In this document: positions 1 through 64,000 of the stretch, in pieces | Numbering within the stretch: the first letter of the stretch is position 1 | How the letters are laid out: every line of letters starts with the position of its first letter | Source of the DNA: Opitutaceae bacterium EW11 | GTDB taxonomy: Bacteria > Verrucomicrobiota > Verrucomicrobiia > Opitutales > Opitutaceae | Length of the DNA: 64,000 nt | Direction: 5' to 3' | NCBI GenBank assembly: GCA_003054665.1 | Contig: QAYY01000003.1 | Coordinates: forward strand, 558,001-622,000 | The notes under the pieces: generated by a model | Databases searched by the model: none | The model's input: the letters and a program-made list of their open reading frames with translations, nothing else | What the model was told of the DNA's origin: nothing | Program-made: the position numbers and the translations under genes

Positions 1-1227
1 GGAGATGGTCGCATCGAACAGGCCGAGATAGACGAGAAATTCGCTGACGAAGCCGTTGAGCGGCGGCAGGCCGGAGATCGCCGCCGCGCCGAGGCCGAAG
101 AGCGCCGCCGTCCACGGCATCGAGCGCCAGAGTCCTCCGAGGCGGCTCATTTCGCGGGTTCGCGTGGCGTGCAGGACGGAGCCGGCACCGAGGAAGAGCA
201 GCGATTTGAAAAGCCCGTGGTTCCAGACGTGGAGCAGCCCGCCGGCGAGCGCGAGCTGGCCCCAGGCTGCATTGCCTTCCTGGATACCGATCAGCGCGAA
301 GCCGAAACCGATCAGGATGATCCCGATGTTCTCCACGCTGTGGTATGCGAGCAGACGCTTCAGGTCGTGCTGCCCGAGCGCGAAGGCCACGCCGAGCACC
401 GCACTGGCGACGCCGAGCGCCGCTACGACCCAGCCCGCTTGCGACGGAACGGGATACCAGCCCGTGAAACGCACAAGGCCGTAGATGCCCATCTTGATCG
501 TCACGCCGGAGAGGATCGCGGAGACGTGGCTGGGCGCATTGGCGTGCGCGGAGGGCAGCCAGATGTGCAGCGGAAACATGCCCGATTTGAGGCCGAAGCC
601 GATCAGGGCGAACCAGAACAGCGGAGCCAGCTCGGGGCGGTTCAGGGCCGGGCCGAGGTCCCAGCTGCCCGTGGCCGCCGCCAGGCAGCTAAAGTAGGCG
701 AACAGGCACAATGTCCCGACATGCGAGGCGCCAAGGTACAGCCAGCCGGCGGAGCGAACTTCCGCGCGCTGCCGATCGAGGGTGACGAGAAAATACGCGC
801 TGAGGGTGAAGAGCTCCCACGCGATGAGGAAATGGAGACCGTTCGCGGCGATCACGACGTACTCCAGGCTGAGAAGCAGCACACTCCACCAGAAGCGTCC
901 CGCCCGCGCCGACCGCGGGTGCTGGGCGTCGGTCCAGTAGCCGCGGCTGTAGATCGCGCCGGCGGCGCCCACGACGCTGAGCAGCGCGAGAAACAGCGCG
1001 CTCACCGCGTCGAGATGAAGATGGTCTGCCTCACCACCGAGCGAAAATCCTCCGCGCGATTCGACGGACATTCCCGTGCTGAGAACGACGGCCGCCGCGA
1101 GCGCCCCGAATACGCATCCAGCGACGACTCCCGCCAGCCACATCCGCGACAGCCAACGCGCGAACACGAGGCTGAGCGCAAGGCTGAGTCCGGAGAGGAC
1201 GATCAGAGCTGCCGGGTTCAGGAGCAT
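1..1227 (-). CDS. Hydrogenase-4 component B-like proton-translocating membrane subunit (C-terminus outside the window)
   Basis: This gene reads off the left edge, so only the first ~409 residues are present. It starts at an ATG whose first base is 1227. The translation is a chain of hydrophobic helices with hallmarks of the NuoL/NuoM/MrpA antiporter fold: LPSAHANAPSHVSAILSG followed by TIKMGIYGL, then LLAYHSVENIGIILIG, and near the edge ISGLPPLNGFVSEFLVYL. The wording of these motifs is closer to HyfB/HycC of group 4 [NiFe]-hydrogenases than to NuoL. Family members translocate protons or Na+ in the membrane arm of a hydrogenase or Complex I-like enzyme. Partner genes should lie left of the window. 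A Mrp/NuoM-type subunit is the main alternative. Confidence 0.85.
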   Translation of the reverse strand, partial: MLLNPAALIVLSGLSLALSLVFARWLSRMWLAGVVAGCVFGALAAAVVLSTGMSVESRGGFSLGGEADHLHLDAVSALFLALLSVVGAAGAIYSRGYWTDAQHPRSARAGRFWWSVLLLSLEYVVIAANGLHFLIAWELFTLSAYFLVTLDRQRAEVRSAGWLYLGASHVGTLCLFAYFSCLAAATGSWDLGPALNRPELAPLFWFALIGFGLKSGMFPLHIWLPSAHANAPSHVSAILSGVTIKMGIYGLVRFTGWYPVPSQAGWVVAALGVASAVLGVAFALGQHDLKRLLAYHSVENIGIILIGFGFALIGIQEGNAAWGQLALAGGLLHVWNHGLFKSLLFLGAGSVLHATRTREMSRLGGLWRSMPWTAALFGLGAAAISGLPPLNGFVSEFLVYLGLFDATIS

Positions 1228-1334
1228 GCTGGGCGGATTGCGTGCGCCGGATTGCCGTCGCACCTCGCGAGAGGGGCGGTGGGCGGGAAGGGCAGGAAAG
1301 GCGATTTCACCCGATTGACGAGGAAGGCGCCGCT

Positions 1335-1757
1335 TCAGCGACGCGCCGGTTTCGGCTTCGACGTGGATTTCACCGCGGACTTCGCGGCGGGGGCCGGCGC
1401 CGGCGGAGGTATTGGTGAATTGGATCCTGCTCCGGCCTCACCGCCGGACCACAGGAATATGCCGCAATTCGGACAAATGCCGAAGCGGCCGGGCTGCGCC
1501 AATTCGGCGACGGTTCCCGAAGGCAGCTTGAGGTGGCAGTTGCCGCAGCTCGTTCCGCTCACGTTGGCGACACTCGGAAGGTTCTTCTTCGCGCGGTCGT
1601 CGTGGTAGCGGAGAATTGAGAGAGGAAGGCGCTCCCTCAGTGCGGTGACTTGCTTGTCGAGCAACGATCGTTCGGGGCTTTCAGCTGGTAGGCGCGAGGC
1701 CTCTCTGCCGAGCCAGGACAACGTGCGCAGTTGGCTCAAAACGTCAGCGGAGTACAC
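1335..1757 (-). CDS. Small C4 zinc-ribbon protein
   Basis: The ORF encodes about 140 residues from a GTG at 1757. AGGTGG lies just upstream, though its spacing is short; the open frame extends to 1973, but that extension is basic and low-complexity. The N-terminal ~70 residues look helical or coiled. They are followed by two CxxC knuckles, SCGNCHLKLP and GICPNCGIFLW, about 25 residues apart, then a Pro/Ala/Lys-rich tail. This arrangement matches the C-terminal zinc ribbon of the DUF164/CT398-like family, which has a coiled coil followed by a ribbon, but the protein is shorter than usual. It probably binds zinc and may bind nucleic acid. It lies upstream of the hyfB-like gene with about 100 bp between them and is divergent from the sigma-54 activator. 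Confidence 0.7.
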   Translation of the reverse strand: MYSADVLSQLRTLSWLGREASRLPAESPERSLLDKQVTALRERLPLSILRYHDDRAKKNLPSVANVSGTSCGNCHLKLPSGTVAELAQPGRFGICPNCGIFLWSGGEAGAGSNSPIPPPAPAPAAKSAVKSTSKPKPARR

Positions 1758-1932
1758 GGGCCACCTGATTGCATCGTGGATGCCAAAACCGAATGAGTGA
1801 CGGTAGCGTTTGGATCCCAAAGAGAAGGAAGTTTTCTGCCTCTGCAGCAGACGAAGGTGTGCCCCCCGGCGGCCGACCTGTGCGCAAAATATGCGCTCGC
1901 GCCGTGCACAATGTGCGCTCAGCCTCGCCGCC

Positions 1933-3297
<1,365 letters not shown>

Positions 3298-3610
3298 GCG
3301 TGGCCGCGCTGCCGGCGGCGCCAGTAGGGCGTATCTGTTGCCCGCCGGCCGGACGCCTCGGCATGGCGCGCTTTGACCTGGTGGGCGGTAGACGGACCGG
3401 GCCGAGCAGGATCTCAAACCAGCCGGCAGAAATTTTGGGCAATCTGGCAGGATGAATCGGCCTGTGCGGACGCGGTCGAGGTCCTTTTCTCCAGAGCAAG
3501 CCTCGGACATCGAGGCACCTGGAGCGGATCTCAACTTGGCGAGTTAATTTGCTAATAGGCGAATGGGTCCGGCATTCACAGAACGTAGGCATCTCAAGCG
3601 AGGGCAATGA
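3298..3610. other. Intergenic region between the sigma-54 activator and the chemoreceptor
   Basis: About 310 bp without a convincing gene. No clear -24/-12 or sigma-28 promoter matching a strong consensus was found. Only the AGCGAGGG ribosome-binding site at its 3' end, serving the GTG at 3611, stands out. Confidence 0.5.
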
Positions 3611-5194
3611 GTGACGATGGTCTCCGGCATGTCAGAAGCCCCTGCCTCCGCCGACGTTCGCTACCCCAACCGTTCCTCTTTCGTTCTCCGGCCCTGGCAG
3701 AGTCTGGGCATTCGGGGAAAACTCCTGGTCTTGCCCGTCATCTTTGCGCTCGGCTGCCTGGCGCTGGAGGGCGTCAATCTCTACTTCGAGCAGCAAACGG
3801 TGAAGGAACTGACTGCCACCGTCGGCGAGCAGATCATGAACGGCCATCGCGGCACGCTGAAGGCCGCGGTGCAGGTGGAAGTCGGAACGATCGGCGCGCG
3901 GATCGCCGCGCTGTCGACCCGAGAGGAGAAGATCGCCGCGATCGTCGCCGAGACCGACCTCCATCGCTTCCTGGAAGACAAATCCGGCTACTTTTTTGCG
4001 TACGACGCCACGGGCGTTCGCATCAATGTACCGACCGACAAGCGGGCGAACGGGAAGAACCTGATCGACAGTCTCGACAGCAATGGCTTCCGGTTCATCG
4101 AGGCCATCGTCCAGGCGGCGAAAAACGGCGGCGGCTTTGCCCAGTACTCTTTCGAAAAACCCGGAGCCGGCGTTCAGCCCAAGCTCAGCTACTCGATGAT
4201 GATCCCCGGCTCCGATTTTCTCATCGGCGCGGGCGTGTACACCGACGACGTCGCCGCGGCCGAACGCAAGGCGGCCGAAGAAGTCGCCGCGCGTAATCGC
4301 CACGCGATCAAGGTGCTGCTCGTGATTTTCGGCGGCGTGCTCGCCACCGTGCTCGCCGCGTCCATCGGCCTGGCCCAGTCGATGAGTTCGTCGATCCGCC
4401 GCGTGATCGAGGACGTCCACGCCGCTTCCGGCGAGCTCACGGGCGCCTCGGCGCACGTGTCGGAGACCAGCCAGTCCTTGTCCGAGGGAGCCAGCGAACA
4501 GGCCGCTTCGCTCGAGGAAACCAGCTCTTCGCTCGAGGAGGTCTCGAGCATGATCCGGACGAATCTGGACCGCATTCAGCGGGTGAAAACCATCGGCGCC
4601 GAAGCGCGGTCCGCCGCTTCGCAGGGCGAGGGCGACATGGCTGCGCTGAGCCAGGCGATGACCGCGATCCGCGCCTCGGGCGACGAGATCGCCAAGATCA
4701 GCAAGACGATCGACGAGATCGCCTTTCAGACCAACCTGCTCGCGCTGAATGCGGCCGTCGAATCGGCCCGGGCGGGCGAAGCCGGTGCGGGCTTCGCCGT
4801 CGTCGCCGACGAGGTGCGGAGTCTTGCCCACCGCAGCGCCCAGGCGGCGCGCGAGACCACAGAGAAAATTCAGGATTCCATCGCCACGATTGCGCGCGGC
4901 ATCGAAATCAACCAGCGCGTGGCCATCGAACTTGCGCACATCAGCGCCAAGACCCGGGAAGTCGACGAACTTGCCGGTGAGGTCGTCACCGCGAGCGCGG
5001 AGCAGAACAAGGGTATTCAGGAGGTAAATACCGCGGTGGCGCAGATGAACACCGTGACTCAGACGACCGCGGCGTGCGCCGAGGAAAGCGCCGGCGCGGC
5101 GCAGGAAGTGAGCGCGCAGGCGGCGTCGCTTGGATCGACCGTCGAGCGGCTCTGGGCGATCGTCCAGGGTGCCGGCGCGAAAAAGCGCACCTGA
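3611..5194 (+). CDS. Methyl-accepting chemotaxis protein with periplasmic Cache domain
   Basis: The 527-residue chemoreceptor starts at a GTG preceded by AGCGAGGG at good spacing. It has a cytoplasmic N-terminal stretch, a first membrane helix around residues 36-55, a periplasmic sCache_2-like domain ([20 protein letters not shown] and [12 protein letters not shown] are typical), a second helix around 232-252, and a long signalling coiled coil. The hairpin tip [20 protein letters not shown], which binds CheA/CheW, is intact. There is no obvious HAMP, because the coil follows the second helix directly. Family members of this type often sense small carboxylates, but the ligand cannot be told from sequence. 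It stands alone, with no che genes beside it. Confidence 0.95.
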
Positions 5195-5234
5195 CCGAGG
5201 CGCCCCGTCGTGCGGCCGGCGCAGTCGCCGCGCC

Positions 5235-5297
5235 TGGGAGCGCGGCCGTCCCGGCCGCATGCGCTACGGACGGCGGGCGGGGACGCCCGCGCTTCCA
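5235..5297. repeat. REP-like double-hairpin intergenic element
   Basis: Two perfect 7-bp hairpins sit side by side: GCGGCCG/CGGCCGC with a 3-nt loop and GCGGGCG/CGCCCGC with a 4-nt loop. They are enclosed by an imperfect inverted repeat, TGGGAGCGC and GCGCTTCCA. The layout resembles bacterial REP/BIME elements. It lies 40 bp after the chemoreceptor stop codon. Confidence 0.55.
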
Positions 5298-5437
5298 GAG
5301 GTATCCGTCTTTGCTTCAGACGCTCCGATCAGCGTGGATGCATGCTGCGGCCTCTCTTGGACAGTGCCGAACCGCGGCGGAAATCGGGGGTTCACCCTAT
5401 GTGCCGGAGCTGCGGTTGTGCCGTAGTCTTCCAGAAG

Positions 5438-5668
5438 ATGAACGTCTCCTCGGCCTCGAACCTCGGCTCCTTTCTCGTGTATCCGCAGCAGGGGATCGAT
5501 CGCGCGTTCTCGATGGCCAACGCCGCGGGCAAGAAGCTCGCCGATGGCGATCTCGATCCGGAATCGATGATCGACCTGGATCAGGCCCAGATGATGGTGA
5601 AGATGAACGTCGCCGTGATGAAGACCGGCGACGAGATGCTCGGCACGTTGCTCAACGTCCGAGCCTGA
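5438..5668 (+). CDS. Small protein resembling the flagellar rod/hook C-terminal helix region
   Basis: A 76-residue protein from the ATG at 5438. A start at 5399 is also in frame and has a better G-rich ribosome-binding site, but it adds a Cys-rich 13-residue segment that looks unlike a structured N-terminus. The C-terminal half (DLDQAQMMVKMNVAVMKTGD, then EMLGTLLNVRA) resembles the conserved C-terminal helix of FlgC/FlgE-type axial proteins, in which an amphipathic A-Q/N-V-L/M-K-T pattern packs into the rod. Small single-domain proteins of this kind occur near motility genes in other phyla. Its position after a chemoreceptor fits, but the function is inferred from a short helix only. Confidence 0.6.
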   Translation: MNVSSASNLGSFLVYPQQGIDRAFSMANAAGKKLADGDLDPESMIDLDQAQMMVKMNVAVMKTGDEMLGTLLNVRA

Positions 5669-5729
5669 TTTTCGTCCTGCGCCTGAGCCCGACCGCGGTC
5701 GGGCGGCGATCGTAAAAGCGAGGCGGGCG

Positions 5730-7808
5730 TTATTCGCTCTTGAGAAGCCAGACAACCGCGTCGCGCACCTCCGCCCCGTTGGCCGTGCGGCCGATGGCCT
5801 CGATACGGTTTTCGCCGGGCTTGAGCGAGATGTTGGGCCACCGGCAAACCTGGATGGCATCGGGTTTCTGCTTTCCGACGGAGGCTCCGTTCACGACGAG
5901 CTCCACCTCGGAGCAGTTCGAATAGAGTTTCACCTCGATCGGATTGACGTGCCGTTCGACCAGGCGGCGCGACGTGAGGTGCACCATCGGAGCTTCGGAC
6001 CAGTTCGCCTGGTAGAGGTAGAAGGCGTCCTTGCGCGTCTTCCGATCGTAGGTGACGAGCCCCTTGTCGTTGCGCCCGGGCGTATCGCCTTCGTCGCGAC
6101 CGTCGCTTGCGAAGTCGAACATCGCCCAGATGAAGGTACCCCAGAGCCGCTTGTCGTTTTTGAACGCCCTCCAGGCGGCTTCGTGTACGGTCGTTTGCCA
6201 CTCTTCGGGATGGTAGGGGCTGCCGGTGTTTTTCGGAGTGGTCAAAGGGATCTCCGAGTGGTGCTGCACGCTGGCTCCAGCGCCGTATTCGCTCATGGCG
6301 ATGAGCCGGTTGCCGTGCTTCGCGTAAAGGAAATCGATCATCGGGCCGACGTCCTCCGGTTTTCCCCAATACCAGCCGGGGTACTGGTTGAAGGCGATGT
6401 GCGGGACGGTGTCGTGCAGGATGTCGTAGTCGCGTATCCAGGATGCGCTGACAATCGGGCGCGACGGATCGAGGCTGGACGCGAGTTCGCGGAGCTCGCG
6501 GATCAACGGTTCGGGCGGGGCGCTGAGCGGATTGGCCCAGACCGCCTTGAGTTCGTTGAAGAGACCCCAGAACGACAGCGACGGGTGGTTGTAGCCCTGG
6601 AGAATCATCTCGGTGAGCTGCTGGCGGCTGGTCGCGGCGAATTCCTTCAAGCTCGGCACGCGGTCGACGAGCGAGATTTCCTGCCAGAGCAGCAGACCGC
6701 TGCGGTCGGCGATGCGATGCACGACTTCGCTCTGCGGATAATGGGCGAGGCGGACCGCCGTGGCGCCGAGTTCGTCGATGATGCGGAAGTCCTCCTCCTG
6801 GTTGGCGGGCGTGAGCGCCCAGCCCTGATCGATGCGGTCCTGGTGCCGGTTCACGCCGTAAACCGGATACGGTTTCCCGTTGAGCAGGAAGCCGAGCTTC
6901 GGATCGATCCTGACCGTGCGCACACCCAGTGGTTGGATGACGGAGTCGACCGCCTTGCCGCCGCGGGTCACGCGCACGGTGACGGAATAGAGATACGGAT
7001 CGCGGCGTCCCTGCCAGAGGTGCGGCTGATCGAGGTGGAGCCGCTGCTTGATCCGTGTGGAACCGTTGGCGGCGAACGACACGGGGGCGGTTTGTTTCGC
7101 GACGACCTTTCCCGTCGAATCCGCGATATCGAACTCAAGCGCGGCCTCGGCCGGGCCGGCGAGGACGTTGTCGACCACCGCGAGCGCGGTGATCTCGGCT
7201 GCCGCCGGAGCGGCCGAATCGATCGTCAGGTAGACGCCGCTCGAGCCGTGGTCCAGCGGGCTGACGTGGACGGGATCGAGGATCAGAAGGTGCACCGGCC
7301 GGTAAATGCCGCCGAAGACAGTGAAGTCGCCCGAGAGCGGGGCGACGTCGGGAAAGCGGGAGTTGTCGGCGCGGATCCGCAGGACGTTCGGACCGTCGCG
7401 TCGCAAGTGCGGGGTCAGGTCGAACGCGAACGCCGTGAAGCCTCCCCGATGCTGGCCGACGTAGGCATCGTTCAGATACACGTCCGCCACTTGCGAGACC
7501 GCTTCGCAGCGCAGGACGACACGCCGGTCGCCGAGATCGGCGGGGATCTCGAGCGTGCGGACGTACCAACCGGGGCCGCGGTAATAACCTTCCGGCTGGT
7601 TCGGGTCGGCGGCTTTGCCGTTTTGGCCGTCGAGCGCATTCCAAGTGTGCGGCAGCGTGACGGCAGTCCATTTGGCATCCGGGGTGGCCGCCGGGCCGGC
7701 GTCCTGCCGGATGAAGCTCCAGCCGGAAGAGAGTTCGATATCCTGGCGCTGCGCGAAAACGGGCGCGGCCAAGACGGGAAGAAGCAGCAGGGGGAGGGGA
7801 AGCTTCAT
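5730..7808 (-). CDS. Secreted glycoside hydrolase family 2 protein (beta-galactosidase-like)
   Basis: The 692-residue protein starts at ATG 7808 with a signal peptide (MKLPLPLLLLPVLAAPVFAQ). An in-frame TTG 30 bp upstream is an alternative that would better fit the GGAGG lying immediately before the ATG. The GH2 jelly-roll domain (~25-200) contains YYRGPGWYVRT and GGIYRPVHL. An immunoglobulin-like domain follows, then a TIM barrel with PVYGVNRHQD, the acid/base region SFWGLFNEL (Glu near residue 414) and the nucleophile region MSEYGAGAS (Glu near 505). Both catalytic glutamates are present. The closest types are exo-beta-galactosidase and beta-glucuronidase; substrate cannot be fixed. It is isolated from the larger carbohydrate island at 37-59 kb. 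Confidence 0.9.
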   Translation of the reverse strand: MKLPLPLLLLPVLAAPVFAQRQDIELSSGWSFIRQDAGPAATPDAKWTAVTLPHTWNALDGQNGKAADPNQPEGYYRGPGWYVRTLEIPADLGDRRVVLRCEAVSQVADVYLNDAYVGQHRGGFTAFAFDLTPHLRRDGPNVLRIRADNSRFPDVAPLSGDFTVFGGIYRPVHLLILDPVHVSPLDHGSSGVYLTIDSAAPAAAEITALAVVDNVLAGPAEAALEFDIADSTGKVVAKQTAPVSFAANGSTRIKQRLHLDQPHLWQGRRDPYLYSVTVRVTRGGKAVDSVIQPLGVRTVRIDPKLGFLLNGKPYPVYGVNRHQDRIDQGWALTPANQEEDFRIIDELGATAVRLAHYPQSEVVHRIADRSGLLLWQEISLVDRVPSLKEFAATSRQQLTEMILQGYNHPSLSFWGLFNELKAVWANPLSAPPEPLIRELRELASSLDPSRPIVSASWIRDYDILHDTVPHIAFNQYPGWYWGKPEDVGPMIDFLYAKHGNRLIAMSEYGAGASVQHHSEIPLTTPKNTGSPYHPEEWQTTVHEAAWRAFKNDKRLWGTFIWAMFDFASDGRDEGDTPGRNDKGLVTYDRKTRKDAFYLYQANWSEAPMVHLTSRRLVERHVNPIEVKLYSNCSEVELVVNGASVGKQKPDAIQVCRWPNISLKPGENRIEAIGRTANGAEVRDAVVWLLKSE

Positions 7809-7950
7809 GCCTCCGAGCGTCCCCAACGCCGCGCGCAAGGAAAAGGAAAAACGTCCCCGAAACGGGGTGCGGAGTGTTTCCCGTTAACGCAGAAACCCGC
7901 CCGGGAACGACCGGACGGGTTGAAGAGTTGAATACGCGCTGGGCGAACGT

Positions 7951-8583
7951 TCAGGTGCGAGGCGAGGAACCGGCGATGCTCAACGACAGGTCGATCGCCT
8001 CGGCCACCTTGTCGGTCATCTGCCCGGGCTGAATGCCGAAATCGCTGCGGTTGACCTGGAAGTTCGCGCGGAGGACGAGCAGGTCGCCCTTCAGCTCGGG
8101 CTTGCCCAGGCGCGCGCCGAGACGGTCCGGGAGGTAGGTGAACGTCACGGGGACGGTCACGGCCTTGGCCACGCCCTTCACCGTCAGTGTGCCGGTGATG
8201 TCGGCCAGCACCTGCGCACCCTGCTTGCGGACGTTCGAGGCGCCGGTCGCCTCGAAAACGATCGACGGGTGGTTGGCCACATCGAGCCACTTGTCGCTGT
8301 GGAGGTGTTCGCGCATCAGCGGGTTTCCGACCGTGAGCGAGGCGGCGTCGAGGACGATCTTGCCGCGCGTGGTCTCGGGATGATCGGCGTCAAAGGCCAC
8401 CGTTCCGGAGACGCCGTTGGCGGTGCCGGTGACCGACTCGAGCGGCGCGTCGAGCTTGAACTGGACGTTGTTCACGCCCTTGGGGTCCTTGAAGTCGAAG
8501 GATTGCGAGGCAGCCTGGGCGAGGAGCGCGGTGGCGCTCAGCACGGCGGCGAACTGGAGGGAGTTGCGGAGGGATGTGTTCAT
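7951..8583 (-). CDS. YceI-family periplasmic lipid-binding protein
   Basis: A 210-residue protein with a signal peptide (MNTSLRNSLQFAAVLSATAL, cleavage after AQA). The mature part has the YceI lipocalin-like pattern: substitution of the polar SFDFKDPKG start, VSGTVAFDADHPET, MREHLHSDKWLDVANHPSI, TLTVKGVAKAVTVPVTF and NRSDFGIQPGQMTDKV. Family members bind long isoprenoid or amphiphilic molecules in the periplasm, and many are induced by acid or osmotic stress. It lies 11 bp downstream of a small membrane-protein gene, which suggests co-transcription, and a LysR-family gene is divergent upstream. That layout suggests LysR control of the pair. Confidence 0.92.
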   Translation of the reverse strand: MNTSLRNSLQFAAVLSATALLAQAASQSFDFKDPKGVNNVQFKLDAPLESVTGTANGVSGTVAFDADHPETTRGKIVLDAASLTVGNPLMREHLHSDKWLDVANHPSIVFEATGASNVRKQGAQVLADITGTLTVKGVAKAVTVPVTFTYLPDRLGARLGKPELKGDLLVLRANFQVNRSDFGIQPGQMTDKVAEAIDLSLSIAGSSPRT

Positions 8584-8594
8584 GGAAAGGAGAC

Positions 8595-8870
8595 TCAGGC
8601 GGGGAGGTGGGAGGAACGGCGGCGTAGAAGACTGAGGCCGGCGAGCGCTGCGGCGGAGGCGAGGCCGAGAATCGGAACCTCGACGCCCGCGATGAAGGCG
8701 GGACGGCGGACCGGGAAATCGATTCCCGTGACCTCGTCGCGCTGTGTTTCGACGACGCTGGTCTGCGTCCAGCCCAGGTGGGCGCCCGTGGCCGCCCAGG
8801 CGCCCAGAGACCCCAGCAGCAGCGCGATGGCTGCCGCACGGAGGAGGTGATGAACGCGTTTTGTTGTCAT
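8595..8870 (-). CDS. Small membrane protein preceding yceI-like gene
   Basis: A 91-residue protein with an N-terminal hydrophobic helix (about residues 10-28, possibly a signal anchor), a polar middle of ~35 residues, and a second helix (about 63-82) followed by LRRRSS. The Gly/Ala-rich second helix with an Arg cluster is reminiscent of short sorting tails, but there is no PEP motif. I do not recognise a family. Its stop is 11 bp from the yceI-like start and its start is 86 bp from the divergent LysR gene, so it is probably the first gene of a two-gene operon. Confidence 0.65.
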   Translation of the reverse strand: MTTKRVHHLLRAAAIALLLGSLGAWAATGAHLGWTQTSVVETQRDEVTGIDFPVRRPAFIAGVEVPILGLASAAALAGLSLLRRRSSHLPA

Positions 8871-8956
8871 GGCCCCCAGAATACGCCGCCCGCCGCCGTC
8901 CGCCTACTGCGCAGGGCGGCTTGCCCCCATGCGCGCCGCGCATACCCTGCCGGCCG

Positions 8957-9868
8957 GTGAACATCGACCTCCTGCGTTCCTTTTTCGCGATGGCGGAGCT
9001 CGGAAGCCTGAGCAAGGCGGCTGCCCGGCTCCACGTTTCCCAATCGACCCTTACCCGGCAGCTGCGGGCGCTGGAGGATGAGATCGGAGGTCGTCTCTTC
9101 GACCGGACGCCCTCCGGCGTCGCCTTGACCGCGGCCGGTCACGCGCTCCTCGAAGGAATGCGGCCCGTGGTCGAGTCTTTTGATCGCGCGGTGCAGTCGA
9201 CCCGGCGGCTGGCCCGCGGCCAGAGTTCGCAGGTGAGGATCGGCTACATCCTGTCCGCGGCGGCGGATTTCCTGCATCCGGCGCTCGCAGCCCTTCGTCG
9301 CGCCCATCCGGAGGTGAAGGTGAAACTCGTCGATCTGTCTCCGGGCGAACAGATCTCCGCGCTGCGCAACGGCGAGATCGATCTCGGCCTGATCGGCAAC
9401 GCCGGCGCGTTTTTGTCCAAGGAGTTCTTTGTGCGCCGACTGGCGTCGTTGCCGGTGCTGGTGGCCGTCGCGGAGTCGCATCCGCTGGCGAAGAAGGCGT
9501 CCATCTCGCTCGAGGACCTGCGCCAGGAGATGTTCGTCGGCGCGCCGGAAAAGGACGTGCCGGGTCACAACGCCTGGATTCAGCGCCTCTGCCGGCGCGC
9601 TGGTTTCCGCCCCAAGTTCCTCGACGACGCGCAGAGCCTGAGCGAGCAGCTCGCCGTGGTGGTGACCGACGGCGCCGTCGCCCTTTCGCCGGACTATCTC
9701 AAACGCACCCAGGTCCCGGGCGTCGTGTTTCGTCCGCTGCGGGGCGCCGACGTGCATTGGGATTTCGATGTCGCCTGGCAGCGCGGGAAAGTGACGGAGC
9801 CCGTGCGCGCCTTGCTGGAGCACCTCCCGAGCGAGGTGAAAAAGACGGTTGCGGCAGCGGCTTCGTGA
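8957..9868 (+). CDS. LysR-family transcriptional regulator
   Basis: A 303-residue regulator from GTG 8957; the open frame upstream of it overlaps the divergent gene and is not LysR-like. The N-terminal winged helix-turn-helix (IDLLRSFFAMAELGSLSKAA then ARLHVSQSTLTRQLRALE) is typical. It is followed by the linker helix and a two-lobed periplasmic-binding-type effector domain (VRIGYILSAAADFLHPAL, NGEIDLGLIGNAG). LysR proteins normally bind the shared intergenic region and control the divergent gene, here the small membrane protein and yceI-like pair. The effector is unknown. The length is normal for the family. Confidence 0.95.
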   Translation: MNIDLLRSFFAMAELGSLSKAAARLHVSQSTLTRQLRALEDEIGGRLFDRTPSGVALTAAGHALLEGMRPVVESFDRAVQSTRRLARGQSSQVRIGYILSAAADFLHPALAALRRAHPEVKVKLVDLSPGEQISALRNGEIDLGLIGNAGAFLSKEFFVRRLASLPVLVAVAESHPLAKKASISLEDLRQEMFVGAPEKDVPGHNAWIQRLCRRAGFRPKFLDDAQSLSEQLAVVVTDGAVALSPDYLKRTQVPGVVFRPLRGADVHWDFDVAWQRGKVTEPVRALLEHLPSEVKKTVAAAAS

Positions 9869-9892
9869 GACTCCGGGCGCGGGCGGCGCGGG

Positions 9893-9928
9893 GGTGAAGT
9901 CGCGGGGGCGCGCCGACCCCTCCGCAGA
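9893..9928 (-). repeat. Dispersed intergenic repeat, copy 1 (divergent)
   Basis: Read on the minus strand, this site contains GCGG...GTCGGCGCG, then CCCCGCGAC, matching the core shared with the sites at 12499, 21852 and 63391. It lies in the short gap between two convergent genes. Confidence 0.4.
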
Positions 9929-9973
9929 CACGATTGCTCGAGAACGTCGACTCGGCCCCGGTGCACCGTGATT

Positions 9974-10393
9974 TCACTTCAACCGTCCAAGGATCGGCCA
10001 GCCGAGGAGGTAATCGATGGCGACGAACTCATAGGCCAGAACCGTCAGCCAGAACACCAGCTGGAAACCGACCTTCACCGTTTTGTGGCGGAACACGCGT
10101 TGGCCCAGGAACGCACCCGGCCACCCGCCCAGCGCCGAACAGGCGTGCAAAAGCCACTCGGGCACGCGCCAGGCCCCTGATTGGGCGCGGCGTTTGTCCA
10201 GGCCGTAGACGCCGAATGTCATCAGCGAAAGTCCGGCGCCCACGGCTGCGACAATCGTGAGGTCCACCTCGGCGCGCAGCCGCAACACGGCCAGCACGGG
10301 TGCGACGCAGAGCGCGGCGAGAACCGCGAGAGCCCCGGCGGGAAAGCGGTGGGGAAGTTCGGAGGAGGAGGGAGTCCGTCGGTTGGCGGGCAT
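9974..10393 (-). CDS. DUF1294-family membrane protein
   Basis: A 139-residue protein from ATG 10393; the upstream extension to 10519 is not conserved-looking. It has about four hydrophobic segments. The family signature is clear: VYGLDKRRAQSGAWRVPE, LLHACSALGGWPGAFLGQ, then RVFRHKTVKVGFQLVFW. DUF1294 proteins are small inner-membrane proteins of unknown function, sometimes fused to a cold-shock domain; no such domain is present here. It converges with the LysR gene and is divergent from the secreted protein gene at 10496. Confidence 0.9.
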   Translation of the reverse strand: MPANRRTPSSSELPHRFPAGALAVLAALCVAPVLAVLRLRAEVDLTIVAAVGAGLSLMTFGVYGLDKRRAQSGAWRVPEWLLHACSALGGWPGAFLGQRVFRHKTVKVGFQLVFWLTVLAYEFVAIDYLLGWPILGRLK

Positions 10394-10495
10394 GCGCTCG
10401 CAGAGCTTAGCGGACAGGGGTGGTTCCGCGGCAAGGGGCGTTTTCTCCGCCTGGAATGGCGGGTTGGAGCCCTTCGTCGGTCGTAATGACCGAGG

Positions 10496-12430
10496 GTGTT
10501 CAACGTGAAACCGCGGCATGAGAGACTGCCTGGAATCACCAGCGCCGGCGCAAGTTGGCCGCCGGCGCTGCTCACCTTGTTGTTCGTTGTCGGTTGTTGT
10601 GCGTTTGCTCGAACCTGGGCGGCGGAGGTCTCGTGGACGCTGCGCTATGACGGCGGACCCGGCTCCGGGATGCTGTGGGGTATCGCTCCAGGTCCGGCGG
10701 GTCTCGTCGCGGTGGGCACGGGCGGAACGATTCTGCAGTCGCTCGACGGGCAGTCCTGGACCGCCCGCGATTCCGGCACGCAGACGTGGTGGCTGTCCTG
10801 CGCGTATGGAAACGGCAATTACGTCGCGGTCGGTGACCGGGGGGAGGTGCTCACCTCAGCGGACGGGGCGACCTGGACGCCCCAGCGCCACGGGCAGACG
10901 AACGCGCGGCTCAATCGCGTGGCGTACGGCGGCGGCAAGTTCGTCGCCGTCGGCGAGGCGGAGACGATTCTGACGAGCGACGACGGCGTGCATTGGCTGC
11001 TGACGCACGGCGGCGGCACGAACTGGCTGCGCGGGTTGGTATGCTTGTCGGTGGACAATTCGAACGTATGGCTCGCGACCGGACAAAACGGCGTGGCGTA
11101 CCTCTCGACCGACGCCCGGACCTGGACCGTCACCACCGGCGTCCTCGGCGCCGACCTGGAGGTGCTCCAGTACCAAGGCCAGCAGTTCATTTCGTCGAAG
11201 GGCTATCCGTCGAAGGCCGGTTGGTTTTATCTGTTGGCCGCGGGCGCGAACGAAACGGTGAGGGAGCTGACCCTTTCGGCCGGAGTGAGAGACGGCGTAG
11301 TCAGCGTGGGCGACCTGACGGCTTCCGCACCGAACACGGTCTGGAACGGCAGTGGTGCGCGACTCCGGGCCATCGTCGGTTTTCCGGGAACGGATCGTTT
11401 CCAACTCTTCGGAGAGAACGGTGTCGTTCTCAATGGCTCGGCGCGGGTCGGAGCGTCGACGGCCACCTGGAGCGAACAGACGCTGCCGGTGGCGCAGAAC
11501 TCGGCGGACGCCACGAACTACGCCGGACGCCGCTACGTCGTCGGCGACGACCTGCGCATCCTGGAGTCGGAGCCGCCTGAACCGGTTCGTTTTTCCAATC
11601 TCTCGACGCGGGCGGAGGTGGGAACGGGCGAGCAGGTCATGATCGCGGGAGCGATTGTGTCCGGTTCGGAAAAGAAACGGGTGCTCATCCGAGCCCTCGG
11701 ACCCACGTTGACCGATTACGGCCTGGTCAACGTACTCCCGGATCCGCGCATTGAGATTTTCCAGGGTCCGGTGCGCGTCGCGGAGGTGGGCGCCTGGTCC
11801 GAGCGGCCCGATGCCGACACGATTCGCGCGGCGTTGACGCAGGTTGGCGCACCGCCTCTCGATCCCGCGCGCCGGGACGCCGCCGCGGTGTTGGAGCTTC
11901 CGGCTGGGGCGACGACCTTTGTGGTCAGCAGCGTGTCCAATCGCTCAGGGGTGGCACTGGTCGACGTGTTCGATCTCGAGCCGCGCAGAACGGAAGCAGG
12001 ACGTCTGTTCAATCTCTCCACCCGAGGACTCGCCGGACCGGGAGAACAGACGATGATCGCCGGGCTGATGATCGACGGCCCGCGGCCGAAGACCGTCATC
12101 ATTCGAGGCCTCGGCGCCAAGCTGGCCGAATACGGAATCGCGCGGCCCCTGGAGGATCCCGTGCTGACGCTTTACCGCGGTGGGCTGGTCGTGAATTCGA
12201 ACGACGATTGGACCGCGCCGGAGTCACTTCCGAGCATGTTTGGCGGGAGCGCCACGGCGGAGGAACTCCGAACGATGATGAAGACGGTCGGCCTGTCGTC
12301 GCTGGACAACTACCCGAAGGAGGCTGTGATCGCGGCCACGCTCGCGCCCGGCGTCTACACCGTGCACCTCTCCGGGAAAAGCGGCGCCTCCGGAACGGCC
12401 CTGATCGAGGCGTTCGAGCTGCCGTATTAG
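10496..12430 (+). CDS. Secreted propeller-like protein with two LSTRA/MIAG/IRALGP repeats
   Basis: The 644-residue protein has a long basic N-terminus and a hydrophobic export signal (about residues 24-42). Residues ~45-360 carry repeated GxxYVAVGDRGEVLTSADGAT-type units with spacing near 45 residues, as in BNR/YCF48-like beta-propellers. Two tandem C-terminal copies of a ~130-residue module follow. Each begins with FSNLSTRAEVGTGEQVMIAG or FNLSTRGLAGPGEQTMIAG, continues with RVLIRALGPTL or TVIIRGLGAKL, and ends with a Val-Asp-Val-Phe or Ile-Glu-Ala-Phe strand. That module is common in large secreted proteins of Opitutus-like Verrucomicrobia. The role is unknown; a cell-surface or secreted adhesive or sensing function is a guess. 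Confidence 0.8.
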   Translation: MFNVKPRHERLPGITSAGASWPPALLTLLFVVGCCAFARTWAAEVSWTLRYDGGPGSGMLWGIAPGPAGLVAVGTGGTILQSLDGQSWTARDSGTQTWWLSCAYGNGNYVAVGDRGEVLTSADGATWTPQRHGQTNARLNRVAYGGGKFVAVGEAETILTSDDGVHWLLTHGGGTNWLRGLVCLSVDNSNVWLATGQNGVAYLSTDARTWTVTTGVLGADLEVLQYQGQQFISSKGYPSKAGWFYLLAAGANETVRELTLSAGVRDGVVSVGDLTASAPNTVWNGSGARLRAIVGFPGTDRFQLFGENGVVLNGSARVGASTATWSEQTLPVAQNSADATNYAGRRYVVGDDLRILESEPPEPVRFSNLSTRAEVGTGEQVMIAGAIVSGSEKKRVLIRALGPTLTDYGLVNVLPDPRIEIFQGPVRVAEVGAWSERPDADTIRAALTQVGAPPLDPARRDAAAVLELPAGATTFVVSSVSNRSGVALVDVFDLEPRRTEAGRLFNLSTRGLAGPGEQTMIAGLMIDGPRPKTVIIRGLGAKLAEYGIARPLEDPVLTLYRGGLVVNSNDDWTAPESLPSMFGGSATAEELRTMMKTVGLSSLDNYPKEAVIAATLAPGVYTVHLSGKSGASGTALIEAFELPY

Positions 12431-12498
12431 GAGGCTGTCGGAGATTTCGCGCCGAGCGCAGGCGATGCCCATGTCGTCGCAGAGTTGGCCGAGCTGCA

Positions 12499-12530
12499 CG
12501 CTTGCGGGTGGCGCGACGCGTCCCAGCGGC
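12499..12530 (+). repeat. Dispersed intergenic repeat, copy 2
   Basis: ACGCTTGCGGGTGGCGCGAC followed by GCGTCCCAGCGGC matches the sites at 21852 (minus strand) and 63391. It lies in the 164-bp gap between two convergent genes. TGTCGTCGCAGAG at 12472-12484 also recurs at 21852 and, inverted, at 63416. Confidence 0.45.
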
Positions 12531-12594
12531 GGGCGAGAACTGAGAGCCTGCTTACAACCGAGAAAACAGTCCTGCGAACCCCCGGAAAGCCGCG

Positions 12595-15288
12595 CTACAG
12601 CAGCGGCTGATCGTTCTTCGGATCGTGGGCCATGGCCTCAAAACGGGGATGGCCGCGCAAGGGGGCGAAGCTGGGCATGAGTCTCAGATCGAGTCCGTTG
12701 ATGCCGTTTATCGGTGAGTTGATCAGCCTTTCGAGCTCCGCGATGGCGAACTCCTTGTCGCCAAGCCAGGCGTAGGTCATGGCCAGTTGGTAGCTCGCAT
12801 ACGATCCCAGCCCGAGGTCGACACTTTCGGGGCAGAGCCTCACGCCGGTCCGTGCCGCGGTTCTTGCCGCATCGGCGTTCCCCAGAATGGCTTCGACGAA
12901 GCCTAGGTCAGCCCAGTGAGCCGCGTTGGTCGGATCCCGAGCGACGGCTTCCCGGAGATCTGCGGGAAGCCGACCAAGTCTGGCGATGGTGCCGGCTGCA
13001 TCACCGTGAAACCGATACATGCACGCGAGTTCGGCGGTGGAGTCTATGAGTGCGTCATTGTTCTCATCCGCGGGATCTGGAAGCCGACGATCGAGACGTT
13101 TGAACTCCTCGAAATCATCGGATTCGTAAGTGAGCAGGAGTCGGGCAAAGAGAATCGGAGTGGTTTCCCGCTCCGCCGGAGAGCACTCAGCGATGACTTT
13201 TCTGAAAGGATCCAGGTTTCCCGTGATCTGCTTCTCCGTGAGCGCGAGCCAGACTTCGTTTGCTTTGGGGCCCTGCAATCGGGGCGGACGGTCGATGCCT
13301 TTAGGCCAAATCTCCGCCTGGCGCTTCTTCTCGATCAAATGCTCTTGCCAACGCCGTGCCGTGCCCAGGCTCGATCGATAAACGTAGGAGTAGAGCCGGT
13401 TGGCCGGGTCCAGCTCCATCGCTCGCCGAGCATTGTCCAGAGCTGAGGCCCACTGTCGTTGCCGTGAGTCGACGCCACGAAGCCAATAATACACCGACGG
13501 ATCGTTCGGCTGAAGAGCCCGCAGCCGCTCGAACTCCTTCCTTGCGCCGGCATAGTCCCGGTGACCGTAGTGACGGTAAATGCCAAGCGCGCGAATGGTG
13601 TCGGGTGAGTTCGGGGCCAGCTCCAGTGCGCGCTGCATGCACGTTTCCAGTTTCCGTTTTCGCTCCTCCGTCGTCTCCTCCGAGATAAAAATCAGCTCGG
13701 CGTGGTAACGAACGAGTGTACACCACGCCGCGACGAACTTGGGATCGAGCTCCACCACACGGTTGAGGAGAGGTTCGACGTCCTTGTTCGTCCGATACTC
13801 GTCCATTTTGGCCCGTGCCTGGATGTATAGAGCATAGGCCTCGACGTTTTCCGTCGGCCGGCTCTCAAACAGACTGACCATTGTCGGTTGCACGACGGCA
13901 GACAGCGCTTCGCTCACCGCCCGTGCCAACTCGGTTTGAAGATCCAGCACATCCGAAACCTCGCGGTCGTAGGTGGCGGTCCAGGTCTGCTTATCGGCCG
14001 GCACGTCGAGGAGGCGGCAGATCACGCGGACACGGGAGCCTTCGCGGCGGACCGAGCCCTCCACGAGGTATTGCACTCCGAGTTCCCGGGCGATTTCTGA
14101 GGCGCTCTTGTGGGTTTCTCGATAGACGACGGACGACGTGCGCGAGACGACGTGGAGGTCGCGCAGCAGGCTGAGACGATAGATCAGATCCTCGAGAATC
14201 CCGTCGGCGAGCAGCGTATTCGCCGGATTCGGGGTGAGATTGGCGAACGGAAGGACGGCGATGCCCTTGGCAGTCGCTGCGCTCGGCATTGGCGGGACCG
14301 CGCTGTCGGGGGCCGCCGGAGGTTTCTGGTCTGCCGCGCCGGGGGCGGCCGAATGCGGAAGCATCGACGCGGCGACGAGGAGCGCGCCCAAAATCGCGGC
14401 ACCGACCACCCAGCGGAACCCGAACCAGCCGCGCCGTTTGGGTTGAGCGGTCCTTGCGGGTAGTTCGAGCAGGGCGCCCAACAGCTCGCCGCCGTTGCTG
14501 TATCGTTTCTGTGGCGACGGATCGCAGGCCCGGAGAATAATCCGGTTGAGCTGCATCAGTTCGCGTTCGTCGGGCAGGGAGGCGAGGTCGGTAGGGAGTT
14601 GGGGAAACTCGCGGTGCTCGCGGCCGGTGCAGAGTTCGTAGAGCAGTTTTCCCAGGGCAAACACGTCGGCTGCGGGCGTGCCGGGTCCCTCCGGCGGCAC
14701 GTAACCCTCCGTGCCGATGTAGGTGCGGGCGGCTGCGGCCGGGGCGACGAGCCCGATGTCGGCGAGTTTGGGCACGCCCGAAACGATGATGACGTTGGAA
14801 GGTTTGATGTCGCGGTGCACCAAGCCGTGGCGGTGCAGCGAGGCCAGCACGCGGGCGAGCTCGACTCCGATCTCGGTCGTTTGCGCTGCGGGCAGCCTAC
14901 CGCGGCGCGCACGCAGCTCGGCGAGCGTGAGCGGAACGTAGGTCGCCGGATCGATCGCGCGGCCGCGGTCCGCGTCGTCGGCGAGTTCCATCACGTAGTA
15001 GAAGAATCCCGCTCCTTCGTTGCGGCCGACGTGGAGAAGGGCGAGCTGGATGGACTCGTCGAGCGAGAGCGCGGCGAACTGCGTCAAACCGCGAAACTCC
15101 CGCTCAAACGGCTCCGGGTCCGTGAAATGGTCCCGACGCACGACCTTCACCGCGCGGAGCAATCCGGTGACGCCGCGCGCGAGCCACACGTCGCCGTAGC
15201 TCCCTTGTCCGATCTGCCGGAGAAGCTCGAGGTCCGGAATGCGCGGCGCAATCACCGTGGCACGGGAAGTCTGCCCGTGCGAGGCCAT
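12595..15288 (-). CDS. Membrane Ser/Thr protein kinase with TolB-like (FlgO) and TPR extracytoplasmic region
   Basis: The 897-residue protein starts at ATG 15288. The kinase domain (~15-285) has IGQGSYGDVWLARG, the Lys of RAVKVV, and the catalytic loop HRDIKPSN near residue 154. The metal-binding motif reads DIG in place of DFG, with the Asp kept. A juxtamembrane RRGWFGFR precedes one membrane helix (~290-310). The outer part begins with a FlgO/TolB-N-like domain (GIAVLPFANLTPNPANTLLA, LGVQYLVEGSVRREGSRVRV), followed by a long TPR array (ALELAPNSPDTIRALGIYRH, YYWLRGVDSRQRQWASALDN). It lies downstream of an ECF sigma-factor gene on the same strand. This pairing is seen in other Verrucomicrobia and Planctomycetes and suggests one signalling unit. 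Confidence 0.92.
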   Translation of the reverse strand: MASHGQTSRATVIAPRIPDLELLRQIGQGSYGDVWLARGVTGLLRAVKVVRRDHFTDPEPFEREFRGLTQFAALSLDESIQLALLHVGRNEGAGFFYYVMELADDADRGRAIDPATYVPLTLAELRARRGRLPAAQTTEIGVELARVLASLHRHGLVHRDIKPSNVIIVSGVPKLADIGLVAPAAAARTYIGTEGYVPPEGPGTPAADVFALGKLLYELCTGREHREFPQLPTDLASLPDERELMQLNRIILRACDPSPQKRYSNGGELLGALLELPARTAQPKRRGWFGFRWVVGAAILGALLVAASMLPHSAAPGAADQKPPAAPDSAVPPMPSAATAKGIAVLPFANLTPNPANTLLADGILEDLIYRLSLLRDLHVVSRTSSVVYRETHKSASEIARELGVQYLVEGSVRREGSRVRVICRLLDVPADKQTWTATYDREVSDVLDLQTELARAVSEALSAVVQPTMVSLFESRPTENVEAYALYIQARAKMDEYRTNKDVEPLLNRVVELDPKFVAAWCTLVRYHAELIFISEETTEERKRKLETCMQRALELAPNSPDTIRALGIYRHYGHRDYAGARKEFERLRALQPNDPSVYYWLRGVDSRQRQWASALDNARRAMELDPANRLYSYVYRSSLGTARRWQEHLIEKKRQAEIWPKGIDRPPRLQGPKANEVWLALTEKQITGNLDPFRKVIAECSPAERETTPILFARLLLTYESDDFEEFKRLDRRLPDPADENNDALIDSTAELACMYRFHGDAAGTIARLGRLPADLREAVARDPTNAAHWADLGFVEAILGNADAARTAARTGVRLCPESVDLGLGSYASYQLAMTYAWLGDKEFAIAELERLINSPINGINGLDLRLMPSFAPLRGHPRFEAMAHDPKNDQPLL

Positions 15289-15434
15289 GGCGGGGTGTGC
15301 AGACGGTAGCCCCGCGGAGTCTGGGGACTGCGGGAGCAAGCGGCGGGATATTGTGCTGTTTGTGGCGGAGAAGCGATGCCGGATTTCCCGAGCTGGGCAC
15401 GCGTTTGCGACGCGGCGGCGGAGCGGAACTGGGG

Positions 15435-16076
15435 TTAGGCCCACTGCTTTTCCAAAAGAGCGATTTCAGCGGCGAGCCGCTTGGTGAGGCGATGGCTGAT
15501 CACGTACACCGATGCCGGGTTTACGCCGAGTTGGGCGGCGACTTTGAGAACCGGCCAGCGCTGCCGGACATGGAGATCGAATGCCTGAAAGTGCTTTGGG
15601 TTCACCCGCCGGGCGAGACGTTCCGTCGCCGTGGCGAGAAGCTGCTCTCTCCATTCGCGGTCCCACGCGTCCTCATCCTCGGCGGGCGCTGGGATGCGGT
15701 CCGTGGTCGAGGTGCGGCGTTCCGTTCCGTCGTCCGACGGAGCGTGCGGCACGCGTTCGGCCGAAGGACTATGCGATTCGAACTTGTCCGCGATGCGCCA
15801 GCGGGTGAGCTGCATCAACCAGCCCCGGAAGGAGCCGCGGTCCGGGTTGAGATCGAAGTCCCGGATCGTCTCCGCGACACGTTTGAAAACCTCCTGGGCG
15901 ACGTCTTCCGCGTCTTCGTGGCAGAGGCCCGCCCGGCGGGCGCGGCCGTAGATGAGCCGCCGATAGAGCCGGTGGAATTCGTCCCAGCTGTCGCCGTCCT
16001 GCCAATCGCGGACGCGGAAGAGCAGGGTCGGACGCGTCTGCAGCGTCGTGCCGAGGTCGGGGTGCGGAGGGTTCAT
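15435..16076 (-). CDS. ECF-family RNA polymerase sigma factor
   Basis: A 213-residue protein from ATG 16076 (an in-frame ATG at 16103 is also possible). Region 2 is clear: EFHRLYRRLIYGRARRAGL, DAEDVAQEVFKRVAETI and GSFRGWLMQLTRWRIADKF. Region 4 has FDLHVRQRWPVLKVAAQLGV and NPASVYVISHRLTKRL. The ~45-residue linker is charged and Pro-rich. No anti-sigma factor gene is adjacent; the next gene in the same direction, 146 bp away, is the membrane kinase. In related systems sigma activity depends on a partner kinase, so phosphorylation-based control is a reasonable inference here. Confidence 0.93.
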   Translation of the reverse strand: MNPPHPDLGTTLQTRPTLLFRVRDWQDGDSWDEFHRLYRRLIYGRARRAGLCHEDAEDVAQEVFKRVAETIRDFDLNPDRGSFRGWLMQLTRWRIADKFESHSPSAERVPHAPSDDGTERRTSTTDRIPAPAEDEDAWDREWREQLLATATERLARRVNPKHFQAFDLHVRQRWPVLKVAAQLGVNPASVYVISHRLTKRLAAEIALLEKQWA

Positions 16077-16179
16077 GACAACAAACACACCGCGGAACCC
16101 CATAATCTTTCACCGAAAGGGCGGAAAATAAACCCGAGTAAGCTGAAAGATCGCCTCGAAATTCGGGGTGGGGCGCGGA

Positions 16180-16947
16180 GTGAAAACACTCCAACCTCTC
16201 CACACCTTCGGCGGGCGCCCCGGCGCGAGCCTCTTCCGGATCGTTCTGGTCCTGACCTCTGCATCTCTGGCAATGGCGCAAGAAAGGCCGGGACCCGACA
16301 GGTCGGCATGCCCCGCCGACCTGCCCCCTGCGTTTCCCGATGCCGCGCACGTCACTCGCGGGTGTTACCTTTCGACGATGGCCTACATCGTCCGCTTCAC
16401 GCGCGAATTCCCCGACGAGCGGGCCGTTTCGCTGACGGTGAACCCTGCGGGATTCGACGGACCGCACACGATCGCCGTGATGACCTGGAGGGATGCTTGG
16501 TGGGCCCGCGACGAATTTTCGGGAGTGTTTCCCCTGGGCCGGCGCGTCGTTGACTGCGCCGAAACCGCGGCGCTGCGGACGCGAGCTCAGGTGGCTCTCG
16601 GTCGGCTGGCGCGGCAGCAGCTCGCGCGCGGGAGGATCGAAGCCGGTTCGTCTTCGCGCAACGTATCCGCGATGCACTACGAACAGGACATTCGCGCCGC
16701 GGCGACGCTGCTGCCGTGCGCGAGCCAGTGTTACCGCGTACGCTGCGGCACGGACGATCGCCTCTTTCTCTTCTTCCGCCCGGCTGAAGGACGTATCGCC
16801 CTCTACGACCCGGCAACCGGCACTGCCTCCGCCGAATGCACGCCGATCGACGTCCCTGCGCTGGTGCGGCAGGTGGCGATCCGACTCGGCTACGCTGCTT
16901 CGCGGGTGCAGCCGATGCCGCTGGAGAGTGCGCTGGCGGAGGACTGA
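16180..16947 (+). CDS. Exported protein of unknown family, possibly a papain-fold hydrolase
   Basis: A 255-residue protein from GTG 16180 (a GTG at 16168 is also in frame). The N-terminus is a signal peptide (VKTLQPLHTFGG, then a hydrophobic run ending ASLAMAQ). Near residue 61 is RGCYLSTMAYIVRF, near 95 GPHTIAVMTWRDAWWARDEF, and later C residues at ASQCYRVRC. A Cys at a helix N-terminus, then His, then a nearby Asp is the order of papain-fold hydrolases, and the HTIAVMTW strand resembles a bacterial transglutaminase or cysteine-peptidase strand. This is only suggestive; I do not recognise the family. It is divergent from the sigma-factor gene with a ~100-bp gap. Confidence 0.6.
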   Translation: MKTLQPLHTFGGRPGASLFRIVLVLTSASLAMAQERPGPDRSACPADLPPAFPDAAHVTRGCYLSTMAYIVRFTREFPDERAVSLTVNPAGFDGPHTIAVMTWRDAWWARDEFSGVFPLGRRVVDCAETAALRTRAQVALGRLARQQLARGRIEAGSSSRNVSAMHYEQDIRAAATLLPCASQCYRVRCGTDDRLFLFFRPAEGRIALYDPATGTASAECTPIDVPALVRQVAIRLGYAASRVQPMPLESALAED

Positions 16948-17059
16948 TATGCCCGCGGTCGCACCTCGTCCGACAGAGGCGGGGAGGGCCGCGGTCAATC
17001 CTTGTCGCCGACTGCTCGACTCGCCTAGCGTCATGCGCCCGGCGACGCGCTGGGCATCT

Positions 17060-17500
17060 ATGATCCAGATACGTCCCGCCACGTTGGAAGACTTCGATCA
17101 ACTGCTGGTGCTGTTTCGTCAGCTCTGGCCGACAAAGACGATCGTCCCCGATCGCCTCCGCGGGGTTTTCAAACGGGTGATCGAGACACCGTACAAACAG
17201 TACTTCTGCGCGACCGACGCCGACCGTGTCGTCGGGCTTGGGGCGATTTCATACAAGGATAACCTCTGGCAGGAGGGCGTCATTGCGTACGTGGAAGAGC
17301 TCGTCGTCGACGAGGCTCGCCGCGGAAAGGGCATCGGCACGCAGCTTCTGGATCATCTCGTCGGGCTTGCACAGGCACGAGGCTGTCGGCGGATCGAACT
17401 TGATTCGGCGTTTCATCGCGTGGACGCCCATCGTCTCTACGAGCGCGTCGGCATGGAAAAACGCGCGTATCTTTTCTCGCGCGTGCTGCAGCCTCTCTGA
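17060..17500 (+). CDS. GNAT-family N-acetyltransferase
   Basis: A 146-residue protein from ATG 17060. The frame is open far upstream, but that part is antisense noise over the previous gene. It begins with IQIRPATLEDFDQLLVLF, a classic GNAT N-terminus, and has the acetyl-CoA pyrophosphate loop in VVDEARRGKGIGTQLLDHLV (R-x-x-G-x-G). The C-terminal RIELDSAFHRVDAHRLYERV then GMEKRAYLFSR is also typical. The substrate is unknown. The next gene begins 12 bp after its stop, so the two are probably co-transcribed. Confidence 0.93.
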   Translation: MIQIRPATLEDFDQLLVLFRQLWPTKTIVPDRLRGVFKRVIETPYKQYFCATDADRVVGLGAISYKDNLWQEGVIAYVEELVVDEARRGKGIGTQLLDHLVGLAQARGCRRIELDSAFHRVDAHRLYERVGMEKRAYLFSRVLQPL

Positions 17501-17512
17501 TCCGCTTTCGCC

Positions 17513-17923
17513 ATGGCTGCCGAAACCGAAGTTGCCGAGCGTATCATCCGGATGGAGACATCCGCACTCGAGCGCTGGGGGCGCGGCGATCCGGGCGGAT
17601 TCCTCGCCATCTCCGCTCCCGATGTCGTGTATTTCGATCCGTACCTCGAGCACCGGATCGACGGACTTGAGGCGCTGCGCCGACGCTATGAGGAGATCTG
17701 GGGCAAGGTCCGCTTTGACCGCTTCGAGCTGATCGACCCCAAGGTCCAGTTCTGCGGATCCGCCGCGGTGTTGACGTTCAACTACGTTTCGTACGCGGCC
17801 GGCCAGTGTTCGCGCTGGAACTGCACGGAAGTGTATCGGAAAACCGGCGACAGTTGGGAGATCGTCCAGACGCACTGGTCGTACACCACGCATCCCGGCA
17901 TCGTGGGCGCGACGGACCGGTAG
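17513..17923 (+). CDS. SnoaL-like/NTF2-fold (DUF4440-type) protein
   Basis: A 136-residue single-domain protein. The cone-shaped NTF2 fold is indicated by the N-terminal helix (RIIRMETSALERWGRGDPGG), APDVVYFDPYLEHRIDGLEA, then an antiparallel sheet ending RWNCTEVYRKTGDSWEIVQT and HWSYT. The last strand-turn is the strongest signature of the DUF4440/SnoaL_3 group. Members include ketosteroid-isomerase-like enzymes and binding proteins, so no reaction can be assigned. It follows the GNAT gene closely. Confidence 0.87.
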   Translation: MAAETEVAERIIRMETSALERWGRGDPGGFLAISAPDVVYFDPYLEHRIDGLEALRRRYEEIWGKVRFDRFELIDPKVQFCGSAAVLTFNYVSYAAGQCSRWNCTEVYRKTGDSWEIVQTHWSYTTHPGIVGATDR

Positions 17924-18035
17924 CTCGGAGTTGGGCGAAGGTCGTTCTGCAGAACCGTCGGGTCGGTCACAGTCGGACCGGCCCGGCAGGCGTCGGAAGT
18001 GCCGAATCCTGGCTGGGACCGTGGGAAGGCGAGCG

Positions 18036-18716
18036 TCAGTCAGGGCGTCCGCAACAGGCGGCGATCCGTCGCGCAACGTGCTCGCGTGTGATTGCCGCTC
18101 CTCGCAGCCACGGATCGGGAAGGTCGCCGACGATTGCTTCGAGGAAGCGGGGGGACACCGGCGGAAGGAGCTGCGGGTTCCTGAGATGCTCGCTGCCGGT
18201 GAAGGCGTGCCCTGGCGTGAGTTGCGAGGAAGGAGACTCACGGTGGAGGAATCGGCAGCTCCCGTGGTCGACAATCCAGGCTTGGCCACGGTCGTCCTGA
18301 AGAAGATTTCCGCTCGCGCAGCGCCGGTCGACGTTGGAGAAAATCAAGTCGAGCGTCACCACCTGGGCGATCAACGCCGGACTCACCGACGCGTACGCGT
18401 CGCACGGGAGCGGCTTGGTGTCGCCGAGGTAGGCGAGACCGAGATTGGGCCCACCGCTCTTTCGGACGATGTCGAAGAATTCGTCCGTCCCGAAGTTCCA
18501 CGGATAATCGGCCGGCAAATCGACGATCAGCGGCGGAGGCACCGGCAAGCCCGCCGCGGAGGCGATTCGGTTGACGACATATTCGCTGATCATGCTCTCC
18601 GGGCCATTTCCCGCCCCGTGTAGTTTGATCACGCAAACCGCGCCGTCATCCGTCTCGCACAACGTCGGAATGGAACTTCCGTGGAAAGCTTTCAGGAACC
18701 GCCGCAGCGTAGCCAT
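18036..18716 (-). CDS. HipA-like kinase-fold protein (HipA_2 type), without a HipB partner
   Basis: The 226-residue protein has VCVIKLHGAGNGPESMISEY (a putative ATP-binding Lys), ASAAGLPVPPPLIVDLP, and LDLIFSNVDRRCASGNLL followed by IVDHGSC. The N-x-D-R and D-H-G motifs match the catalytic loop and metal site of HipA-fold kinases, and the size fits the short HipA_2 family rather than the 430-residue toxin HipA. No HipB-like helix-turn-helix antitoxin is encoded on either side. It may therefore be a housekeeping kinase-fold protein rather than a toxin. Convergent with the SnoaL-like gene. Confidence 0.75.
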   Translation of the reverse strand: MATLRRFLKAFHGSSIPTLCETDDGAVCVIKLHGAGNGPESMISEYVVNRIASAAGLPVPPPLIVDLPADYPWNFGTDEFFDIVRKSGGPNLGLAYLGDTKPLPCDAYASVSPALIAQVVTLDLIFSNVDRRCASGNLLQDDRGQAWIVDHGSCRFLHRESPSSQLTPGHAFTGSEHLRNPQLLPPVSPRFLEAIVGDLPDPWLRGAAITREHVARRIAACCGRPD

Positions 18717-18860
18717 CGAGTGAACCTACCGAAGCCCCCTCACCGCGCCAGAAGGATATGCGCCGGTCGGCGGTGCGGCCCTTGGGTCGGACTCCCGCCC
18801 GAACCGGATCATGGGTATTCACTTGATCGGGCCTGCTAAAGCCGGTCATGGGTTCAGCCC

Positions 18861-19391
18861 ATGACATCGTCCAAGGATGAAGACAGATCCGGCAATCTTC
18901 TGACTGCCCTTGACCGGGAGGAGCGCGCGATTCGGGCCGTTGCGATCTATGAGAAGCTGACGGCGGACTTCCTCGCGGACCTCGATCGAAACGGAGGATG
19001 GCATCTTGTGCTGGGGGAGGGAGGTCGAGCGGCCGCGACCATTGCTCGGCGTCAGTTGACGGTGCGGATGTCCGACGGCGGCTCGATCTGGTATGCCGTG
19101 CAGCTTTCGTTCCTTCCGCTTCCACTGGTATCCGGTCGTAACTACAGGGTGAGCTTCAAGGTGAGAGCGCAGCGAGAGCAGACCCTGATCCTCGACATTG
19201 CCCAGGTGGGGACGTGGTATTCGTATTCGCCACGGGTGGAGTACAAGATCGGCCCGGAATGGCAGGAGTTGGAATCGACCTTCTCGATGGGGGCGGCGGC
19301 GTCGGAACCCAATGCGCGGTTCGAATTCAATCTCGGCGGCTGCGGCGCGAATGAGGTTGTATTCGAAGATGTCGCGGTGACCGAGATCTAG
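18861..19391 (+). CDS. Carbohydrate-binding module family 4/9-like protein lacking a signal peptide
   Basis: The 176-residue protein has a ~45-residue charged helical N-terminus, then a beta-sandwich with WHLVLGEGGRAAATIARRQL, WYAVQLSFLPLPLVSGRNYR, VSFKVRAQREQTLILDIAQV, EWQELESTFSMG and NEVVFEDVAVTEI. That series matches the CBM_4_9 pattern. Such modules usually sit in secreted glycosidases; here the module is alone and no export signal is visible from this start. The N-terminal helix could be a mis-called extension. Function is unknown beyond probable ligand binding. Confidence 0.7.
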   Translation: MTSSKDEDRSGNLLTALDREERAIRAVAIYEKLTADFLADLDRNGGWHLVLGEGGRAAATIARRQLTVRMSDGGSIWYAVQLSFLPLPLVSGRNYRVSFKVRAQREQTLILDIAQVGTWYSYSPRVEYKIGPEWQELESTFSMGAAASEPNARFEFNLGGCGANEVVFEDVAVTEI

Positions 19392-19538
19392 GCCTCGCAA
19401 CCGCGCGTCTGCGGTCCGCGTGGTTTCATCCTCCGCGTCACCGGTCTGGAGCGCGTTTGGCGCGGGTTGCGTTACGTCTTCGCAACATCCGTGGTCCCTG
19501 CTGAAACAGTCGGGGTGTGTTTCCGGTCATTCCGTTGT

Positions 19539-19775
19539 ATGCACTACCTGGATAATCTCGCGGAACGGCTCGTTGCGTCCTTCGAGGACGAGGACGATTT
19601 CAACGACGGCAAAACCATCGCCGATCGCTTGGGAGAGCGGCACACGCTGGTGAACTCGGTGCGGCGCTTTCTAGCGCGAGAGGTGGCGTCAGGGCGTCTC
19701 GCGATTCAGGAGCCGTGTCCCGATCCCGAGAGTGCCGCGCTCAACGCGCTCCTCCTGCACGAGGACTGGACGTAG
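19539..19775 (+). CDS. Small acidic hypothetical protein
   Basis: A 78-residue ORF from ATG 19539, with an alternative upstream ATG at 19467. It starts MHYLDNLAERLVASFEDEDD and looks mostly helical with no hydrophobic segment. Codon use is like its neighbours, with a strong preference for G or C at the third position. I recognise no family and no strong ribosome-binding site is visible. It is the nearest gene upstream of the two-hairpin repeat at 20033. Confidence 0.4.
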   Translation: MHYLDNLAERLVASFEDEDDFNDGKTIADRLGERHTLVNSVRRFLAREVASGRLAIQEPCPDPESAALNALLLHEDWT

Positions 19776-20364
19776 CTCATCCGCACTCCGGGAAGGCGGA
19801 GCGACTGAGCCGGTCGTCTGCGACTCGGGCCCCCCAGGACATCCCGCGGAGTCGCCCGCACGTTGCAGCGTGCAACAGCGCCCGGTCGAAGGGAGTTCAG
19901 CCGCTCGGTGAGGCACAGGGCGCTGCCCGGGTATTTGCGCTCCGCGTGTTTTGTAAGAAACAGAGGAAAAGACGGTTAAACGTCTATCGAAGAAATCCGT
20001 AATATTTCTCCGGGTCTTCCGTTTAATACGGTGAACACGTCCGCTTAGCGGTCGTGTGTTAGGGGTAAATATAGAAAGATAATGGCGGACCGCTTAGGGG
20101 TAGGCGGTCCGCCAACCTTTTTTCAGGGGTTCCGAAGTCGGAGCCGCGCTGGGTTCGGGGGCAAGCGCTGTACTCTTCGGCGAATGCCGTCCGAATGCAG
20201 GAGGCTGAGGCTCGACGCTGTGCTGCACAGGAACCGCTCGATCATTGCCGACCTTCCGAACGCCGTCGTGCGGGTGGGGGCGGCTTTCCGTTCCCCGGGG
20301 ATTTTGCCTTGGGCTCTCTCAGCCCTCGTGACGCCTGGTGGGGAGCAGGAGTCCCGAGGGCACG
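19776..20364. other. Gene-poor interval holding the first two-hairpin element
   Basis: About 590 bp between a small ORF and the 3' end of the cytochrome gene. Apart from the repeat at 20033-20123 and a short 6-bp hairpin (GTTGCA/TGCAAC near 19862), no supported gene is seen. The part from ~19950 to 20090 is noticeably more AT-rich than its surroundings. Confidence 0.5.
20033..20123 (+). ncRNA. Two-hairpin element with T-tract, copy A (candidate small RNA)
   Basis: Hairpin 1 is ACACG-T-CCGC, loop TTA, GCGG-T-CGTGT. A linker containing TTAGGGGTA and TATAGAAAG follows. Hairpin 2 is GGCGGACCGC, loop TTAGGGGTAG, GCGGTCCGCC, followed by AACCTTTTTT. The second hairpin with its T-run is a textbook intrinsic terminator. 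The whole unit recurs at 26131-26223 on the same strand. The lower part of stem 1 differs between copies while pairing is largely kept, which favours a transcribed, folded RNA. The linker and loop share TTAGGGGTA. A terminator-only or mobile repeat explanation is possible. Confidence 0.6.
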
Positions 20365-21114
20365 TTAGTCGTCATCGTCGTCGTCACGCTTGCGGCCGTG
20401 GTCACCGTGCTCGCCCTTTTTCGAGCCGTGTTCTCCGGATTCGTTTTCCCCAAGCTGGACCACGGTGCCGAGGACAGGAACCTTGACGGTGGCGGCCGCG
20501 GCATTGTGCCCGGCAAAGAGCGCCACGATCCACGCCGCGCCGGAAACGAGGAGCAGCGTTGCCACGATCGGGTGCGACGAGCGCAGAGCCGCCGCTTCGG
20601 GGCCGATTTGTCTACCGTGGAGCATGGACGCGGCGATGTTCTCTTTTCGAAGGACTGTGTGAATCGCGATGCCGAGCAGGTGAACGCCGATCACGCCGAG
20701 GAGTACGTAGGCGAGCGCTCCGTGGATGTCTTCGGTGATCTCGCCTCCAAAACCGATGCCGGTGACGACGATCAACGGCACGAGCGCGAACATCGCGACG
20801 GCAGCGAGGGCCGAACCGGGATTGTTGCCGACGTAGTCACGGTGCTGACCGGTTAGAATTCCGGAGAAGTACTCGAGCACTTGAGTGGGCCGCAGCGGAA
20901 AGTTGCGGAACTGCGAATAACGCGAACCGAAGAGGCCCCAGATCAGGCGAAGGACGAGCACGAAGACCGCCACGATGCCGAAGAGCATGTGGAGCTGAAA
21001 CAGCGGGCTGTCGTCGTCCACGATGGAGGCGATCAACAGCGCGGCGGCAATCGAGCCGGCGAACGCCCAGTGGAGGAGACGGCTCGGGAGATCCCAGACG
21101 AGGATTTTCTTCAT
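20365..21114 (-). CDS. Cytochrome b561/Ni-Fe-hydrogenase b-type membrane protein with His/Asp-rich tail
   Basis: The 249-residue protein starts MKKILVWDLPSRLLHWAFAG, the usual start of di-haem cytochrome b561-type proteins. His15 is followed by membrane helices around 15-33, 40-62, 100-122, 135-158 and 185-203. Further candidate haem ligands are in LFQLHMLFG, EDIHGALAYVLLG and IGVHLLGIAIH. Such proteins pass electrons between quinones and a periplasmic or membrane partner. No partner gene is adjacent. The C-terminus is unusual: after the last helix it runs GEHGSKKGEHGDHGRKRD and ends in six Asp residues, a likely metal-binding tail. Confidence 0.9.
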   Translation of the reverse strand: MKKILVWDLPSRLLHWAFAGSIAAALLIASIVDDDSPLFQLHMLFGIVAVFVLVLRLIWGLFGSRYSQFRNFPLRPTQVLEYFSGILTGQHRDYVGNNPGSALAAVAMFALVPLIVVTGIGFGGEITEDIHGALAYVLLGVIGVHLLGIAIHTVLRKENIAASMLHGRQIGPEAAALRSSHPIVATLLLVSGAAWIVALFAGHNAAAATVKVPVLGTVVQLGENESGEHGSKKGEHGDHGRKRDDDDDD

Positions 21115-21271
21115 TGGCGCGGAGTCAGAGGTTGCGCCGATTCTAGCCGAGCAGTGTTAGGAATCGGTTCCGTCGGTGGTTAGAACTTTCTTATCTTGGG
21201 GAATCGCACGGCATTCTCGCGTCGCGAGTGGCGCCTGTCCGGCAGCCGTGTTTTTTGACCTCCACGAATTC

Positions 21272-21751
21272 ATGAAGAAAATCAACGTCCGAGATGTGCC
21301 GGCGAAAGAATGGGTTTCGCCGAAAGGCAGATTCACCTCCCTCGATCAGGAGCTGTCGGTGGCGCTGGGACGGGACCCTCTCTCGCTGGATCTCCGTTCG
21401 AGGCATCCGTTCGATGTCGAGATCTGCCGGGTACCCGCGGGAAAGGCCTCCTGCCCCTATCACTCGCACAGCGCGCAATGGGAATTCTATCACGTGATCT
21501 CCGGCACGGGGATTGTGCGGCACGAGCAGGGAAAGACGCCGATTGGGCCGGATGACTGCTTCATTTTCGGTCCGAACGAGCCGCATCAGATCATCAACGA
21601 CGGCGCTGCCGAACTGGTGGTCTACATCGTGGCCGACAATCCGGTTGGCGAATCGTGTTATTACCCGGACAGCAAGAAGTGGATGGTCCTCTCCCCGAAG
21701 CGGCGCCTTCTCCGCTCAGAACCGCTGGATTATTTCGACGGAGAGGAATGA
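21272..21751 (+). CDS. Cupin-domain protein
   Basis: A 159-residue protein from ATG 21272. The double-stranded beta-helix is marked by PAGKASCPYHSHSAQWEFYH (motif 1 with two His and a Glu) and FGPNEPHQIINDGAAEL (motif 2 with His). All metal ligands appear present. The C-terminal tail PDSKKWMVLSPKRRLLRSEP is shared by single-domain cupins found next to sugar or transport genes. The reaction or ligand is unknown. The gene is divergent from the cytochrome gene. Confidence 0.9.
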   Translation: MKKINVRDVPAKEWVSPKGRFTSLDQELSVALGRDPLSLDLRSRHPFDVEICRVPAGKASCPYHSHSAQWEFYHVISGTGIVRHEQGKTPIGPDDCFIFGPNEPHQIINDGAAELVVYIVADNPVGESCYYPDSKKWMVLSPKRRLLRSEPLDYFDGEE

Positions 21752-21851
21752 GCCGGGGGCGTCCCCCCTTGCGGTGCGAGTGGTGAATCAAACGCGAACG
21801 TTCAAGCGGCGCTAGACTGTGGGCCGACGTCCGACGCGGGCGGTGGCGAAG

Positions 21852-21890
21852 TGTCGTCGCAGGGACGCGCCGACCGACCCGCAAGCGTGA
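21852..21890 (-). repeat. Dispersed intergenic repeat, copy 3
   Basis: On the minus strand the site reads ACGCTTGCGGGTCGG, then TCGGCGCGTCCCTGCGACG, matching the sites at 12499 and 63391. A related inverted piece (GCGCGACACGTCCCTGTGGC) lies at 21929-21948, making the 21852-21950 block look like a degenerate inverted-repeat element. It lies between two convergent genes. Confidence 0.45.
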
Positions 21891-21992
21891 AGACGGAGTT
21901 CACCGAGGAAAAGCGAGCTGGGCGCGTGGCGCGACACGTCCCTGTGGCGCGCGAACGACGTGGATAGGCAGGAGGAGACGATCTGGACTCGA

Positions 21993-23915
21993 TCAGCCGT
22001 TGAATTGAGCTCGGGCTGCCCCGAACACGGGCGTTTCTCGAGCGGTATGCGAGCCGGTGGGCAGGGAGACGAGCGGCGCTTCTGACGCGCGGCGGCGGTC
22101 GACGAGCCTGCCGAGTTCTCCAACGGCTTCGCGCAGCGTCTCGTCGAGCTTCAGGAGCGTTTCGGAGCTCTCGCCGAGTTCGACGGCGGAGGCCCGGTTG
22201 GACTGGGTGACGGCTTCGATCTCCAGCACGGCGGTTTGGAGCTCCTGCGCGCCCCGGCTCTGCTCGTCGGAAGCTCGCCCGATTTGTCCCAGCCGCGTCG
22301 CGACTTCTCCGATACGCCGATCCGCCTCCGCCAGGCGCGTTTCGAGACGGTTGACGAGCTCGACGCTTCCCCGGGAGAGGGCGGAGGACGACTGCACGAT
22401 TTCGCCGGAGGACTTGGCGGCCTCCGCACTGCGGTGCGCCAGCGCCCTGACTTCGTCCGCGACGACGGCGAAGCCGGCCCCGGCCGCTCCGGCGCGTGCG
22501 GCTTCGATGGAGGCGTTCAGCGCAAGCAGGTTCGTCTGGAACGCGATTTCCTCGACAGTCCGGCTGATCTCGCCGATCCGGTCGCCGGCCGTGCTCAGAC
22601 GGCGAAGCGTTTCTGCGAGTTCTCGTGCGCCTTGAACCGATTCCTCCACGTCGCGGCAGGATGCCTCGCAGCACTCCCGCGCGGTGACGGCGTGCCGGGC
22701 GTTTTGCGCCGAGTTGGCCGCGAGCTGTTTGACCGCAGGGACGGATCGTTGGAGCGCCTCGATCTGGCGCTCCGCGCCTTCGGCCAGGCTCACCCCGGAG
22801 GACGAACCTTTCGCGCTCTCGTCGGAAATCCGCGCGGCGAGATGCTCGAGGTGCTGGTTGGCGCGGCCGATGGTCCGACGGAGTGCGCGGCCATGCCATT
22901 GCAGGATGCCGAGCGCCGTGGCGAGGGCGACACAACCGCCGAACAGCGCCACGCCCACTTGACGGAGCGCGGCGGTGCGAACGTGCGCTGCCGTGGCCTC
23001 GACCTCCTGAAACTGCGCCCATCCGAGCTGGCGGAGCGCCCGCGCCGCCTCGGCGCTCACGGTGGTCCATTCGTCAGGAAGAATACCAAAGGCGCCGTCG
23101 GACTGCTTGTCGGCGAGCACGGCCCGGATTTCCTCGACGCGCGTTCCCGCGGCGCCCGATTTCGCGAGGACCTGTTGCCAGCGCTCGGTCTGCGAACCGC
23201 TCACGTCGAGTCGCGCCAGCAGCTCCTGTTCGCGAGCGAGCGTCTGCCAGTGACGTCGGAGCGAGTCGGGACCGAAGGTATCGTCGGTCAGCACCGCCGC
23301 CGTATTGGCGCGCTCGGCGGAAAACGTCTGTTGGAGGCGGAGAAGATCGAGCCACCGCGCGAGTTTCCTCGAAACGTCCAGATTGGGACATCCGGACGCC
23401 ATCGTCTCGACGGCACGGAGGACGCTGTCGCCGAGTTCTCGATACACGAGCGCGTTTTCCTGGCTCGACTGCTGCCGGGCCACCACGAGCTTGCGCTGCT
23501 TGGCCAGCTCACGCTGGAGCCGGGCCGGAAAAGGTTCGTTGGTGGCCCCAGCCTCTGCCGCCGAGGCGTTTGCAGGAACTGGGGCGTTCGGCGCGCCGAC
23601 CGCCTCGCTGCGCAACACAGGGGATGCTTCCCCAAGCGCGCGATCCGTTTCGGCGGCAGCGGCGTTCAATTCCGTAATGTACCGCGTCGCGCCACTGGCT
23701 GCGACGGCGGTGGCCCAGGCGCCTTCGTCCTCGATGGCGCCGAGGAGCGTGCTGGCGGCGCGGACGTCTTGACTCAAGTGGGCCAGACGGGCGACGCCGC
23801 GGTGAACGGCGATCGGCTCCCAAACGGTCCAGGCGGTCAGAGCGCCAAAAAGGAGGCACAGCGAGAGCCGGAGCCTTGCTTCGACGGAGAAGTGGAATCG
23901 ACGGTGGTGCGTCAT
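21993..23915 (-). CDS. Methyl-accepting chemotaxis protein with NIT-type sensing domain
   Basis: The 640-residue receptor has a first membrane helix (~15-32) and a long all-helical periplasmic region to ~330. That region contains LLGAIEDEGAWATAVAASG and LRLQQTFSAERANTAAVLTD, resembling the arginine-containing helices of NIT (nitrate/nitrite-sensing) domains. A second helix (~322-342) leads into the signalling coil. The CheA/CheW tip [20 protein letters not shown] is intact. It is a second chemoreceptor of different sensory class from the one at 3611. No che genes are nearby. Ligand assignment to nitrate is inference only. Confidence 0.9.
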   Translation of the reverse strand: MTHHRRFHFSVEARLRLSLCLLFGALTAWTVWEPIAVHRGVARLAHLSQDVRAASTLLGAIEDEGAWATAVAASGATRYITELNAAAAETDRALGEASPVLRSEAVGAPNAPVPANASAAEAGATNEPFPARLQRELAKQRKLVVARQQSSQENALVYRELGDSVLRAVETMASGCPNLDVSRKLARWLDLLRLQQTFSAERANTAAVLTDDTFGPDSLRRHWQTLAREQELLARLDVSGSQTERWQQVLAKSGAAGTRVEEIRAVLADKQSDGAFGILPDEWTTVSAEAARALRQLGWAQFQEVEATAAHVRTAALRQVGVALFGGCVALATALGILQWHGRALRRTIGRANQHLEHLAARISDESAKGSSSGVSLAEGAERQIEALQRSVPAVKQLAANSAQNARHAVTARECCEASCRDVEESVQGARELAETLRRLSTAGDRIGEISRTVEEIAFQTNLLALNASIEAARAGAAGAGFAVVADEVRALAHRSAEAAKSSGEIVQSSSALSRGSVELVNRLETRLAEADRRIGEVATRLGQIGRASDEQSRGAQELQTAVLEIEAVTQSNRASAVELGESSETLLKLDETLREAVGELGRLVDRRRASEAPLVSLPTGSHTARETPVFGAARAQFNG

Positions 23916-24143
23916 GCGCGCCCGCTATCGGCACAAGCGGCGCAGATTCGCAGTTTTGTTACTGTGTTCGCGAAAACGTCACGGAGCAGCCGTGTTCCGT
24001 GTTTCGCCGATGACGACGACATTCGCGCCGCCCCGCGCAGACGAATTGTATCGGGAACGTTACGACGGTGAATTCGGTGCGTCGAACGCCGGCCGGGCTG
24101 GAGTCGAATGCACTTTGGCCGATAGCCGTCGTCATACTCCACG

Positions 24144-24401
24144 ATGACTCCCATTCGCCATTTGGAACAGCCGCCTGGAAAACGGCGCTCCCGTTCACTC
24201 CGCAGAGAGGCTCTCGCCGCCTACGAGCAAACGCGTTTCGAGTATGAATTCTCCCGGTCCGGAATCGGTTCCACCGCGCATCGCGATCTGGTCCGTCTCG
24301 CCCTTATTTCGGGGAAGCGGGTTCCCGCGCACGTGCTGGCCGATTACCCGGGCCTGGTGCGTGAGGCGCAGCCTGGTATGACGCGGCCGATGGCAGATTG
24401 A
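24144..24401 (+). CDS. Small basic hypothetical protein
   Basis: An 85-residue ORF, Arg-rich, starting MTPIRHLEQPPGKRRSRSLR, with a helical middle (EALAAYEQTRFEYEFSRSGI) and no membrane segment. It is divergent from the NIT-domain chemoreceptor. The sequence GCCGATAG at 24118-24125 matches the -10 element of sigma-28 (FliA) promoters at 7 of 8 positions and lies 18 bp before the start. The matching -35 is poor, so flagellar-regulon control is a weak inference. I recognise no family. Confidence 0.45.
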   Translation: MTPIRHLEQPPGKRRSRSLRREALAAYEQTRFEYEFSRSGIGSTAHRDLVRLALISGKRVPAHVLADYPGLVREAQPGMTRPMAD

Positions 24402-24580
24402 GCGCTGGCAAGCGGGGTAGAGAGGACGTCGGCGCGAGAGGGCGCCGTCTGGATACGGCGGAGATTTGTCACGCGATTGTTGCCGGGCGGACGCGGTTCC
24501 GTCGCAGCCCTAGGAGAGGCTGTTGGCGCGCAGGCCGAGACCCCGAGCATCACCGGCGGCTTCCTGCGCATACCACAACC

Positions 24581-26044
24581 ATGCGACACTCCGCTCAAGC
24601 ACTCCTCCTGGCTCTCGCGGCGGCTGGCTCCGTGCCGGCTCATGCGGCCATCGAACTCATCGCAACCGGCAGTCTCTCCGGCGCGCTTTCAGACCGTTCC
24701 GGGCTGACGGGAACACTCGAAAACGGCGTATCCGCCAATCTGTTTGGCGGCATCGGATCCGGGTTGGCCTGGGCCGGCGGCAATACGTTTCTCGCCCTGC
24801 CGGATCGCGGCCCCAACGCCACGCCCTGGAATAGCCAGCTCGACGACACCACGTCGTACATCTCACGGTTCCACACGGTGACGCTCGGCCTCACGGCCTC
24901 GGCCGGTCCTCTGCCGTACACGCTGACTCCGACGCTCGTGGACACGAAGCTCCTCTACAGCGGCACGGCCCTGAACTACGCACCGGCCAATCCGCAGAAC
25001 GCGAACATCGCCGGAGCTCCCGCGATCAACACCGACGGGAAACAGTATTTCACGGGGCGCTCCGACAACTTTGGCGCCGGTGACTCGCTCAACGGCAACA
25101 ATGGCCGGCTCGACCCGGAGGGCATCCGCGTTTCGCCGGACGGCAAGAGCGTGTATGTCTCCGACGAGTACGGGCCGTACGTTTACCGCTTCGACCGGCA
25201 GACCGGCGAGCGGACCGCCGTCTATACGCTGCCCGGCAACCTCGCGGTGGCTGAGTTGGCTCCGACCGGTTCGGCCGAGATCAGCGGCAACACCTCCGGC
25301 CGCGTGGCGAACAAGGGCATGGAGGGCCTCGCGATCGCGCCCGATGGTTCGGCACTCTACGGTTTCATGCAGAGTCCGCTGCTGCAGGACAGCAACGGAA
25401 CGGGCAACGGCCAGATCAACCGGATCGTCCGTGTCGATCTGACGACCGGCCAGACGCAGGAATTCGCCTACAACAACAAGGTCGGCTCGAAGCTGTACAA
25501 CAGCAGCGAGCTCCTTGCGCTCAACAGCCACGAGTTCCTGGTTCTCGAGCGCGACGGCAAGGGGCTCGGCGACGGCTCCAATGCCGCCTTCAAGCGTATC
25601 TACAAAGTGGACCTGGCCGGTGCGACGGACATCACCGCGCTGAGCGGAGAGGCGAACCTGCTCCCGTACGCGCCGGCGAAGTCGCTCTTCCTCGACCTCC
25701 GCGCCCTGCTCAATGCCAACGGAATCAGCGATGCATTGATTCCCTCGAAGCTGGAGGGCATGGCCTTCGGCGAGGACATCCTGGTGAACGGCGTGCTGAA
25801 ACACACCCTCTACATCGGAAACGACAACGACTTCCTTCCCTCGGTCGGCGGCCTGGACAACCCGAACCAATGGTTTGTCTTCGCCTTCACGGACGCGGAT
25901 CTCGGCGGCTCGGTTTACCAGAACCAGAACATCGCTCCGATTGCCACGCCTGTGCCGGAGCCGTCCGCCTATTCGCTCCTGGCCGGCATCGGTCTTGTCG
26001 GGCTTGCGGTCGTCCGGCTGCGCGGACGGCGTCGCAAACGCTAG
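24581..26044 (+). CDS. Exported PEP-CTERM protein with phytase-esterase-like domain
   Basis: The 487-residue protein starts at ATG 24581 with a signal peptide (LLLALAAAGSVPAHA). The central part (LAWAGGNTFLALPDRGPNAT, DPEGIRVSPDGKSVYVSDEY, NKGMEGLAIAPDGSALYGFM, LEGMAFGEDILV, IGNDNDF) matches the esterase-like-activity-of-phytase family, a beta-propeller-like fold with conserved acidic residues. The C-terminus is a classic PEP-CTERM tail: TPVPEPSAYSLLAG, a hydrophobic helix, then RLRGRRRKR. Exosortase should recognise and process this tail. The exosortase gene is not in the window. The second two-hairpin repeat begins 87 bp after the stop. Confidence 0.92.
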   Translation: MRHSAQALLLALAAAGSVPAHAAIELIATGSLSGALSDRSGLTGTLENGVSANLFGGIGSGLAWAGGNTFLALPDRGPNATPWNSQLDDTTSYISRFHTVTLGLTASAGPLPYTLTPTLVDTKLLYSGTALNYAPANPQNANIAGAPAINTDGKQYFTGRSDNFGAGDSLNGNNGRLDPEGIRVSPDGKSVYVSDEYGPYVYRFDRQTGERTAVYTLPGNLAVAELAPTGSAEISGNTSGRVANKGMEGLAIAPDGSALYGFMQSPLLQDSNGTGNGQINRIVRVDLTTGQTQEFAYNNKVGSKLYNSSELLALNSHEFLVLERDGKGLGDGSNAAFKRIYKVDLAGATDITALSGEANLLPYAPAKSLFLDLRALLNANGISDALIPSKLEGMAFGEDILVNGVLKHTLYIGNDNDFLPSVGGLDNPNQWFVFAFTDADLGGSVYQNQNIAPIATPVPEPSAYSLLAGIGLVGLAVVRLRGRRRKR

Positions 26045-26130
26045 GATACCGACGGTCGTTCCTCCGCTCGCGAGAAAATCACTCAAGGATTTTTTGAACG
26101 CTCTGTATCTCTGATGTGTCTTACTTCGCC

Positions 26131-26223
26131 GAACACCTCCGCTTAGCGGTCGCGTTCGATTAGGGTAGTATAGAAAGCAACTGGCGGACCGCTTAGGGGT
26201 AGGCGGTCCGCCATCCTTTTTTT
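26131..26223 (+). ncRNA. Two-hairpin element with T-tract, copy B (candidate small RNA)
   Basis: It carries the same units as copy A at 20033: GAACAC, CCGCTTAGCGG, a TTAGGGTAG linker, TATAGAAAG, the identical 10-bp hairpin GGCGGACCGC/GCGGTCCGCC with loop TTAGGGGTAG, and a run of eight T. The lower stem 1 differs from copy A, yet GAAC still pairs with GTTC. It lies downstream of the PEP-CTERM gene and about 90 bp before the candidate KdpE sites, so it could also insulate the kdp operon from upstream transcription. Confidence 0.6.
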
Positions 26224-26310
26224 AGGGGCTGCGGGCGGCCGCCAGGCACAGGGGGCTGATGGGAGGATCACGCTGCGGTTGAGAGCCCGCCCGCTGTCTT
26301 CGAGCGGGCG

Positions 26311-26347
26311 CTTAACGTTTTCTTAATGCCTTCGCTGCTCGGCTTAA
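26311..26347 (+). promoter_or_regulatory. Candidate KdpE-type operator: three phased CTTAA repeats
   Basis: CTTAA occurs at 26311, 26322 and 26343 on the same strand. The 11-bp and 21-bp steps are close to one and two helical turns. OmpR-family regulators such as KdpE usually bind direct repeats spaced about one turn apart. The site lies ~100 bp before the first small kdp ORF, and kdpDE are in the same locus. A hairpin (GCCCGCT/AGCGGGC) at about 26289-26309 precedes it. Confidence 0.45.
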
Positions 26348-26432
26348 TTATGCGGCGAAATGCCGAGCGGGTAGGCTAACGGCGCTCTCTCCAAGTTGCG
26401 CCGGCAGGTGCCGGACGCGGATCCGGGAGAGC
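26337..26432 (+). promoter_or_regulatory. Structured 5' leader of the kdp operon that can sequester the first ribosome-binding site
   Basis: One stem pairs GCTCGGC (26337-26343) with GCCGAGC (26362-26368). A second, closer to the start codon, pairs GCTCTC-CC (26384-26392, one bulged T) with GGGAGAGC (26425-26432). The latter strand contains GGAGA, the best SD for the ATG at 26442. Between them is the compact hairpin CCGGC-AGGT-GCCGG (26401-26414), extended by GCG/CGC. The layout suggests translational control of the first peptide. It does not match the ydaO c-di-AMP riboswitch core as I remember it. Confidence 0.5.
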
Positions 26433-26441
26433 ACATTTATC

Positions 26442-26528
26442 ATGAATGATGCCTCCGCCGTTATGATCACCGTCGGCTTTTTCGCCCTCTGCCTGGCCTA
26501 TGCGGCGTTCTGCGAGCGGCTGCGGTGA
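26442..26528 (+). CDS. 28-residue one-helix peptide at the head of the kdp operon
   Basis: The peptide starts MNDASAVMITVGFF and ends YAAFCERLR. It is a single predicted membrane helix with two Cys residues and a basic end. Its SD (GGGAGAG) lies inside the leader stem described separately. It precedes kdpF by 27 bp and is in the same direction. It is similar in size to KdpF but different in sequence, so it is a second small subunit candidate or a regulatory leader peptide. Small ORFs in this position occur in other kdp operons, as far as I recall. Confidence 0.65.
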   Translation: MNDASAVMITVGFFALCLAYAAFCERLR

Positions 26529-26555
26529 CGGACGGGCAAAGGAAGCGTACTCGCC

Positions 26556-26639
26556 ATGGAAAACCTGCTCATCGGACTCCTCGCCCTCGGCTGCCTCGCC
26601 TATCTCACGGTGGCGGTGCTCTGGCCGGAAAAATTCTGA
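26556..26639 (+). CDS. kdpF: K+-transporting ATPase subunit KdpF
   Basis: A 27-residue peptide, MENLLIGLLALGC followed by LAYLTVAVLWPEKF. The ending W-P-E-K-F after one membrane helix is the KdpF signature. KdpF stabilises the KdpABC complex in the inner membrane. The gene precedes kdpA by 12 bp, the normal order. There is no strong SD; GGAAGCG lies ~15 bp upstream. Confidence 0.9.
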   Translation: MENLLIGLLALGCLAYLTVAVLWPEKF

Positions 26640-26651
26640 GCGACCACGCCC

Positions 26652-28466
26652 ATGAATCCATCTAGCCCCTGGCTCGAACTGGCCGCGTTTGTCGCGGCGC
26701 TGCTGCTGATCACGAAACCGCTCGGGAATTATCTTCTGGCGGTGCTCGATCCAAACGGGAGGACGTTTCTCGACCCCGTGGTGAAGCCGCTTGAGCGGCT
26801 GACCTTCCGACTTTGTGGAATCGACGCGCAGCGTCAGCAGGACTGGAAACGCTACAGCCTCAGCCTGCTGACGTTCAGCGCCGTGAGCATGCTGTTCACG
26901 TATTTCGTTCTGCGATACCAGGACAGGCTTCCGTTGAATCCTCAAGGGTTCGCCGGGCTTTCGCCGGCGCTGGCGTTCAACACCGCGGCGAGTTTCACGA
27001 CGAACACCAATTGGCAGAACTATGCGGGCGAAGCGACGATGTCGTACTTTTCGCAGATGGTGGCGCTCGCGTTCCACAATTTCGCCTCCGCAGCGGCAGG
27101 CATCGGCGTCGCGGCTGCCCTGGTGCGGGGGATCGCGGGGCACAGCACGAAAAGCCTGGGCAGCTTCTGGTCGGATCTCGTTCGCGTGACGTATTATCTT
27201 TTGGTCCCGCTCAGCTTCGTTTTTGCCCTGGTCCTGGTTTCCCAAGGCATTGTCCAGAGCTTCGGGCCCTATGAGACGGCGCGGCTGGTGGAGCCGCAGT
27301 CCGTCCGGATTCAAAAGATCGGCGCCGATGGTGTGCCCGCCGTGGACACCTTCGGCCACGCGGTATTCACCGAGCAAAGAGTCGCTACGCAGACCATCGT
27401 GCAGGGCCCGATCGCCTCGCAGGTGGCGATCAAGATGCTGGGAACGAATGGCGGCGGATACGTGAACGCCAATGCGGCGCATCCGTTCGAGAATCCCACG
27501 CCGCTGTCGAATTTCCTGCAGATGCTCTCGATCTTCGCGATCCCGAGCGCGCTGACCTACTACCTTGGCAGGACGGTGAAGAGCCCGCGCCACGGCTGGG
27601 CCGTATGGACGGCAATGTTTGTCCTCTTTCTCGCTGGAGCGCTCGTGGCGTGGAAGGCGGAGGCCGCGGGCAATCCGGTTCACCAGCGCCTCGGCGTTTC
27701 TGTCGCGGACGGAAATATGGAAGGCAAGGAGGTGCGTTTTGGCATCTTCGAATCGGCCTTGTTTGCGACGGTCACCACTGATGCCTCGTGCGGGGCGGTG
27801 AACGCCATGCACGATTCGCTTACGCCGCTAGGCGGTCTTGTGCCGCTCTTCAACATGCAGACGGGCGAGGTGATTTTCGGCGGCGTCGGCGCGGGGCTCT
27901 ACGGCATGCTCATCTTTGTGGTGCTCGCGGTGTTCATCGCCGGATTGATGGTCGGACGCACCCCTGAATACCTCGGGAAGAAGATCGAGGCGTACGACGT
28001 GAAGCTTGTCATGCTCGTGCTGATCGTGCTTTCGACGGCGGTTCTAGGGTTCACCGCCTGGGGCGCCGTTTCCGAGTGGGGCCGGGCGGGATTGAACAAC
28101 TCAGGTCCGCACGGCTTCAGCGAGGTTCTCTACGCCTTCAGTTCCGGCGTAGGGAACAACGGCTCCGCGTTCGCGGGGCTCACGGGGAATCCGTCCAACG
28201 GCGACTGGCACTACAACGTCACGGGCGGACTGGCCATGTTGATCGGGCGTTTCCTCATGATCGTTCCCATCCTGGCGCTGGCCGGAAGTCTCGGTGCGAA
28301 AAAGCGGTTGCCCGCCAGTGCCGGGACGTTCCGAACCGAGGGAATCACGTTCGTGGTGCTCCTAGTGGGCACGGTGGTGCTCGTTGGAGCCCTGACGTTC
28401 CTGCCGGCCTTGGCCATGGGGCCGGTGTTGGAGCATTTCCTCCTGCAGACGGGGCAACTGTTCTGA
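26652..28466 (+). CDS. kdpA: K+-transporting ATPase subunit A
   Basis: The 604-residue channel-like subunit of the KdpFABC high-affinity K+ pump, an inner-membrane protein related to Trk/Ktr transporters. The four selectivity-filter regions are visible: [51 protein letters not shown] and [14 protein letters not shown]. It is somewhat longer than the ~557-residue E. coli protein, owing to an enlarged loop (about residues 205-260, including [20 protein letters not shown]) that may face the periplasm. The gene order F-A-B-C is standard. Expression is expected at low external K+ through KdpDE. Confidence 0.97.
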
Positions 28467-28491
28467 AGGCCGCGCCATACCGATTTTTTCC

Positions 28492-30531
28492 ATGAGCACA
28501 AAATCTCTTCCACTTGCCGATCGGAGCGTTCTCGGTGAGGCCGCGGTCGGCGCCTTCAGGAAGCTCGATCCCCGGCTGCAGCTGAAGAATCCCGTGATGT
28601 TCGTGACCTTGCTCGGAGCGATCCTGAGTTTTGAGCAGTTGTTCACCTCGCGGGAGCCGCTGGGGTACGTCCTTCAGATTGCGCTTTGGCTGCTGTTCAC
28701 CGTGGTGTTCGCGAACTTCGCCGAATCGGTGGCGGAGGGACGAGGCAAGGCTCAGGCTCGCGCCCTGAGGGCGTCGAGAAGGCAGCTCAAGGCGACGCTT
28801 CGCCGCTCCGACGGTTCTCTCGAGGAAATCGATGCTGCGCTGCTGAAGGCTGGCAGCCTGGTCATGGTTCGCGCGGGTCAACAGATACCGGGCGATGGCG
28901 AAGTGATTGAAGGGGCCGCGTCGGTCGATGAGTCGGCGATCACGGGTGAATCCGCTCCGGTGATACGCGAGGCGGGAGGCGACCGAAGTGCGGTGACCGG
29001 CGGCACCGTGGTGCTTTCCGACTGGATCCTGGTCCGCATCACGGCGAATCCGGGTGAGGGGTTTCTCGACCACATGATAAGCCTGGTGGAAGGCGCCAAG
29101 CGCCAGAAGACTCCCAACGAGCTGGCGCTGACGATCCTGCTCTCTGCGCTCACGGTGATCTTCCTCCTGGTGGTCCTGACGCTGCGGCCTTTCGGGGCGT
29201 ATTCGGGTGTGGCGTTCTCCATCACGACGCTGATCGCGCTGCTCGTATGCCTGATTCCGACCACGATCGGCGGACTCCTGAGCGCGATCGGCATCGCGGG
29301 CATGGACCGTCTTCTTCAGCGAAACGTCCTGGCGATGTCGGGTCGCGCGGTGGAAGCGGCGGGAGACATCGACGTGCTGCTCCTCGACAAAACCGGCACG
29401 ATTACCCTCGGGAACCGCCAAGCCGCCGATTTTGTGCCCGCGCCGGGAATCCCGGTGGAGCGGCTGGCGGAAGCGGCGCAGCTCGCGTCGCTGTCGGATG
29501 AGACGCCGGAGGGGCGTAGCGTCGTGGTGTTGGCGAAGGAGAAGTTCAATTTCCGCGGGCGGGAACTGACGGCGCCGCACACCTTCGTGCCGTTCACCGC
29601 GCAGACTCGAATGAGCGGGGTGGACATCGCCGCTCACGACGGAGCGCCGGCCCGGGTGATTCGAAAGGGCGCGGCGGAGAACGTGAAGCGCTGGGTGGAG
29701 TCGCTCGGCGGCGCCTACCCGGCCGAGGTCAGCGAGGCCGTCGAGCGCATCTCGCGCCAAGGAGGCACGCCGCTGGTCGTATCGGAAGGAGCGGAGGTGT
29801 TTGGAACCGTCCATCTCAAGGACGTGGTCAAGGGCGGGATCAAGGAGCGCTTTGCCCAGCTTCGAGCGATGGGAATCCGCACCGTGATGATCACCGGCGA
29901 CAATCCGCTTACCGCTGCGGCGATCGCGGCCGAAGCCGGCGTCGACGACTTTCTGGCCCAGGCCACGCCCGAAATGAAGTTGCAGCGCATCCGGGACGAG
30001 CAGGCGGCGGGGCACCTCGTGGCGATGACCGGGGACGGCACCAACGATGCACCCGCGCTCGCGCAGGCCGACGTCGGTGTGGCGATGAACACGGGCACTC
30101 AGGCGGCGAAGGAGGCCGGCAACATGGTCGATCTGGACTCGAACCCCACCAAGTTGCTCGAGGTGGTGGAAATCGGGAAGCAGATGCTGATCACCCGCGG
30201 GGCCTTGACGACGTTTTCCATCGCCAACGACATGGCGAAATACTTCGCGATCATCCCGGCCATGCTGGTGGGCGCGTTTCCCGCGATCGCGCCGCTGAAC
30301 ATCATGCACCTCGCGTCGCCGCTGAGCGCCGTCCTCAGCGCGGTGATCTTCAACGCGCTGGTCATCGTCGCGCTCATTCCGCTCGCCCTGCGCGGAGTCC
30401 GCTACCGCGCGATCGGCGCGGCGGCGATGCTCCGGCGAAATCTCGTGATCTACGGGTTCGGAGGAATCCTGATCCCGTTCGTCGGTATCAAACTGATAGA
30501 TACCCTGCTGGCGGCGTTGCACCTCGTCTGA
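28492..30531 (+). CDS. kdpB: K+-transporting P-type ATPase subunit B
   Basis: The 679-residue P-type ATPase couples ATP hydrolysis to K+ transfer through KdpA. The TGES loop is in AITGESAPV, the phosphorylated Asp in [15 protein letters not shown] (near residue 300), the nucleotide-binding domain has [16 protein letters not shown], and the hinge is [20 protein letters not shown] followed by [16 protein letters not shown]. All catalytic residues are intact and length is normal. It starts 25 bp after kdpA and kdpC follows after 10 bp. Confidence 0.98.
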
Positions 30532-30541
30532 CGTTTTACCC

Positions 30542-31150
30542 ATGAAAAGTCTCCTGCTCGAGTTGAGATCTTCGCTTCTCGCCGTTCTGACTCTGGGCCT
30601 GGTCGTGTGCGGCGCCTATCCCGTCGCCGTCTGGGGAGCGGCGCAGCTTCTCTTCAAGGAAAAGGCCGACGGGAGCCTGATCCGCGATCCGGACGGGACC
30701 GTGCGGGGCTCCGCGCTGCTGGGCCAGCCGTTTTCCGGTCCTTCGTATTTCCACCCCCGTCCCTCCGCCGCCGGAACCGGATACGACGGCGCGTACTCCG
30801 GCGGAACCAATCTCGGTCCGACGAGCAAAAAGCTGGCCGACGCCGTTGAGATGGCGGCGAAAGCGTATCGGGCGGAGAACGGGCTGCCGGAAACGGAAAT
30901 CGTGCCGGCGGATGCGGTGACGTCGTCGGGCAGCGGACTCGATCCGCACATCAGTCCCTCGAACGCCGAACTCCAGGTGCATCGTGTCGCTCAGGCGCGA
31001 AGTCTTCCCGCCGATACGGTGCGCGTCCTTGTCGCGAAGTACACCGAACCCCGAAGCCTGAACGTTTTTGGCGAGCCCGGGGTGAATGTGCTGCTGCTCA
31101 ACCGCGCCTTGGACGCGCTGCCGAAGGATTCCGGGACGAACAGGCGCTAG
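30542..31150 (+). CDS. kdpC: K+-transporting ATPase subunit C
   Basis: The 202-residue single-span subunit has an N-terminal helix (about 9-30), then LLGQPFSGPSYFHPRPSAAG, GGTNLGPTSKKLAD, VPADAVTSSGSGLDPHISPS and EPGVNVLLLNRALDALP, all typical of KdpC. It sits on the periplasmic face of KdpA and raises ATP or K+ affinity of the pump. It is followed by an unusual small ORF rather than directly by kdpD. Confidence 0.96.
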   Translation: MKSLLLELRSSLLAVLTLGLVVCGAYPVAVWGAAQLLFKEKADGSLIRDPDGTVRGSALLGQPFSGPSYFHPRPSAAGTGYDGAYSGGTNLGPTSKKLADAVEMAAKAYRAENGLPETEIVPADAVTSSGSGLDPHISPSNAELQVHRVAQARSLPADTVRVLVAKYTEPRSLNVFGEPGVNVLLLNRALDALPKDSGTNRR

Positions 31151-31167
31151 ACCGAGCTGGAACCATC

Positions 31168-31350
31168 ATGGAGTGTTCGACCATGCACAGCCACATTCAT
31201 GGCGACGATGTCCGGCAGACGATCCTCTATCTGATCGTGATCGCGCTGGGGTTGCTTGCCGGCTTCGTGCTGGGTGCGGCGAGCCAGAGGACGCACGCTG
31301 AGAATCCTGAGGTGCATCGCACAACGGGGCCGCGCCCGCGCGAGCTCTGA
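31168..31350 (+). CDS. Small one-helix membrane protein between kdpC and kdpD
   Basis: A 60-residue ORF (possible later start MHSHIHGDD at 31183). It has a His-rich N-terminus, one hydrophobic helix (TILYLIVIALGLLAGFVLGA) and a polar basic tail ending in PRPREL. It begins 17 bp after kdpC in the same direction and so is probably in the operon. I do not recognise it as a known Kdp subunit. It could tune the pump or the KdpD sensor. Confidence 0.55.
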   Translation: MECSTMHSHIHGDDVRQTILYLIVIALGLLAGFVLGAASQRTHAENPEVHRTTGPRPREL

Positions 31351-31525
31351 GACTGCGGCGGATCACCGATGAAAACTTGGCTGGAAATGCTCCTGGTGGG
31401 ATTCAGCTCCCGCGGAAAGACGCGCAGCCGGTTCCACCGTCGACATGCCCTGGTGCTTGGCCCGGTCCGGATTCTCGCCATGCTTGGGACTGCGCCTCAG
31501 CCGTACCTCCGGACCTGCCCATCCC

Positions 31526-34237
31526 ATGTCTGACCTGCGACCCAATCCAGATACGCTGTTGACTGCGCTTCGTCGCGACGAGGCGCGGGCGCGGAGGGGA
31601 AAGCTGAAGATCTATTTCGGCATGTGCCCTGGCGTGGGAAAAACGTACGCCATGCTGCGTCAGGGCCAACGGGATGCGCAGGAGAAAATCGACGTGGCGG
31701 TCGGAGTGGTGGAGACCCACGGGCGGCGCGAGACCGAAGCGTTGCTGACCGGACTGTCGGTCATCCCGCGCAAGGAGGTTCTGCACCATGGCATTTCACT
31801 GGGAGAATTCGATCTCGAGGCGACGCTGGCGCGACGTCCGCGGCTCGTGCTGCTGGACGAGTTGGCGCACACCAACGCGCCCGGGAGCCGGCATCCGAAA
31901 CGTTATCAGGATCTGATCGAACTGCTCGATGCGGGGATCGACGTTTATACGACGCTGAACGTGCAGCATCTGGAGAGCCGGGCGGACGCGGTGCGGCAGA
32001 TCACCGGCGCGCAAGTCCACGAGACGGTGCCGGACTCAGTGATCGAACTCGCGGACCAGATCGAAATCGTGGATCTCACGCCGGAGGCGCTCCGCGTACG
32101 GCTGGATGAGGGCAAGGTCTACCTGGGCGAGCGTGCGGCAACGGCGGCGGAGAACTTTTTCAAGCCCGCCAATCTGACGGCACTCCGCGAACTCGCCCTG
32201 CGCTTTGTCGCGGAACGGGTGGATACGCGGTTGCGGGAACTCCGCTCGACGGGCAAGCAGGCCGGGATATGGCGCTCCGGCGAGCGGCTGATGGTCGCCG
32301 TGGGGCCGAGTCCGTTTTCGACCCAACTTGTACGATGGACGCGGAGGATGGCCGCGGCCCAGGGCGCGGCCTGGCTAGCCGTGAGCGTCGAGTCGTCGCG
32401 CCTGCTGGAGCCGGAAGCACAGCGCCGTCTGGAGCAGAATCTCTCTCTGGCCCGAGAGTTGGGGGCCGAAGTTGTCGTGACTCACGACGACGACCTCGCC
32501 CGGGCTTTGCTGAGGGTGGCGGCGCAGTACAACGCGACCCAAGTCGTGGTGGGAAAGTCGCATGCTCCCTGGTACCTCGATCTCCTGCGGGGAGGGAGCT
32601 TGGCGGACCGTCTGCTGCGCCGCCGGGCGGCGTTTGACGTGCACGTGGTCCCGGCGGAGCGTGCGGCCGGCAGGACCGTGTCCCGCCTGGGCTGGGCCCT
32701 GAAAGACCCGTCTTCGGCGGGCGAATACGTCGATGTGGCCATCGTGCTCGCAGGCCTGACCGCGGTGGCTTGGTTCGCCGCACCACACACGGGTTACCTG
32801 GCCATAGGCCTGCTCTACCTGCTGGCCGTGGTGGGACTCAGTCTGCGGGTGGGGCGCTGGCCCGTGCTGGCGAGCGGGGTGGTCAGCGCGCTCGCCTGGA
32901 ATTTCCTCTTCATTCCTCCGATCTTCACGTTCGCCATCCAGAAGTTCGAGGACGGGATGATGTTCGGTGCGTATTTTGTCGTCGCGCTGATCGCGGGACA
33001 GCTGACGGCGCGCATCCGCCGCCAGGAGAAGCACGAGCGGCTGCGGGAGGAGCGCGCGACGGCGCTGTTTCACCTCACGCAGGCCCTGAGTGCGGCGCGA
33101 AACCTGGACGAAGCCGTATTCGCGGCTCTCAGACAGACCGACGCGCTCTTCGCCGCGGAGAGCGCCCTGCTGCTGGGTACGCAGGAAGGCGGGCGACTTG
33201 CGCCTCATTTTGCGAACTCCTTCAGCCTGTCCGAAAAGGAGCGCGGGGTGGCCGAATGGAGCTGGCGCAATCGGAAGAAGGCGGGGCGTTTCACGGATAC
33301 GTTGCCGGCGGCGGAGGGCTTCTACGTGCCGCTCGCACGCGAGGATGCCTCCCTGGGCGTTCTCGGATTGAAGCTCCGCGAAGGACGGACGCTCACTCTG
33401 GCGCAGCGCGATCTTGCCGAGAGCTTCGCGGCCCAACTCGCGATCGTGGTTGAAAGCGAACAGTTCCGGGCGGCGAGTGCGCGGGAGAAACTGCTCGCCG
33501 AATCCGAAAAGCTTCATCGCGTTCTGCTCGATGGGGTGTCGCACGAGCTTCGAACACCGCTTTCGGTGATCTCGAGCGCTTTGGAGAACCTAGGTGAGAC
33601 TCCCGACGCTGCGCTTCGGAGCGCGCTCCTGGACGAATCTCGTATGGCTGTGCGGCGTCTGAACCGGGTCGTTGGAAATCTGCTCGACCAGACACGGCTC
33701 GAGAGCGGGACGCTGCGCCCCAAGCTCGATTGGTGCGACCCGCGGGACATCGTGAACGCCGCGCTCGAATCCGTGCGCGACGCCCTGGTCGGTCATCCCG
33801 TGCAGCTGGCGCTCGAAGACGCGGGAGAGCCGATCCGGACGGACTTTTCCCTGACCGAGCAGGCGATCGCCAATCTGCTCGTGAACGCCAGTGTTCATAC
33901 GCCCGCAGCCACGCCAGTGTTCGTCACGGCGGGCCTGGAGCGCGGAGGGACCCGTGCGTTTTTCACCATCGCGGACCGAGGTCCGGGCTTTCCGCCGGAG
34001 ATGCGGGCACGGTTGTTTCAGAAATTCAGCCGCGGCGACGCCGCCCGAGCGGGAGGTTTGGGACTCGGGCTGTCGATTGCCCGCGGCTTTGTCGCTGCCC
34101 AGGGCGGAGAGTTGGTCGTAGGCGAGAATCCTGGCGGCGGCGCGGTCTTTACGCTCTATCTTCCGCACCGTGCCCCGCCGCCGAGCGAAACCAGCCTGAA
34201 TGAATCCGACGAAACCACGCATCCTGATCATCGATGA
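31526..34237 (+). CDS. kdpD: K+ sensor histidine kinase KdpD
   Basis: The 903-residue kinase starts at ATG 31526; the frame is open upstream to 31445 but KdpD homology begins here. Domains in order: KdpD N-domain with Walker A FGMCPGVGKTYAML (~31-44) and VLLDELAHTNAPGSRHPKRY; a universal-stress-protein-like domain (~250-370, VVVGKSHAPWYLDLLRGGS); four membrane helices (~400-500); a GAF-like domain (~525-650); HisKA with GVSHELRTPLSVI (His near 674); HATPase with NLLVNASVHTP, DRGPGFPPE and GGLGLGLSI. It should phosphorylate KdpE under K+ limitation. Its end overlaps kdpE by 38 bp. Confidence 0.97.
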   Translation: MSDLRPNPDTLLTALRRDEARARRGKLKIYFGMCPGVGKTYAMLRQGQRDAQEKIDVAVGVVETHGRRETEALLTGLSVIPRKEVLHHGISLGEFDLEATLARRPRLVLLDELAHTNAPGSRHPKRYQDLIELLDAGIDVYTTLNVQHLESRADAVRQITGAQVHETVPDSVIELADQIEIVDLTPEALRVRLDEGKVYLGERAATAAENFFKPANLTALRELALRFVAERVDTRLRELRSTGKQAGIWRSGERLMVAVGPSPFSTQLVRWTRRMAAAQGAAWLAVSVESSRLLEPEAQRRLEQNLSLARELGAEVVVTHDDDLARALLRVAAQYNATQVVVGKSHAPWYLDLLRGGSLADRLLRRRAAFDVHVVPAERAAGRTVSRLGWALKDPSSAGEYVDVAIVLAGLTAVAWFAAPHTGYLAIGLLYLLAVVGLSLRVGRWPVLASGVVSALAWNFLFIPPIFTFAIQKFEDGMMFGAYFVVALIAGQLTARIRRQEKHERLREERATALFHLTQALSAARNLDEAVFAALRQTDALFAAESALLLGTQEGGRLAPHFANSFSLSEKERGVAEWSWRNRKKAGRFTDTLPAAEGFYVPLAREDASLGVLGLKLREGRTLTLAQRDLAESFAAQLAIVVESEQFRAASAREKLLAESEKLHRVLLDGVSHELRTPLSVISSALENLGETPDAALRSALLDESRMAVRRLNRVVGNLLDQTRLESGTLRPKLDWCDPRDIVNAALESVRDALVGHPVQLALEDAGEPIRTDFSLTEQAIANLLVNASVHTPAATPVFVTAGLERGGTRAFFTIADRGPGFPPEMRARLFQKFSRGDAARAGGLGLGLSIARGFVAAQGGELVVGENPGGGAVFTLYLPHRAPPPSETSLNESDETTHPDHR

Positions 34238-34919
34238 TGAGCTCCAGATCCGCCGCCTCCTCCGCGTGACGCTGGAAGGGGCCGGCTATCTGGTTCGAGA
34301 TGCGGAAACCGGCACGCTTGGGCTGCAGGAAATCGCCGCCTCCGCACCCGACGGCGTGGTGCTTGACCTGGGATTGCCCGATATGGACGGAGTGACGGCG
34401 ATACGGAGGCTGCGTGAATGGACGAAGGTGCCGGTTCTCGTCCTGTCCGTGCGCGAAGCGGAGGACGACAAGATCCATGCACTCGATGCCGGTGCAGACG
34501 ACTACTTGACCAAACCGTTCGGCGGCCGCGAACTGCTGGCGCGTTTGAGGGCGATCCTTCGCCGCACCCAGGCGTCGAACGAACCCTCGGTCGTGTGTTT
34601 TGGAAAAGTTGAGGTCGACCTCGCGGCGCGGATTGTCCGTCGCGACGGAGAGGAAGTGAAACTCACGTCGAAGGAATACGGATTGCTCAGGCTGCTCGTG
34701 CAACACCGCGGGAAAGTGGTCACCCACCGGCAGATCCTGCGGGAACTCTGGGGGCCCAACGCGGAGGAGTTTACCCACTATCTGCGCGTTCACATGGCGC
34801 ACCTCAGGCAAAAACTGGAAGCGGCGCCGCACGCTCCGGAACACTTGAAGACCGAGGCAGGCATCGGTTACCGGCTGGTCGAAGACTCGCCTGCGAAAGG
34901 CACCGCAGACGCTGGGTGA
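34200..34919 (+). CDS. kdpE: K+ response regulator KdpE
   Basis: The 239-residue OmpR-family regulator has a receiver with IDDE (acidic pocket), VVLDLGLPDMDGV (phospho-Asp near 57), LSVRE and DDYLTKPFGGRELL. A winged helix DNA-binding domain follows (VKLTSKEYGLLRLLVQHRGK, THRQILRELWG, YLRVHMAHLRQKLE). It overlaps the end of kdpD, indicating translational coupling. The three phased CTTAA repeats at 26311-26347 are a candidate binding site. Confidence 0.97.
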   Translation: MNPTKPRILIIDDELQIRRLLRVTLEGAGYLVRDAETGTLGLQEIAASAPDGVVLDLGLPDMDGVTAIRRLREWTKVPVLVLSVREAEDDKIHALDAGADDYLTKPFGGRELLARLRAILRRTQASNEPSVVCFGKVEVDLAARIVRRDGEEVKLTSKEYGLLRLLVQHRGKVVTHRQILRELWGPNAEEFTHYLRVHMAHLRQKLEAAPHAPEHLKTEAGIGYRLVEDSPAKGTADAG

Positions 34920-34976
34920 ACGAACAATCGCCCTGGGGGCCCGAGCCGACCCTGCATTGACGTCTCCGGCGTCGTT

Positions 34977-36479
34977 TCAGCGCGATGCTCGACGCGCTTG
35001 CGAGGTCTCGGGCGACAACCTGCTCGCGGCGTTCTGCTGGAGCAAAAATCGGAGGGAGGCCAGCCAGACGATGGTGCCGGCGGCTGCGAGCCAGGTCGAG
35101 TGGCGGATTACGAACGCCGACAGCGGAGACAACCGACCGGAGCGGGAGGCATTTTCCGGAGCGAAAGGGAGGAACGAACGGACCGTCGGGTCGTCGAGGA
35201 AACGGGCGAGTTTCAGGGGATCCGGATAGGGGACGGCGCGCGGCGACGGAGCCTGGGTGAAGACGTCGATGTCTCCGGTTGCCAGATACAGCGAGCAACG
35301 GGCGAGCTGTTCCTCCGATTCCACCTTGTGCGCGGGGAGGTGACGCAGTTCGTGAACCGTGGCCCAGGCGATGCCGACGAAGAAAAGCGCCGTCCAAGCT
35401 CGGAGCAGCCGCCGGCTCGCGAATTCGAGGTTGTCGAGCAGGAGCAGCCCGTTCGCCGCGCAGCCGATCGCGAGGAGGTCCTGGTACCGCGAGGTCGGCA
35501 TATGCCCGTGAGCGCCGCGTCCGTAGGCAATCGCCAGCGCCTGAAGCACGGTCCAAGCCACGAGCGCCCACGCGGAGACGCTGACCGGCGAGAGCGGACG
35601 GACGCCGCGAGCCGCGCGGACGCAGACGCCGAACGCCGGGAGATAAAAAACGAGAAATGCGATCGGGATCCGAGGCAGCGGCCACGAGAGCCCATGGGCG
35701 AGCGTCTTGAAAAATCGGTACGGGTTTTCGGCCTTGAGCACCTCGTGCGCGGCGACGGGCTGCACGAGCGCGGCACCGAGCACCGCGATCGCAGCGCACG
35801 TTCCGAGGGTCCAGAGTCCGGTCTTTCGGGACGTGTCGACAGCGCTCGAGATCCAACTGGGGCGGAGGAGGAGCGCGGTTCGAACGACCACGACCGCGGA
35901 TGCGGCGAGAAACCCCGAACCCATCGAGAGGCAGGCCAGCGCCGCCGCCGCAAGGCCCAGCCACCACCTGCTTCCGAAAACCGGCGTGGTTGCGAGCATC
36001 CAGACTGCGAATACAGAAAGGGCGAGCATCAGGTACACTTGCGACTGGAAACCCGCCAGGGAGTTCTCCCATCCGTACGGCGACGCCCAAAGGCAAACCT
36101 GGACGGCCGAGATCCAAGCCTGCGACTTGGGCGGGAACGATCGCGCGAGCAGCGTCTGAAGCGCGACGGCCAGCGCGGCGACCCCGGCGCTGTTCACCAG
36201 CATCTCGAGCTTGGGGTCCCAGAGCCGGCCGTTCGCGATGAAGAGGCCCAACGAGAGCAGACGTGTCAGGACGATCCGATGTTCGTTGTGAGGGCGGAAG
36301 AAGTCGCCCCAGCCGAGTGTGCCCCGGAGGTACGGCCTGAAGAGGTCCATGGCCTCGCCGTTCCACTGATCCCAGAATGGCACGGCCGACACGTAGTGCT
36401 CGACCTGCCAGGCGCGCGCGCCCAACACGACCAGGAACAGTCCGGCGCAGTGCAGTGGGGTGATGGTGGATTTGTTGAT
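34977..36479 (-). CDS. Polytopic membrane protein, putative GT-C-type glycosyltransferase
   Basis: About 500 residues with 10 or more membrane helices. The first extracytoplasmic loop has VPFWDQWNGEAMDLFRPY and FRPHNEHRIVLTRL. Acidic residues after the first helix are the usual catalytic feature of lipid-sugar-using GT-C enzymes, so this assignment is plausible but unproven. The start is odd: the first conventional in-frame start is GTG 36428, inside the first helix. A strong SD-like GAGGAGGAG lies 5-6 nt before an in-frame ATC at 36479, which restores a complete first helix (INKSTITPLHCAGLFLVVLG). I give the ATC coordinate tentatively. Confidence 0.7.
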   Translation of the reverse strand: MNKSTITPLHCAGLFLVVLGARAWQVEHYVSAVPFWDQWNGEAMDLFRPYLRGTLGWGDFFRPHNEHRIVLTRLLSLGLFIANGRLWDPKLEMLVNSAGVAALAVALQTLLARSFPPKSQAWISAVQVCLWASPYGWENSLAGFQSQVYLMLALSVFAVWMLATTPVFGSRWWLGLAAAALACLSMGSGFLAASAVVVVRTALLLRPSWISSAVDTSRKTGLWTLGTCAAIAVLGAALVQPVAAHEVLKAENPYRFFKTLAHGLSWPLPRIPIAFLVFYLPAFGVCVRAARGVRPLSPVSVSAWALVAWTVLQALAIAYGRGAHGHMPTSRYQDLLAIGCAANGLLLLDNLEFASRRLLRAWTALFFVGIAWATVHELRHLPAHKVESEEQLARCSLYLATGDIDVFTQAPSPRAVPYPDPLKLARFLDDPTVRSFLPFAPENASRSGRLSPLSAFVIRHSTWLAAAGTIVWLASLRFLLQQNAASRLSPETSQARRASR

Positions 36480-36686
36480 GGCGACTCCTCCTCGCGCTCG
36501 GCCGTTGGCGGATGCGAACGGCTGATGAGCGCGGCGCTCAGCGGACAGCCTCTAGGGACGGAAGGTGCCGGGAATCGCGCGAAGCGGCGAATCCTTGGGA
36601 CGAATACCGCAGAATTGGACGGCAGCCGTTGCGAGATGCGCAGAGCGGCCCGGCCCGCCGGTCGAATGACTCGGAACCAGTGGGCG

Positions 36687-38567
36687 TTATTCTACGCCTG
36701 AGGCGAGGTTGCGGTACGCGGGTTCGAGGCCAGCCCGGGCCTTGATCTCCTCGGAGACGGAAGGACCGTTGTTCACCCACACGTTGCCGGGGCCTGTCGC
36801 GTTCTGGAGAAATTTCTCGTCCGGGCACCAGTTGTCGCGCACCTGAACGAACGAGGTGCCTTCGTCGGTGTAGAGGTAAAACCAGTGATCGGGCCGGTCG
36901 ACGTAGGGCGACATGGCGATGCTGTGTACGACGTTTTCGGAGATCACCGTGCCCGGCTGTGCCGAAAGCGTGTAGATGCCGGCCAGGTCGCACATGCGGG
37001 TGCCGACGTGGTGAATCAGGTTTGCGTGAATGCGGTGATTGCGCGCGGTGTTGAGCGTCCGGGTCCAGCCCCAACCCACGCTGATGCCGGTGTACGAGGC
37101 GTCGCGGATTTCGTTGTGCGCCACCGTGACGTCGCGGGCGAAGCCCACCGCGATTCCGGCACAGCCCCAGTCTTCGTTGGCGCAGTCGGAAATCAGATTG
37201 TTCGCGATGCGATTGCGCGCGGCGACCTGGCGTTCGTCGGCCGGCTCGTACGGGAGGTGGGCCTCGCGTCCGGCGTCGGAAAACGTTCCCACCAGGATGG
37301 CGTTGCCGCCGATGTCGCGGAAAACACAGCCTTCGATCCGGCTGTCGGTGACCGCCGTGCCCAGGTCGACGGCGTTCATGGCGAGCTGCTCGAACCGACA
37401 GCGCTCGAACGCGACGTGACGGGCGCCAACGGCGATGATCGCGGCGGGCGGGTGCCCGACCCAATCCTGATTGTCCAGCTTGTGCCAGTCGGGCGTGCCC
37501 GGAGGCGTCAGCCGGTACGCGTCCATGAGATACAGTCCGAGCTGCAGCGGAACGTGCCCGGAGAGGGAGGGGCGCAGCCACGACGTGTGGCGGAAGGCGA
37601 GGCCGCGGAATTCGACGTGCAAAACGGGGGCGTCGGCGCTGCCGGCCACCACGACGAGCGTTTCCAGCGCCGGAAGAACGGGCGATACGCGGTTCGGGTC
37701 TTCGTCGCCGACCGGCCAATACACGATGCGGCCGTCCGGCTGTTGGTACCATTCGCCGGGCTGGTCGAGGAATTCGATCCGGTTGGCGAGGAAGAAGGCG
37801 CCGGCGCCCTTCGGCGGGAGGATCGGCTGCGGCCAGGGATGCTCGAACTCGAGACGACTTTCCGGGGAGTGGAAGGCGAGCTGCGCGAGGCCGTTTTCCA
37901 CCCGGGCGGATTTCACGCGGAGAACGGCGATTTCCCACTGCTGCTGTACGATGACCTCGAGCCCGCGCGGGTCGCCGGGCGGAAGGAGTGCCGACGGAAT
38001 TCCGACGGTTCGCGCGGCGACGTTCCAGGTGCGCAGGTGCTCCATCGTGCCCGCGTTCGGCGTCCGAGCGCGGGTGCTCTTGCGGTCGCCCGACCACAAC
38101 GCACGGATTTCGAGGGTGCGTCCGTTGAACGTCACAGGCTCGCTCACCCAGACATGTGCCCGGGCCGCCTCAGGCAGGCCGGGAATTGCCTCGGCCGACC
38201 GGCGCCAGACCCCCGCGGCCACTCCGCCGCTGAGTACTGGCAACTCGCCCGGCGCGGCCTCGATGACGGTTGGAACTTCGGCGGTGCCGGAATCCTCGGA
38301 CCGGATCAGGAGCGGTTCCCCGAGAGCGTAGGTGCCGCCGCGAAGGACGATGTGGGCGCCGCCTCCCAGCGACGCGTCCTTCAGCCGGCGCGCTTCGCGC
38401 AACCGGCGGAGGGCGAGCGCCGGCGAGGCGAGGGGGGTTTCCCGGGTGCCGGCGTTTGTATCCAAACCATCCGGAGCGACCCAGATCTCAAAGGCATTGC
38501 CCAGTACCGCCGAACTGGCGAAGAGAGCAAAAAGGGCCCAGGCTCGAAGGGGGTGGGGCGTCTTCAT
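36687..38567 (-). CDS. Secreted right-handed beta-helix protein, GH141-like
   Basis: The 626-residue protein starts at ATG 38567 with a signal peptide (PLRAWALFALFASSAVLGNA). The mature N-terminus EIWVAPDGLDTNAGTRETPL, then HIVLRGGTYALGEPLLIRSE, DSGTAEVPTVIEAAPGELPV and LSGGVAAGVW, is the pattern of parallel beta-helix glycosidases such as family GH141. Helix repeats follow (NRIANNLISDCANEDWGCAG, VTVAHNEIRDASYTGISVG, HRIHANLIHHVG). GH141 members act on plant cell-wall glycans including pectic chains. The neighbouring sugar island supports a role in plant polysaccharide breakdown. Other beta-helix lyases or hydrolases remain possible. Confidence 0.8.
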   Translation of the reverse strand: MKTPHPLRAWALFALFASSAVLGNAFEIWVAPDGLDTNAGTRETPLASPALALRRLREARRLKDASLGGGAHIVLRGGTYALGEPLLIRSEDSGTAEVPTVIEAAPGELPVLSGGVAAGVWRRSAEAIPGLPEAARAHVWVSEPVTFNGRTLEIRALWSGDRKSTRARTPNAGTMEHLRTWNVAARTVGIPSALLPPGDPRGLEVIVQQQWEIAVLRVKSARVENGLAQLAFHSPESRLEFEHPWPQPILPPKGAGAFFLANRIEFLDQPGEWYQQPDGRIVYWPVGDEDPNRVSPVLPALETLVVVAGSADAPVLHVEFRGLAFRHTSWLRPSLSGHVPLQLGLYLMDAYRLTPPGTPDWHKLDNQDWVGHPPAAIIAVGARHVAFERCRFEQLAMNAVDLGTAVTDSRIEGCVFRDIGGNAILVGTFSDAGREAHLPYEPADERQVAARNRIANNLISDCANEDWGCAGIAVGFARDVTVAHNEIRDASYTGISVGWGWTRTLNTARNHRIHANLIHHVGTRMCDLAGIYTLSAQPGTVISENVVHSIAMSPYVDRPDHWFYLYTDEGTSFVQVRDNWCPDEKFLQNATGPGNVWVNNGPSVSEEIKARAGLEPAYRNLASGVE

Positions 38568-38794
38568 GGCGCGTGTACCTGGATCCGGCAGCCTCCCGGC
38601 GCCAAGCAAAAACGCAGGACTGGCTTCGGCGTTTTCCTCCGAAAACACTTAGGATCCGGGCAATAGTGGGCCAAATCTCGGAAGAGAAACGGGAATCTCT
38701 GCTGTAGTTTTCGCCAACCCCTCGGCAGCCCCGCCGCAATCCACCCATCGCGAGCCGGATATTGTCCGCACGGGCCAGCAACCGCACGACACCG

Positions 38795-39874
38795 ATGAAG
38801 AAACTTGGCTTGGGCGTACTTGGACTTGGCGAGGGTCGGAGCATCATCTCCGCCGGAATGCAGAGCCCGCTCTGGGAGGTGACTGCGCTGTGCGATCTCA
38901 ACGAGGATCTCTGCCGTCAGCGCTGCGCCGAGTTCGGGCTGAAGCGCTACACCACGTCGATGGACGAACTGCTGGCGGATCCGAACGTCGACGTGGTCGG
39001 CATCTACACGCCGGACCAGCTCCACGCGCAGCACGTCGTCCGCGCGCTCTCCGCGGGGAAACATGTCGTCTGCACGAAGCCGTTTCTCGACAACCTGAAA
39101 CACGCGAAAAGCGTTCTCGACGCGGCGGCCCGGAGCGGAAAGCGGGTGATGGTCGGGCAGAGCTCCCGGCATTTCGCGCCGTTCGCCCGGCAGCGGGAGC
39201 ATTTTCAGTCGGGAGTGTTCGGCGACTTGATCACGGTCGAAGCCTATTACCACGCCGACCACCGGTGGTTTCTGAAAAAGCCCTGGGCCAAGCTGGATTC
39301 GTTCAGGTGGCTCTACGGCTGCATCAGCCACCCGGGCGACCTGCTTCGCTGGTATCTTCCCGACGTCGACGAAGTGATGGGGTATTCGCTCCTCAGTCCG
39401 AACGGCCGGGAGCTCGGTCTCGTCCATCCGGATACGTTTCATTTTGTGGTGAAGGCGAAGAGCGGCCTCATCGGCCGGGTCAGCGGCGCCTACTCCGGAC
39501 CGGTGGTGCCGACGACGAGGGACAGCAACATGAGCTGCATCCTCCGCGCGGCGAAGGGCGCGAGTCAGGCGGACTATTTCGACCTCAGGTACGCCTGGAA
39601 GATCGAGCACCAGTCGGTGCTCGAGACGTTCGAGGACCGCGACGACTACTTCTTCCGGTTCGGCGGACACTCCCACCACGCGGGCGAATACCAGAACTAC
39701 CTCGAGTATTTCGCCCGTTGTGTCGAAAGCGGCGAGACTCCGAGACCTGACGTGTCGGAGGGAATCGTCACCGTCGCGATGATGCAGGCGATGGAGGAAT
39801 CGTCGCAGACGGGCCGCCCGGTGCGCGTCGCCGACGTGCTCGTCCGGCACGGCCTGGGCGACCTCGCCGGCTGA
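38795..39874 (+). CDS. Gfo/Idh/MocA-family NAD(P)-dependent oxidoreductase
   Basis: A 359-residue protein from ATG 38795. The Rossmann domain has LGLGVLGLGEGRSIISAGM, ALCDLNEDLCRQRCAEFGL, DVVGIYTPDQLHAQHVVRAL and the cofactor/active-site GKHVVCTKPFLDN (the Lys of the usual EKP is kept, Glu replaced by Thr). The C-terminal substrate domain has GCISHPGDLLRWYLPDVDEV. Family members oxidise or reduce sugars, sugar acids or inositols. It is the first gene of a block with a sugar ABC transporter; the next gene begins 33 bp downstream. The substrate is probably the sugar imported by that transporter. Confidence 0.92.
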   Translation: MKKLGLGVLGLGEGRSIISAGMQSPLWEVTALCDLNEDLCRQRCAEFGLKRYTTSMDELLADPNVDVVGIYTPDQLHAQHVVRALSAGKHVVCTKPFLDNLKHAKSVLDAAARSGKRVMVGQSSRHFAPFARQREHFQSGVFGDLITVEAYYHADHRWFLKKPWAKLDSFRWLYGCISHPGDLLRWYLPDVDEVMGYSLLSPNGRELGLVHPDTFHFVVKAKSGLIGRVSGAYSGPVVPTTRDSNMSCILRAAKGASQADYFDLRYAWKIEHQSVLETFEDRDDYFFRFGGHSHHAGEYQNYLEYFARCVESGETPRPDVSEGIVTVAMMQAMEESSQTGRPVRVADVLVRHGLGDLAG

Positions 39875-39907
39875 ACGCGGATTCCCGCCGCGCGCCCAAC
39901 TCCCGCC

Positions 39908-40942
39908 ATGACGCGCAACAATCGTTTTCTCCTCATCGCTCTGGCCGCGCTCATCGTGTGCCTGGGCTCGATCAAACTCCTGCAGCAGCGCCGCGCTGCA
40001 GCCCTGGAGCCGATCGTTCTGTATCTGCCGCTGCCCCACCCATACTGCACGGCGGTGGGCAAAGGCGGCGAAGCCTACTCGCGCGACCATGGCGTCTCGG
40101 TGCGGGTGGTGGTGGGCCAGGAAAGCACGCAGGCGAACGTAAGCACGAATATCGAAAGCCTGTTCACCCTCGGCTACGGTGCCTTTGCCGTGTATCCGGT
40201 GGATCCCGCCGGAGCGAAGGGGCTTTTTCACCGGCTTCACGCCGCGGGGCGCCACGTCGTGGCGTACGGGGCGGAACCCGAGCGCGGAACGGAGACCCCG
40301 TTTGCCGTCGCGACCGACACGCGCCGGGCGGCAACCGCTGCCGCCGAGAAGCTCGTGCGGCTCTTGAACGGTCAGGGGCGAATCCTCGATGTGCTGGAGT
40401 CGTCGACCGACGCCAACACCCCGATTCGTCGGTCCGCGATCGAGGCGGTGGTGGCGCGTCATCCGGGCGTGAGTATTGCGCAGACGGTCGGCGACGTGAC
40501 GACGGAGCAGAAGGCGCGGGAAAAGATCGAAAGCGCCCTGGTGGCCCGTGGCGACGAGATCGACGGCGTCATCTGCACCGGCTACACGACCACCGTGGCC
40601 GCGGCGCTGCTCCTTGCGGAACACAACCGGCGGTCGGGTGCGAAGCGGATACGATTTGTGGGGCTCGACACCGACGAGCGTGTCCTGGCTGCGATTCGAG
40701 ACGGCTGGGTGGACGCGACCGTGGCGCAGAATCCGTTCGGGCACGGCTATCTCTCGTGCGCGCTGCTCGACCTGCTCCGGCAGGGTTGGATTCCGAGGTC
40801 CGCATACACCTTCGTCGACTCCGGCTCGGTCGTGGTCACGCGCGAGAACGTCGATTCGTTCCAAGGCGGGATCGAAAAGGCGACGGCGGAAATCCTGGCG
40901 GAGTTGAAAACGAAATACCTCCGAGCGCCGGCAGGCGGGTGA
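39908..40942 (+). CDS. Sugar ABC transporter periplasmic-binding protein (RbsB type)
   Basis: The 344-residue protein has an N-terminal hydrophobic anchor or signal (NRFLLIALAALIVCLGSIKL) and the two-lobed Peripla_BP_4 fold: GGEAYSRDHGVSVRVVVG, ESLFTLGYGAFAVYPVDPAG, GRILDVLESSTDANTPIRRS, IDGVICTGYTTTVAAALLLA and TVAQNPFGHGYLSCALLDLL. It should capture a monosaccharide in the periplasm for the ATPase and permease encoded directly downstream (3-bp gap to the next gene). The sugar cannot be told from sequence. Confidence 0.92.
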   Translation: MTRNNRFLLIALAALIVCLGSIKLLQQRRAAALEPIVLYLPLPHPYCTAVGKGGEAYSRDHGVSVRVVVGQESTQANVSTNIESLFTLGYGAFAVYPVDPAGAKGLFHRLHAAGRHVVAYGAEPERGTETPFAVATDTRRAATAAAEKLVRLLNGQGRILDVLESSTDANTPIRRSAIEAVVARHPGVSIAQTVGDVTTEQKAREKIESALVARGDEIDGVICTGYTTTVAAALLLAEHNRRSGAKRIRFVGLDTDERVLAAIRDGWVDATVAQNPFGHGYLSCALLDLLRQGWIPRSAYTFVDSGSVVVTRENVDSFQGGIEKATAEILAELKTKYLRAPAGG

Positions 40943-40945
40943 ACG

Positions 40946-42451
40946 ATGCTGGAGTTGAAAGCCATTTCGAAGGGATTCCCCGGCGTTCGCGCGCTGCAGG
41001 ATGTCTCGCTGACATTCCTGCCGGGGGAAATCCACGGCCTGATGGGCGAAAACGGCGCGGGGAAAAGCACCGCGATCAAGATCGCCGGAGGCATTCATGT
41101 GCCGGATACGGGCGACGTGGTGTTGAACGGGAGGAGGGTCGTCTTCCGCGATTGTCGCGAGGCGCTGGCGCACGGAGTCGGACTGGTCAGCCAGGAGCTG
41201 TTCGTGATCCCGGATGCGAGCGTGGCGGAAAACATTCTGCTCGAGAGGTGGGTTACGCGGATGCCGGGCGTGATCGATTGGCACGCGACGCGGGCCGAGG
41301 CGGTGCGGCAGATGCGGCGCGTCGGTCTCGACGTCGATCCGGAACTTCCCGTGAGAAACCTGAGCGCGGCGCAAAAGCAGCTGGTGCAGATCGCCAAGGC
41401 GCTCACCGCCCGGGCGAGCGTGTTGCTTCTCGACGAGCCGACCAGCTGCCTGACGGAGCATGAAGTCACCAAGCTCTACGGCCTCCTGCGGGAACTGCGT
41501 GCGACGGGGGTGGTGCTGGTTTTTGTGTCCCACAAGCTCGAGGAGGTTTTCGCCCTCTGCGACCGCGTGACGGTGCTGCGCGACGGGCGTTTTGTCGGCA
41601 CGCGGGAAACGTCGAAGCTCAGCCCGGCCGAACTCGTCACGATGATGATCGGCCGGGAGTGCAACGACGATCACCTCGGCCGCCTGGCGCCGGACTGGTC
41701 GCAGCCGGTGCTTCAGGCGGACCACCTCTGCCGGGCGGGAAAGGTGAACGACGCCAGCTTCACGCTCCATCGCGGCGAGATTCTCGGATTCTACGGGCTG
41801 ATCGGCTCGGGCCGCACCGAACTCGCGCGGGTGATCGTGGGCGAGGATCGGATCGATGCGGGCCGCATTCTCGTTCGCGGCGAGGCGGCGAAGATCGAGA
41901 GCGTACGCGACAGCCTTTACCGGCATCGGATCGGTTACGTGACGGAGAACCGCAAGGAGGAGGGACTGTTTCTCCACGATTCGGTGAGGATGAACTTGTC
42001 GGTTGCAGTCTGGCCGAGGCTTCGGTCGGGCCTTCTGCGCGCGATTGGGGTCGAGCGCGAGGAGCAGCTCGCCCGAGACCAAATCGCTTCGCTTCGAGTG
42101 AAAACGTCGTCGGCCGAGCAGGCGGTGGGCACGCTCAGCGGCGGTAATCAGCAGAAGGTGAGCATCGGCAAGTGGCTCGCCGCCGACTGCGACATCCTGA
42201 TCGTCGACGAGCCCACGGTGGGCGTGGACGTCGGCGCAAAGCAGCAGATCCACCAGCTGATCTGGGACCTCGCCGCGCGCGGCGGAAAATCGCTGATCGT
42301 GATCTCGTCCGACTTGCCCGAACTGGTTCGCCTCGCGAACCGGATCCTGGTTTTCCGCGAGCAGCGGATCGTGGGCGAAGTGCGCGACATCGATACGGCG
42401 AAGAAAACTTACGCCCAGGTGAGCGCGGAAATCGCGCCCCATTTCGCATGA
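40946..42451 (+). CDS. Sugar ABC transporter ATP-binding protein (RbsA type, two ATPase domains)
   Basis: The 501-residue protein has two ABC domains. The first has Walker A GENGAGKSTAIK near residue 34, a divergent signature NLSAAQKQLVQIAKAL, and Walker B SVLLLDEPTSCLTEHE. The second has a degenerate Walker A region (YGLIGSGRTELARVIVG), signature TLSGGNQQKVSIGKWL and Walker B ILIVDEPTVGVDVGAK. This asymmetry is normal for RbsA/MglA/XylG. It energises uptake through the adjacent permease. The stop overlaps the next start as ATGA. Confidence 0.96.
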   Translation: MLELKAISKGFPGVRALQDVSLTFLPGEIHGLMGENGAGKSTAIKIAGGIHVPDTGDVVLNGRRVVFRDCREALAHGVGLVSQELFVIPDASVAENILLERWVTRMPGVIDWHATRAEAVRQMRRVGLDVDPELPVRNLSAAQKQLVQIAKALTARASVLLLDEPTSCLTEHEVTKLYGLLRELRATGVVLVFVSHKLEEVFALCDRVTVLRDGRFVGTRETSKLSPAELVTMMIGRECNDDHLGRLAPDWSQPVLQADHLCRAGKVNDASFTLHRGEILGFYGLIGSGRTELARVIVGEDRIDAGRILVRGEAAKIESVRDSLYRHRIGYVTENRKEEGLFLHDSVRMNLSVAVWPRLRSGLLRAIGVEREEQLARDQIASLRVKTSSAEQAVGTLSGGNQQKVSIGKWLAADCDILIVDEPTVGVDVGAKQQIHQLIWDLAARGGKSLIVISSDLPELVRLANRILVFREQRIVGEVRDIDTAKKTYAQVSAEIAPHFA

Positions 42452-43506
42452 GCGGCCCGGCACAGATTCCTGTCGTTCCCGCCCCGCGTACGTCCGAAAC
42501 CGACGGGCCGCGCAAACGTTTCGGCCAGCGCGATTGGGTGAGCGGACGCACGCTCGGGCTCATCCTTTTCGCAGGCGTGCTGATGATCGTGATGTCGCTG
42601 ATCTCTCCCGGCTTCCTCAGCGCACAGACGTTTTTCAGCCAGTCGCGGTACGTGGCCTTCTACGTCCTCGTGGCGCTCGCGCAGGCGGTCTGTCTGGCCG
42701 CGGGCGATCTCAATCTCGCCGTCGGCGCGGTGGGAAGTCTGGCGACGGTGGCGCTCGGCCTTTCCATGACCTCGCTCGGTCTGCCGCCGATGGCTGCGGC
42801 GTTCGCGGCTCTGGCGCTCGGTCCGCTCACCGGCTGGTTTCAGGGCTGGATCATCACCCGGCTGAGAATCGACGCGTTTATCGTCACGCTTTCGATGATG
42901 TTCGTCTACCTCGGGCTGCGCTCGGGTGTTTCCGGAGGGAATTCGTATCCGATGCCGCCCTCGTTCTGGTGGCTCGGGCAGGGAAGCATCGGGGGCTGGC
43001 TTCCGTACATGGCTCTTCTCGTTCTCGGCGTGCTCTGGATCGTCTCCTTCGTTTACCGGCGGACAGTTTTCGGCCGCAGGCTTCTGGCCACGGGCAGCAA
43101 CCCCGAGGCGGCGCGTCTTTCCGGCATCGATACGCGGCGGATGATTGTGGCCGCTCACGTGCTCTCCGGGACCTTCTCGGCGCTCGCGGCGGTCCTGTGG
43201 GCGTCGTGGTCGGGCAACGCCGCGCCGCAGACGGGCGACGACTGGCTCGTGATCTCGTATGCCGTCTCGATCATCGGCGGCACCGGACTGAAGGGGAACC
43301 TGATCTCACCGCTCGGGATTTTGATGGGTGCGATCATCTTCAAGCTGATCCAGCACTGTCTCGTCATCCTGCGGATCAACGACAACTTCTCGAATACGCT
43401 TCTTGGCGCATTGATCCTTCTCGCCATCGTCGTCGATCGCGCCCGGGAGCATCTCGCCACCCCAACGTCCGCTCGCGAAACGCGACCCCGTGCGGAGACA
43501 AAATGA
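42448..43506 (+). CDS. Sugar ABC transporter permease (RbsC type)
   Basis: A 352-residue inner-membrane protein from ATG 42448, overlapping the ATPase stop by 4 bp. It has 8-10 helices and the family signatures LAAGDLNLAVGAVGSLATVA, IDAFIVTLSMMFVYLGLRSG, RRTVFGRRLLATGSNPEAAR and GIDTRRMIVAAHVLSGTFSA. The last region, ILMGAIIFKLIQHCLVILRI, is also typical. It forms the channel for the sugar bound by the upstream RbsB-type protein. Confidence 0.95.
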   Translation: MSGPAQIPVVPAPRTSETDGPRKRFGQRDWVSGRTLGLILFAGVLMIVMSLISPGFLSAQTFFSQSRYVAFYVLVALAQAVCLAAGDLNLAVGAVGSLATVALGLSMTSLGLPPMAAAFAALALGPLTGWFQGWIITRLRIDAFIVTLSMMFVYLGLRSGVSGGNSYPMPPSFWWLGQGSIGGWLPYMALLVLGVLWIVSFVYRRTVFGRRLLATGSNPEAARLSGIDTRRMIVAAHVLSGTFSALAAVLWASWSGNAAPQTGDDWLVISYAVSIIGGTGLKGNLISPLGILMGAIIFKLIQHCLVILRINDNFSNTLLGALILLAIVVDRAREHLATPTSARETRPRAETK

Positions 43507-45860
43507 AACCCCATTGGCGTCACCTGCTGCTGGCAGGCGCATTATTCGGCAGTTCGATCCGGCTCCTGGCCGAAGATCCCACGCCTCCGGCGGAAGAGAA
43601 AACGGCGGTTCCGGCGGGCCCGCCGCCGTCCGTCGCGGATCTTGCCGACCTCTTTCGGACGTTTCGGACCGATACGGCGGCATTGTCGCCAGATGGCGAA
43701 TACCTGGCCTTCTCGCTTCGTGAGGAAGGTGAGGTATCCGTGGTGATCTTGAACGTGGAGCATCCCGAGACCGCCATGGCGAAAGTGGTCGTCGGCACGG
43801 ACGAATCCTCCACGCCGATGCTCGGCGAGCAGCGGGAGAAAACCCCGGCTGCGATCCGCTGGTTGGGCTGGGTTACCTCCACGCGACTCCTGGTCGACAC
43901 CAATCGCGTTTTCACCTTTTCCGGGGCGGGTGAACACGATTCCTGGACGGTCCTTAGGGGCGCGGTCCTGGGCGTCGATGCCGACGGAAAAAACGGCCGC
44001 GTGTTGGTCACTCCCCGAGATGTGGCGGAGGATGGTTTCGCGATTCCGCCGCCCGAGCGGCATACGGGAGTGGTCACGCCGGATGTGCCGACGGACAGCA
44101 ACGGTCAGCCTAAGTACTCGGAGATGCCTCGCTCGACGACCGACGGGGATCCCGATACGCGCGTTGTACCGTTGCCGGCCGAGGCGGCAGAGTCTCCCGA
44201 GACGGCCCCGCCGACCCACGGCACAGCGACCCCGCGGGAGTTTCACGTCCTCGATTTCGCCGCTGACGACGATCGGTCGGTGTTGATCGCGGCTCGAGGA
44301 TCCCGAGGACACGACGTCTATCGACTCAACGCGGTGACGGGAGATCTGGAACGAGTGAGTCAGGAAATTTACGAGCGCGAGATGCTGCCGTTGCTCGACC
44401 GGACCGGGCGTGCACGCATCGCCATGAGAACGTCCACGCGGACGTCTTTCCCGCACCTGTTCCTTTACGATGTGGCGAAGGCCTTTCGCCGCTGGACGCC
44501 CCTTGACGAAGTGTTCAAAGAAGCGACAGGCGGCGGCTTTTCGGTTTCGCCGGATAATTTTTTCGGCCGGCGCGCGATTCCACTCGGTTTCGACGGCGAT
44601 CCCGACGTGCTCTATTACGCCTCGAACCTCCGGCGGGAGCGGTTCGGGATCTACAGCGTCAATGTGAAGACTGGCAGAGCGATGGAGCGCGCGCTGGAGC
44701 ATCCCCAGGCTGATCTCGTTGGGCCCGGACCGGAGGGCTCTGCTCCGGCAAATACGCTGGTTTTCGACCGGTACCGGCACGTCCTCGCGGGAGTTCGGTA
44801 TCAGGACGCCATGGCCACGACCCTGTGGGTGCGGCCGGAATTCGAGAAACTCCAGCGCAGGTTGGATGCGACGTTCCCCAATCGGGCCGTGCGCATTGTC
44901 GGCTGGGACCGGCAGGAACGGCGTTTCCTTCTCCTGGCGCGCGGACCGAACGATGCCGGTGCGTATTCGCTTTTCGACTCCAAGAGCGGGAAGCTCATCG
45001 AATTCGCGCGCCGGGCTCCGTGGCAGGCGCCGGGAAAGACCTCGAACGCCGCGCCGTTCTCGTTCGCTTCGGTGCACGGCACGAGGCTCGGCGGACTGCT
45101 CATGCTGCCACGGGTCGTTCGCATGACTCCCGTGCCGGTGGCGATCCTCTTCCCGGAGGATCCGTGGGAACGCGTGTCCTCGGAGTACCAGCCCGAGGCA
45201 GAAGCGCTGGCGTCGCTCGGACTCGCCGTGCTCCAGGTCGAAGGACGCGGGACATGGGGGGGCGGCCTGGCCCAGCGCGCCGTGCCGCAGGAGGGGATCG
45301 AGCAGGCGCAGGCGAAGGATGCGCTCGAGGTTCTGGATACGCTCGCGAAAAAGTTCCCGCTCAGCCTGAAACGCGTCGCGGTGATGGGACGCGGCCGCGG
45401 CGCCTACGTGGCGCTGCGGGCCGCCCAATTGCACCCGGAGCGGTTTCGATGCGCGATGGGCCTGGAGCCTACGCTCGACGTCGGCGGTTGGATCGAGGAT
45501 GCCCGATGGAAATGGAAATCCGCGGGACTGCTCACGGAAGGCATCTGGGGCGGACCGGAAGGAGTAAAACGCGCGTCGATTTTCGCGCATCGGGAACCCC
45601 TGACGTCGCCGGTGCTGCTGTTGGCCTATCCCGGTCCGCGCGGAGGCCAGCGAACCTTCGACTATCTTTCCGCGAAGCAGCTCGAACAGCGGCTGACGTC
45701 GGCCGGAACGCCCGTCGTGCTCGGCGACCTGGACGACGATTACGTACAGGGGCTACCGGCGGCGCGCGCCCGGGCGTTTCGGAAAATCGAGGAGTTCATC
45801 AACCTGTACCTCTACGAATACACCGTGAAGGTGGGTGAAACGAAGGCCCTGAAGAATTGA
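43503..45860 (+). CDS. Exported S9 (prolyl oligopeptidase)-like protein with the catalytic triad lost
   Basis: The 785-residue protein has a signal peptide (HWRHLLLAGALFGSSIRLLA). A seven-bladed propeller-like region (~50-540) starts ADLFRTFRTDTAALSPDGEY, and an alpha/beta-hydrolase domain follows (~540-770). In active S9 enzymes the nucleophile lies in GxSxGG. Here the region reads KRVAVMGRGRGAYVALRA, so Ser is replaced by Gly (near residue 631). The Asp strand reads VLLLAYPGPRGG and the His loop reads LGDLDDDYVQGLP, so Asp and His are missing too. It is therefore probably a binding protein. Its start overlaps the permease stop (ATGA), which places it in the sugar transport operon. Confidence 0.88.
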   Translation: MKPHWRHLLLAGALFGSSIRLLAEDPTPPAEEKTAVPAGPPPSVADLADLFRTFRTDTAALSPDGEYLAFSLREEGEVSVVILNVEHPETAMAKVVVGTDESSTPMLGEQREKTPAAIRWLGWVTSTRLLVDTNRVFTFSGAGEHDSWTVLRGAVLGVDADGKNGRVLVTPRDVAEDGFAIPPPERHTGVVTPDVPTDSNGQPKYSEMPRSTTDGDPDTRVVPLPAEAAESPETAPPTHGTATPREFHVLDFAADDDRSVLIAARGSRGHDVYRLNAVTGDLERVSQEIYEREMLPLLDRTGRARIAMRTSTRTSFPHLFLYDVAKAFRRWTPLDEVFKEATGGGFSVSPDNFFGRRAIPLGFDGDPDVLYYASNLRRERFGIYSVNVKTGRAMERALEHPQADLVGPGPEGSAPANTLVFDRYRHVLAGVRYQDAMATTLWVRPEFEKLQRRLDATFPNRAVRIVGWDRQERRFLLLARGPNDAGAYSLFDSKSGKLIEFARRAPWQAPGKTSNAAPFSFASVHGTRLGGLLMLPRVVRMTPVPVAILFPEDPWERVSSEYQPEAEALASLGLAVLQVEGRGTWGGGLAQRAVPQEGIEQAQAKDALEVLDTLAKKFPLSLKRVAVMGRGRGAYVALRAAQLHPERFRCAMGLEPTLDVGGWIEDARWKWKSAGLLTEGIWGGPEGVKRASIFAHREPLTSPVLLLAYPGPRGGQRTFDYLSAKQLEQRLTSAGTPVVLGDLDDDYVQGLPAARARAFRKIEEFINLYLYEYTVKVGETKALKN

Positions 45861-45876
45861 GCGTTTCCGAATTACC

Positions 45877-46851
45877 ATGAACCGACCGACCCACCATCGC
45901 CCTGAAATGCCTCTCGATCGCCGCGCTTTTCTCGTCCGCTCTGCCGCCGGACTCGGTGTGCTCTTGCTCGCGCGAGCGTCCGGATGGAGCGCCGCGCCGG
46001 GAGTTGCGGCGGAGAGCCTTGCGCCTGCGGCTGCCGTCGCGCCGCGTTACCGCATCGGTGTATGCGACTGGATGATCCTGAAGCGGCAGAAACTCGGAGC
46101 GTTTCCACTCGGGAAAGAACTCGGGGTCGACGGCATCGAGGTCGATATGGGCGGGCTCGGACAGAGGGAGACGTTCGACAACAAACTCGCGGATCCGGCG
46201 ACGCGGGAGCAGTTCCTGGCGAAGGCGCGCGAGTTGAACCTGGAGATCTGCTCGATCGCGATGTCGGCCTTCTACGCGCAGTCGTTTGCCGAGCGGCCCA
46301 ACACGGAGCGGCTCGTCCAGGACTGCATCGACGTGATGAAGGCGATGAACGTGAAAACCGCGTTTCTGCCCCTCGGAGTCCGCAACGATCTGGTGAAACA
46401 CCCGGAACTCCGTCCCGCCGTGGTGGAGCGGCTCAAGGCTGCGGCGCCGTTGGCGGAAAAGGCGGGGGTCGTGCTGGGCATTGAGACTGCGCTCGACGCG
46501 ACGGCCGAGAGCGCGCTGCTCGACGAGGTGGGCTCTCCGGCGGTGCGCAGCTATTTCAACTTCTCGAATGCCCTGCAGAACGGACGCGATCTCCACGCCG
46601 AGCTCCGCACGCTCGGCGCAAAACGCATCTGCCAGATCCATTGCACGAATCAGGACGGCGTGCGTCTGGCCGAAGACCGCAAGATCGATCTCCGCAAGGT
46701 GAAAGCCACGCTCGAAGGGATGGGCTGGAGTGGCTGGCTTGTGATGGAACGTTCGCGCGACGCCGGCCGAGCAAAAGACGTGCGCTGGAATTACGGCGCC
46801 AACGCCGCGTTCCTGAAGTCGGTCTTTTGCCGTACCGAGAGCGCGAAATAG
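45877..46851 (+). CDS. Tat-exported sugar phosphate isomerase/epimerase-like TIM-barrel protein
   Basis: A 324-residue protein (or from MPLDRRAFL at 45907). The N-terminus DRRAFLVRSAAGLGVLLLAR is a Tat signal with the twin arginine. The mature part is an AP-endonuclease-2-type TIM barrel: GVDGIEVDMGGLG, LNLEICSIAMSAFYAQSF, AGVVLGIETALDATAE, YFNFSNALQNGRD, ICQIHCTNQD and WSGWLVMERSRD. Glu and His residues at metal-ligand positions are kept. Similar proteins isomerise or epimerise sugars. Export by Tat implies a folded, probably metal-loaded, periplasmic enzyme. It is 16 bp after the S9-like gene. Confidence 0.85.
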   Translation: MNRPTHHRPEMPLDRRAFLVRSAAGLGVLLLARASGWSAAPGVAAESLAPAAAVAPRYRIGVCDWMILKRQKLGAFPLGKELGVDGIEVDMGGLGQRETFDNKLADPATREQFLAKARELNLEICSIAMSAFYAQSFAERPNTERLVQDCIDVMKAMNVKTAFLPLGVRNDLVKHPELRPAVVERLKAAAPLAEKAGVVLGIETALDATAESALLDEVGSPAVRSYFNFSNALQNGRDLHAELRTLGAKRICQIHCTNQDGVRLAEDRKIDLRKVKATLEGMGWSGWLVMERSRDAGRAKDVRWNYGANAAFLKSVFCRTESAK

Positions 46852-47214
46852 GTGGCCGCTGGCGGTTTGCCCGCGCTCCCGACGATTGCTTTGCGGGAGC
46901 ATCTCACACCGGCACCGGAATCCGATGCCGAGGCGCGGACGGCGCCGCGCCCGTCACAACTGTCGGCGCTCGGAAAAACGCCGGGCGCGAAGCCGGTGCT
47001 GCGGCGAGCCTTCCTGGGGCGATGTTTGCCATGCTAGTGGTGAAATAATGAAATAACGAGGCCACGAAAACAACAGAGGGCATCGCCATTCGGCTTGACC
47101 TTGCTGCGTAATGAAACACGAGTGTCTTTCAGTATTTCATATGAACTAACCGCGAGCGGAGCGCGCCGCCGCGGGAACGTTTAGACAAACCCCTTTCCCC
47201 CCCGCGTGCCGCCG
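46852..47214 (+). promoter_or_regulatory. Regulatory-looking AT-rich interval before the GH2 gene, with clustered TGAAA motifs
   Basis: TGAAATAA is repeated in tandem at 47041-47056. TGAAACAC at 47112 faces GTGTCTTTCA ending at 47131 as an imperfect inverted repeat. TTCATATGAA at 47136-47145 is a perfect 10-bp palindrome. TTGACC at 47095 could be a -35 but no good -10 fits it. The interval is AT-rich compared with all flanking genes and separates the transport operon from the polysaccharide-degradation genes, so it is the obvious place for their promoter. No regulator gene is adjacent. Confidence 0.45.
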
Positions 47215-50130
47215 ATGATTGCGCGATTTCTACCGCGATTCGCCTTCGCGCTTCCCGTGTTCTCGCTCGGGTTTGCGGCGGCGCTATCGGTCACGGCGCC
47301 GCGGATACGGGCGGCAGATACGACGCAGGACGAAACGTCGACCGCGACGGTCTACCTTTCCGGGCATGGCTCCGACGATGCGGTGGCCTGGGATTTCCAT
47401 TGCAGCGACGGGCGCCAGAGCGGCCGGTGGACGAAGATCCGCGTGCCCTCGTGCTGGGAGCAGGAGGGCTTCGGAACCTACAACTACGGCATGCCGTTCT
47501 ACGGAAAGGCGAATCCACCTGGAATCGCCCGCGAGGAGGGCATCTATCGGACGTCGTTCTCGGTGCCGAAGGAGTGGCAGGGGCGGCGGCTCCGGTTGGT
47601 TTTCGAGGGCGTCATGACGGATGCGAAGGTCCGTGTGAACGGCATCTCGGCGGGGCCGACGCACCAAGGCGGGTTCTATCGGTTCGGTTACGACGTGACC
47701 GATCTCGTGAAGTACGGCACCGGCAACGAACTCGAGGTGACGGTCGACAAAGAGTCGGCCAACGAAAGCGTGAATCTCGCCGAACGCCGGGCGGATTACT
47801 GGAATTTCGGAGGCATCTTCCGCCCTGTCTTCCTGCAAGTGTTCCCGGCGCGCTTCATCGATCGCGTCGCAATTGCGGCTCAGGCGGACGGACGGTTTTC
47901 GGTGGACGTTTTTCTTGGGGTCGCGGCGGTGGAGGGCGAGTGCGCCGAAGCGCAGCTGCTGGATGCTTCAGGCGGCCCGGTCGGCCAGCCTTTCGCCGCG
48001 TCGTTTGCGCCGGGGGGAGATCACGTTCGCCTAGAGACGAAGCTGGAGGGCGCGAAGACCTGGTCGCCAGAAACACCCGAACTCTATCGCGCGCGCATTT
48101 CGCTGCGGCAGGGCGGGGTGGATCGGCACGTCGTGACGGAGAGGTTTGGGTTTCGCACCTTCGAGGTGCGTCAGGGCGACGGTTTGTACCTCAACGGCCG
48201 GCGCATCCTGCTCAAGGGCATCAACCGCCACAGTTTCTGGCCGGAGACGGCGCGTACGTTGTCGCGAGAGCGCAACTACGACGACGTGCGGCTGATTCGC
48301 GAACTCAACATGAACGCTGTGCGCATGTCGCACTACCCGCCGGATCCCGAGTTTCTCGCGGCGTGCGACGAACTCGGACTTTGCGTGCTCGACGAGCTGG
48401 GCGGGTGGCATGGCGCCTACGATTCCGGAGTGGGCCGGCTCCTGGTCGGCGAGATGGTGCGCCGCGATGTGAACCACCCGAGCATCCTTTTTTGGGACAA
48501 CGGCAACGAGGGCGGCTGGAACACCGAACTCGACGCGGAATTCGCGCGCTGGGATCCGCAGGGCCGCACCGTTCTTCATCCGCAGAAGAGTTCCGGGGGC
48601 GTGGAGACGATGCACTACCGGTCCTACGGCGAGACGCAGGAGTACCTCCGCGGCCGCGAAATCTATATGCCGACGGAGTTCCTCCACGGGCTCTACGACG
48701 GCGGCCACGGCGCCGGATTGTGGGATTATTGGGAGATGATGCGGAAACACCCACGCAGCGGCGGCGGGTTTCTTTGGGTGTTTGCCGACGAAGGCGTCGC
48801 TCGGACCGACCAAGGCGGCCGGATCGACAACGCGGGGAATTACGGGGCGGATGGAATCGTGGGGCCGCATCACGAGCGCGAGGGAAGTTTCAACGCGGTC
48901 CGCGAGATCTGGTCCCCGGTCGTGATCGGTCCCGAGCGGCTGCCGGAGGATTTCCGGGGCGTTTTCCAGGTGGAGAACCGCTACGATTTCACATCGCTCC
49001 GGCGCTGTTCGTTCCGGTGGGAGCTGGCGCGTTTTTCGAGCGCCGTCGAGGCGGTCGCTGCGCGAAAGGCGATAGCCTCCGGACAACTAGCCGGTCCGGA
49101 AATCGCCCCTGGGGCGCAGGGCGTGCTGACCGTGCCGCTGCCGACGAATTGGCGCGAGGCGCAGGCGTTGTTCTTGACCGCGCTAGATCCCGCCGGCCGC
49201 GAGCTCTGGACCTGGTCCTGGGAGATCGCAGAACCGAGTTCGCAGACAACGACGACCGGCACGACTGCCGATGCCAAGCTCTCGGCGAAAGAGGAGGGGG
49301 GGGACTGGGTCGTCACCGCCGGCACGCTGGAGCTTCGGTTCGACAAGACGACCGGCGAACTCGCCGGCGCGAAGAGCGACGGTCATGTTTTCTCTCTCGG
49401 CCGCGGACCCCGCTTTGTGGCGGCGCGCCGTGGAGATCGCACGCTCGACGGCTCCGTGAACCCGCAGGCGGCGAAGGGGGAGGATCGCGTCTACCGCGAG
49501 GTTGAGCGTTCGCCCTCGCTCACCCGCATGACCGTCCGCGTCGAAGAGAGCGCCGTGGCCGTCGATTGCGACTACTTCGGCTCCTTGCAGAAGACCCATT
49601 GGCGCATCGGCCGCGACGGCGCAGTGGTCTTGGATTACGAATACGCCTACGACGGCGTGGTCGAATTGATGGGCGTGGAATTCGACTATCCCGAATCGGC
49701 GATGCGGGCCATCCGCTGGCTCGGGCGCGGGCCGTACCGCGTCTGGCAGAATCGGATGCAGGGCACGATCTGGGGAGTCTGGGAAAACCGTTACAACGAT
49801 CCGATTCCCGGGGAGAGTTTCGTGTATCCGGAATTCAAGGGCTACTTCCGCGATTGGCGCTGGGCGGTATTCTCCACGAGCGAGGGCGAACTCACGATGG
49901 AGAACCGCGGCGCTCCCGGCAGTTTCCTCGGCGTGTATGCGCCCCGGGACGGACGCGATGCGTTGCTCTACACGCTGCCGAACACCGGGCTGGCCGTATT
50001 GGACGTGATTCCGGCGGTGCGGAACAAGGTGAACGCCACCGACCTGATCGGGCCGTCGTCGCAGGCCCAGCGCGTCCAGGGCGTGCACCGCGGGCAGATC
50101 GCTTTCCGTTTCTCTCCTCATCGAAGGTAA
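47215..50130 (+). CDS. Secreted GH2 beta-galactosidase (LacZ-like, with C-terminal small-chain domain)
   Basis: The 971-residue protein starts at ATG 47215 (GTG 47206 also in frame); a signal peptide covers about the first 35 residues. The sugar-binding domain has WTKIRVPSCWEQEGFGTYNY and DYWNFGGIFRPVFLQV. The TIM barrel has LYLNGRRILLKGINRHSFWP, acid/base region LFWDNGNEGGW (Glu near 431) and nucleophile region IYMPTEFLHGL (Glu near 487). The last ~270 residues resemble the Bgal_small_N domain (YEYAYDGVVELMGVEFDYPE, WLGRGPYRVWQNRM). The enzyme probably removes beta-galactosyl or related residues from pectic side chains outside the cytoplasm. The next gene begins 3 bp after its stop. Confidence 0.93.
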   Translation: MIARFLPRFAFALPVFSLGFAAALSVTAPRIRAADTTQDETSTATVYLSGHGSDDAVAWDFHCSDGRQSGRWTKIRVPSCWEQEGFGTYNYGMPFYGKANPPGIAREEGIYRTSFSVPKEWQGRRLRLVFEGVMTDAKVRVNGISAGPTHQGGFYRFGYDVTDLVKYGTGNELEVTVDKESANESVNLAERRADYWNFGGIFRPVFLQVFPARFIDRVAIAAQADGRFSVDVFLGVAAVEGECAEAQLLDASGGPVGQPFAASFAPGGDHVRLETKLEGAKTWSPETPELYRARISLRQGGVDRHVVTERFGFRTFEVRQGDGLYLNGRRILLKGINRHSFWPETARTLSRERNYDDVRLIRELNMNAVRMSHYPPDPEFLAACDELGLCVLDELGGWHGAYDSGVGRLLVGEMVRRDVNHPSILFWDNGNEGGWNTELDAEFARWDPQGRTVLHPQKSSGGVETMHYRSYGETQEYLRGREIYMPTEFLHGLYDGGHGAGLWDYWEMMRKHPRSGGGFLWVFADEGVARTDQGGRIDNAGNYGADGIVGPHHEREGSFNAVREIWSPVVIGPERLPEDFRGVFQVENRYDFTSLRRCSFRWELARFSSAVEAVAARKAIASGQLAGPEIAPGAQGVLTVPLPTNWREAQALFLTALDPAGRELWTWSWEIAEPSSQTTTTGTTADAKLSAKEEGGDWVVTAGTLELRFDKTTGELAGAKSDGHVFSLGRGPRFVAARRGDRTLDGSVNPQAAKGEDRVYREVERSPSLTRMTVRVEESAVAVDCDYFGSLQKTHWRIGRDGAVVLDYEYAYDGVVELMGVEFDYPESAMRAIRWLGRGPYRVWQNRMQGTIWGVWENRYNDPIPGESFVYPEFKGYFRDWRWAVFSTSEGELTMENRGAPGSFLGVYAPRDGRDALLYTLPNTGLAVLDVIPAVRNKVNATDLIGPSSQAQRVQGVHRGQIAFRFSPHRR

Positions 50131-50133
50131 ACG

Positions 50134-52818
50134 ATGGCTCCGATGCGCATCCTGAACGCTCTGCGGTTTCTCCTCTGTCTTTCCGGACTCGGCTTAGGGC
50201 TCACGCAGCTTTCCGCCGAGACACGGGTGGAGCTTCCGTCGCAAGCGGTGCCCCGGGTTCGGTTCGGCGCGGAGCGGCTGGTGCAGGCCCTGGAATCGGT
50301 CGGAGAGAAGGCCTCGGTCGTCGAAGCGCGCGAAAACGTCCCGACGCCGGGGGAGAGCGCTCGCCGCGTGGTGCTGGAAATCGAAAACACCCCCGCGAAG
50401 AGCGCTTCGGAGGAACAGTTCTCGTTGAACAGCGGGGCGGACGGAGTCTTGCACGTGCACGGCGGCGGCGCTTCGGGCGTCCTGTACGGCTGCCTCGAAC
50501 TTGCGCGGAGGGTTCAGGCCGCGGGGAGACTCCCGGAGCGTATCGAATTCGCGGATGCACCGGCGCTGAAGCTGCGCGGCACGTGCATCGGGATGCAGAA
50601 GACGTACATCCTCCCCGGCCGCCACGTTTACGAGTATCCCTACACCCCGGAGCTGTTTCCCTTTTTCTACGACAAGGCGTTCTGGACGCGGTACCTCGAC
50701 TTCCTGGCCGCCAACCGGCTGAACACGCTTTACCTCTGGAACGGGCACCCGTTCGCGTCGTTGGTGCGCCTCAAGGACTACCCGTACGCGATGGAGGTGC
50801 CGGAAGACGTTTTCCGGCGGAACGTGGAGATGTTCCGCTACCTGACGGAGGAGGCGGACAAACGCGGCATCTGGGTCGTCCAGATGTTCTACAACATCAT
50901 CCTTTCGAAACCGTTCGCCGAGCGCCACGGCCTCCCGACGCAGCTCGCGGCGAGCAATCCGATCGCGGCGGACTACACGCGGAAATCCATCGCCGAGTTT
51001 GTGCGGCAGTATCCCAACGTGGGACTGCTCGTCTGCCTCGGTGAGGCGCTCCAGGATCTTCCGCAGCAGACGAGTTGGTGCACCGACGTGATCCTGCCGG
51101 GAGTGAAGGACGGGATGCGGGAAGCCGGCTTGAGCTCCGAGCCGCCGGTGATCATCCGCGCCCATGCCACGGACGAGAGAACCGTCATGCCTGCCGCGCT
51201 GGAGGTGTACGGTAACCTCTACACGATGGCGAAGTACAACGGCGAATCGCTCACCACCTGGGAACCGCGCGGAGTCTGGCAGGAGCGACAGCAGGCGATG
51301 GGAAAACTCGGGTCGATGCACGTCGTCAACGTTCACATTCTCGCGGACCTGGAGCCGTTCCGGTACGGGGCGACCGAGTTCATCCGGAAGTCCGTCCTCG
51401 CGATCCGCGGCCGCCTCGGTGGGTCGGGACTGCATCTCTATCCGCTGGCGTATTGGAACTGGCCTTACTCGCCCGACGCCGTAGAGCCGTCTCTGGAGCA
51501 GATCGACCGGGACTGGATCTGGTTCGAAGCGTGGGCGCGCTACGCTTGGAATCCCGACGTCGACCCGGCCGAGGATCGTGAATACTGGGTGCGCCGGCTG
51601 GCGGAACGTTATGGTTCGCCGGAGGCGGCGAAACAGATCCTGGCCGCGTACAACGATGCCGGCGAATGCGCTCCGAGACTCCTGCGCCGCTTCGGCATCA
51701 CCGAAGGCAACCGGCAGACGCTCTCGCTCGGCATGACGCTGGATCAGCTAGTCGACCCGAAACGCTACCGCGCGTATCCGGAGTTGTGGCTTTCGCAGGC
51801 GCCCCCAGGAGAACGTCTCGACGAGTTCTCCGAGAAGGAATGGAAGCACGAGCCGCACGTGGGCGAGACGCCTGTCTCGATCGTCGACGAAGTGCTGGCG
51901 TTCTCTCAGCGCGCGATTGGGGAGATCGATGCGGCTGCGCCCGCCGTGTCTCGAAATCGCGACGAGTTCGAGCGGCTGCGCAACGACGTCCGCTGCGTCC
52001 GAGCCCTCTCGTTGAACTATGCCGAGAAAGTAAGGGCCGCGCTCGCCGTTCTCCGTTTCAGGCTCAGCGGCGACCCCCGCGACCTCGCAGCGGCCGAACC
52101 GCATCTCGCGCAGAGTCTGGTGCATTACCGGGAGCTGGCGAAGCTGACGGACAAGACCTATCGGTTTGCGAACACCATGCAGACCAGCCAGCGCCGCATT
52201 CCGGTCACGGGCGCGGTGGATGGAAAACCGGCGAACTACCACTGGGTGCAGCTGCTGCCGGTGTACGAGAAGGAGCTCGCCGACTTTCGCGCCCGACTGA
52301 AGGACGTGCAGAGCAAGGGCGGAGCGCTTCGCGTTCCCGCTCGCCACGGCTGGATACCCGTTGCGTTCTCGGTCGTCGGAGGCGAAGCCCGGACCTACAC
52401 CCCCGGCGTGGGAGCTTCGGTTTTCACCGATGCCCCCCTTACGATCCAGTCATTGGCTCCGGAGCTGTCGGAGCTGACGGCGGTGCGGTTCCCTCGCGCG
52501 AACGGCGCCGCGGGAGATCCTCCTGTTGTGCTCGACCTCAGTGCGCCTGCCGTTGTGCTCGTGGGCTTTGCGCACACTCCTGCTCCGGGGTGGCGACGCG
52601 TTCCGGAACTCGAGACGGATGCACTCGCCGGAGAGCGTATGGGAACGGAAGCGCTCCTGGAGAACGCCGCCACCGTGGATGAAGTTGGAGCGATCGACGT
52701 TTATGGTTACCGACTCCCTGCGGGGCGGCAGACGCTGGATCTGCGCGGCAGCGGAGCCTTTGTCGTTCTGGGCGTGGTTGCCCAAGCGCCAACCGCCGCG
52801 CCTCACGAAAAACCCTGA
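50134..52818 (+). CDS. Secreted GH20/GH67-like glycosidase, alpha-galacturonidase-type
   Basis: The 894-residue protein has a signal peptide (NALRFLLCLSGLGLGLTQLS). A small alpha/beta (zincin-like) N-terminal domain (~30-140, ASGVLYGCLELARRVQAAGR) is typical of GH20 and GH67 enzymes. The barrel starts LKLRGTCIGMQKTYILPGRH and has LDFLAANRLNTLYLWNGHPF, EADKRGIWVVQMFYNIILSK and YPNVGLLVCLGEAL. I recall very similar Bacteroidota proteins annotated as alpha-D-galacturonidase; this is from memory and not checked. A C-terminal helical and beta-sandwich region follows. Substrate removal of galacturonic acid from pectin fragments would fit the adjacent pectate lyase. It is coupled to the GH2 gene. 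Confidence 0.8.
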   Translation: MAPMRILNALRFLLCLSGLGLGLTQLSAETRVELPSQAVPRVRFGAERLVQALESVGEKASVVEARENVPTPGESARRVVLEIENTPAKSASEEQFSLNSGADGVLHVHGGGASGVLYGCLELARRVQAAGRLPERIEFADAPALKLRGTCIGMQKTYILPGRHVYEYPYTPELFPFFYDKAFWTRYLDFLAANRLNTLYLWNGHPFASLVRLKDYPYAMEVPEDVFRRNVEMFRYLTEEADKRGIWVVQMFYNIILSKPFAERHGLPTQLAASNPIAADYTRKSIAEFVRQYPNVGLLVCLGEALQDLPQQTSWCTDVILPGVKDGMREAGLSSEPPVIIRAHATDERTVMPAALEVYGNLYTMAKYNGESLTTWEPRGVWQERQQAMGKLGSMHVVNVHILADLEPFRYGATEFIRKSVLAIRGRLGGSGLHLYPLAYWNWPYSPDAVEPSLEQIDRDWIWFEAWARYAWNPDVDPAEDREYWVRRLAERYGSPEAAKQILAAYNDAGECAPRLLRRFGITEGNRQTLSLGMTLDQLVDPKRYRAYPELWLSQAPPGERLDEFSEKEWKHEPHVGETPVSIVDEVLAFSQRAIGEIDAAAPAVSRNRDEFERLRNDVRCVRALSLNYAEKVRAALAVLRFRLSGDPRDLAAAEPHLAQSLVHYRELAKLTDKTYRFANTMQTSQRRIPVTGAVDGKPANYHWVQLLPVYEKELADFRARLKDVQSKGGALRVPARHGWIPVAFSVVGGEARTYTPGVGASVFTDAPLTIQSLAPELSELTAVRFPRANGAAGDPPVVLDLSAPAVVLVGFAHTPAPGWRRVPELETDALAGERMGTEALLENAATVDEVGAIDVYGYRLPAGRQTLDLRGSGAFVVLGVVAQAPTAAPHEKP

Positions 52819-53094
52819 CAGGCTCTCCCTCACCTTAAGATCCAGGAAGTTTCCGAGAATATCGCGGGAGAACTATCCCAAAGATACCGCATAATACGCT
52901 ACACACCCAGCACCTCTCGGACGCCGTCTCCCCACACTCCGGCCTCCCGTTTTCGTCAGCTGCATATCCCCTCCATCCGCCCCCGGTGACCCGAATCGTT
53001 TGCGACAGAACTCAGTTGTAGCCCTGCCCATCCGTTTTCGCGCCTCCAGCCGCCTCAGATTGGCGCTCTGCCTTCGGTCTTCTGCCCCCCCCAA
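52819..53094 (+). promoter_or_regulatory. C-rich leader upstream of the TonB receptor gene
   Basis: A 276-bp gap. GCATAATAC near 52889 is a possible -10 element without a good -35. From ~52905 the future leader is strikingly pyrimidine-rich on the coding strand. It ends with eight consecutive C (53085-53092) followed by AA and the ATG, so there is no SD. No small ORF is supported. Confidence 0.4.
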
Positions 53095-56000
53095 ATGAAT
53101 AGTCCTATCCGTACCACGAACTCGTACCGTGCCTTGGTCCGAACGCTCGCCACCTCGATTGCGGTGCTCGGGCTCTCGACATCGCTCACTCCCACGACTG
53201 CCCGCGCGCAGCAAACCGCTGATGCCCCGGCCCGGCCCGCCACCGGTTCGGTTCAAGGGCGGGTGCTGAACTCCGAAAACGGGAAGTATCTTCCGAACGT
53301 GCGTATCACCGTTCCCGGTACGACCTTCGAGACGATGACCGGCGACTTCGGCGACTACCGTCTCGACAATCTTCCGGCGGGGCAGGTGAAGATCGTGGCG
53401 GAATACACCGGCCAGGCGCCAAAGACGGTCACCGTGACGGTGCCGCGCGATTCCATTGCGACGCAGAACATCTCGTTCGGGCGGGGTCACGTGCGCGAGG
53501 ACGGGACCGTCGAGCTCGACGAGCTTCGCGTGGAGGCCGATCGCTTCAAGAACGCAAAGGAACTCGCGATCAACGAGGAGCGCATGTCCGTCACGCTGAA
53601 GAACGTCGTCGCGTCGGACGCCTTCGGCCGCATCCCCGAGGGCAACATCGGCGAATTCGTGAAGTTCGTTCCCGGCGTCCAGGTGAACTATGGCGGAGCC
53701 TACACTTCCGATGCCGACGCTTCCAGCATCACGATCCGCGGCTTCGGTCCCGAGACGGTGGCGATCACCGTCGACGGCATGCCGATGAGCAGCGCAAATC
53801 CCGCGGGCCTGACCCGTGCGGTCGGCCTCGACATGCTCTCGATCAACAACGCCTCGCGCGTGGAAGTGATCAAGGTCGCGACCCCCGACATGCCCGGCAA
53901 CTCTCCCGGCGGTTCGGTCAACCTCGTGAGCAAGTCCGCCTTTGAATACGCCAGACCCACGTACAACTGGAGCGTGTACATGAGCGTGAATTCGGAGCGG
54001 ATGAACGTTTTCAAGAAGACGCCCGGCCCTGGAGATCACGACACGTACAAGACACTTCCCGGCGGCGACTTCACGGTGGCGGTGCCGATCAGCAGCAAGT
54101 TCGGCTTCAGCGTCACCGGTTCGACCTCGAACCAGTTCAACGTGAACCATCGGGCGCGTCCCGAGTGGCAGTTCACCCCTGTGAACATCAACCTGACGCC
54201 GATCGGCGGTCCGAGCGGACCGACGACCAACGCGGAAGGTTTCCAGTCCGATCTCGCTCACCCATACCTCAAGAAGTTCTCGCTCACGGACGATCCGCGG
54301 TTCTCGCGGCGTCATGCGGGAAGCATCAAGGTGGATTGGCGCCCCTGGGATGGCCACGCGTTCAGCTTCGGGTATTCACTCTCCGTCTACAGCAGCGTTG
54401 AGGGCTCGCGCCGCCTGCAGATCACGAGCGGAACGGCGGACGACTGGGGTCCGACCTTTGTCACCAGTCACAAGTATTCGACCACGGGCGGCACCATCAA
54501 TCCCGGCAGTGTTGCGCAGCAGGATATCGACATGCGCGACAAGACGGGAATCACGCACTCGGGGCGCTTCTCCTGGAACTATATCAAAGGCGCCTGGGAC
54601 ATCCGGACGGCGGCCAGCCTCTCCACCTCCCGCGGTTCCTACAAGGACGAGGAGAACGGTCATTTCTCCGCCTTGCAGGCGAAAATCGACCTGGGACAGG
54701 TCTACTTCAAAAATATCAACGACGGCATCCCCGGATCGATCGAAGCTTACGGACGCAACGGAAGCCGGATGGATTATACGAAACTCCAGAATTGGTCTCC
54801 GGACGACTTTCGGGCTTCGTCCGGCCAGTCCGAGTCGATGTCAGACACGAACACCTATCGCGTCGACGTTCTGCGCCAGTTGGACTTCATTCCGCTTCGT
54901 TGGGCGAGTTTCGACGTGAAGGTCGGTTGGTACCGCGAGGAGAATATCGACAAAAAATGGGGGCGCGGCACGGGTTTCCGACGGTCCTATCTCTCGACCG
55001 CTCCGGCGCTACGTCCTGCGGACTATATTGACGACGGGTATCGCGGCGTGGACCCGGGTTTTGGTTTTGCTCCCCAGGAGTGGATCAGCACCTACTCCGT
55101 CTTCAAACTCTGGAAAGCGCATCCTGAGTATTTCGGTTTCACGGAATCCGATCTGGTCAAGAACTACGACAGCACGACGAACCAGACCAAGCGCATCACC
55201 GAGACCAGCGATCAGTATTACGCGATGCTGAACGCACGCATGTTCAATAATCGCCTTAAGATCGTTACGGGCGGCCGAATGGAAAACAAGACGCGCGACG
55301 GACGGTCGCCGTACCTGGATGCCAAGTGGAACTACATCAAGAACACGGACGGTTCCCTCTACCGCGACGACGCGAATCCGCAAGGCGTGCGTCTCGACCA
55401 GAGTTCGTCCGTTCTCTTTGCCAACACCACGGCGGGGCAGGCGCTCCGGTCTACGCTGTCTTCAAAGGGCATCGCGTTCCCCTCAGCTCCGATCGTCACC
55501 GGCACGCTGGCTCAGCGGCAGCTGAATCTACTTCCGAACCGGCCGGTTCACGGAGAAACCAAGGGCAAGTTCAACCCGATGGTCGGCGCCTCATTCGAAA
55601 TCACGAAAAAACTCGTGGGACGTCTCGCCTTGAGCAAGACGACCGCCCACGCCGACTATGAGAATGGCGATATCGGTCTCATTTCCGCGGCGAACGGCTT
55701 TTCTGTGAACGAGAACACAGATCCGACCGCCACCTACAAAGGCACCATCAAGGTGGCCAATCCCAATCTGAGTCCCGAGGAGACGATGAAGTGGGACGCG
55801 GGCCTGACGTACTACACCGAGAGCGGCGGTAAACTTGAGGTGAGCTACTATCTCGCGACCACAAAGAATTTCCAGGTCTCGACGTCGATCGACGAGACAT
55901 CACCGGAGTTCACCGCGCTGCTCGAGTCTTTGGGACTCGACTGGGATAACTACCACGAGTGGCAGATCACTTCTGCCTACAACGGCCCGGGCACTGCTCG

Positions 56001-56496
56001 CCAGCAAGGGATCGAGGTGGAGGCGACGCAGGATCTCGGGTTTCTTGGAGATTGGGGAAAGCACTTCTACGTGTTCGCCAGCTTCGCGAAGAAGTGGCTG
56101 CACGAAGAGCTCACCAACAAGTACTCGGAAGTGAAACCCAGTTCCTCAAACTACGGAAGCGCCGGCGTTATCTTTAATACGAAGCGGATTAGCTTCAACG
56201 TGCGAGCCACGTACCGCGATGCAACCTATTCGGGGCAGATCGCCGGAACGCCGACGTATCAGGGGAACACCTACCGGATTGGCCGCTATAATCCCTCGGA
56301 AATCCGCGTGGACAGCGAGTTCAACTACCGCCTCTCGAAGCACTATTCGTTGTTCATCACAGGCCGAGATATCACGAATGCCGGGCGGAAGGTGCGCCAA
56401 TACGATCTGTTTGGCGTCTACCCAGATTACGCCCAGCTCGACACGTGGCGGCAATTCGGCGTCCAGGTGACGTTCGGCGTCAGCGGTTCGTTCTAA
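53095..56496 (+). CDS. TonB-dependent outer-membrane receptor with carboxypeptidase-regulatory-like domain
   Basis: The 1133-residue protein has a signal peptide ending ARAQ (~40). A CarboxypepD_reg-like domain follows (~57-135, VQGRVLNSENGKYLPNVRIT, FGDYRLDNLPAGQVKIVAEY), then a plug (~165-290, IPEGNIGEFVKFVPGVQVNY, ASSITIRGFGPETVAITVDG, NNASRVEVIKVATPDMPGNS) and a 22-strand barrel ending in the C-terminal Phe of VTFGVSGSF. The domain order matches receptors that import oligosaccharides. With GH2, galacturonidase-like and pectate lyase genes adjacent, it probably takes up pectin fragments. No SusD-like lipoprotein gene is present, as expected for this phylum. Confidence 0.95.
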   Translation: MNSPIRTTNSYRALVRTLATSIAVLGLSTSLTPTTARAQQTADAPARPATGSVQGRVLNSENGKYLPNVRITVPGTTFETMTGDFGDYRLDNLPAGQVKIVAEYTGQAPKTVTVTVPRDSIATQNISFGRGHVREDGTVELDELRVEADRFKNAKELAINEERMSVTLKNVVASDAFGRIPEGNIGEFVKFVPGVQVNYGGAYTSDADASSITIRGFGPETVAITVDGMPMSSANPAGLTRAVGLDMLSINNASRVEVIKVATPDMPGNSPGGSVNLVSKSAFEYARPTYNWSVYMSVNSERMNVFKKTPGPGDHDTYKTLPGGDFTVAVPISSKFGFSVTGSTSNQFNVNHRARPEWQFTPVNINLTPIGGPSGPTTNAEGFQSDLAHPYLKKFSLTDDPRFSRRHAGSIKVDWRPWDGHAFSFGYSLSVYSSVEGSRRLQITSGTADDWGPTFVTSHKYSTTGGTINPGSVAQQDIDMRDKTGITHSGRFSWNYIKGAWDIRTAASLSTSRGSYKDEENGHFSALQAKIDLGQVYFKNINDGIPGSIEAYGRNGSRMDYTKLQNWSPDDFRASSGQSESMSDTNTYRVDVLRQLDFIPLRWASFDVKVGWYREENIDKKWGRGTGFRRSYLSTAPALRPADYIDDGYRGVDPGFGFAPQEWISTYSVFKLWKAHPEYFGFTESDLVKNYDSTTNQTKRITETSDQYYAMLNARMFNNRLKIVTGGRMENKTRDGRSPYLDAKWNYIKNTDGSLYRDDANPQGVRLDQSSSVLFANTTAGQALRSTLSSKGIAFPSAPIVTGTLAQRQLNLLPNRPVHGETKGKFNPMVGASFEITKKLVGRLALSKTTAHADYENGDIGLISAANGFSVNENTDPTATYKGTIKVANPNLSPEETMKWDAGLTYYTESGGKLEVSYYLATTKNFQVSTSIDETSPEFTALLESLGLDWDNYHEWQITSAYNGPGTARQQGIEVEATQDLGFLGDWGKHFYVFASFAKKWLHEELTNKYSEVKPSSSNYGSAGVIFNTKRISFNVRATYRDATYSGQIAGTPTYQGNTYRIGRYNPSEIRVDSEFNYRLSKHYSLFITGRDITNAGRKVRQYDLFGVYPDYAQLDTWRQFGVQVTFGVSGSF

Positions 56497-56509
56497 CCTC
56501 GAAACAACG

Positions 56510-57208
56510 ATGATGACCCTCCGCAACGTTCTCTCCCTGACTGCGCTTGGCGCGGTGGTTGTTCTGCCGCTGCCAGTGACGGCGGCAGATAGCTCAGCTA
56601 CGCCAACGCAGCCTTTGAAACCGTTTGCGGAGGTGGCGATGTCGCGAGCGCAGAAGATCGTCGATGCGCTCGCGCTCGCGGACGGGACTCTGGCCGCGCA
56701 GGTGCGCTCCGCCGTCGCCGAGCACTACGAGAAGTTGCACGCGCTTCACGAGGCGCGGGACAAGGAAATCGCCGGGATGCGGAGTGACGCTGCGCTAGAC
56801 GCAGCGGCCAAGACGGCCGCGACGGATCGCATTCGGCGCGAAACGGAGATCGGCGTGCGCGATCTGCACTACGCGTTTTTCGCCGAGCTCAGCGTGATGC
56901 TTTTGCCGGAGCAGGTGGAGAAGGTGAAAGACGGACTTACCTACGGCGTTCTGCCGCTGACGTACCGCGTCTATTGCGAGATGCTTCCGAGCCTTACCGC
57001 GGAGCAAAAAAGTCAGATCCTCGCCTGGCTCACCGAGGCGCGGGAGCACGCGGTGGATGGCGGCTCCTCCGAGGAGAAACACGGTTGGTTCGGCAAGTAT
57101 AAGGGGAGGATCAACAACTACCTCGCGAAAGCCGGCTACGACATGAAGAAGGCCGAACACGAACTGCAGGAGAAACACAAAGCGGCGCGTAACGCTCCGG
57201 CGCCCTAG
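56510..57208 (+). CDS. Exported DUF3826-family protein
   Basis: The 232-residue protein has a signal peptide (LRNVLSLTALGAVVVLPLPV, then TAAD). The rest is helical. It contains the family-defining stretch MLPSLTAEQKSQILAWLTEA, REHAVDGGSSEEKHGWFGKY and KGRINNYLAKAGYDMKKAEH. DUF3826 is described as a putative sugar-binding family and is often found beside pectin-degradation genes. It lies 13 bp after the TonB receptor and 46 bp before the pectate lyase, so it is probably co-expressed with both. A periplasmic accessory or enzyme role in pectin use is the best inference. Confidence 0.83.
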   Translation: MMTLRNVLSLTALGAVVVLPLPVTAADSSATPTQPLKPFAEVAMSRAQKIVDALALADGTLAAQVRSAVAEHYEKLHALHEARDKEIAGMRSDAALDAAAKTAATDRIRRETEIGVRDLHYAFFAELSVMLLPEQVEKVKDGLTYGVLPLTYRVYCEMLPSLTAEQKSQILAWLTEAREHAVDGGSSEEKHGWFGKYKGRINNYLAKAGYDMKKAEHELQEKHKAARNAPAP

Positions 57209-57254
57209 CACGTCACAGAGCCGCCTCAGTTCGGGGCGCCGAAACCAAACAACC

Positions 57255-58958
57255 ATGACCTTATTCCGTCGACTCCTCCTTGTATCTACGACCGCCATAC
57301 TTTTCGCCGCCGGATCCGCTCGGGCGCAGTACCCCTACATCTCCAGCGACGTCAAACATGAGTCGGACGCACGCAGGGCCGCGGCGGACCAGCGATCCGA
57401 CGAGGCATGGGCGAAGGCGCTGCCCGTGGTCCAGGAGTGGGCGACGAAGGGCAAGCCGTACATACCGGGAGCGGCGGAACCCAAGGATCTGCCGCAGGCG
57501 GCGATTCCGGCGTTTCCCGGGGCGATGGGTGGCGGCATGCACAGCTTTGGCGGACGCGGAGGGCGGGTTTATGTCGTCACTTCGCTGGAGGACCGCGGTC
57601 CGGGCACGTTCCGCGAGGCGCTCGAGGCCGGCGGCCCCCGCATCGTGGTGTTCAACGTTTCGGGCATCATCCGCCTGAAGGAGCGCATCCGCGTTCGCGC
57701 TCCGTATATCACCATCGACGGCAGCAGTGCGCCCGGCGACGGCGTGTGCATCGCCGGCGATACGGTCGAGCTGGAAACGCACGATGTGGTCATCCGGCAC
57801 ATGCGGTTCCGTCGCGGAGAAACTTGGGTAGGCGACCGGAATGATTCCCTCGGAGGCAATCCGATCGGAAACATCATGATCGATCACGTATCCGCGAGTT
57901 GGGGACTCGACGAAAACATGTCGATGTACCGCCACATGTACCGCGCGCCCGGCAGCAAGGAGGAGCAGAAGTTGCCGACGGTGAATATCACGATTCAGAA
58001 CAGCATTTTTAGCGAAGGCCTGAACACCTATCACCACGCGTTCGGCGGGACGATCGGCGGGCTCAACAGCACGTTCTACAACAACCTTTTCGCCTGCAAC
58101 ACGGGGCGAAACCCGAGCGTCGGCATGATCGGCGATTTCACCTTCGTGAACAACGTGCTCTTCAACTGGCGTCATCGGACGATCGATGGCGGAGACCAGC
58201 GGAGCATTTTCACGATCGTGAACAACTACTTCAAACCCGGGCCCGCCACGCCGAAGGACGAACCCATTGCCTGCCGCATCCTCAAACCGGAGTCGGAGCG
58301 CAGCAAAACCGTCGTCGACAATTTCGGTAAGGCCTACGTCGCCGGAAACGTGGTCGAGGGAAATGAGAAGGTCACGGCGGACAATTGGGACGGTGGTGTC
58401 CAGCCTGCCTCCAAGGCGTCGGTGGAGACGATTCTGCCCAAGATCCGCCTCGATAAGCCCTTTTCGCATGCCTACCTCGAGATCCGTCCGGCGAAGGCCG
58501 CATATCAGTATGTTCTGGCGAACGCAGGCGCGACGCTGCCGCACCGGGATCCGGTCGACGCCCGTGTGACTCAATCGGTCCGCACCGGTGAAGTGAAGAC
58601 CTCGAAGCCGGGCGATCTCCATGAGAAGCTGAGCGGGCTGAGATACTCGGACAAGACGATCGAGGAATTGGCCGCCCTCGTGGAAAAGGGCATCATCACC
58701 GATCCGAAGCAGGTGGGCGGGTATCCCGAGTATCGAGGCCAGCCCTACAAAGACAGCGACGGCGATGGCATGCCGGACGCGTGGGAAACGAAGCACGGCC
58801 TGAATCCCAACGACGCGTCGGACGCTTCTGCGGAAGCCGGCGTCGGTGGTTATTCGAATATCGAGTGTTTCCTCTACGGCATCCATCCGACCGGCCCGAG
58901 GACCGATTGGGACGATGCGAAAAACAACGTGGATCGGAGAAACCAGCCCGTGAGCTGA
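57255..58958 (+). CDS. Secreted pectate lyase, polysaccharide lyase family 1 type
   Basis: The 567-residue protein has a signal peptide (RLLLVSTTAILFAAGSARA). The beta-helix begins PAFPGAMGGGMHSFGGRGGR, then VYVVTSLEDRGPGTFREALE and APYITIDGSSAPGDGVCIAG, a well-known PL1 start. VVIRHMRFRRGE, IMIDHVSASWGLDENMSMYR and FVNNVLFNWRHRTIDGGDQ carry the Asp and Arg residues used for Ca2+-dependent beta-elimination of polygalacturonate. Near the C-terminus DSDGDGMPDAWETKHGLNPN is a Ca2+-binding thrombospondin-3-like repeat seen in secreted lyases. It closes the receptor operon; a strong hairpin follows at 59032. Confidence 0.93.
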   Translation: MTLFRRLLLVSTTAILFAAGSARAQYPYISSDVKHESDARRAAADQRSDEAWAKALPVVQEWATKGKPYIPGAAEPKDLPQAAIPAFPGAMGGGMHSFGGRGGRVYVVTSLEDRGPGTFREALEAGGPRIVVFNVSGIIRLKERIRVRAPYITIDGSSAPGDGVCIAGDTVELETHDVVIRHMRFRRGETWVGDRNDSLGGNPIGNIMIDHVSASWGLDENMSMYRHMYRAPGSKEEQKLPTVNITIQNSIFSEGLNTYHHAFGGTIGGLNSTFYNNLFACNTGRNPSVGMIGDFTFVNNVLFNWRHRTIDGGDQRSIFTIVNNYFKPGPATPKDEPIACRILKPESERSKTVVDNFGKAYVAGNVVEGNEKVTADNWDGGVQPASKASVETILPKIRLDKPFSHAYLEIRPAKAAYQYVLANAGATLPHRDPVDARVTQSVRTGEVKTSKPGDLHEKLSGLRYSDKTIEELAALVEKGIITDPKQVGGYPEYRGQPYKDSDGDGMPDAWETKHGLNPNDASDASAEAGVGGYSNIECFLYGIHPTGPRTDWDDAKNNVDRRNQPVS

Positions 58959-59328
58959 AACGGGCGAGCCGGAGAGCAGATTTTCTGGGGAAAATCCAGT
59001 AGGTGATAGCTAGGAACCCTATGTTCGGGGTGAGAGCGCGGGCCGGGGCCCGCGCTCTCCATTTTGCGCTGGCTGAGCGCAAAAGCGGTCAGCTGGCAAA
59101 CCGGTGCGGAATACCGTATGCGTCCGCCCCGGTGCCTTCACCGGCATCTCCGCGTCCAGCGCTGTATGGTCGCTGCCTGCGGCAAGTTCGTTCGCTCCTG
59201 TCCTCGGCAGCGACCAAACAGCTTACCCTTCACGCGGATGTCTGTGCCGACTGGATCGGCCTTCTTCGTCAGGATTCGACCAGCGAGAAAGAACAGGAAT
59301 GAAGACCAAATATCCGCGCAGCGGGTGA
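58959..59328. other. Intergenic region between pectate lyase and propeller genes
   Basis: About 370 bp between convergent genes. Apart from the terminator hairpin at 59032-59059 I see no supported feature; short ORFs here have no family resemblance or ribosome-binding sites. Confidence 0.5.
59032..59059. terminator. Perfect 13-bp inverted repeat, bidirectional terminator candidate
   Basis: GAGAGCGCGGGCC and its exact complement GGCCCGCGCTCTC are separated by only GG, and CATTTTG follows on the plus side. It lies 74 bp after the pectate lyase stop and before the 3' end of the convergent propeller gene, the usual site for a terminator serving both. Confidence 0.75.
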
Positions 59329-60444
59329 TTAATAGACCTTGTCGAAGGACGTGCCGTTGAACCGGTAGACACCGCCGTCGCCCAGGCCGAACCAGAGCCT
59401 GTCTCGTCGGTCGCGATAGATGGTCCACACCATGGAGCTGGTCAGTCCGTCGCGTTGAGTGAAGTGAGTCAGCCGCTCACCGTCGTAGCGCCACACACCG
59501 CTGTCGCGGGTGCCGAACCACAGGTTGCCGGCCGCGTCTTCGGCGATGGCGAACACCCGACTCAAGGATTCCGACGCACCCTTGTCCTTGAGATCGAGGC
59601 CTTGCTGTTTGGTGAAGTTGGACAGGGATCGACCGTCATACCGCAGCACGCCGAGGCCGTTGTTGCCGATCCACAGCACTCCGCGGCTGTCTTCGAAAAC
59701 ACTGCGGACGTGAAACGGCTCCTCTTCCGCCGCGAGGCCCAAGGTTCGGTCGTCCAGGATCGTGAAGTTTCGTCCGTCATATCCAAATACCGCAGGATAC
59801 GTCCCGAACCAGATCATCCCGTTGCGCCCGCGGCTGATGGCGGTGACGCGGCAGTCGCCACGGGTGACGCCATCAGCCGACACCGGGAAGGGCAGGAATT
59901 CCAGCCTCCGGCCATCAAAGCGATACACCCCTTGGCCATTGAACTGGGCAGCTGGTTTTCCGCTATCGCCGAGAAACCAGAGATCACCGGCGTCCTTGCG
60001 CCAGGTATGTCCCAGTGCGACGTTCCGTTCGTCCTGATTTCGTCCGACTTGGGTCGTGAACGACTTGCCATCGAAACGGCTGATCCCATCTCCGGTCCCG
60101 AACCACAAGTCTCCGGCAGCATCTTCCTGAATCGTTCGGACCTGATTTCCGCTCAAGCCATCGGCCACCGTGTAGTAGGAAAACTCGTGCCCATCCCAAC
60201 GGCTCACGCCCTCATTGTGGCTTCCAAACCAGAAGCGCCCCTGGCTGTCCTCAAAAATCGAGCGAATCCCGGAGGTGAACCGGAGGGACACCCGCGAAGG
60301 TTTCGCCTCCACGACCGTTTCGGGTGATCGGTCAATCCGGGCCTCCCGGCCATTTGCATCGGAGGCGCCCTGGCCCGATTGAGAGCCGATCGTAAGCGCG
60401 AAGCTGCAGATAATAGAAATCTGCCGAGGGATGGACGTCTTCAT
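59329..60444 (-). CDS. Secreted two-component-type beta-propeller protein (Reg_prop repeats only)
   Basis: The 371-residue protein has a signal peptide (QISIICSFALTIGSQSGQG). At least seven Reg_prop repeats follow, each of the form I-x-E-D-x-x-G-x-L/F-W-F/I-G-T/S, for example IFEDSQGRFWFGSHNEGVSR, IQEDAAGDLWFGTGDGISRF, VFEDSRGVLWIGNNGLGVLR and IAEDAAGNLWFGTRDSGVWR. In hybrid two-component systems this propeller is the periplasmic sensor joined to a membrane helix and kinase. Here the gene stops after the propeller, with no helix or kinase. It could be a soluble ligand-binding partner or a degraded sensor. Its place beside the pectin genes is suggestive. Confidence 0.88.
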   Translation of the reverse strand: MKTSIPRQISIICSFALTIGSQSGQGASDANGREARIDRSPETVVEAKPSRVSLRFTSGIRSIFEDSQGRFWFGSHNEGVSRWDGHEFSYYTVADGLSGNQVRTIQEDAAGDLWFGTGDGISRFDGKSFTTQVGRNQDERNVALGHTWRKDAGDLWFLGDSGKPAAQFNGQGVYRFDGRRLEFLPFPVSADGVTRGDCRVTAISRGRNGMIWFGTYPAVFGYDGRNFTILDDRTLGLAAEEEPFHVRSVFEDSRGVLWIGNNGLGVLRYDGRSLSNFTKQQGLDLKDKGASESLSRVFAIAEDAAGNLWFGTRDSGVWRYDGERLTHFTQRDGLTSSMVWTIYRDRRDRLWFGLGDGGVYRFNGTSFDKVY

Positions 60445-60844
60445 CTTCTTCCGCCGATCATCACAGATGAGCCACGCGTGTGCTCGGCACCCGAGGCTGC
60501 TCCGCAGCCGAAGTGCCGAGCATACGCGCTGGCTCTGGCGACTGGTTGGGCTGGGTCCCGCTTGCAGACATGGCTCAGTGGTTTGCTTCGAGCGATTCGC
60601 TGCCAGTCAAGGCGGCGAATTTCATCGCCGCCACTTCAAAAGCTGACGCTCCCCTGCCGCGCATCGTCACGCGAAGTTTTACTGGCGCGCCTCGCGAATA
60701 ACAACCTGCCGCAATCCACTTCGGTCGATCAGTCGCCTCTACGTGTGTCGCGGCGACTCCTTGACGCGTAACAGTGAGAGCTACGCGTTGGCGTCAGACG
60801 TAACCGTGAGATCGATGCCGGCCGCACGGTCGTAACAGTGAGAG
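60445..60844. other. Intergenic region with long hairpin and tandem repeats
   Basis: About 400 bp between the propeller start and the IS66 remnant. It holds the 60475-60528 hairpin and the 32-bp-period repeats described separately. No gene is supported. Confidence 0.5.
60475..60528. repeat. Long near-perfect hairpin upstream of the propeller gene
   Basis: CGCGTGTGCTCGGCAC pairs with GTGCCGAGCATACGCG (15 of 16 positions). The interior contains a second hairpin, GGCTGC-TCC-GCAGCC. The structure lies ~30 bp from the propeller start codon and would be in its 5' leader or overlap its promoter. REP-like element, IS end or regulatory hairpin are all possible. Confidence 0.5.
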
Positions 60845-60849
60845 TTACG
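60767..60849. repeat. Three repeats at exact 32-bp period beside the IS66 remnant
   Basis: CGTAAC(A/C)GTGAGA starts at 60767, 60799 and 60831. The first copy is flanked by ACGCGTA and TACGCGT, and the third by CGTAA and TTACG, so those two are also imperfect palindromes. The last copy covers the transposase stop codon. Subterminal transposase-binding repeats of an IS end are the likeliest explanation. Confidence 0.55.
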
Positions 60850-61453
60850 ATGGCTGCCAGCCGGCCGGCGTTAGTGGCGTGAGATCGTCCTGATTGGTCA
60901 TCGCCGGCCGGCGGTGAAGCACATCGCGCAGATACGCGAGCGGGTCCTTGCCGTGGCGCTGACAGGAGACGACGAGCGAGTAGATGATCGCGGAGCGCTG
61001 GCCGGCGGCGGGATGACCGATGAAGAGCCAGTTCTTCTTTCCGATGGCCGAGGGCCTGATCGCGTTTTCGACCAGGTTGTTGTCGATCCGGGTAATGGAG
61101 TGCTGCTGATGCGCGACCAACACCGCCGAATGGTTGAGCAGGTCGGTGCAGACTTTGCCGAGCTGCGATTGCGGGAGTGCCTGCCTGGCCAAGCCCGCAA
61201 CGATGCGCTTCGGCCAGTGCAGCGGCCGGACAAAATGCTCCTGCCGCAACGCCGCGCGGAGTTCGCCGACGTTCGCCTCGTCCCGCTGCGCCTCCAAACG
61301 GTAAGGTTTGCCGATGACCTTCAGCACGAGGTTCGCCGCCTTGGGCCGCTCATCGATCGCCTCGTGGAACTTGCGCCTGGCGCGGGCCCAACAGCCCCCG
61401 CGCACGATGCCCTCGGCCTTGCGCTCGTGGCTGGCCCCCGGATAGGAGGCGCC
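60845..61453 (-). pseudogene. IS66-family transposase, C-terminal fragment
   Basis: About 200 residues remain, from SYPGASHERKAEGIV to the C-terminus. The IS66 landmarks are clear: GGCWARARRKFHEA, RIDNNLVENAIRPSAIGKKN (the conserved D-N-N and R-P), WLFIGHPAAGQRSAIIYSLV and DPLAYLRDVLHR. The N-terminal two-thirds with the other catalytic acids is missing, so it is inactive. It begins directly after the TAG stop of the gene at 61454 and is in the same frame. The break point therefore coincides with the end of that gene. Accessory ORFs of IS66 (TnpA/TnpB) are absent. Confidence 0.88.
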
Positions 61454-63184
61454 CTAAGGAATACCCGCGATACGCCGCGTCAGACCAAACATGACCGAAA
61501 AGAAGGCGGCCTGGATCAGCACGCGTGCCCCGAGAGCATACTGCATCGCGTGATGTTCATAGAGGACAGCCGGCGGGCGAATGAAGGTCTGCATGATGAC
61601 CGCCAGAGGCAGAAGGATGATCGGAACGATCCACGCCGGGAAAGTTGCCAGTACGACTGCGGCCCCGCGGCCCCGCTTCGAGCGACTGCCGAGGAATATC
61701 GCACCAGCCACCACAAGCAGCGCCGCCTCCAGCGCGTATTCAACTGCGGTCCGAGCATGTGGTACCGCAGTGACGGAGATGTGGCCATGCCGCCACCCAG
61801 CGAAGAGAGCAGCGACGCCGGTCAACGCGAGCCCTAGGCAGGTGGCTGCGAGCGCGCCACGGCCGCTGAGACGGCGGCGTCGGATCATCCAGCCCGCGAC
61901 TGCCGCCCCAACAAGCGCCCCCAACCCTGTCATCGCGGCGGAGCCATTGCTCGCGATCAGCCCAATATCCGCAAAGTCCGTCAGATTCCGGGCGGTTGCC
62001 GCGAACAGGGGGGGCCGCTCACGCAACCGCAGCGTCAGGCCTCCACCAGGCTGGTTGACGAGTGCGAATTTCGTCCCCGCTTGGTCCGTGGTTTGGATAC
62101 GCGCGTTGAAGAACCATGCGTCGGCGGACCACACCCCCACGCCGGGAATCTCCAGCCAGCGATAGCCCGCAGCGCCGGGAATCGCAATGGGTACGGTCCC
62201 AGCCGGCAATTCATCGAGCACGATCGTCCGAGTTCCCTCTGCCACGGTATCCTGCACGATCCGATAAGGCGGACGATCTCGCACGCTGAGGCGCGGGTCT
62301 CCAAGAAGGAAATACTGGTGCCAGCGTGCAAATGCCTGCATGGCTCCGCGACTCTGTACCTGAACGACGTGACCGATGGGAAAACCCGGCCACGTGTGCG
62401 CCAGCGGCGTTTCTCCGTGCTCTCCGATCATGTAGTCGCCGGACGGCGATGAAACGAATCCGGCATAGGCCGAAGCACCTTGATCGACGAAGGCCAGCGC
62501 GATGCCGTCACTGTGCCATGGCTGGAAGGTCCGGCAACTCGCCGCGGCGGCTACGAGGGGCGGAAGCGCCGGGACATCGCTGGAGCGCAGTCCCTGCCAA
62601 CTGTGCGGCGTGCCGTGCCCGCTGAACAGAAGACAGTCGGCGCGGCGAAGCGCGGAACGAAGCGTCTCGGGAGTGAACGCGACCAGGGCTGGCGGACGGC
62701 TCGAATAGTCGACGATCGTTTGCGCGCCGATGATGTGAATCGTCACTCCTGTTTTTGCTTGGTCTCGGCGGCGCCAAAGCTCGCGGGCTCGAACGAGCGT
62801 CGAGCCAGTTATGATGCCAACCGAAATGAGCTTCTTGTGTTGCGCGAGCGCGCGACCGAGGTCCGCCAAGGCAGCTTCGCTTAGGAATGGCGGTGAGGCC
62901 ACCCACAGCAAAAACGCAGGATCGTCCTTGAGTGCCGAGGCTAGATCAGGCGCAACCGCGTGCGTCGTCACGGCCGCTATCTCCGCTCCGAGCGTTCGAT
63001 AGGGATCGGCAGGGTCGGCAAGGACTACGACGTCTATGCGGTCTTTGCTTGGCGCCAGAACGTCTCTGCCGACCGTCTCAGCAAAAGCACGACAGATCAC
63101 TGCGGCCGCAAGCACAATGGTCGTGGTCAGCACGCGGGCGAGACGAGACGTCATGAGATGAATCCAGGTCGGCTCAGATTTCAT
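61454..63184 (-). CDS. C25/gingipain-like caspase-fold peptidase with C-terminal membrane helices
   Basis: A 576-residue protein (an alternative ATG at 63154 puts the signal peptide first: RLARVLTTTIVLAAAVICRA). The central domain has RADCLLFSGHGTPHSWQGL and VAAAASCRTFQPWHSDGIAL, the His (SGHG) and Cys (ASC) dyad arrangement of C25 and related caspase-fold peptidases, then DQGASAYAGFVSSPSGDYM and QYFLLGDPRLSV, also typical. After a beta-sandwich-like part (~330-410) there are about four membrane helices (425-570). A membrane-tethered protease or maturation enzyme is likely; targets are unknown. Its C-terminus ends exactly at the IS66 remnant and may have been altered by that insertion. Confidence 0.78.
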   Translation of the reverse strand: MKSEPTWIHLMTSRLARVLTTTIVLAAAVICRAFAETVGRDVLAPSKDRIDVVVLADPADPYRTLGAEIAAVTTHAVAPDLASALKDDPAFLLWVASPPFLSEAALADLGRALAQHKKLISVGIITGSTLVRARELWRRRDQAKTGVTIHIIGAQTIVDYSSRPPALVAFTPETLRSALRRADCLLFSGHGTPHSWQGLRSSDVPALPPLVAAAASCRTFQPWHSDGIALAFVDQGASAYAGFVSSPSGDYMIGEHGETPLAHTWPGFPIGHVVQVQSRGAMQAFARWHQYFLLGDPRLSVRDRPPYRIVQDTVAEGTRTIVLDELPAGTVPIAIPGAAGYRWLEIPGVGVWSADAWFFNARIQTTDQAGTKFALVNQPGGGLTLRLRERPPLFAATARNLTDFADIGLIASNGSAAMTGLGALVGAAVAGWMIRRRRLSGRGALAATCLGLALTGVAALFAGWRHGHISVTAVPHARTAVEYALEAALLVVAGAIFLGSRSKRGRGAAVVLATFPAWIVPIILLPLAVIMQTFIRPPAVLYEHHAMQYALGARVLIQAAFFSVMFGLTRRIAGIP

Positions 63185-63610
63185 GACTTGTTCTATTGGC
63201 CCCGGAAGAAGCCAGGATGAATTTACGGCGAATTCTCCGTGAAATCCTTCGTCTGTACCAGTGCGGGACGCGCGCTCACAGTTTCTTCGCGCCCCGCAAG
63301 CTTGTGCTCGATCCCATCGCGGAAGCAGGCGCCTGCCGATGAACCGGTGTTTCGCCTGCGAGCGTGGTACTTGAGGCTATCGCGAGAGCGAACGCTTGCG
63401 GTTGGGGCGGCGCGTCTCTGCGACGACACGACCGGGTTGCCTGCGCTCACCGTGGATAGTCGCTCGGCGTAGCTTACGTTCCGGCGCTGAAGCTCGGGTC
63501 GCTCAGGTTCTGCTTCGCCCAACGCAGGCTCCCGGCTTAATCGCGCCGCAGAGACGTGTCGCGCCCGCCGGAAGCGCGTGCTCGACGGGATGCACGGAGA
63601 CGCACGGTCT
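63185..63610. other. Intergenic region containing a dispersed repeat copy
   Basis: About 425 bp between two minus-strand genes. Open frames exist but are low-complexity, Arg-rich and without ribosome-binding sites. The only structured item is the repeat at 63391-63429. Confidence 0.5.
63391..63429 (+). repeat. Dispersed intergenic repeat, copy 4
   Basis: ACGCTTGCGGTTGGGG, then CGGCGCGTCTCTGCGACGACA, matches the minus-strand site at 21852 over most positions and the site at 12499 over its left half. An inverted relative (GCCGCAGAGACGTGTCGCG) lies at 63545-63563. Confidence 0.45.
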
Positions 63611-64000
63611 TTATTCGACGGTCAGCGACTCGACTTCGACGGACGTGCCGGAGAACCACGTCAACTCCACTCGATAGCTCCCCGCGTTGATGCTGGTGCA
63701 GGTGCGCAGGCGCCACATTTGCCAGGAGGCTCCGGTCACCTGCGTCTCTTCCGAACAGAGCACGTTGCCGACGCTATCCATGAGCTCGTAGCGGACGCGT
63801 GCCGCACCGGCTGCCATCGGTCGCAGACGAAGGGCCAGGCGATAGCGGTCGCCTACGCCGACGGTGATGGGCCAGAGTTGCGTTGGGTGCTTGGCGTCGA
63901 GAACCAAGGTCCCGGACGAGTCCGGACGCGCGGCGTAGGTCGTCGCCGGACGTGTGGGACGGACAAATACGCCGTACATGTGCGCCGCCTGCGCCGCTGA
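63611..64000 (-). CDS. C-terminal part of an unidentified, probably exported protein (runs off the right edge)
   Basis: The frame is open to the window edge (about 129 residues). An ATG at 63979 is in frame, but the residues before it (SAAQAAH) continue without a break, so this is more likely the end of a longer protein. The visible part is rich in beta strands (PITVGVGDRYRLALRLRPMA, ARVRYELMDSVGNVLCSEET, AGSYRVELTWFSGTSVEVES), as in a carbohydrate-binding or Ig-like C-terminal domain. It ends in a strand with no sorting signal. I recognise no family. Confidence 0.55.
   Translation of the reverse strand, partial: SAAQAAHMYGVFVRPTRPATTYAARPDSSGTLVLDAKHPTQLWPITVGVGDRYRLALRLRPMAAGAARVRYELMDSVGNVLCSEETQVTGASWQMWRLRTCTSINAGSYRVELTWFSGTSVEVESLTVE

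Follow-up and report, generated by a model that had tools for sequence, protein, structure and literature searches.

Two copies (A and B) of a short element composed of two hairpins and a terminal T-run are present in the window (the whole stretch of 64,000 nucleotides of Opitutaceae DNA analysed in this study). Both are encoded on the + strand and lie outside genes as called by our own gene caller, and the element that the original prediction had placed at 20033-20123 and 26131-26223 was seen in the sequence at both sites (Table 1). In copy A, the arms of the first stem (ACACG..CGTGT) enclose CCGCTTAGCGG and are followed by a linker (TTAGGGGTA, then TATAGAAAG), a second hairpin of 10 bp (GGCGGACCGC/GCGGTCCGCC) and six T. 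Copy B has its parts in the same order, with an identical hairpin 2, a linker (TTAGGGTAG) that is one G shorter, and seven T. As had been proposed, the differences in stem 1 mostly keep pairing (ACACG..CGTGT in A and GAAC..GTTC in B). The identity of the 10-bp hairpin was likewise borne out; the presumed 10-nt loop can further close by U-G, U-A and A-U pairs, which leaves a GGGG tetraloop. The + strands of both copies folded better than 200 of 200 dinucleotide shuffles (z -5.6 for A and -4.2 for B) and so did the opposite strands (z -6.5 and -4.5, respectively), thus the coding strand cannot be told from folding alone. Copy B is flanked by a PEP-CTERM phytase-like gene and by kdpA. Just behind this copy, kdpA is preceded by two very short ORFs (26443-26652), of which the second presumably corresponds to KdpF.

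Table 1 Features of the two copies of the element found in the window and the evidence for each.
Feature	Position	Strand	Evidence
sRNA copy A, full model match (93 model positions)	20030..20126	+	cmsearch with second covariance model (R2), 87.3 bits; sequence
Copy A hairpin 1 (ACACG.CCGC/GCGG.CGTGT)	20035..20057	+	fold
Copy A linker motif GGGGTA	20062..20067	+	sequence; GGGGTWM common in family
Copy A linker motif AGAAAG	20073..20078	+	sequence; conserved column block
Copy A hairpin 2, terminator stem, loop TTAGGGGTAG	20084..20113	+	fold; family covariation
Copy A T-run, intrinsic terminator tail	20118..20123	+	sequence
Putative ECF-like promoter of copy B, TGAAC-N17-TGTCTTAC	26095..26124	+	pattern match; pattern enriched upstream in independent copies
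sRNA copy B, full model match	26128..26225	+	cmsearch with second covariance model (R2), 80.3 bits; sequence
Copy B hairpin 1, outer pairs GAAC..GTTC	26131..26157	+	fold
Copy B linker motif AGGGTA, one G less than copy A	26162..26167	+	sequence
Copy B linker motif AGAAAG	26172..26177	+	sequence; conserved column block
Copy B hairpin 2, terminator stem, loop TTAGGGGTAG	26183..26212	+	fold
Copy B T-run	26217..26223	+	sequence

BLAST and model searches revealed six full copies in the genome from which the window derives, four of them on contig C11 and copies A and B on contig C27, so the original count of two holds for the window and understates the genome. A 16-mer of the terminator loop has exactly six exact occurrences in this genome, each inside a full copy. 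With up to two mismatches allowed, it gave 7 matches versus 10 for a reversed-pattern control, and therefore only exact matches were considered meaningful.

A first covariance model, built from these six copies, detected the element in 119 of 120 Opitutaceae genomes (95 of the 96 good ones). The copy number had a median of 2 and a range of 0-7: none in 1 genome, one in 24, two in 50, three in 32, four in 7, five in 2, six in 3 and seven in 1. A scan of genome contigs with the loop 16-mer yielded at least 113 stretches. Among the 80 listed, 71 carried the full element (74 matches, E 4.5e-11 or better), while the nine others, seven of which come from records titled as other phyla, were taken as chance matches. 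The records of the listed loci are mostly assigned to Opitutaceae, Opitutae/Opitutia or unspecified Verrucomicrobia, with Pelagicoccus and Puniceicoccaceae included. Two full copies were found in records titled Parcubacteria (L058, 825-916) and Akkermansia muciniphila (L091, 1579-1672), and these contigs are probably mis-binned.

A second covariance model was based on 106 matches from 100 sources (alignment A4), picked by eye among listed copies and later loci, with near-duplicates and element-free loci left out. In a phylum-wide sample it found matches in 43 of 288 Verrucomicrobiota genomes. These comprise 26/26 genomes of the same family and 17/18 of other Opitutales families (43/44 for the order), with none among 244 genomes outside Opitutales, a split read from a kinship-sorted listing that names 20 of the 245 match-free genomes. 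In a larger sample of the order, 202 of 276 genomes had a match and 74 had none under strict filters, hence the presence of the element across Opitutales is not universal; the 20 match-free genomes listed include ten of approx. 0.8-1.3 Mb and ten of 2-4 Mb. A further set (A5) was collected with a model trained on A4, and the removal of three opposite-strand shadow matches reduced it from 74 to 71 copies. As loci L014-L126 had been selected by the exact loop 16-mer, the invariance of the loop in A4 is there by construction, and the A5 figures are less biased. Among the A5 copies, GGGG was found at positions 45-75 (the loop region) in 69/71, TAGGGGTA within the 3' part in 62/71, GGGGTWM inside the first 60 nt in 50/71 and a loose T-tract pattern behind the hairpin in 60/71.

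The structure of the element is strongly supported by covariation. In 99 distinct rows (from 106 copies), compensatory changes on both sides were found in 17 of 19 pairs (267 cells), paired cells amounted to 92.7% in the alignment, 80.9% when it was shuffled and no more than 52.5% when partners were slid, and none of 500 shuffles reached the observed covariation score. In hairpin 1, all nine pairs show both-side changes in the family, with the two outermost broken in 64 and 46 of the 99 rows, and in hairpin 2 such changes affect 8 of 10 pairs, with 99.7% of the cells paired. RNAalifold recovered the same two hairpins from this alignment (20 pairs, 15 with both-side changes) and from a fresh MAFFT alignment. 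G-U cells outnumber A-C cells in hairpin 2 (11 vs 2) and in hairpin 1 (18 vs 3 for the inner seven pairs, 19 vs 7 for all nine), which fits an RNA of the T-tailed strand and not a DNA cruciform or the opposite strand. The element thus displays a conserved one-strand RNA structure and, in the pairing of hairpin 2 with its T-tract, an intrinsic terminator, as is expected of a trans-acting bacterial sRNA. Hairpin 2 and the U-tail by themselves have the form of any terminator, so the copies might be ordinary intrinsic terminators that are alike by chance or GC content, but hairpin 1 (itself covarying), the linker and the loop are jointly conserved across the order and promoter patterns are enriched upstream (see below), which makes this reading scarcely credible. 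A small ORF starting from an AUG in the linker was rejected, because in the alignment this AUG is missing in some copies, and stem changes and indels break the codons.

The genomic neighbourhood of the copies was analysed in rows pooled from A4 and A5, in which a few copies are counted twice. With our own codon-score gene caller, 145 of 155 rows overlapped no gene and 10 overlapped a called ORF. The downstream gene was on the same strand in 84 and convergent in 57 of the 141 rows with a called neighbour (in 14/155 none was called). A protein-motif scan of 173 rows identified 37 distinct sequences directly ahead of a DAHP synthase gene and 15 copies (14 loci) followed by a phoH-like gene, in both cases on the same strand. 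For one locus each, these assignments were supported by Pfam (PF00793 in L251; PF02562 and PIN_4 in L248). Pfam also indicated a divergent gene with a GCV_T domain on the other side of L251 and a malate dehydrogenase-type gene downstream of L061. Copies of the GGAACTT type are arranged end-to-end with a nitrite/sulphite reductase-like gene at both loci checked (L054 and L042).

Such conserved synteny, together with the majority of same-strand downstream genes, could suggest a cis-acting leader or attenuator, in which the terminator hairpin would set read-through into the downstream gene (DAHP synthase or PhoH-like). The convergent genes argue that the RNA is not in general the leader of the next gene, unrelated genes follow the same RNA, and at some loci (L109, L062, L103 and L156) the copy and the DAHP synthase gene are separated by a second, unrelated hairpin with a T-run. 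We consider this reading improbable, and attenuation of the DAHP synthase gene was rejected as a general function since many copies face convergent genes. A REP-like or MITE-like mobile repeat carrying a terminator, to which the several scattered copies per genome, the palindromic parts and the tandem copies at L041 and L017 could point, is largely refuted and now very improbable: the copy number is low, the element is present in nearly all genomes of the family, its neighbourhoods are conserved with promoter patterns at similar distances, its G-U pairs are strand-specific, the resemblance among the copies of the window's genome stops at the element ends, and no transposase was found among 20 neighbouring proteins scanned.

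The regions upstream of the copies comprise three groups, first recognised by eye in the discovery set (A4 with duplicates removed, 106 to 103, of which 98 were long enough). These are: (i) sigma70-like, (ii) ECF-like and (iii) sigma54-like. TTGAC at -46..-40 was used to choose 55 distinct sequences, in which a 16-nt spacer leads to a TAnnnT box (T 0.75, A 0.58, T 0.89) and then to ..ACCATCA; we infer a start approx. 8 nt ahead of the first position of the model. The second group has TGAAAC or GGAAC followed by YGTC(T/A), and the third TGGCACG-N4-TTGCW at -24/-12, arrangements that are like those of ECF and sigma54 promoters, respectively. The sigma70-like copies are typically found ahead of the DAHP synthase gene, and some ECF-like copies ahead of the phoH-like gene. 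As the groups had been seen by eye, and a looser sigma54 pattern barely exceeded an unmatched background (16.0% vs 12.5%; GC-matched background 6.7%), stricter patterns were tried on 60 independent copies fetched later and compared with 5000 background windows matched for GC, not for gene context. The sigma54 pattern (at least 9 of 12 consensus positions) was found in 10/60 copies (16.7% vs 2.06% in the background; discovery set 11/98), TTGAC at -56..-30 in 14/60 (23.3% vs 2.36%; discovery 45/98) and the ECF pattern in 4/60 (6.7% vs 0.60%; discovery 16/98). One copy fits two patterns, and 27 fit at least one. Three matches, two to the sigma54 pattern (of ten) and one to the ECF pattern (of four), sit at -74 to -97 and may be due to chance. 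Each copy may stand behind a promoter of its own, but 33 of the 60 independent copies match none of the patterns.

Inspection by eye of 11 multi-copy genomes revealed sigma70-type and sigma54-type copies combined in seven (G003, G013, G020, G039, G047, G063 and G074) and sigma70-type and ECF-type copies combined in four (G003, G004, G015 and, on visual judgement alone, G048). The window's genome has one copy of the sigma70 type (L251), one of the sigma54 type (L249) and two ECF-like ones (L248 and copy B), while copy A, which matches none of the three patterns, and L250 are unassigned. Sigma54 is encoded in all 12 genomes tested. As the paralogs of a genome thus appear to have promoters of different types, the same RNA could be fed by more than one signal.

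Considering the structure, strand, order-level spread, copy number and promoter-pattern enrichment as read from the sequences, the elements very probably constitute a family of stand-alone sibling genes for trans-acting sRNAs, with copies under different promoter types. This agrees with the original prediction of a new small RNA family, which remains the best reading given the strong covariation, the intergenic copies and the lack of an Rfam match (see below). Each copy would be a small gene for a non-coding RNA of approx. 90-110 nt, with its own promoter followed by hairpin 1, a linker that is conserved and unpaired (UUUUGGGGUAAC..AAGAAAGCAA), a second hairpin rich in GC and a U-tail, the latter presumably ending transcription. 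The loop of the GC-rich hairpin repeats UUAGGGGUAG, so that GGGGUA would be displayed twice per RNA.

The mode of action can be approached through potential partners and targets. Among 12 genomes tested, all of which carry the RNA, neither Hfq nor ProQ was found in any, RRM proteins are encoded in every one, and CsrA is present in eight. CsrB/RsmZ-type RNAs are protein-titrating RNAs, and the site of CsrA is GGA in a loop. The Opitutales RNA resembles them in having a short G-rich motif at more than one place per molecule and differs in the motif itself (GGGGUA); a CsrA-titrating function was rejected, as CsrA is missing in four of the RNA-carrying genomes.

Base pairing was examined with 547 and 557 predicted starts from parts of two genomes (G000 C11 1-800000 and G004 stretches, loci L276-L355), a scale at which a handful of targets would escape. 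The leaders are C-rich right before the start codon, with the sense-biased words CCCATG and CCCCAT. In the starts predicted by a simple gene caller, a Shine-Dalgarno-like motif was seen at only 14-17%, with C-rich sequence such as CCCATG ahead. An antisense sRNA, whose unpaired GGGGUA and AAGAAAG would bind a few mRNAs at C-rich stretches and thereby block or stabilise these mRNAs, would agree with these leaders and with the accessible, conserved G-rich loop and linker, the U-tail and the sibling copies, which resemble base-pairing sRNAs. GCTTTC, the complement of the linker, occurred 20 times in one genome, above the average of its anagrams (10.9, sd 6.1), and 13 times in the other, close to that average (11.9). 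Nevertheless, GGGGTA as an antisense seed, suggested in the original prediction, gained no support from k-mer and duplex-energy tests in these parts of the two genomes: sites complementary to the loop were not in excess near start codons, and in initiation regions TACCCC occurred less often than its anagrams (8 vs a mean of 15.7 and 7 vs 22.1), a scarcity to which the rarity of TA may contribute. Linker and loop gained nothing in mean duplex energy over shuffled regions. The loop paired slightly better than its reversed sequence (-12.75 vs -12.49 and -12.48 vs -12.20), but it also did so against shuffled regions. The absence of Hfq and ProQ also speaks against antisense action, which we rank next, as a tentative alternative. 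These null results leave room for a small number of specific mRNA targets, or for a protein or a conserved RNA as the partner. Because UNGGGGUA is duplicated and varies little on a varying stem, we lean towards a partner that is conserved, which may be an RNA-binding protein of the RRM type. That the RNA presents the motif twice to such a partner, which it would hold or titrate, is our preferred guess and one for which the chances appear about even. A bolder proposal, possible though rather unlikely, is a regulatory hub in most of Opitutales, in which housekeeping, ECF-stress and sigma54 signals would each drive their own copy of one duplicated, Hfq/ProQ-free RNA effector that shows the motif, in linker and loop, to an RNA-binding protein.

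No Rfam family fits this RNA. A search with Rfam release 15 (4227 models) gave no matches in the window at the gathering threshold and, for four copies of the window's genome at E up to 5, nothing credible (best E 2.5). Among the open-licence PMC papers listed for Verrucomicrobia and Opitutaceae sRNAs, no title or beginning of an abstract describes this RNA; an earlier account elsewhere is possible. It is, apparently, an undescribed sRNA family present in most sampled Opitutales genomes in 1-7 copies, which are apparently switched on by different sigma factors. GlmY reportedly has overlapping sigma54 and sigma70 promoters and is similar, as an sRNA under more than one sigma factor, although by description it is one gene with two promoters, whereas the Opitutales RNA has separate gene copies with different promoter patterns. 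By analogy, the nearest known kinds would be sibling sRNAs and the RbpB-bound FopS sRNAs of Bacteroides. The former include OmrA/B, Rfr and RsmY/Z (PMC4211561, a review that also names CsrB/RsmZ-type RNAs) and Qrr (PMC11697453). As described there, they likewise occur as several RNAs per genome that are closely related, some with separately controlled promoters; the Opitutales RNA differs in its lack of an Rfam match, the absence of Hfq, the motif shown twice and copies apparently under sigma70-like, ECF-like and sigma54-like promoters. The FopS family of Bacteroides thetaiotaomicron, according to PMC11697453, has 14 paralogous members, to which the RRM protein RbpB binds and which are transcribed from canonical housekeeping-sigma promoters. 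The likeness, which is one of description, lies in a multicopy paralogous family outside Pseudomonadota with many intergenic copies and in the RRM proteins that the Opitutales genomes also encode, while the Opitutales copies differ among themselves in promoter patterns. For the entire PVC group, only 8 distinct sRNAs are given in a review that compiles Rfam annotations (PMC9029176). The presence of an RNA without an Rfam match in almost the entire family and most of the order suggests that very little of the post-transcriptional control in Verrucomicrobiota has been charted. If the promoter reading is true, the copies differ in control and share one effector, and would allow the reasons for which bacteria retain sibling sRNAs to be tested directly, in a background free of Hfq and ProQ. 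The covariance model makes the RNA findable in Opitutales genomes and metatranscriptomes.

Several structural variants were also observed. In other Opitutales families, an extra hairpin is inserted between GGGGUAAC and AAAGUAGA (e.g. L241, L242, L230 and L240), and at L230, L241 and L242 two or three copies are located close to each other. At L056 (7763-7889), the terminator hairpin with the GGGGTA loop is doubled in tandem. A diverged three-hairpin paralog with a sigma54-like promoter pattern was seen in four genomes, one per genome (L213, L216 and L222, each at 4900-5081, and L221 at 4900-5080). It carries GGGGTTACATGG... GTTAAGGGGTTTT in L213 and L216, and both of these copies adjoin AhpC/TSA-family genes.
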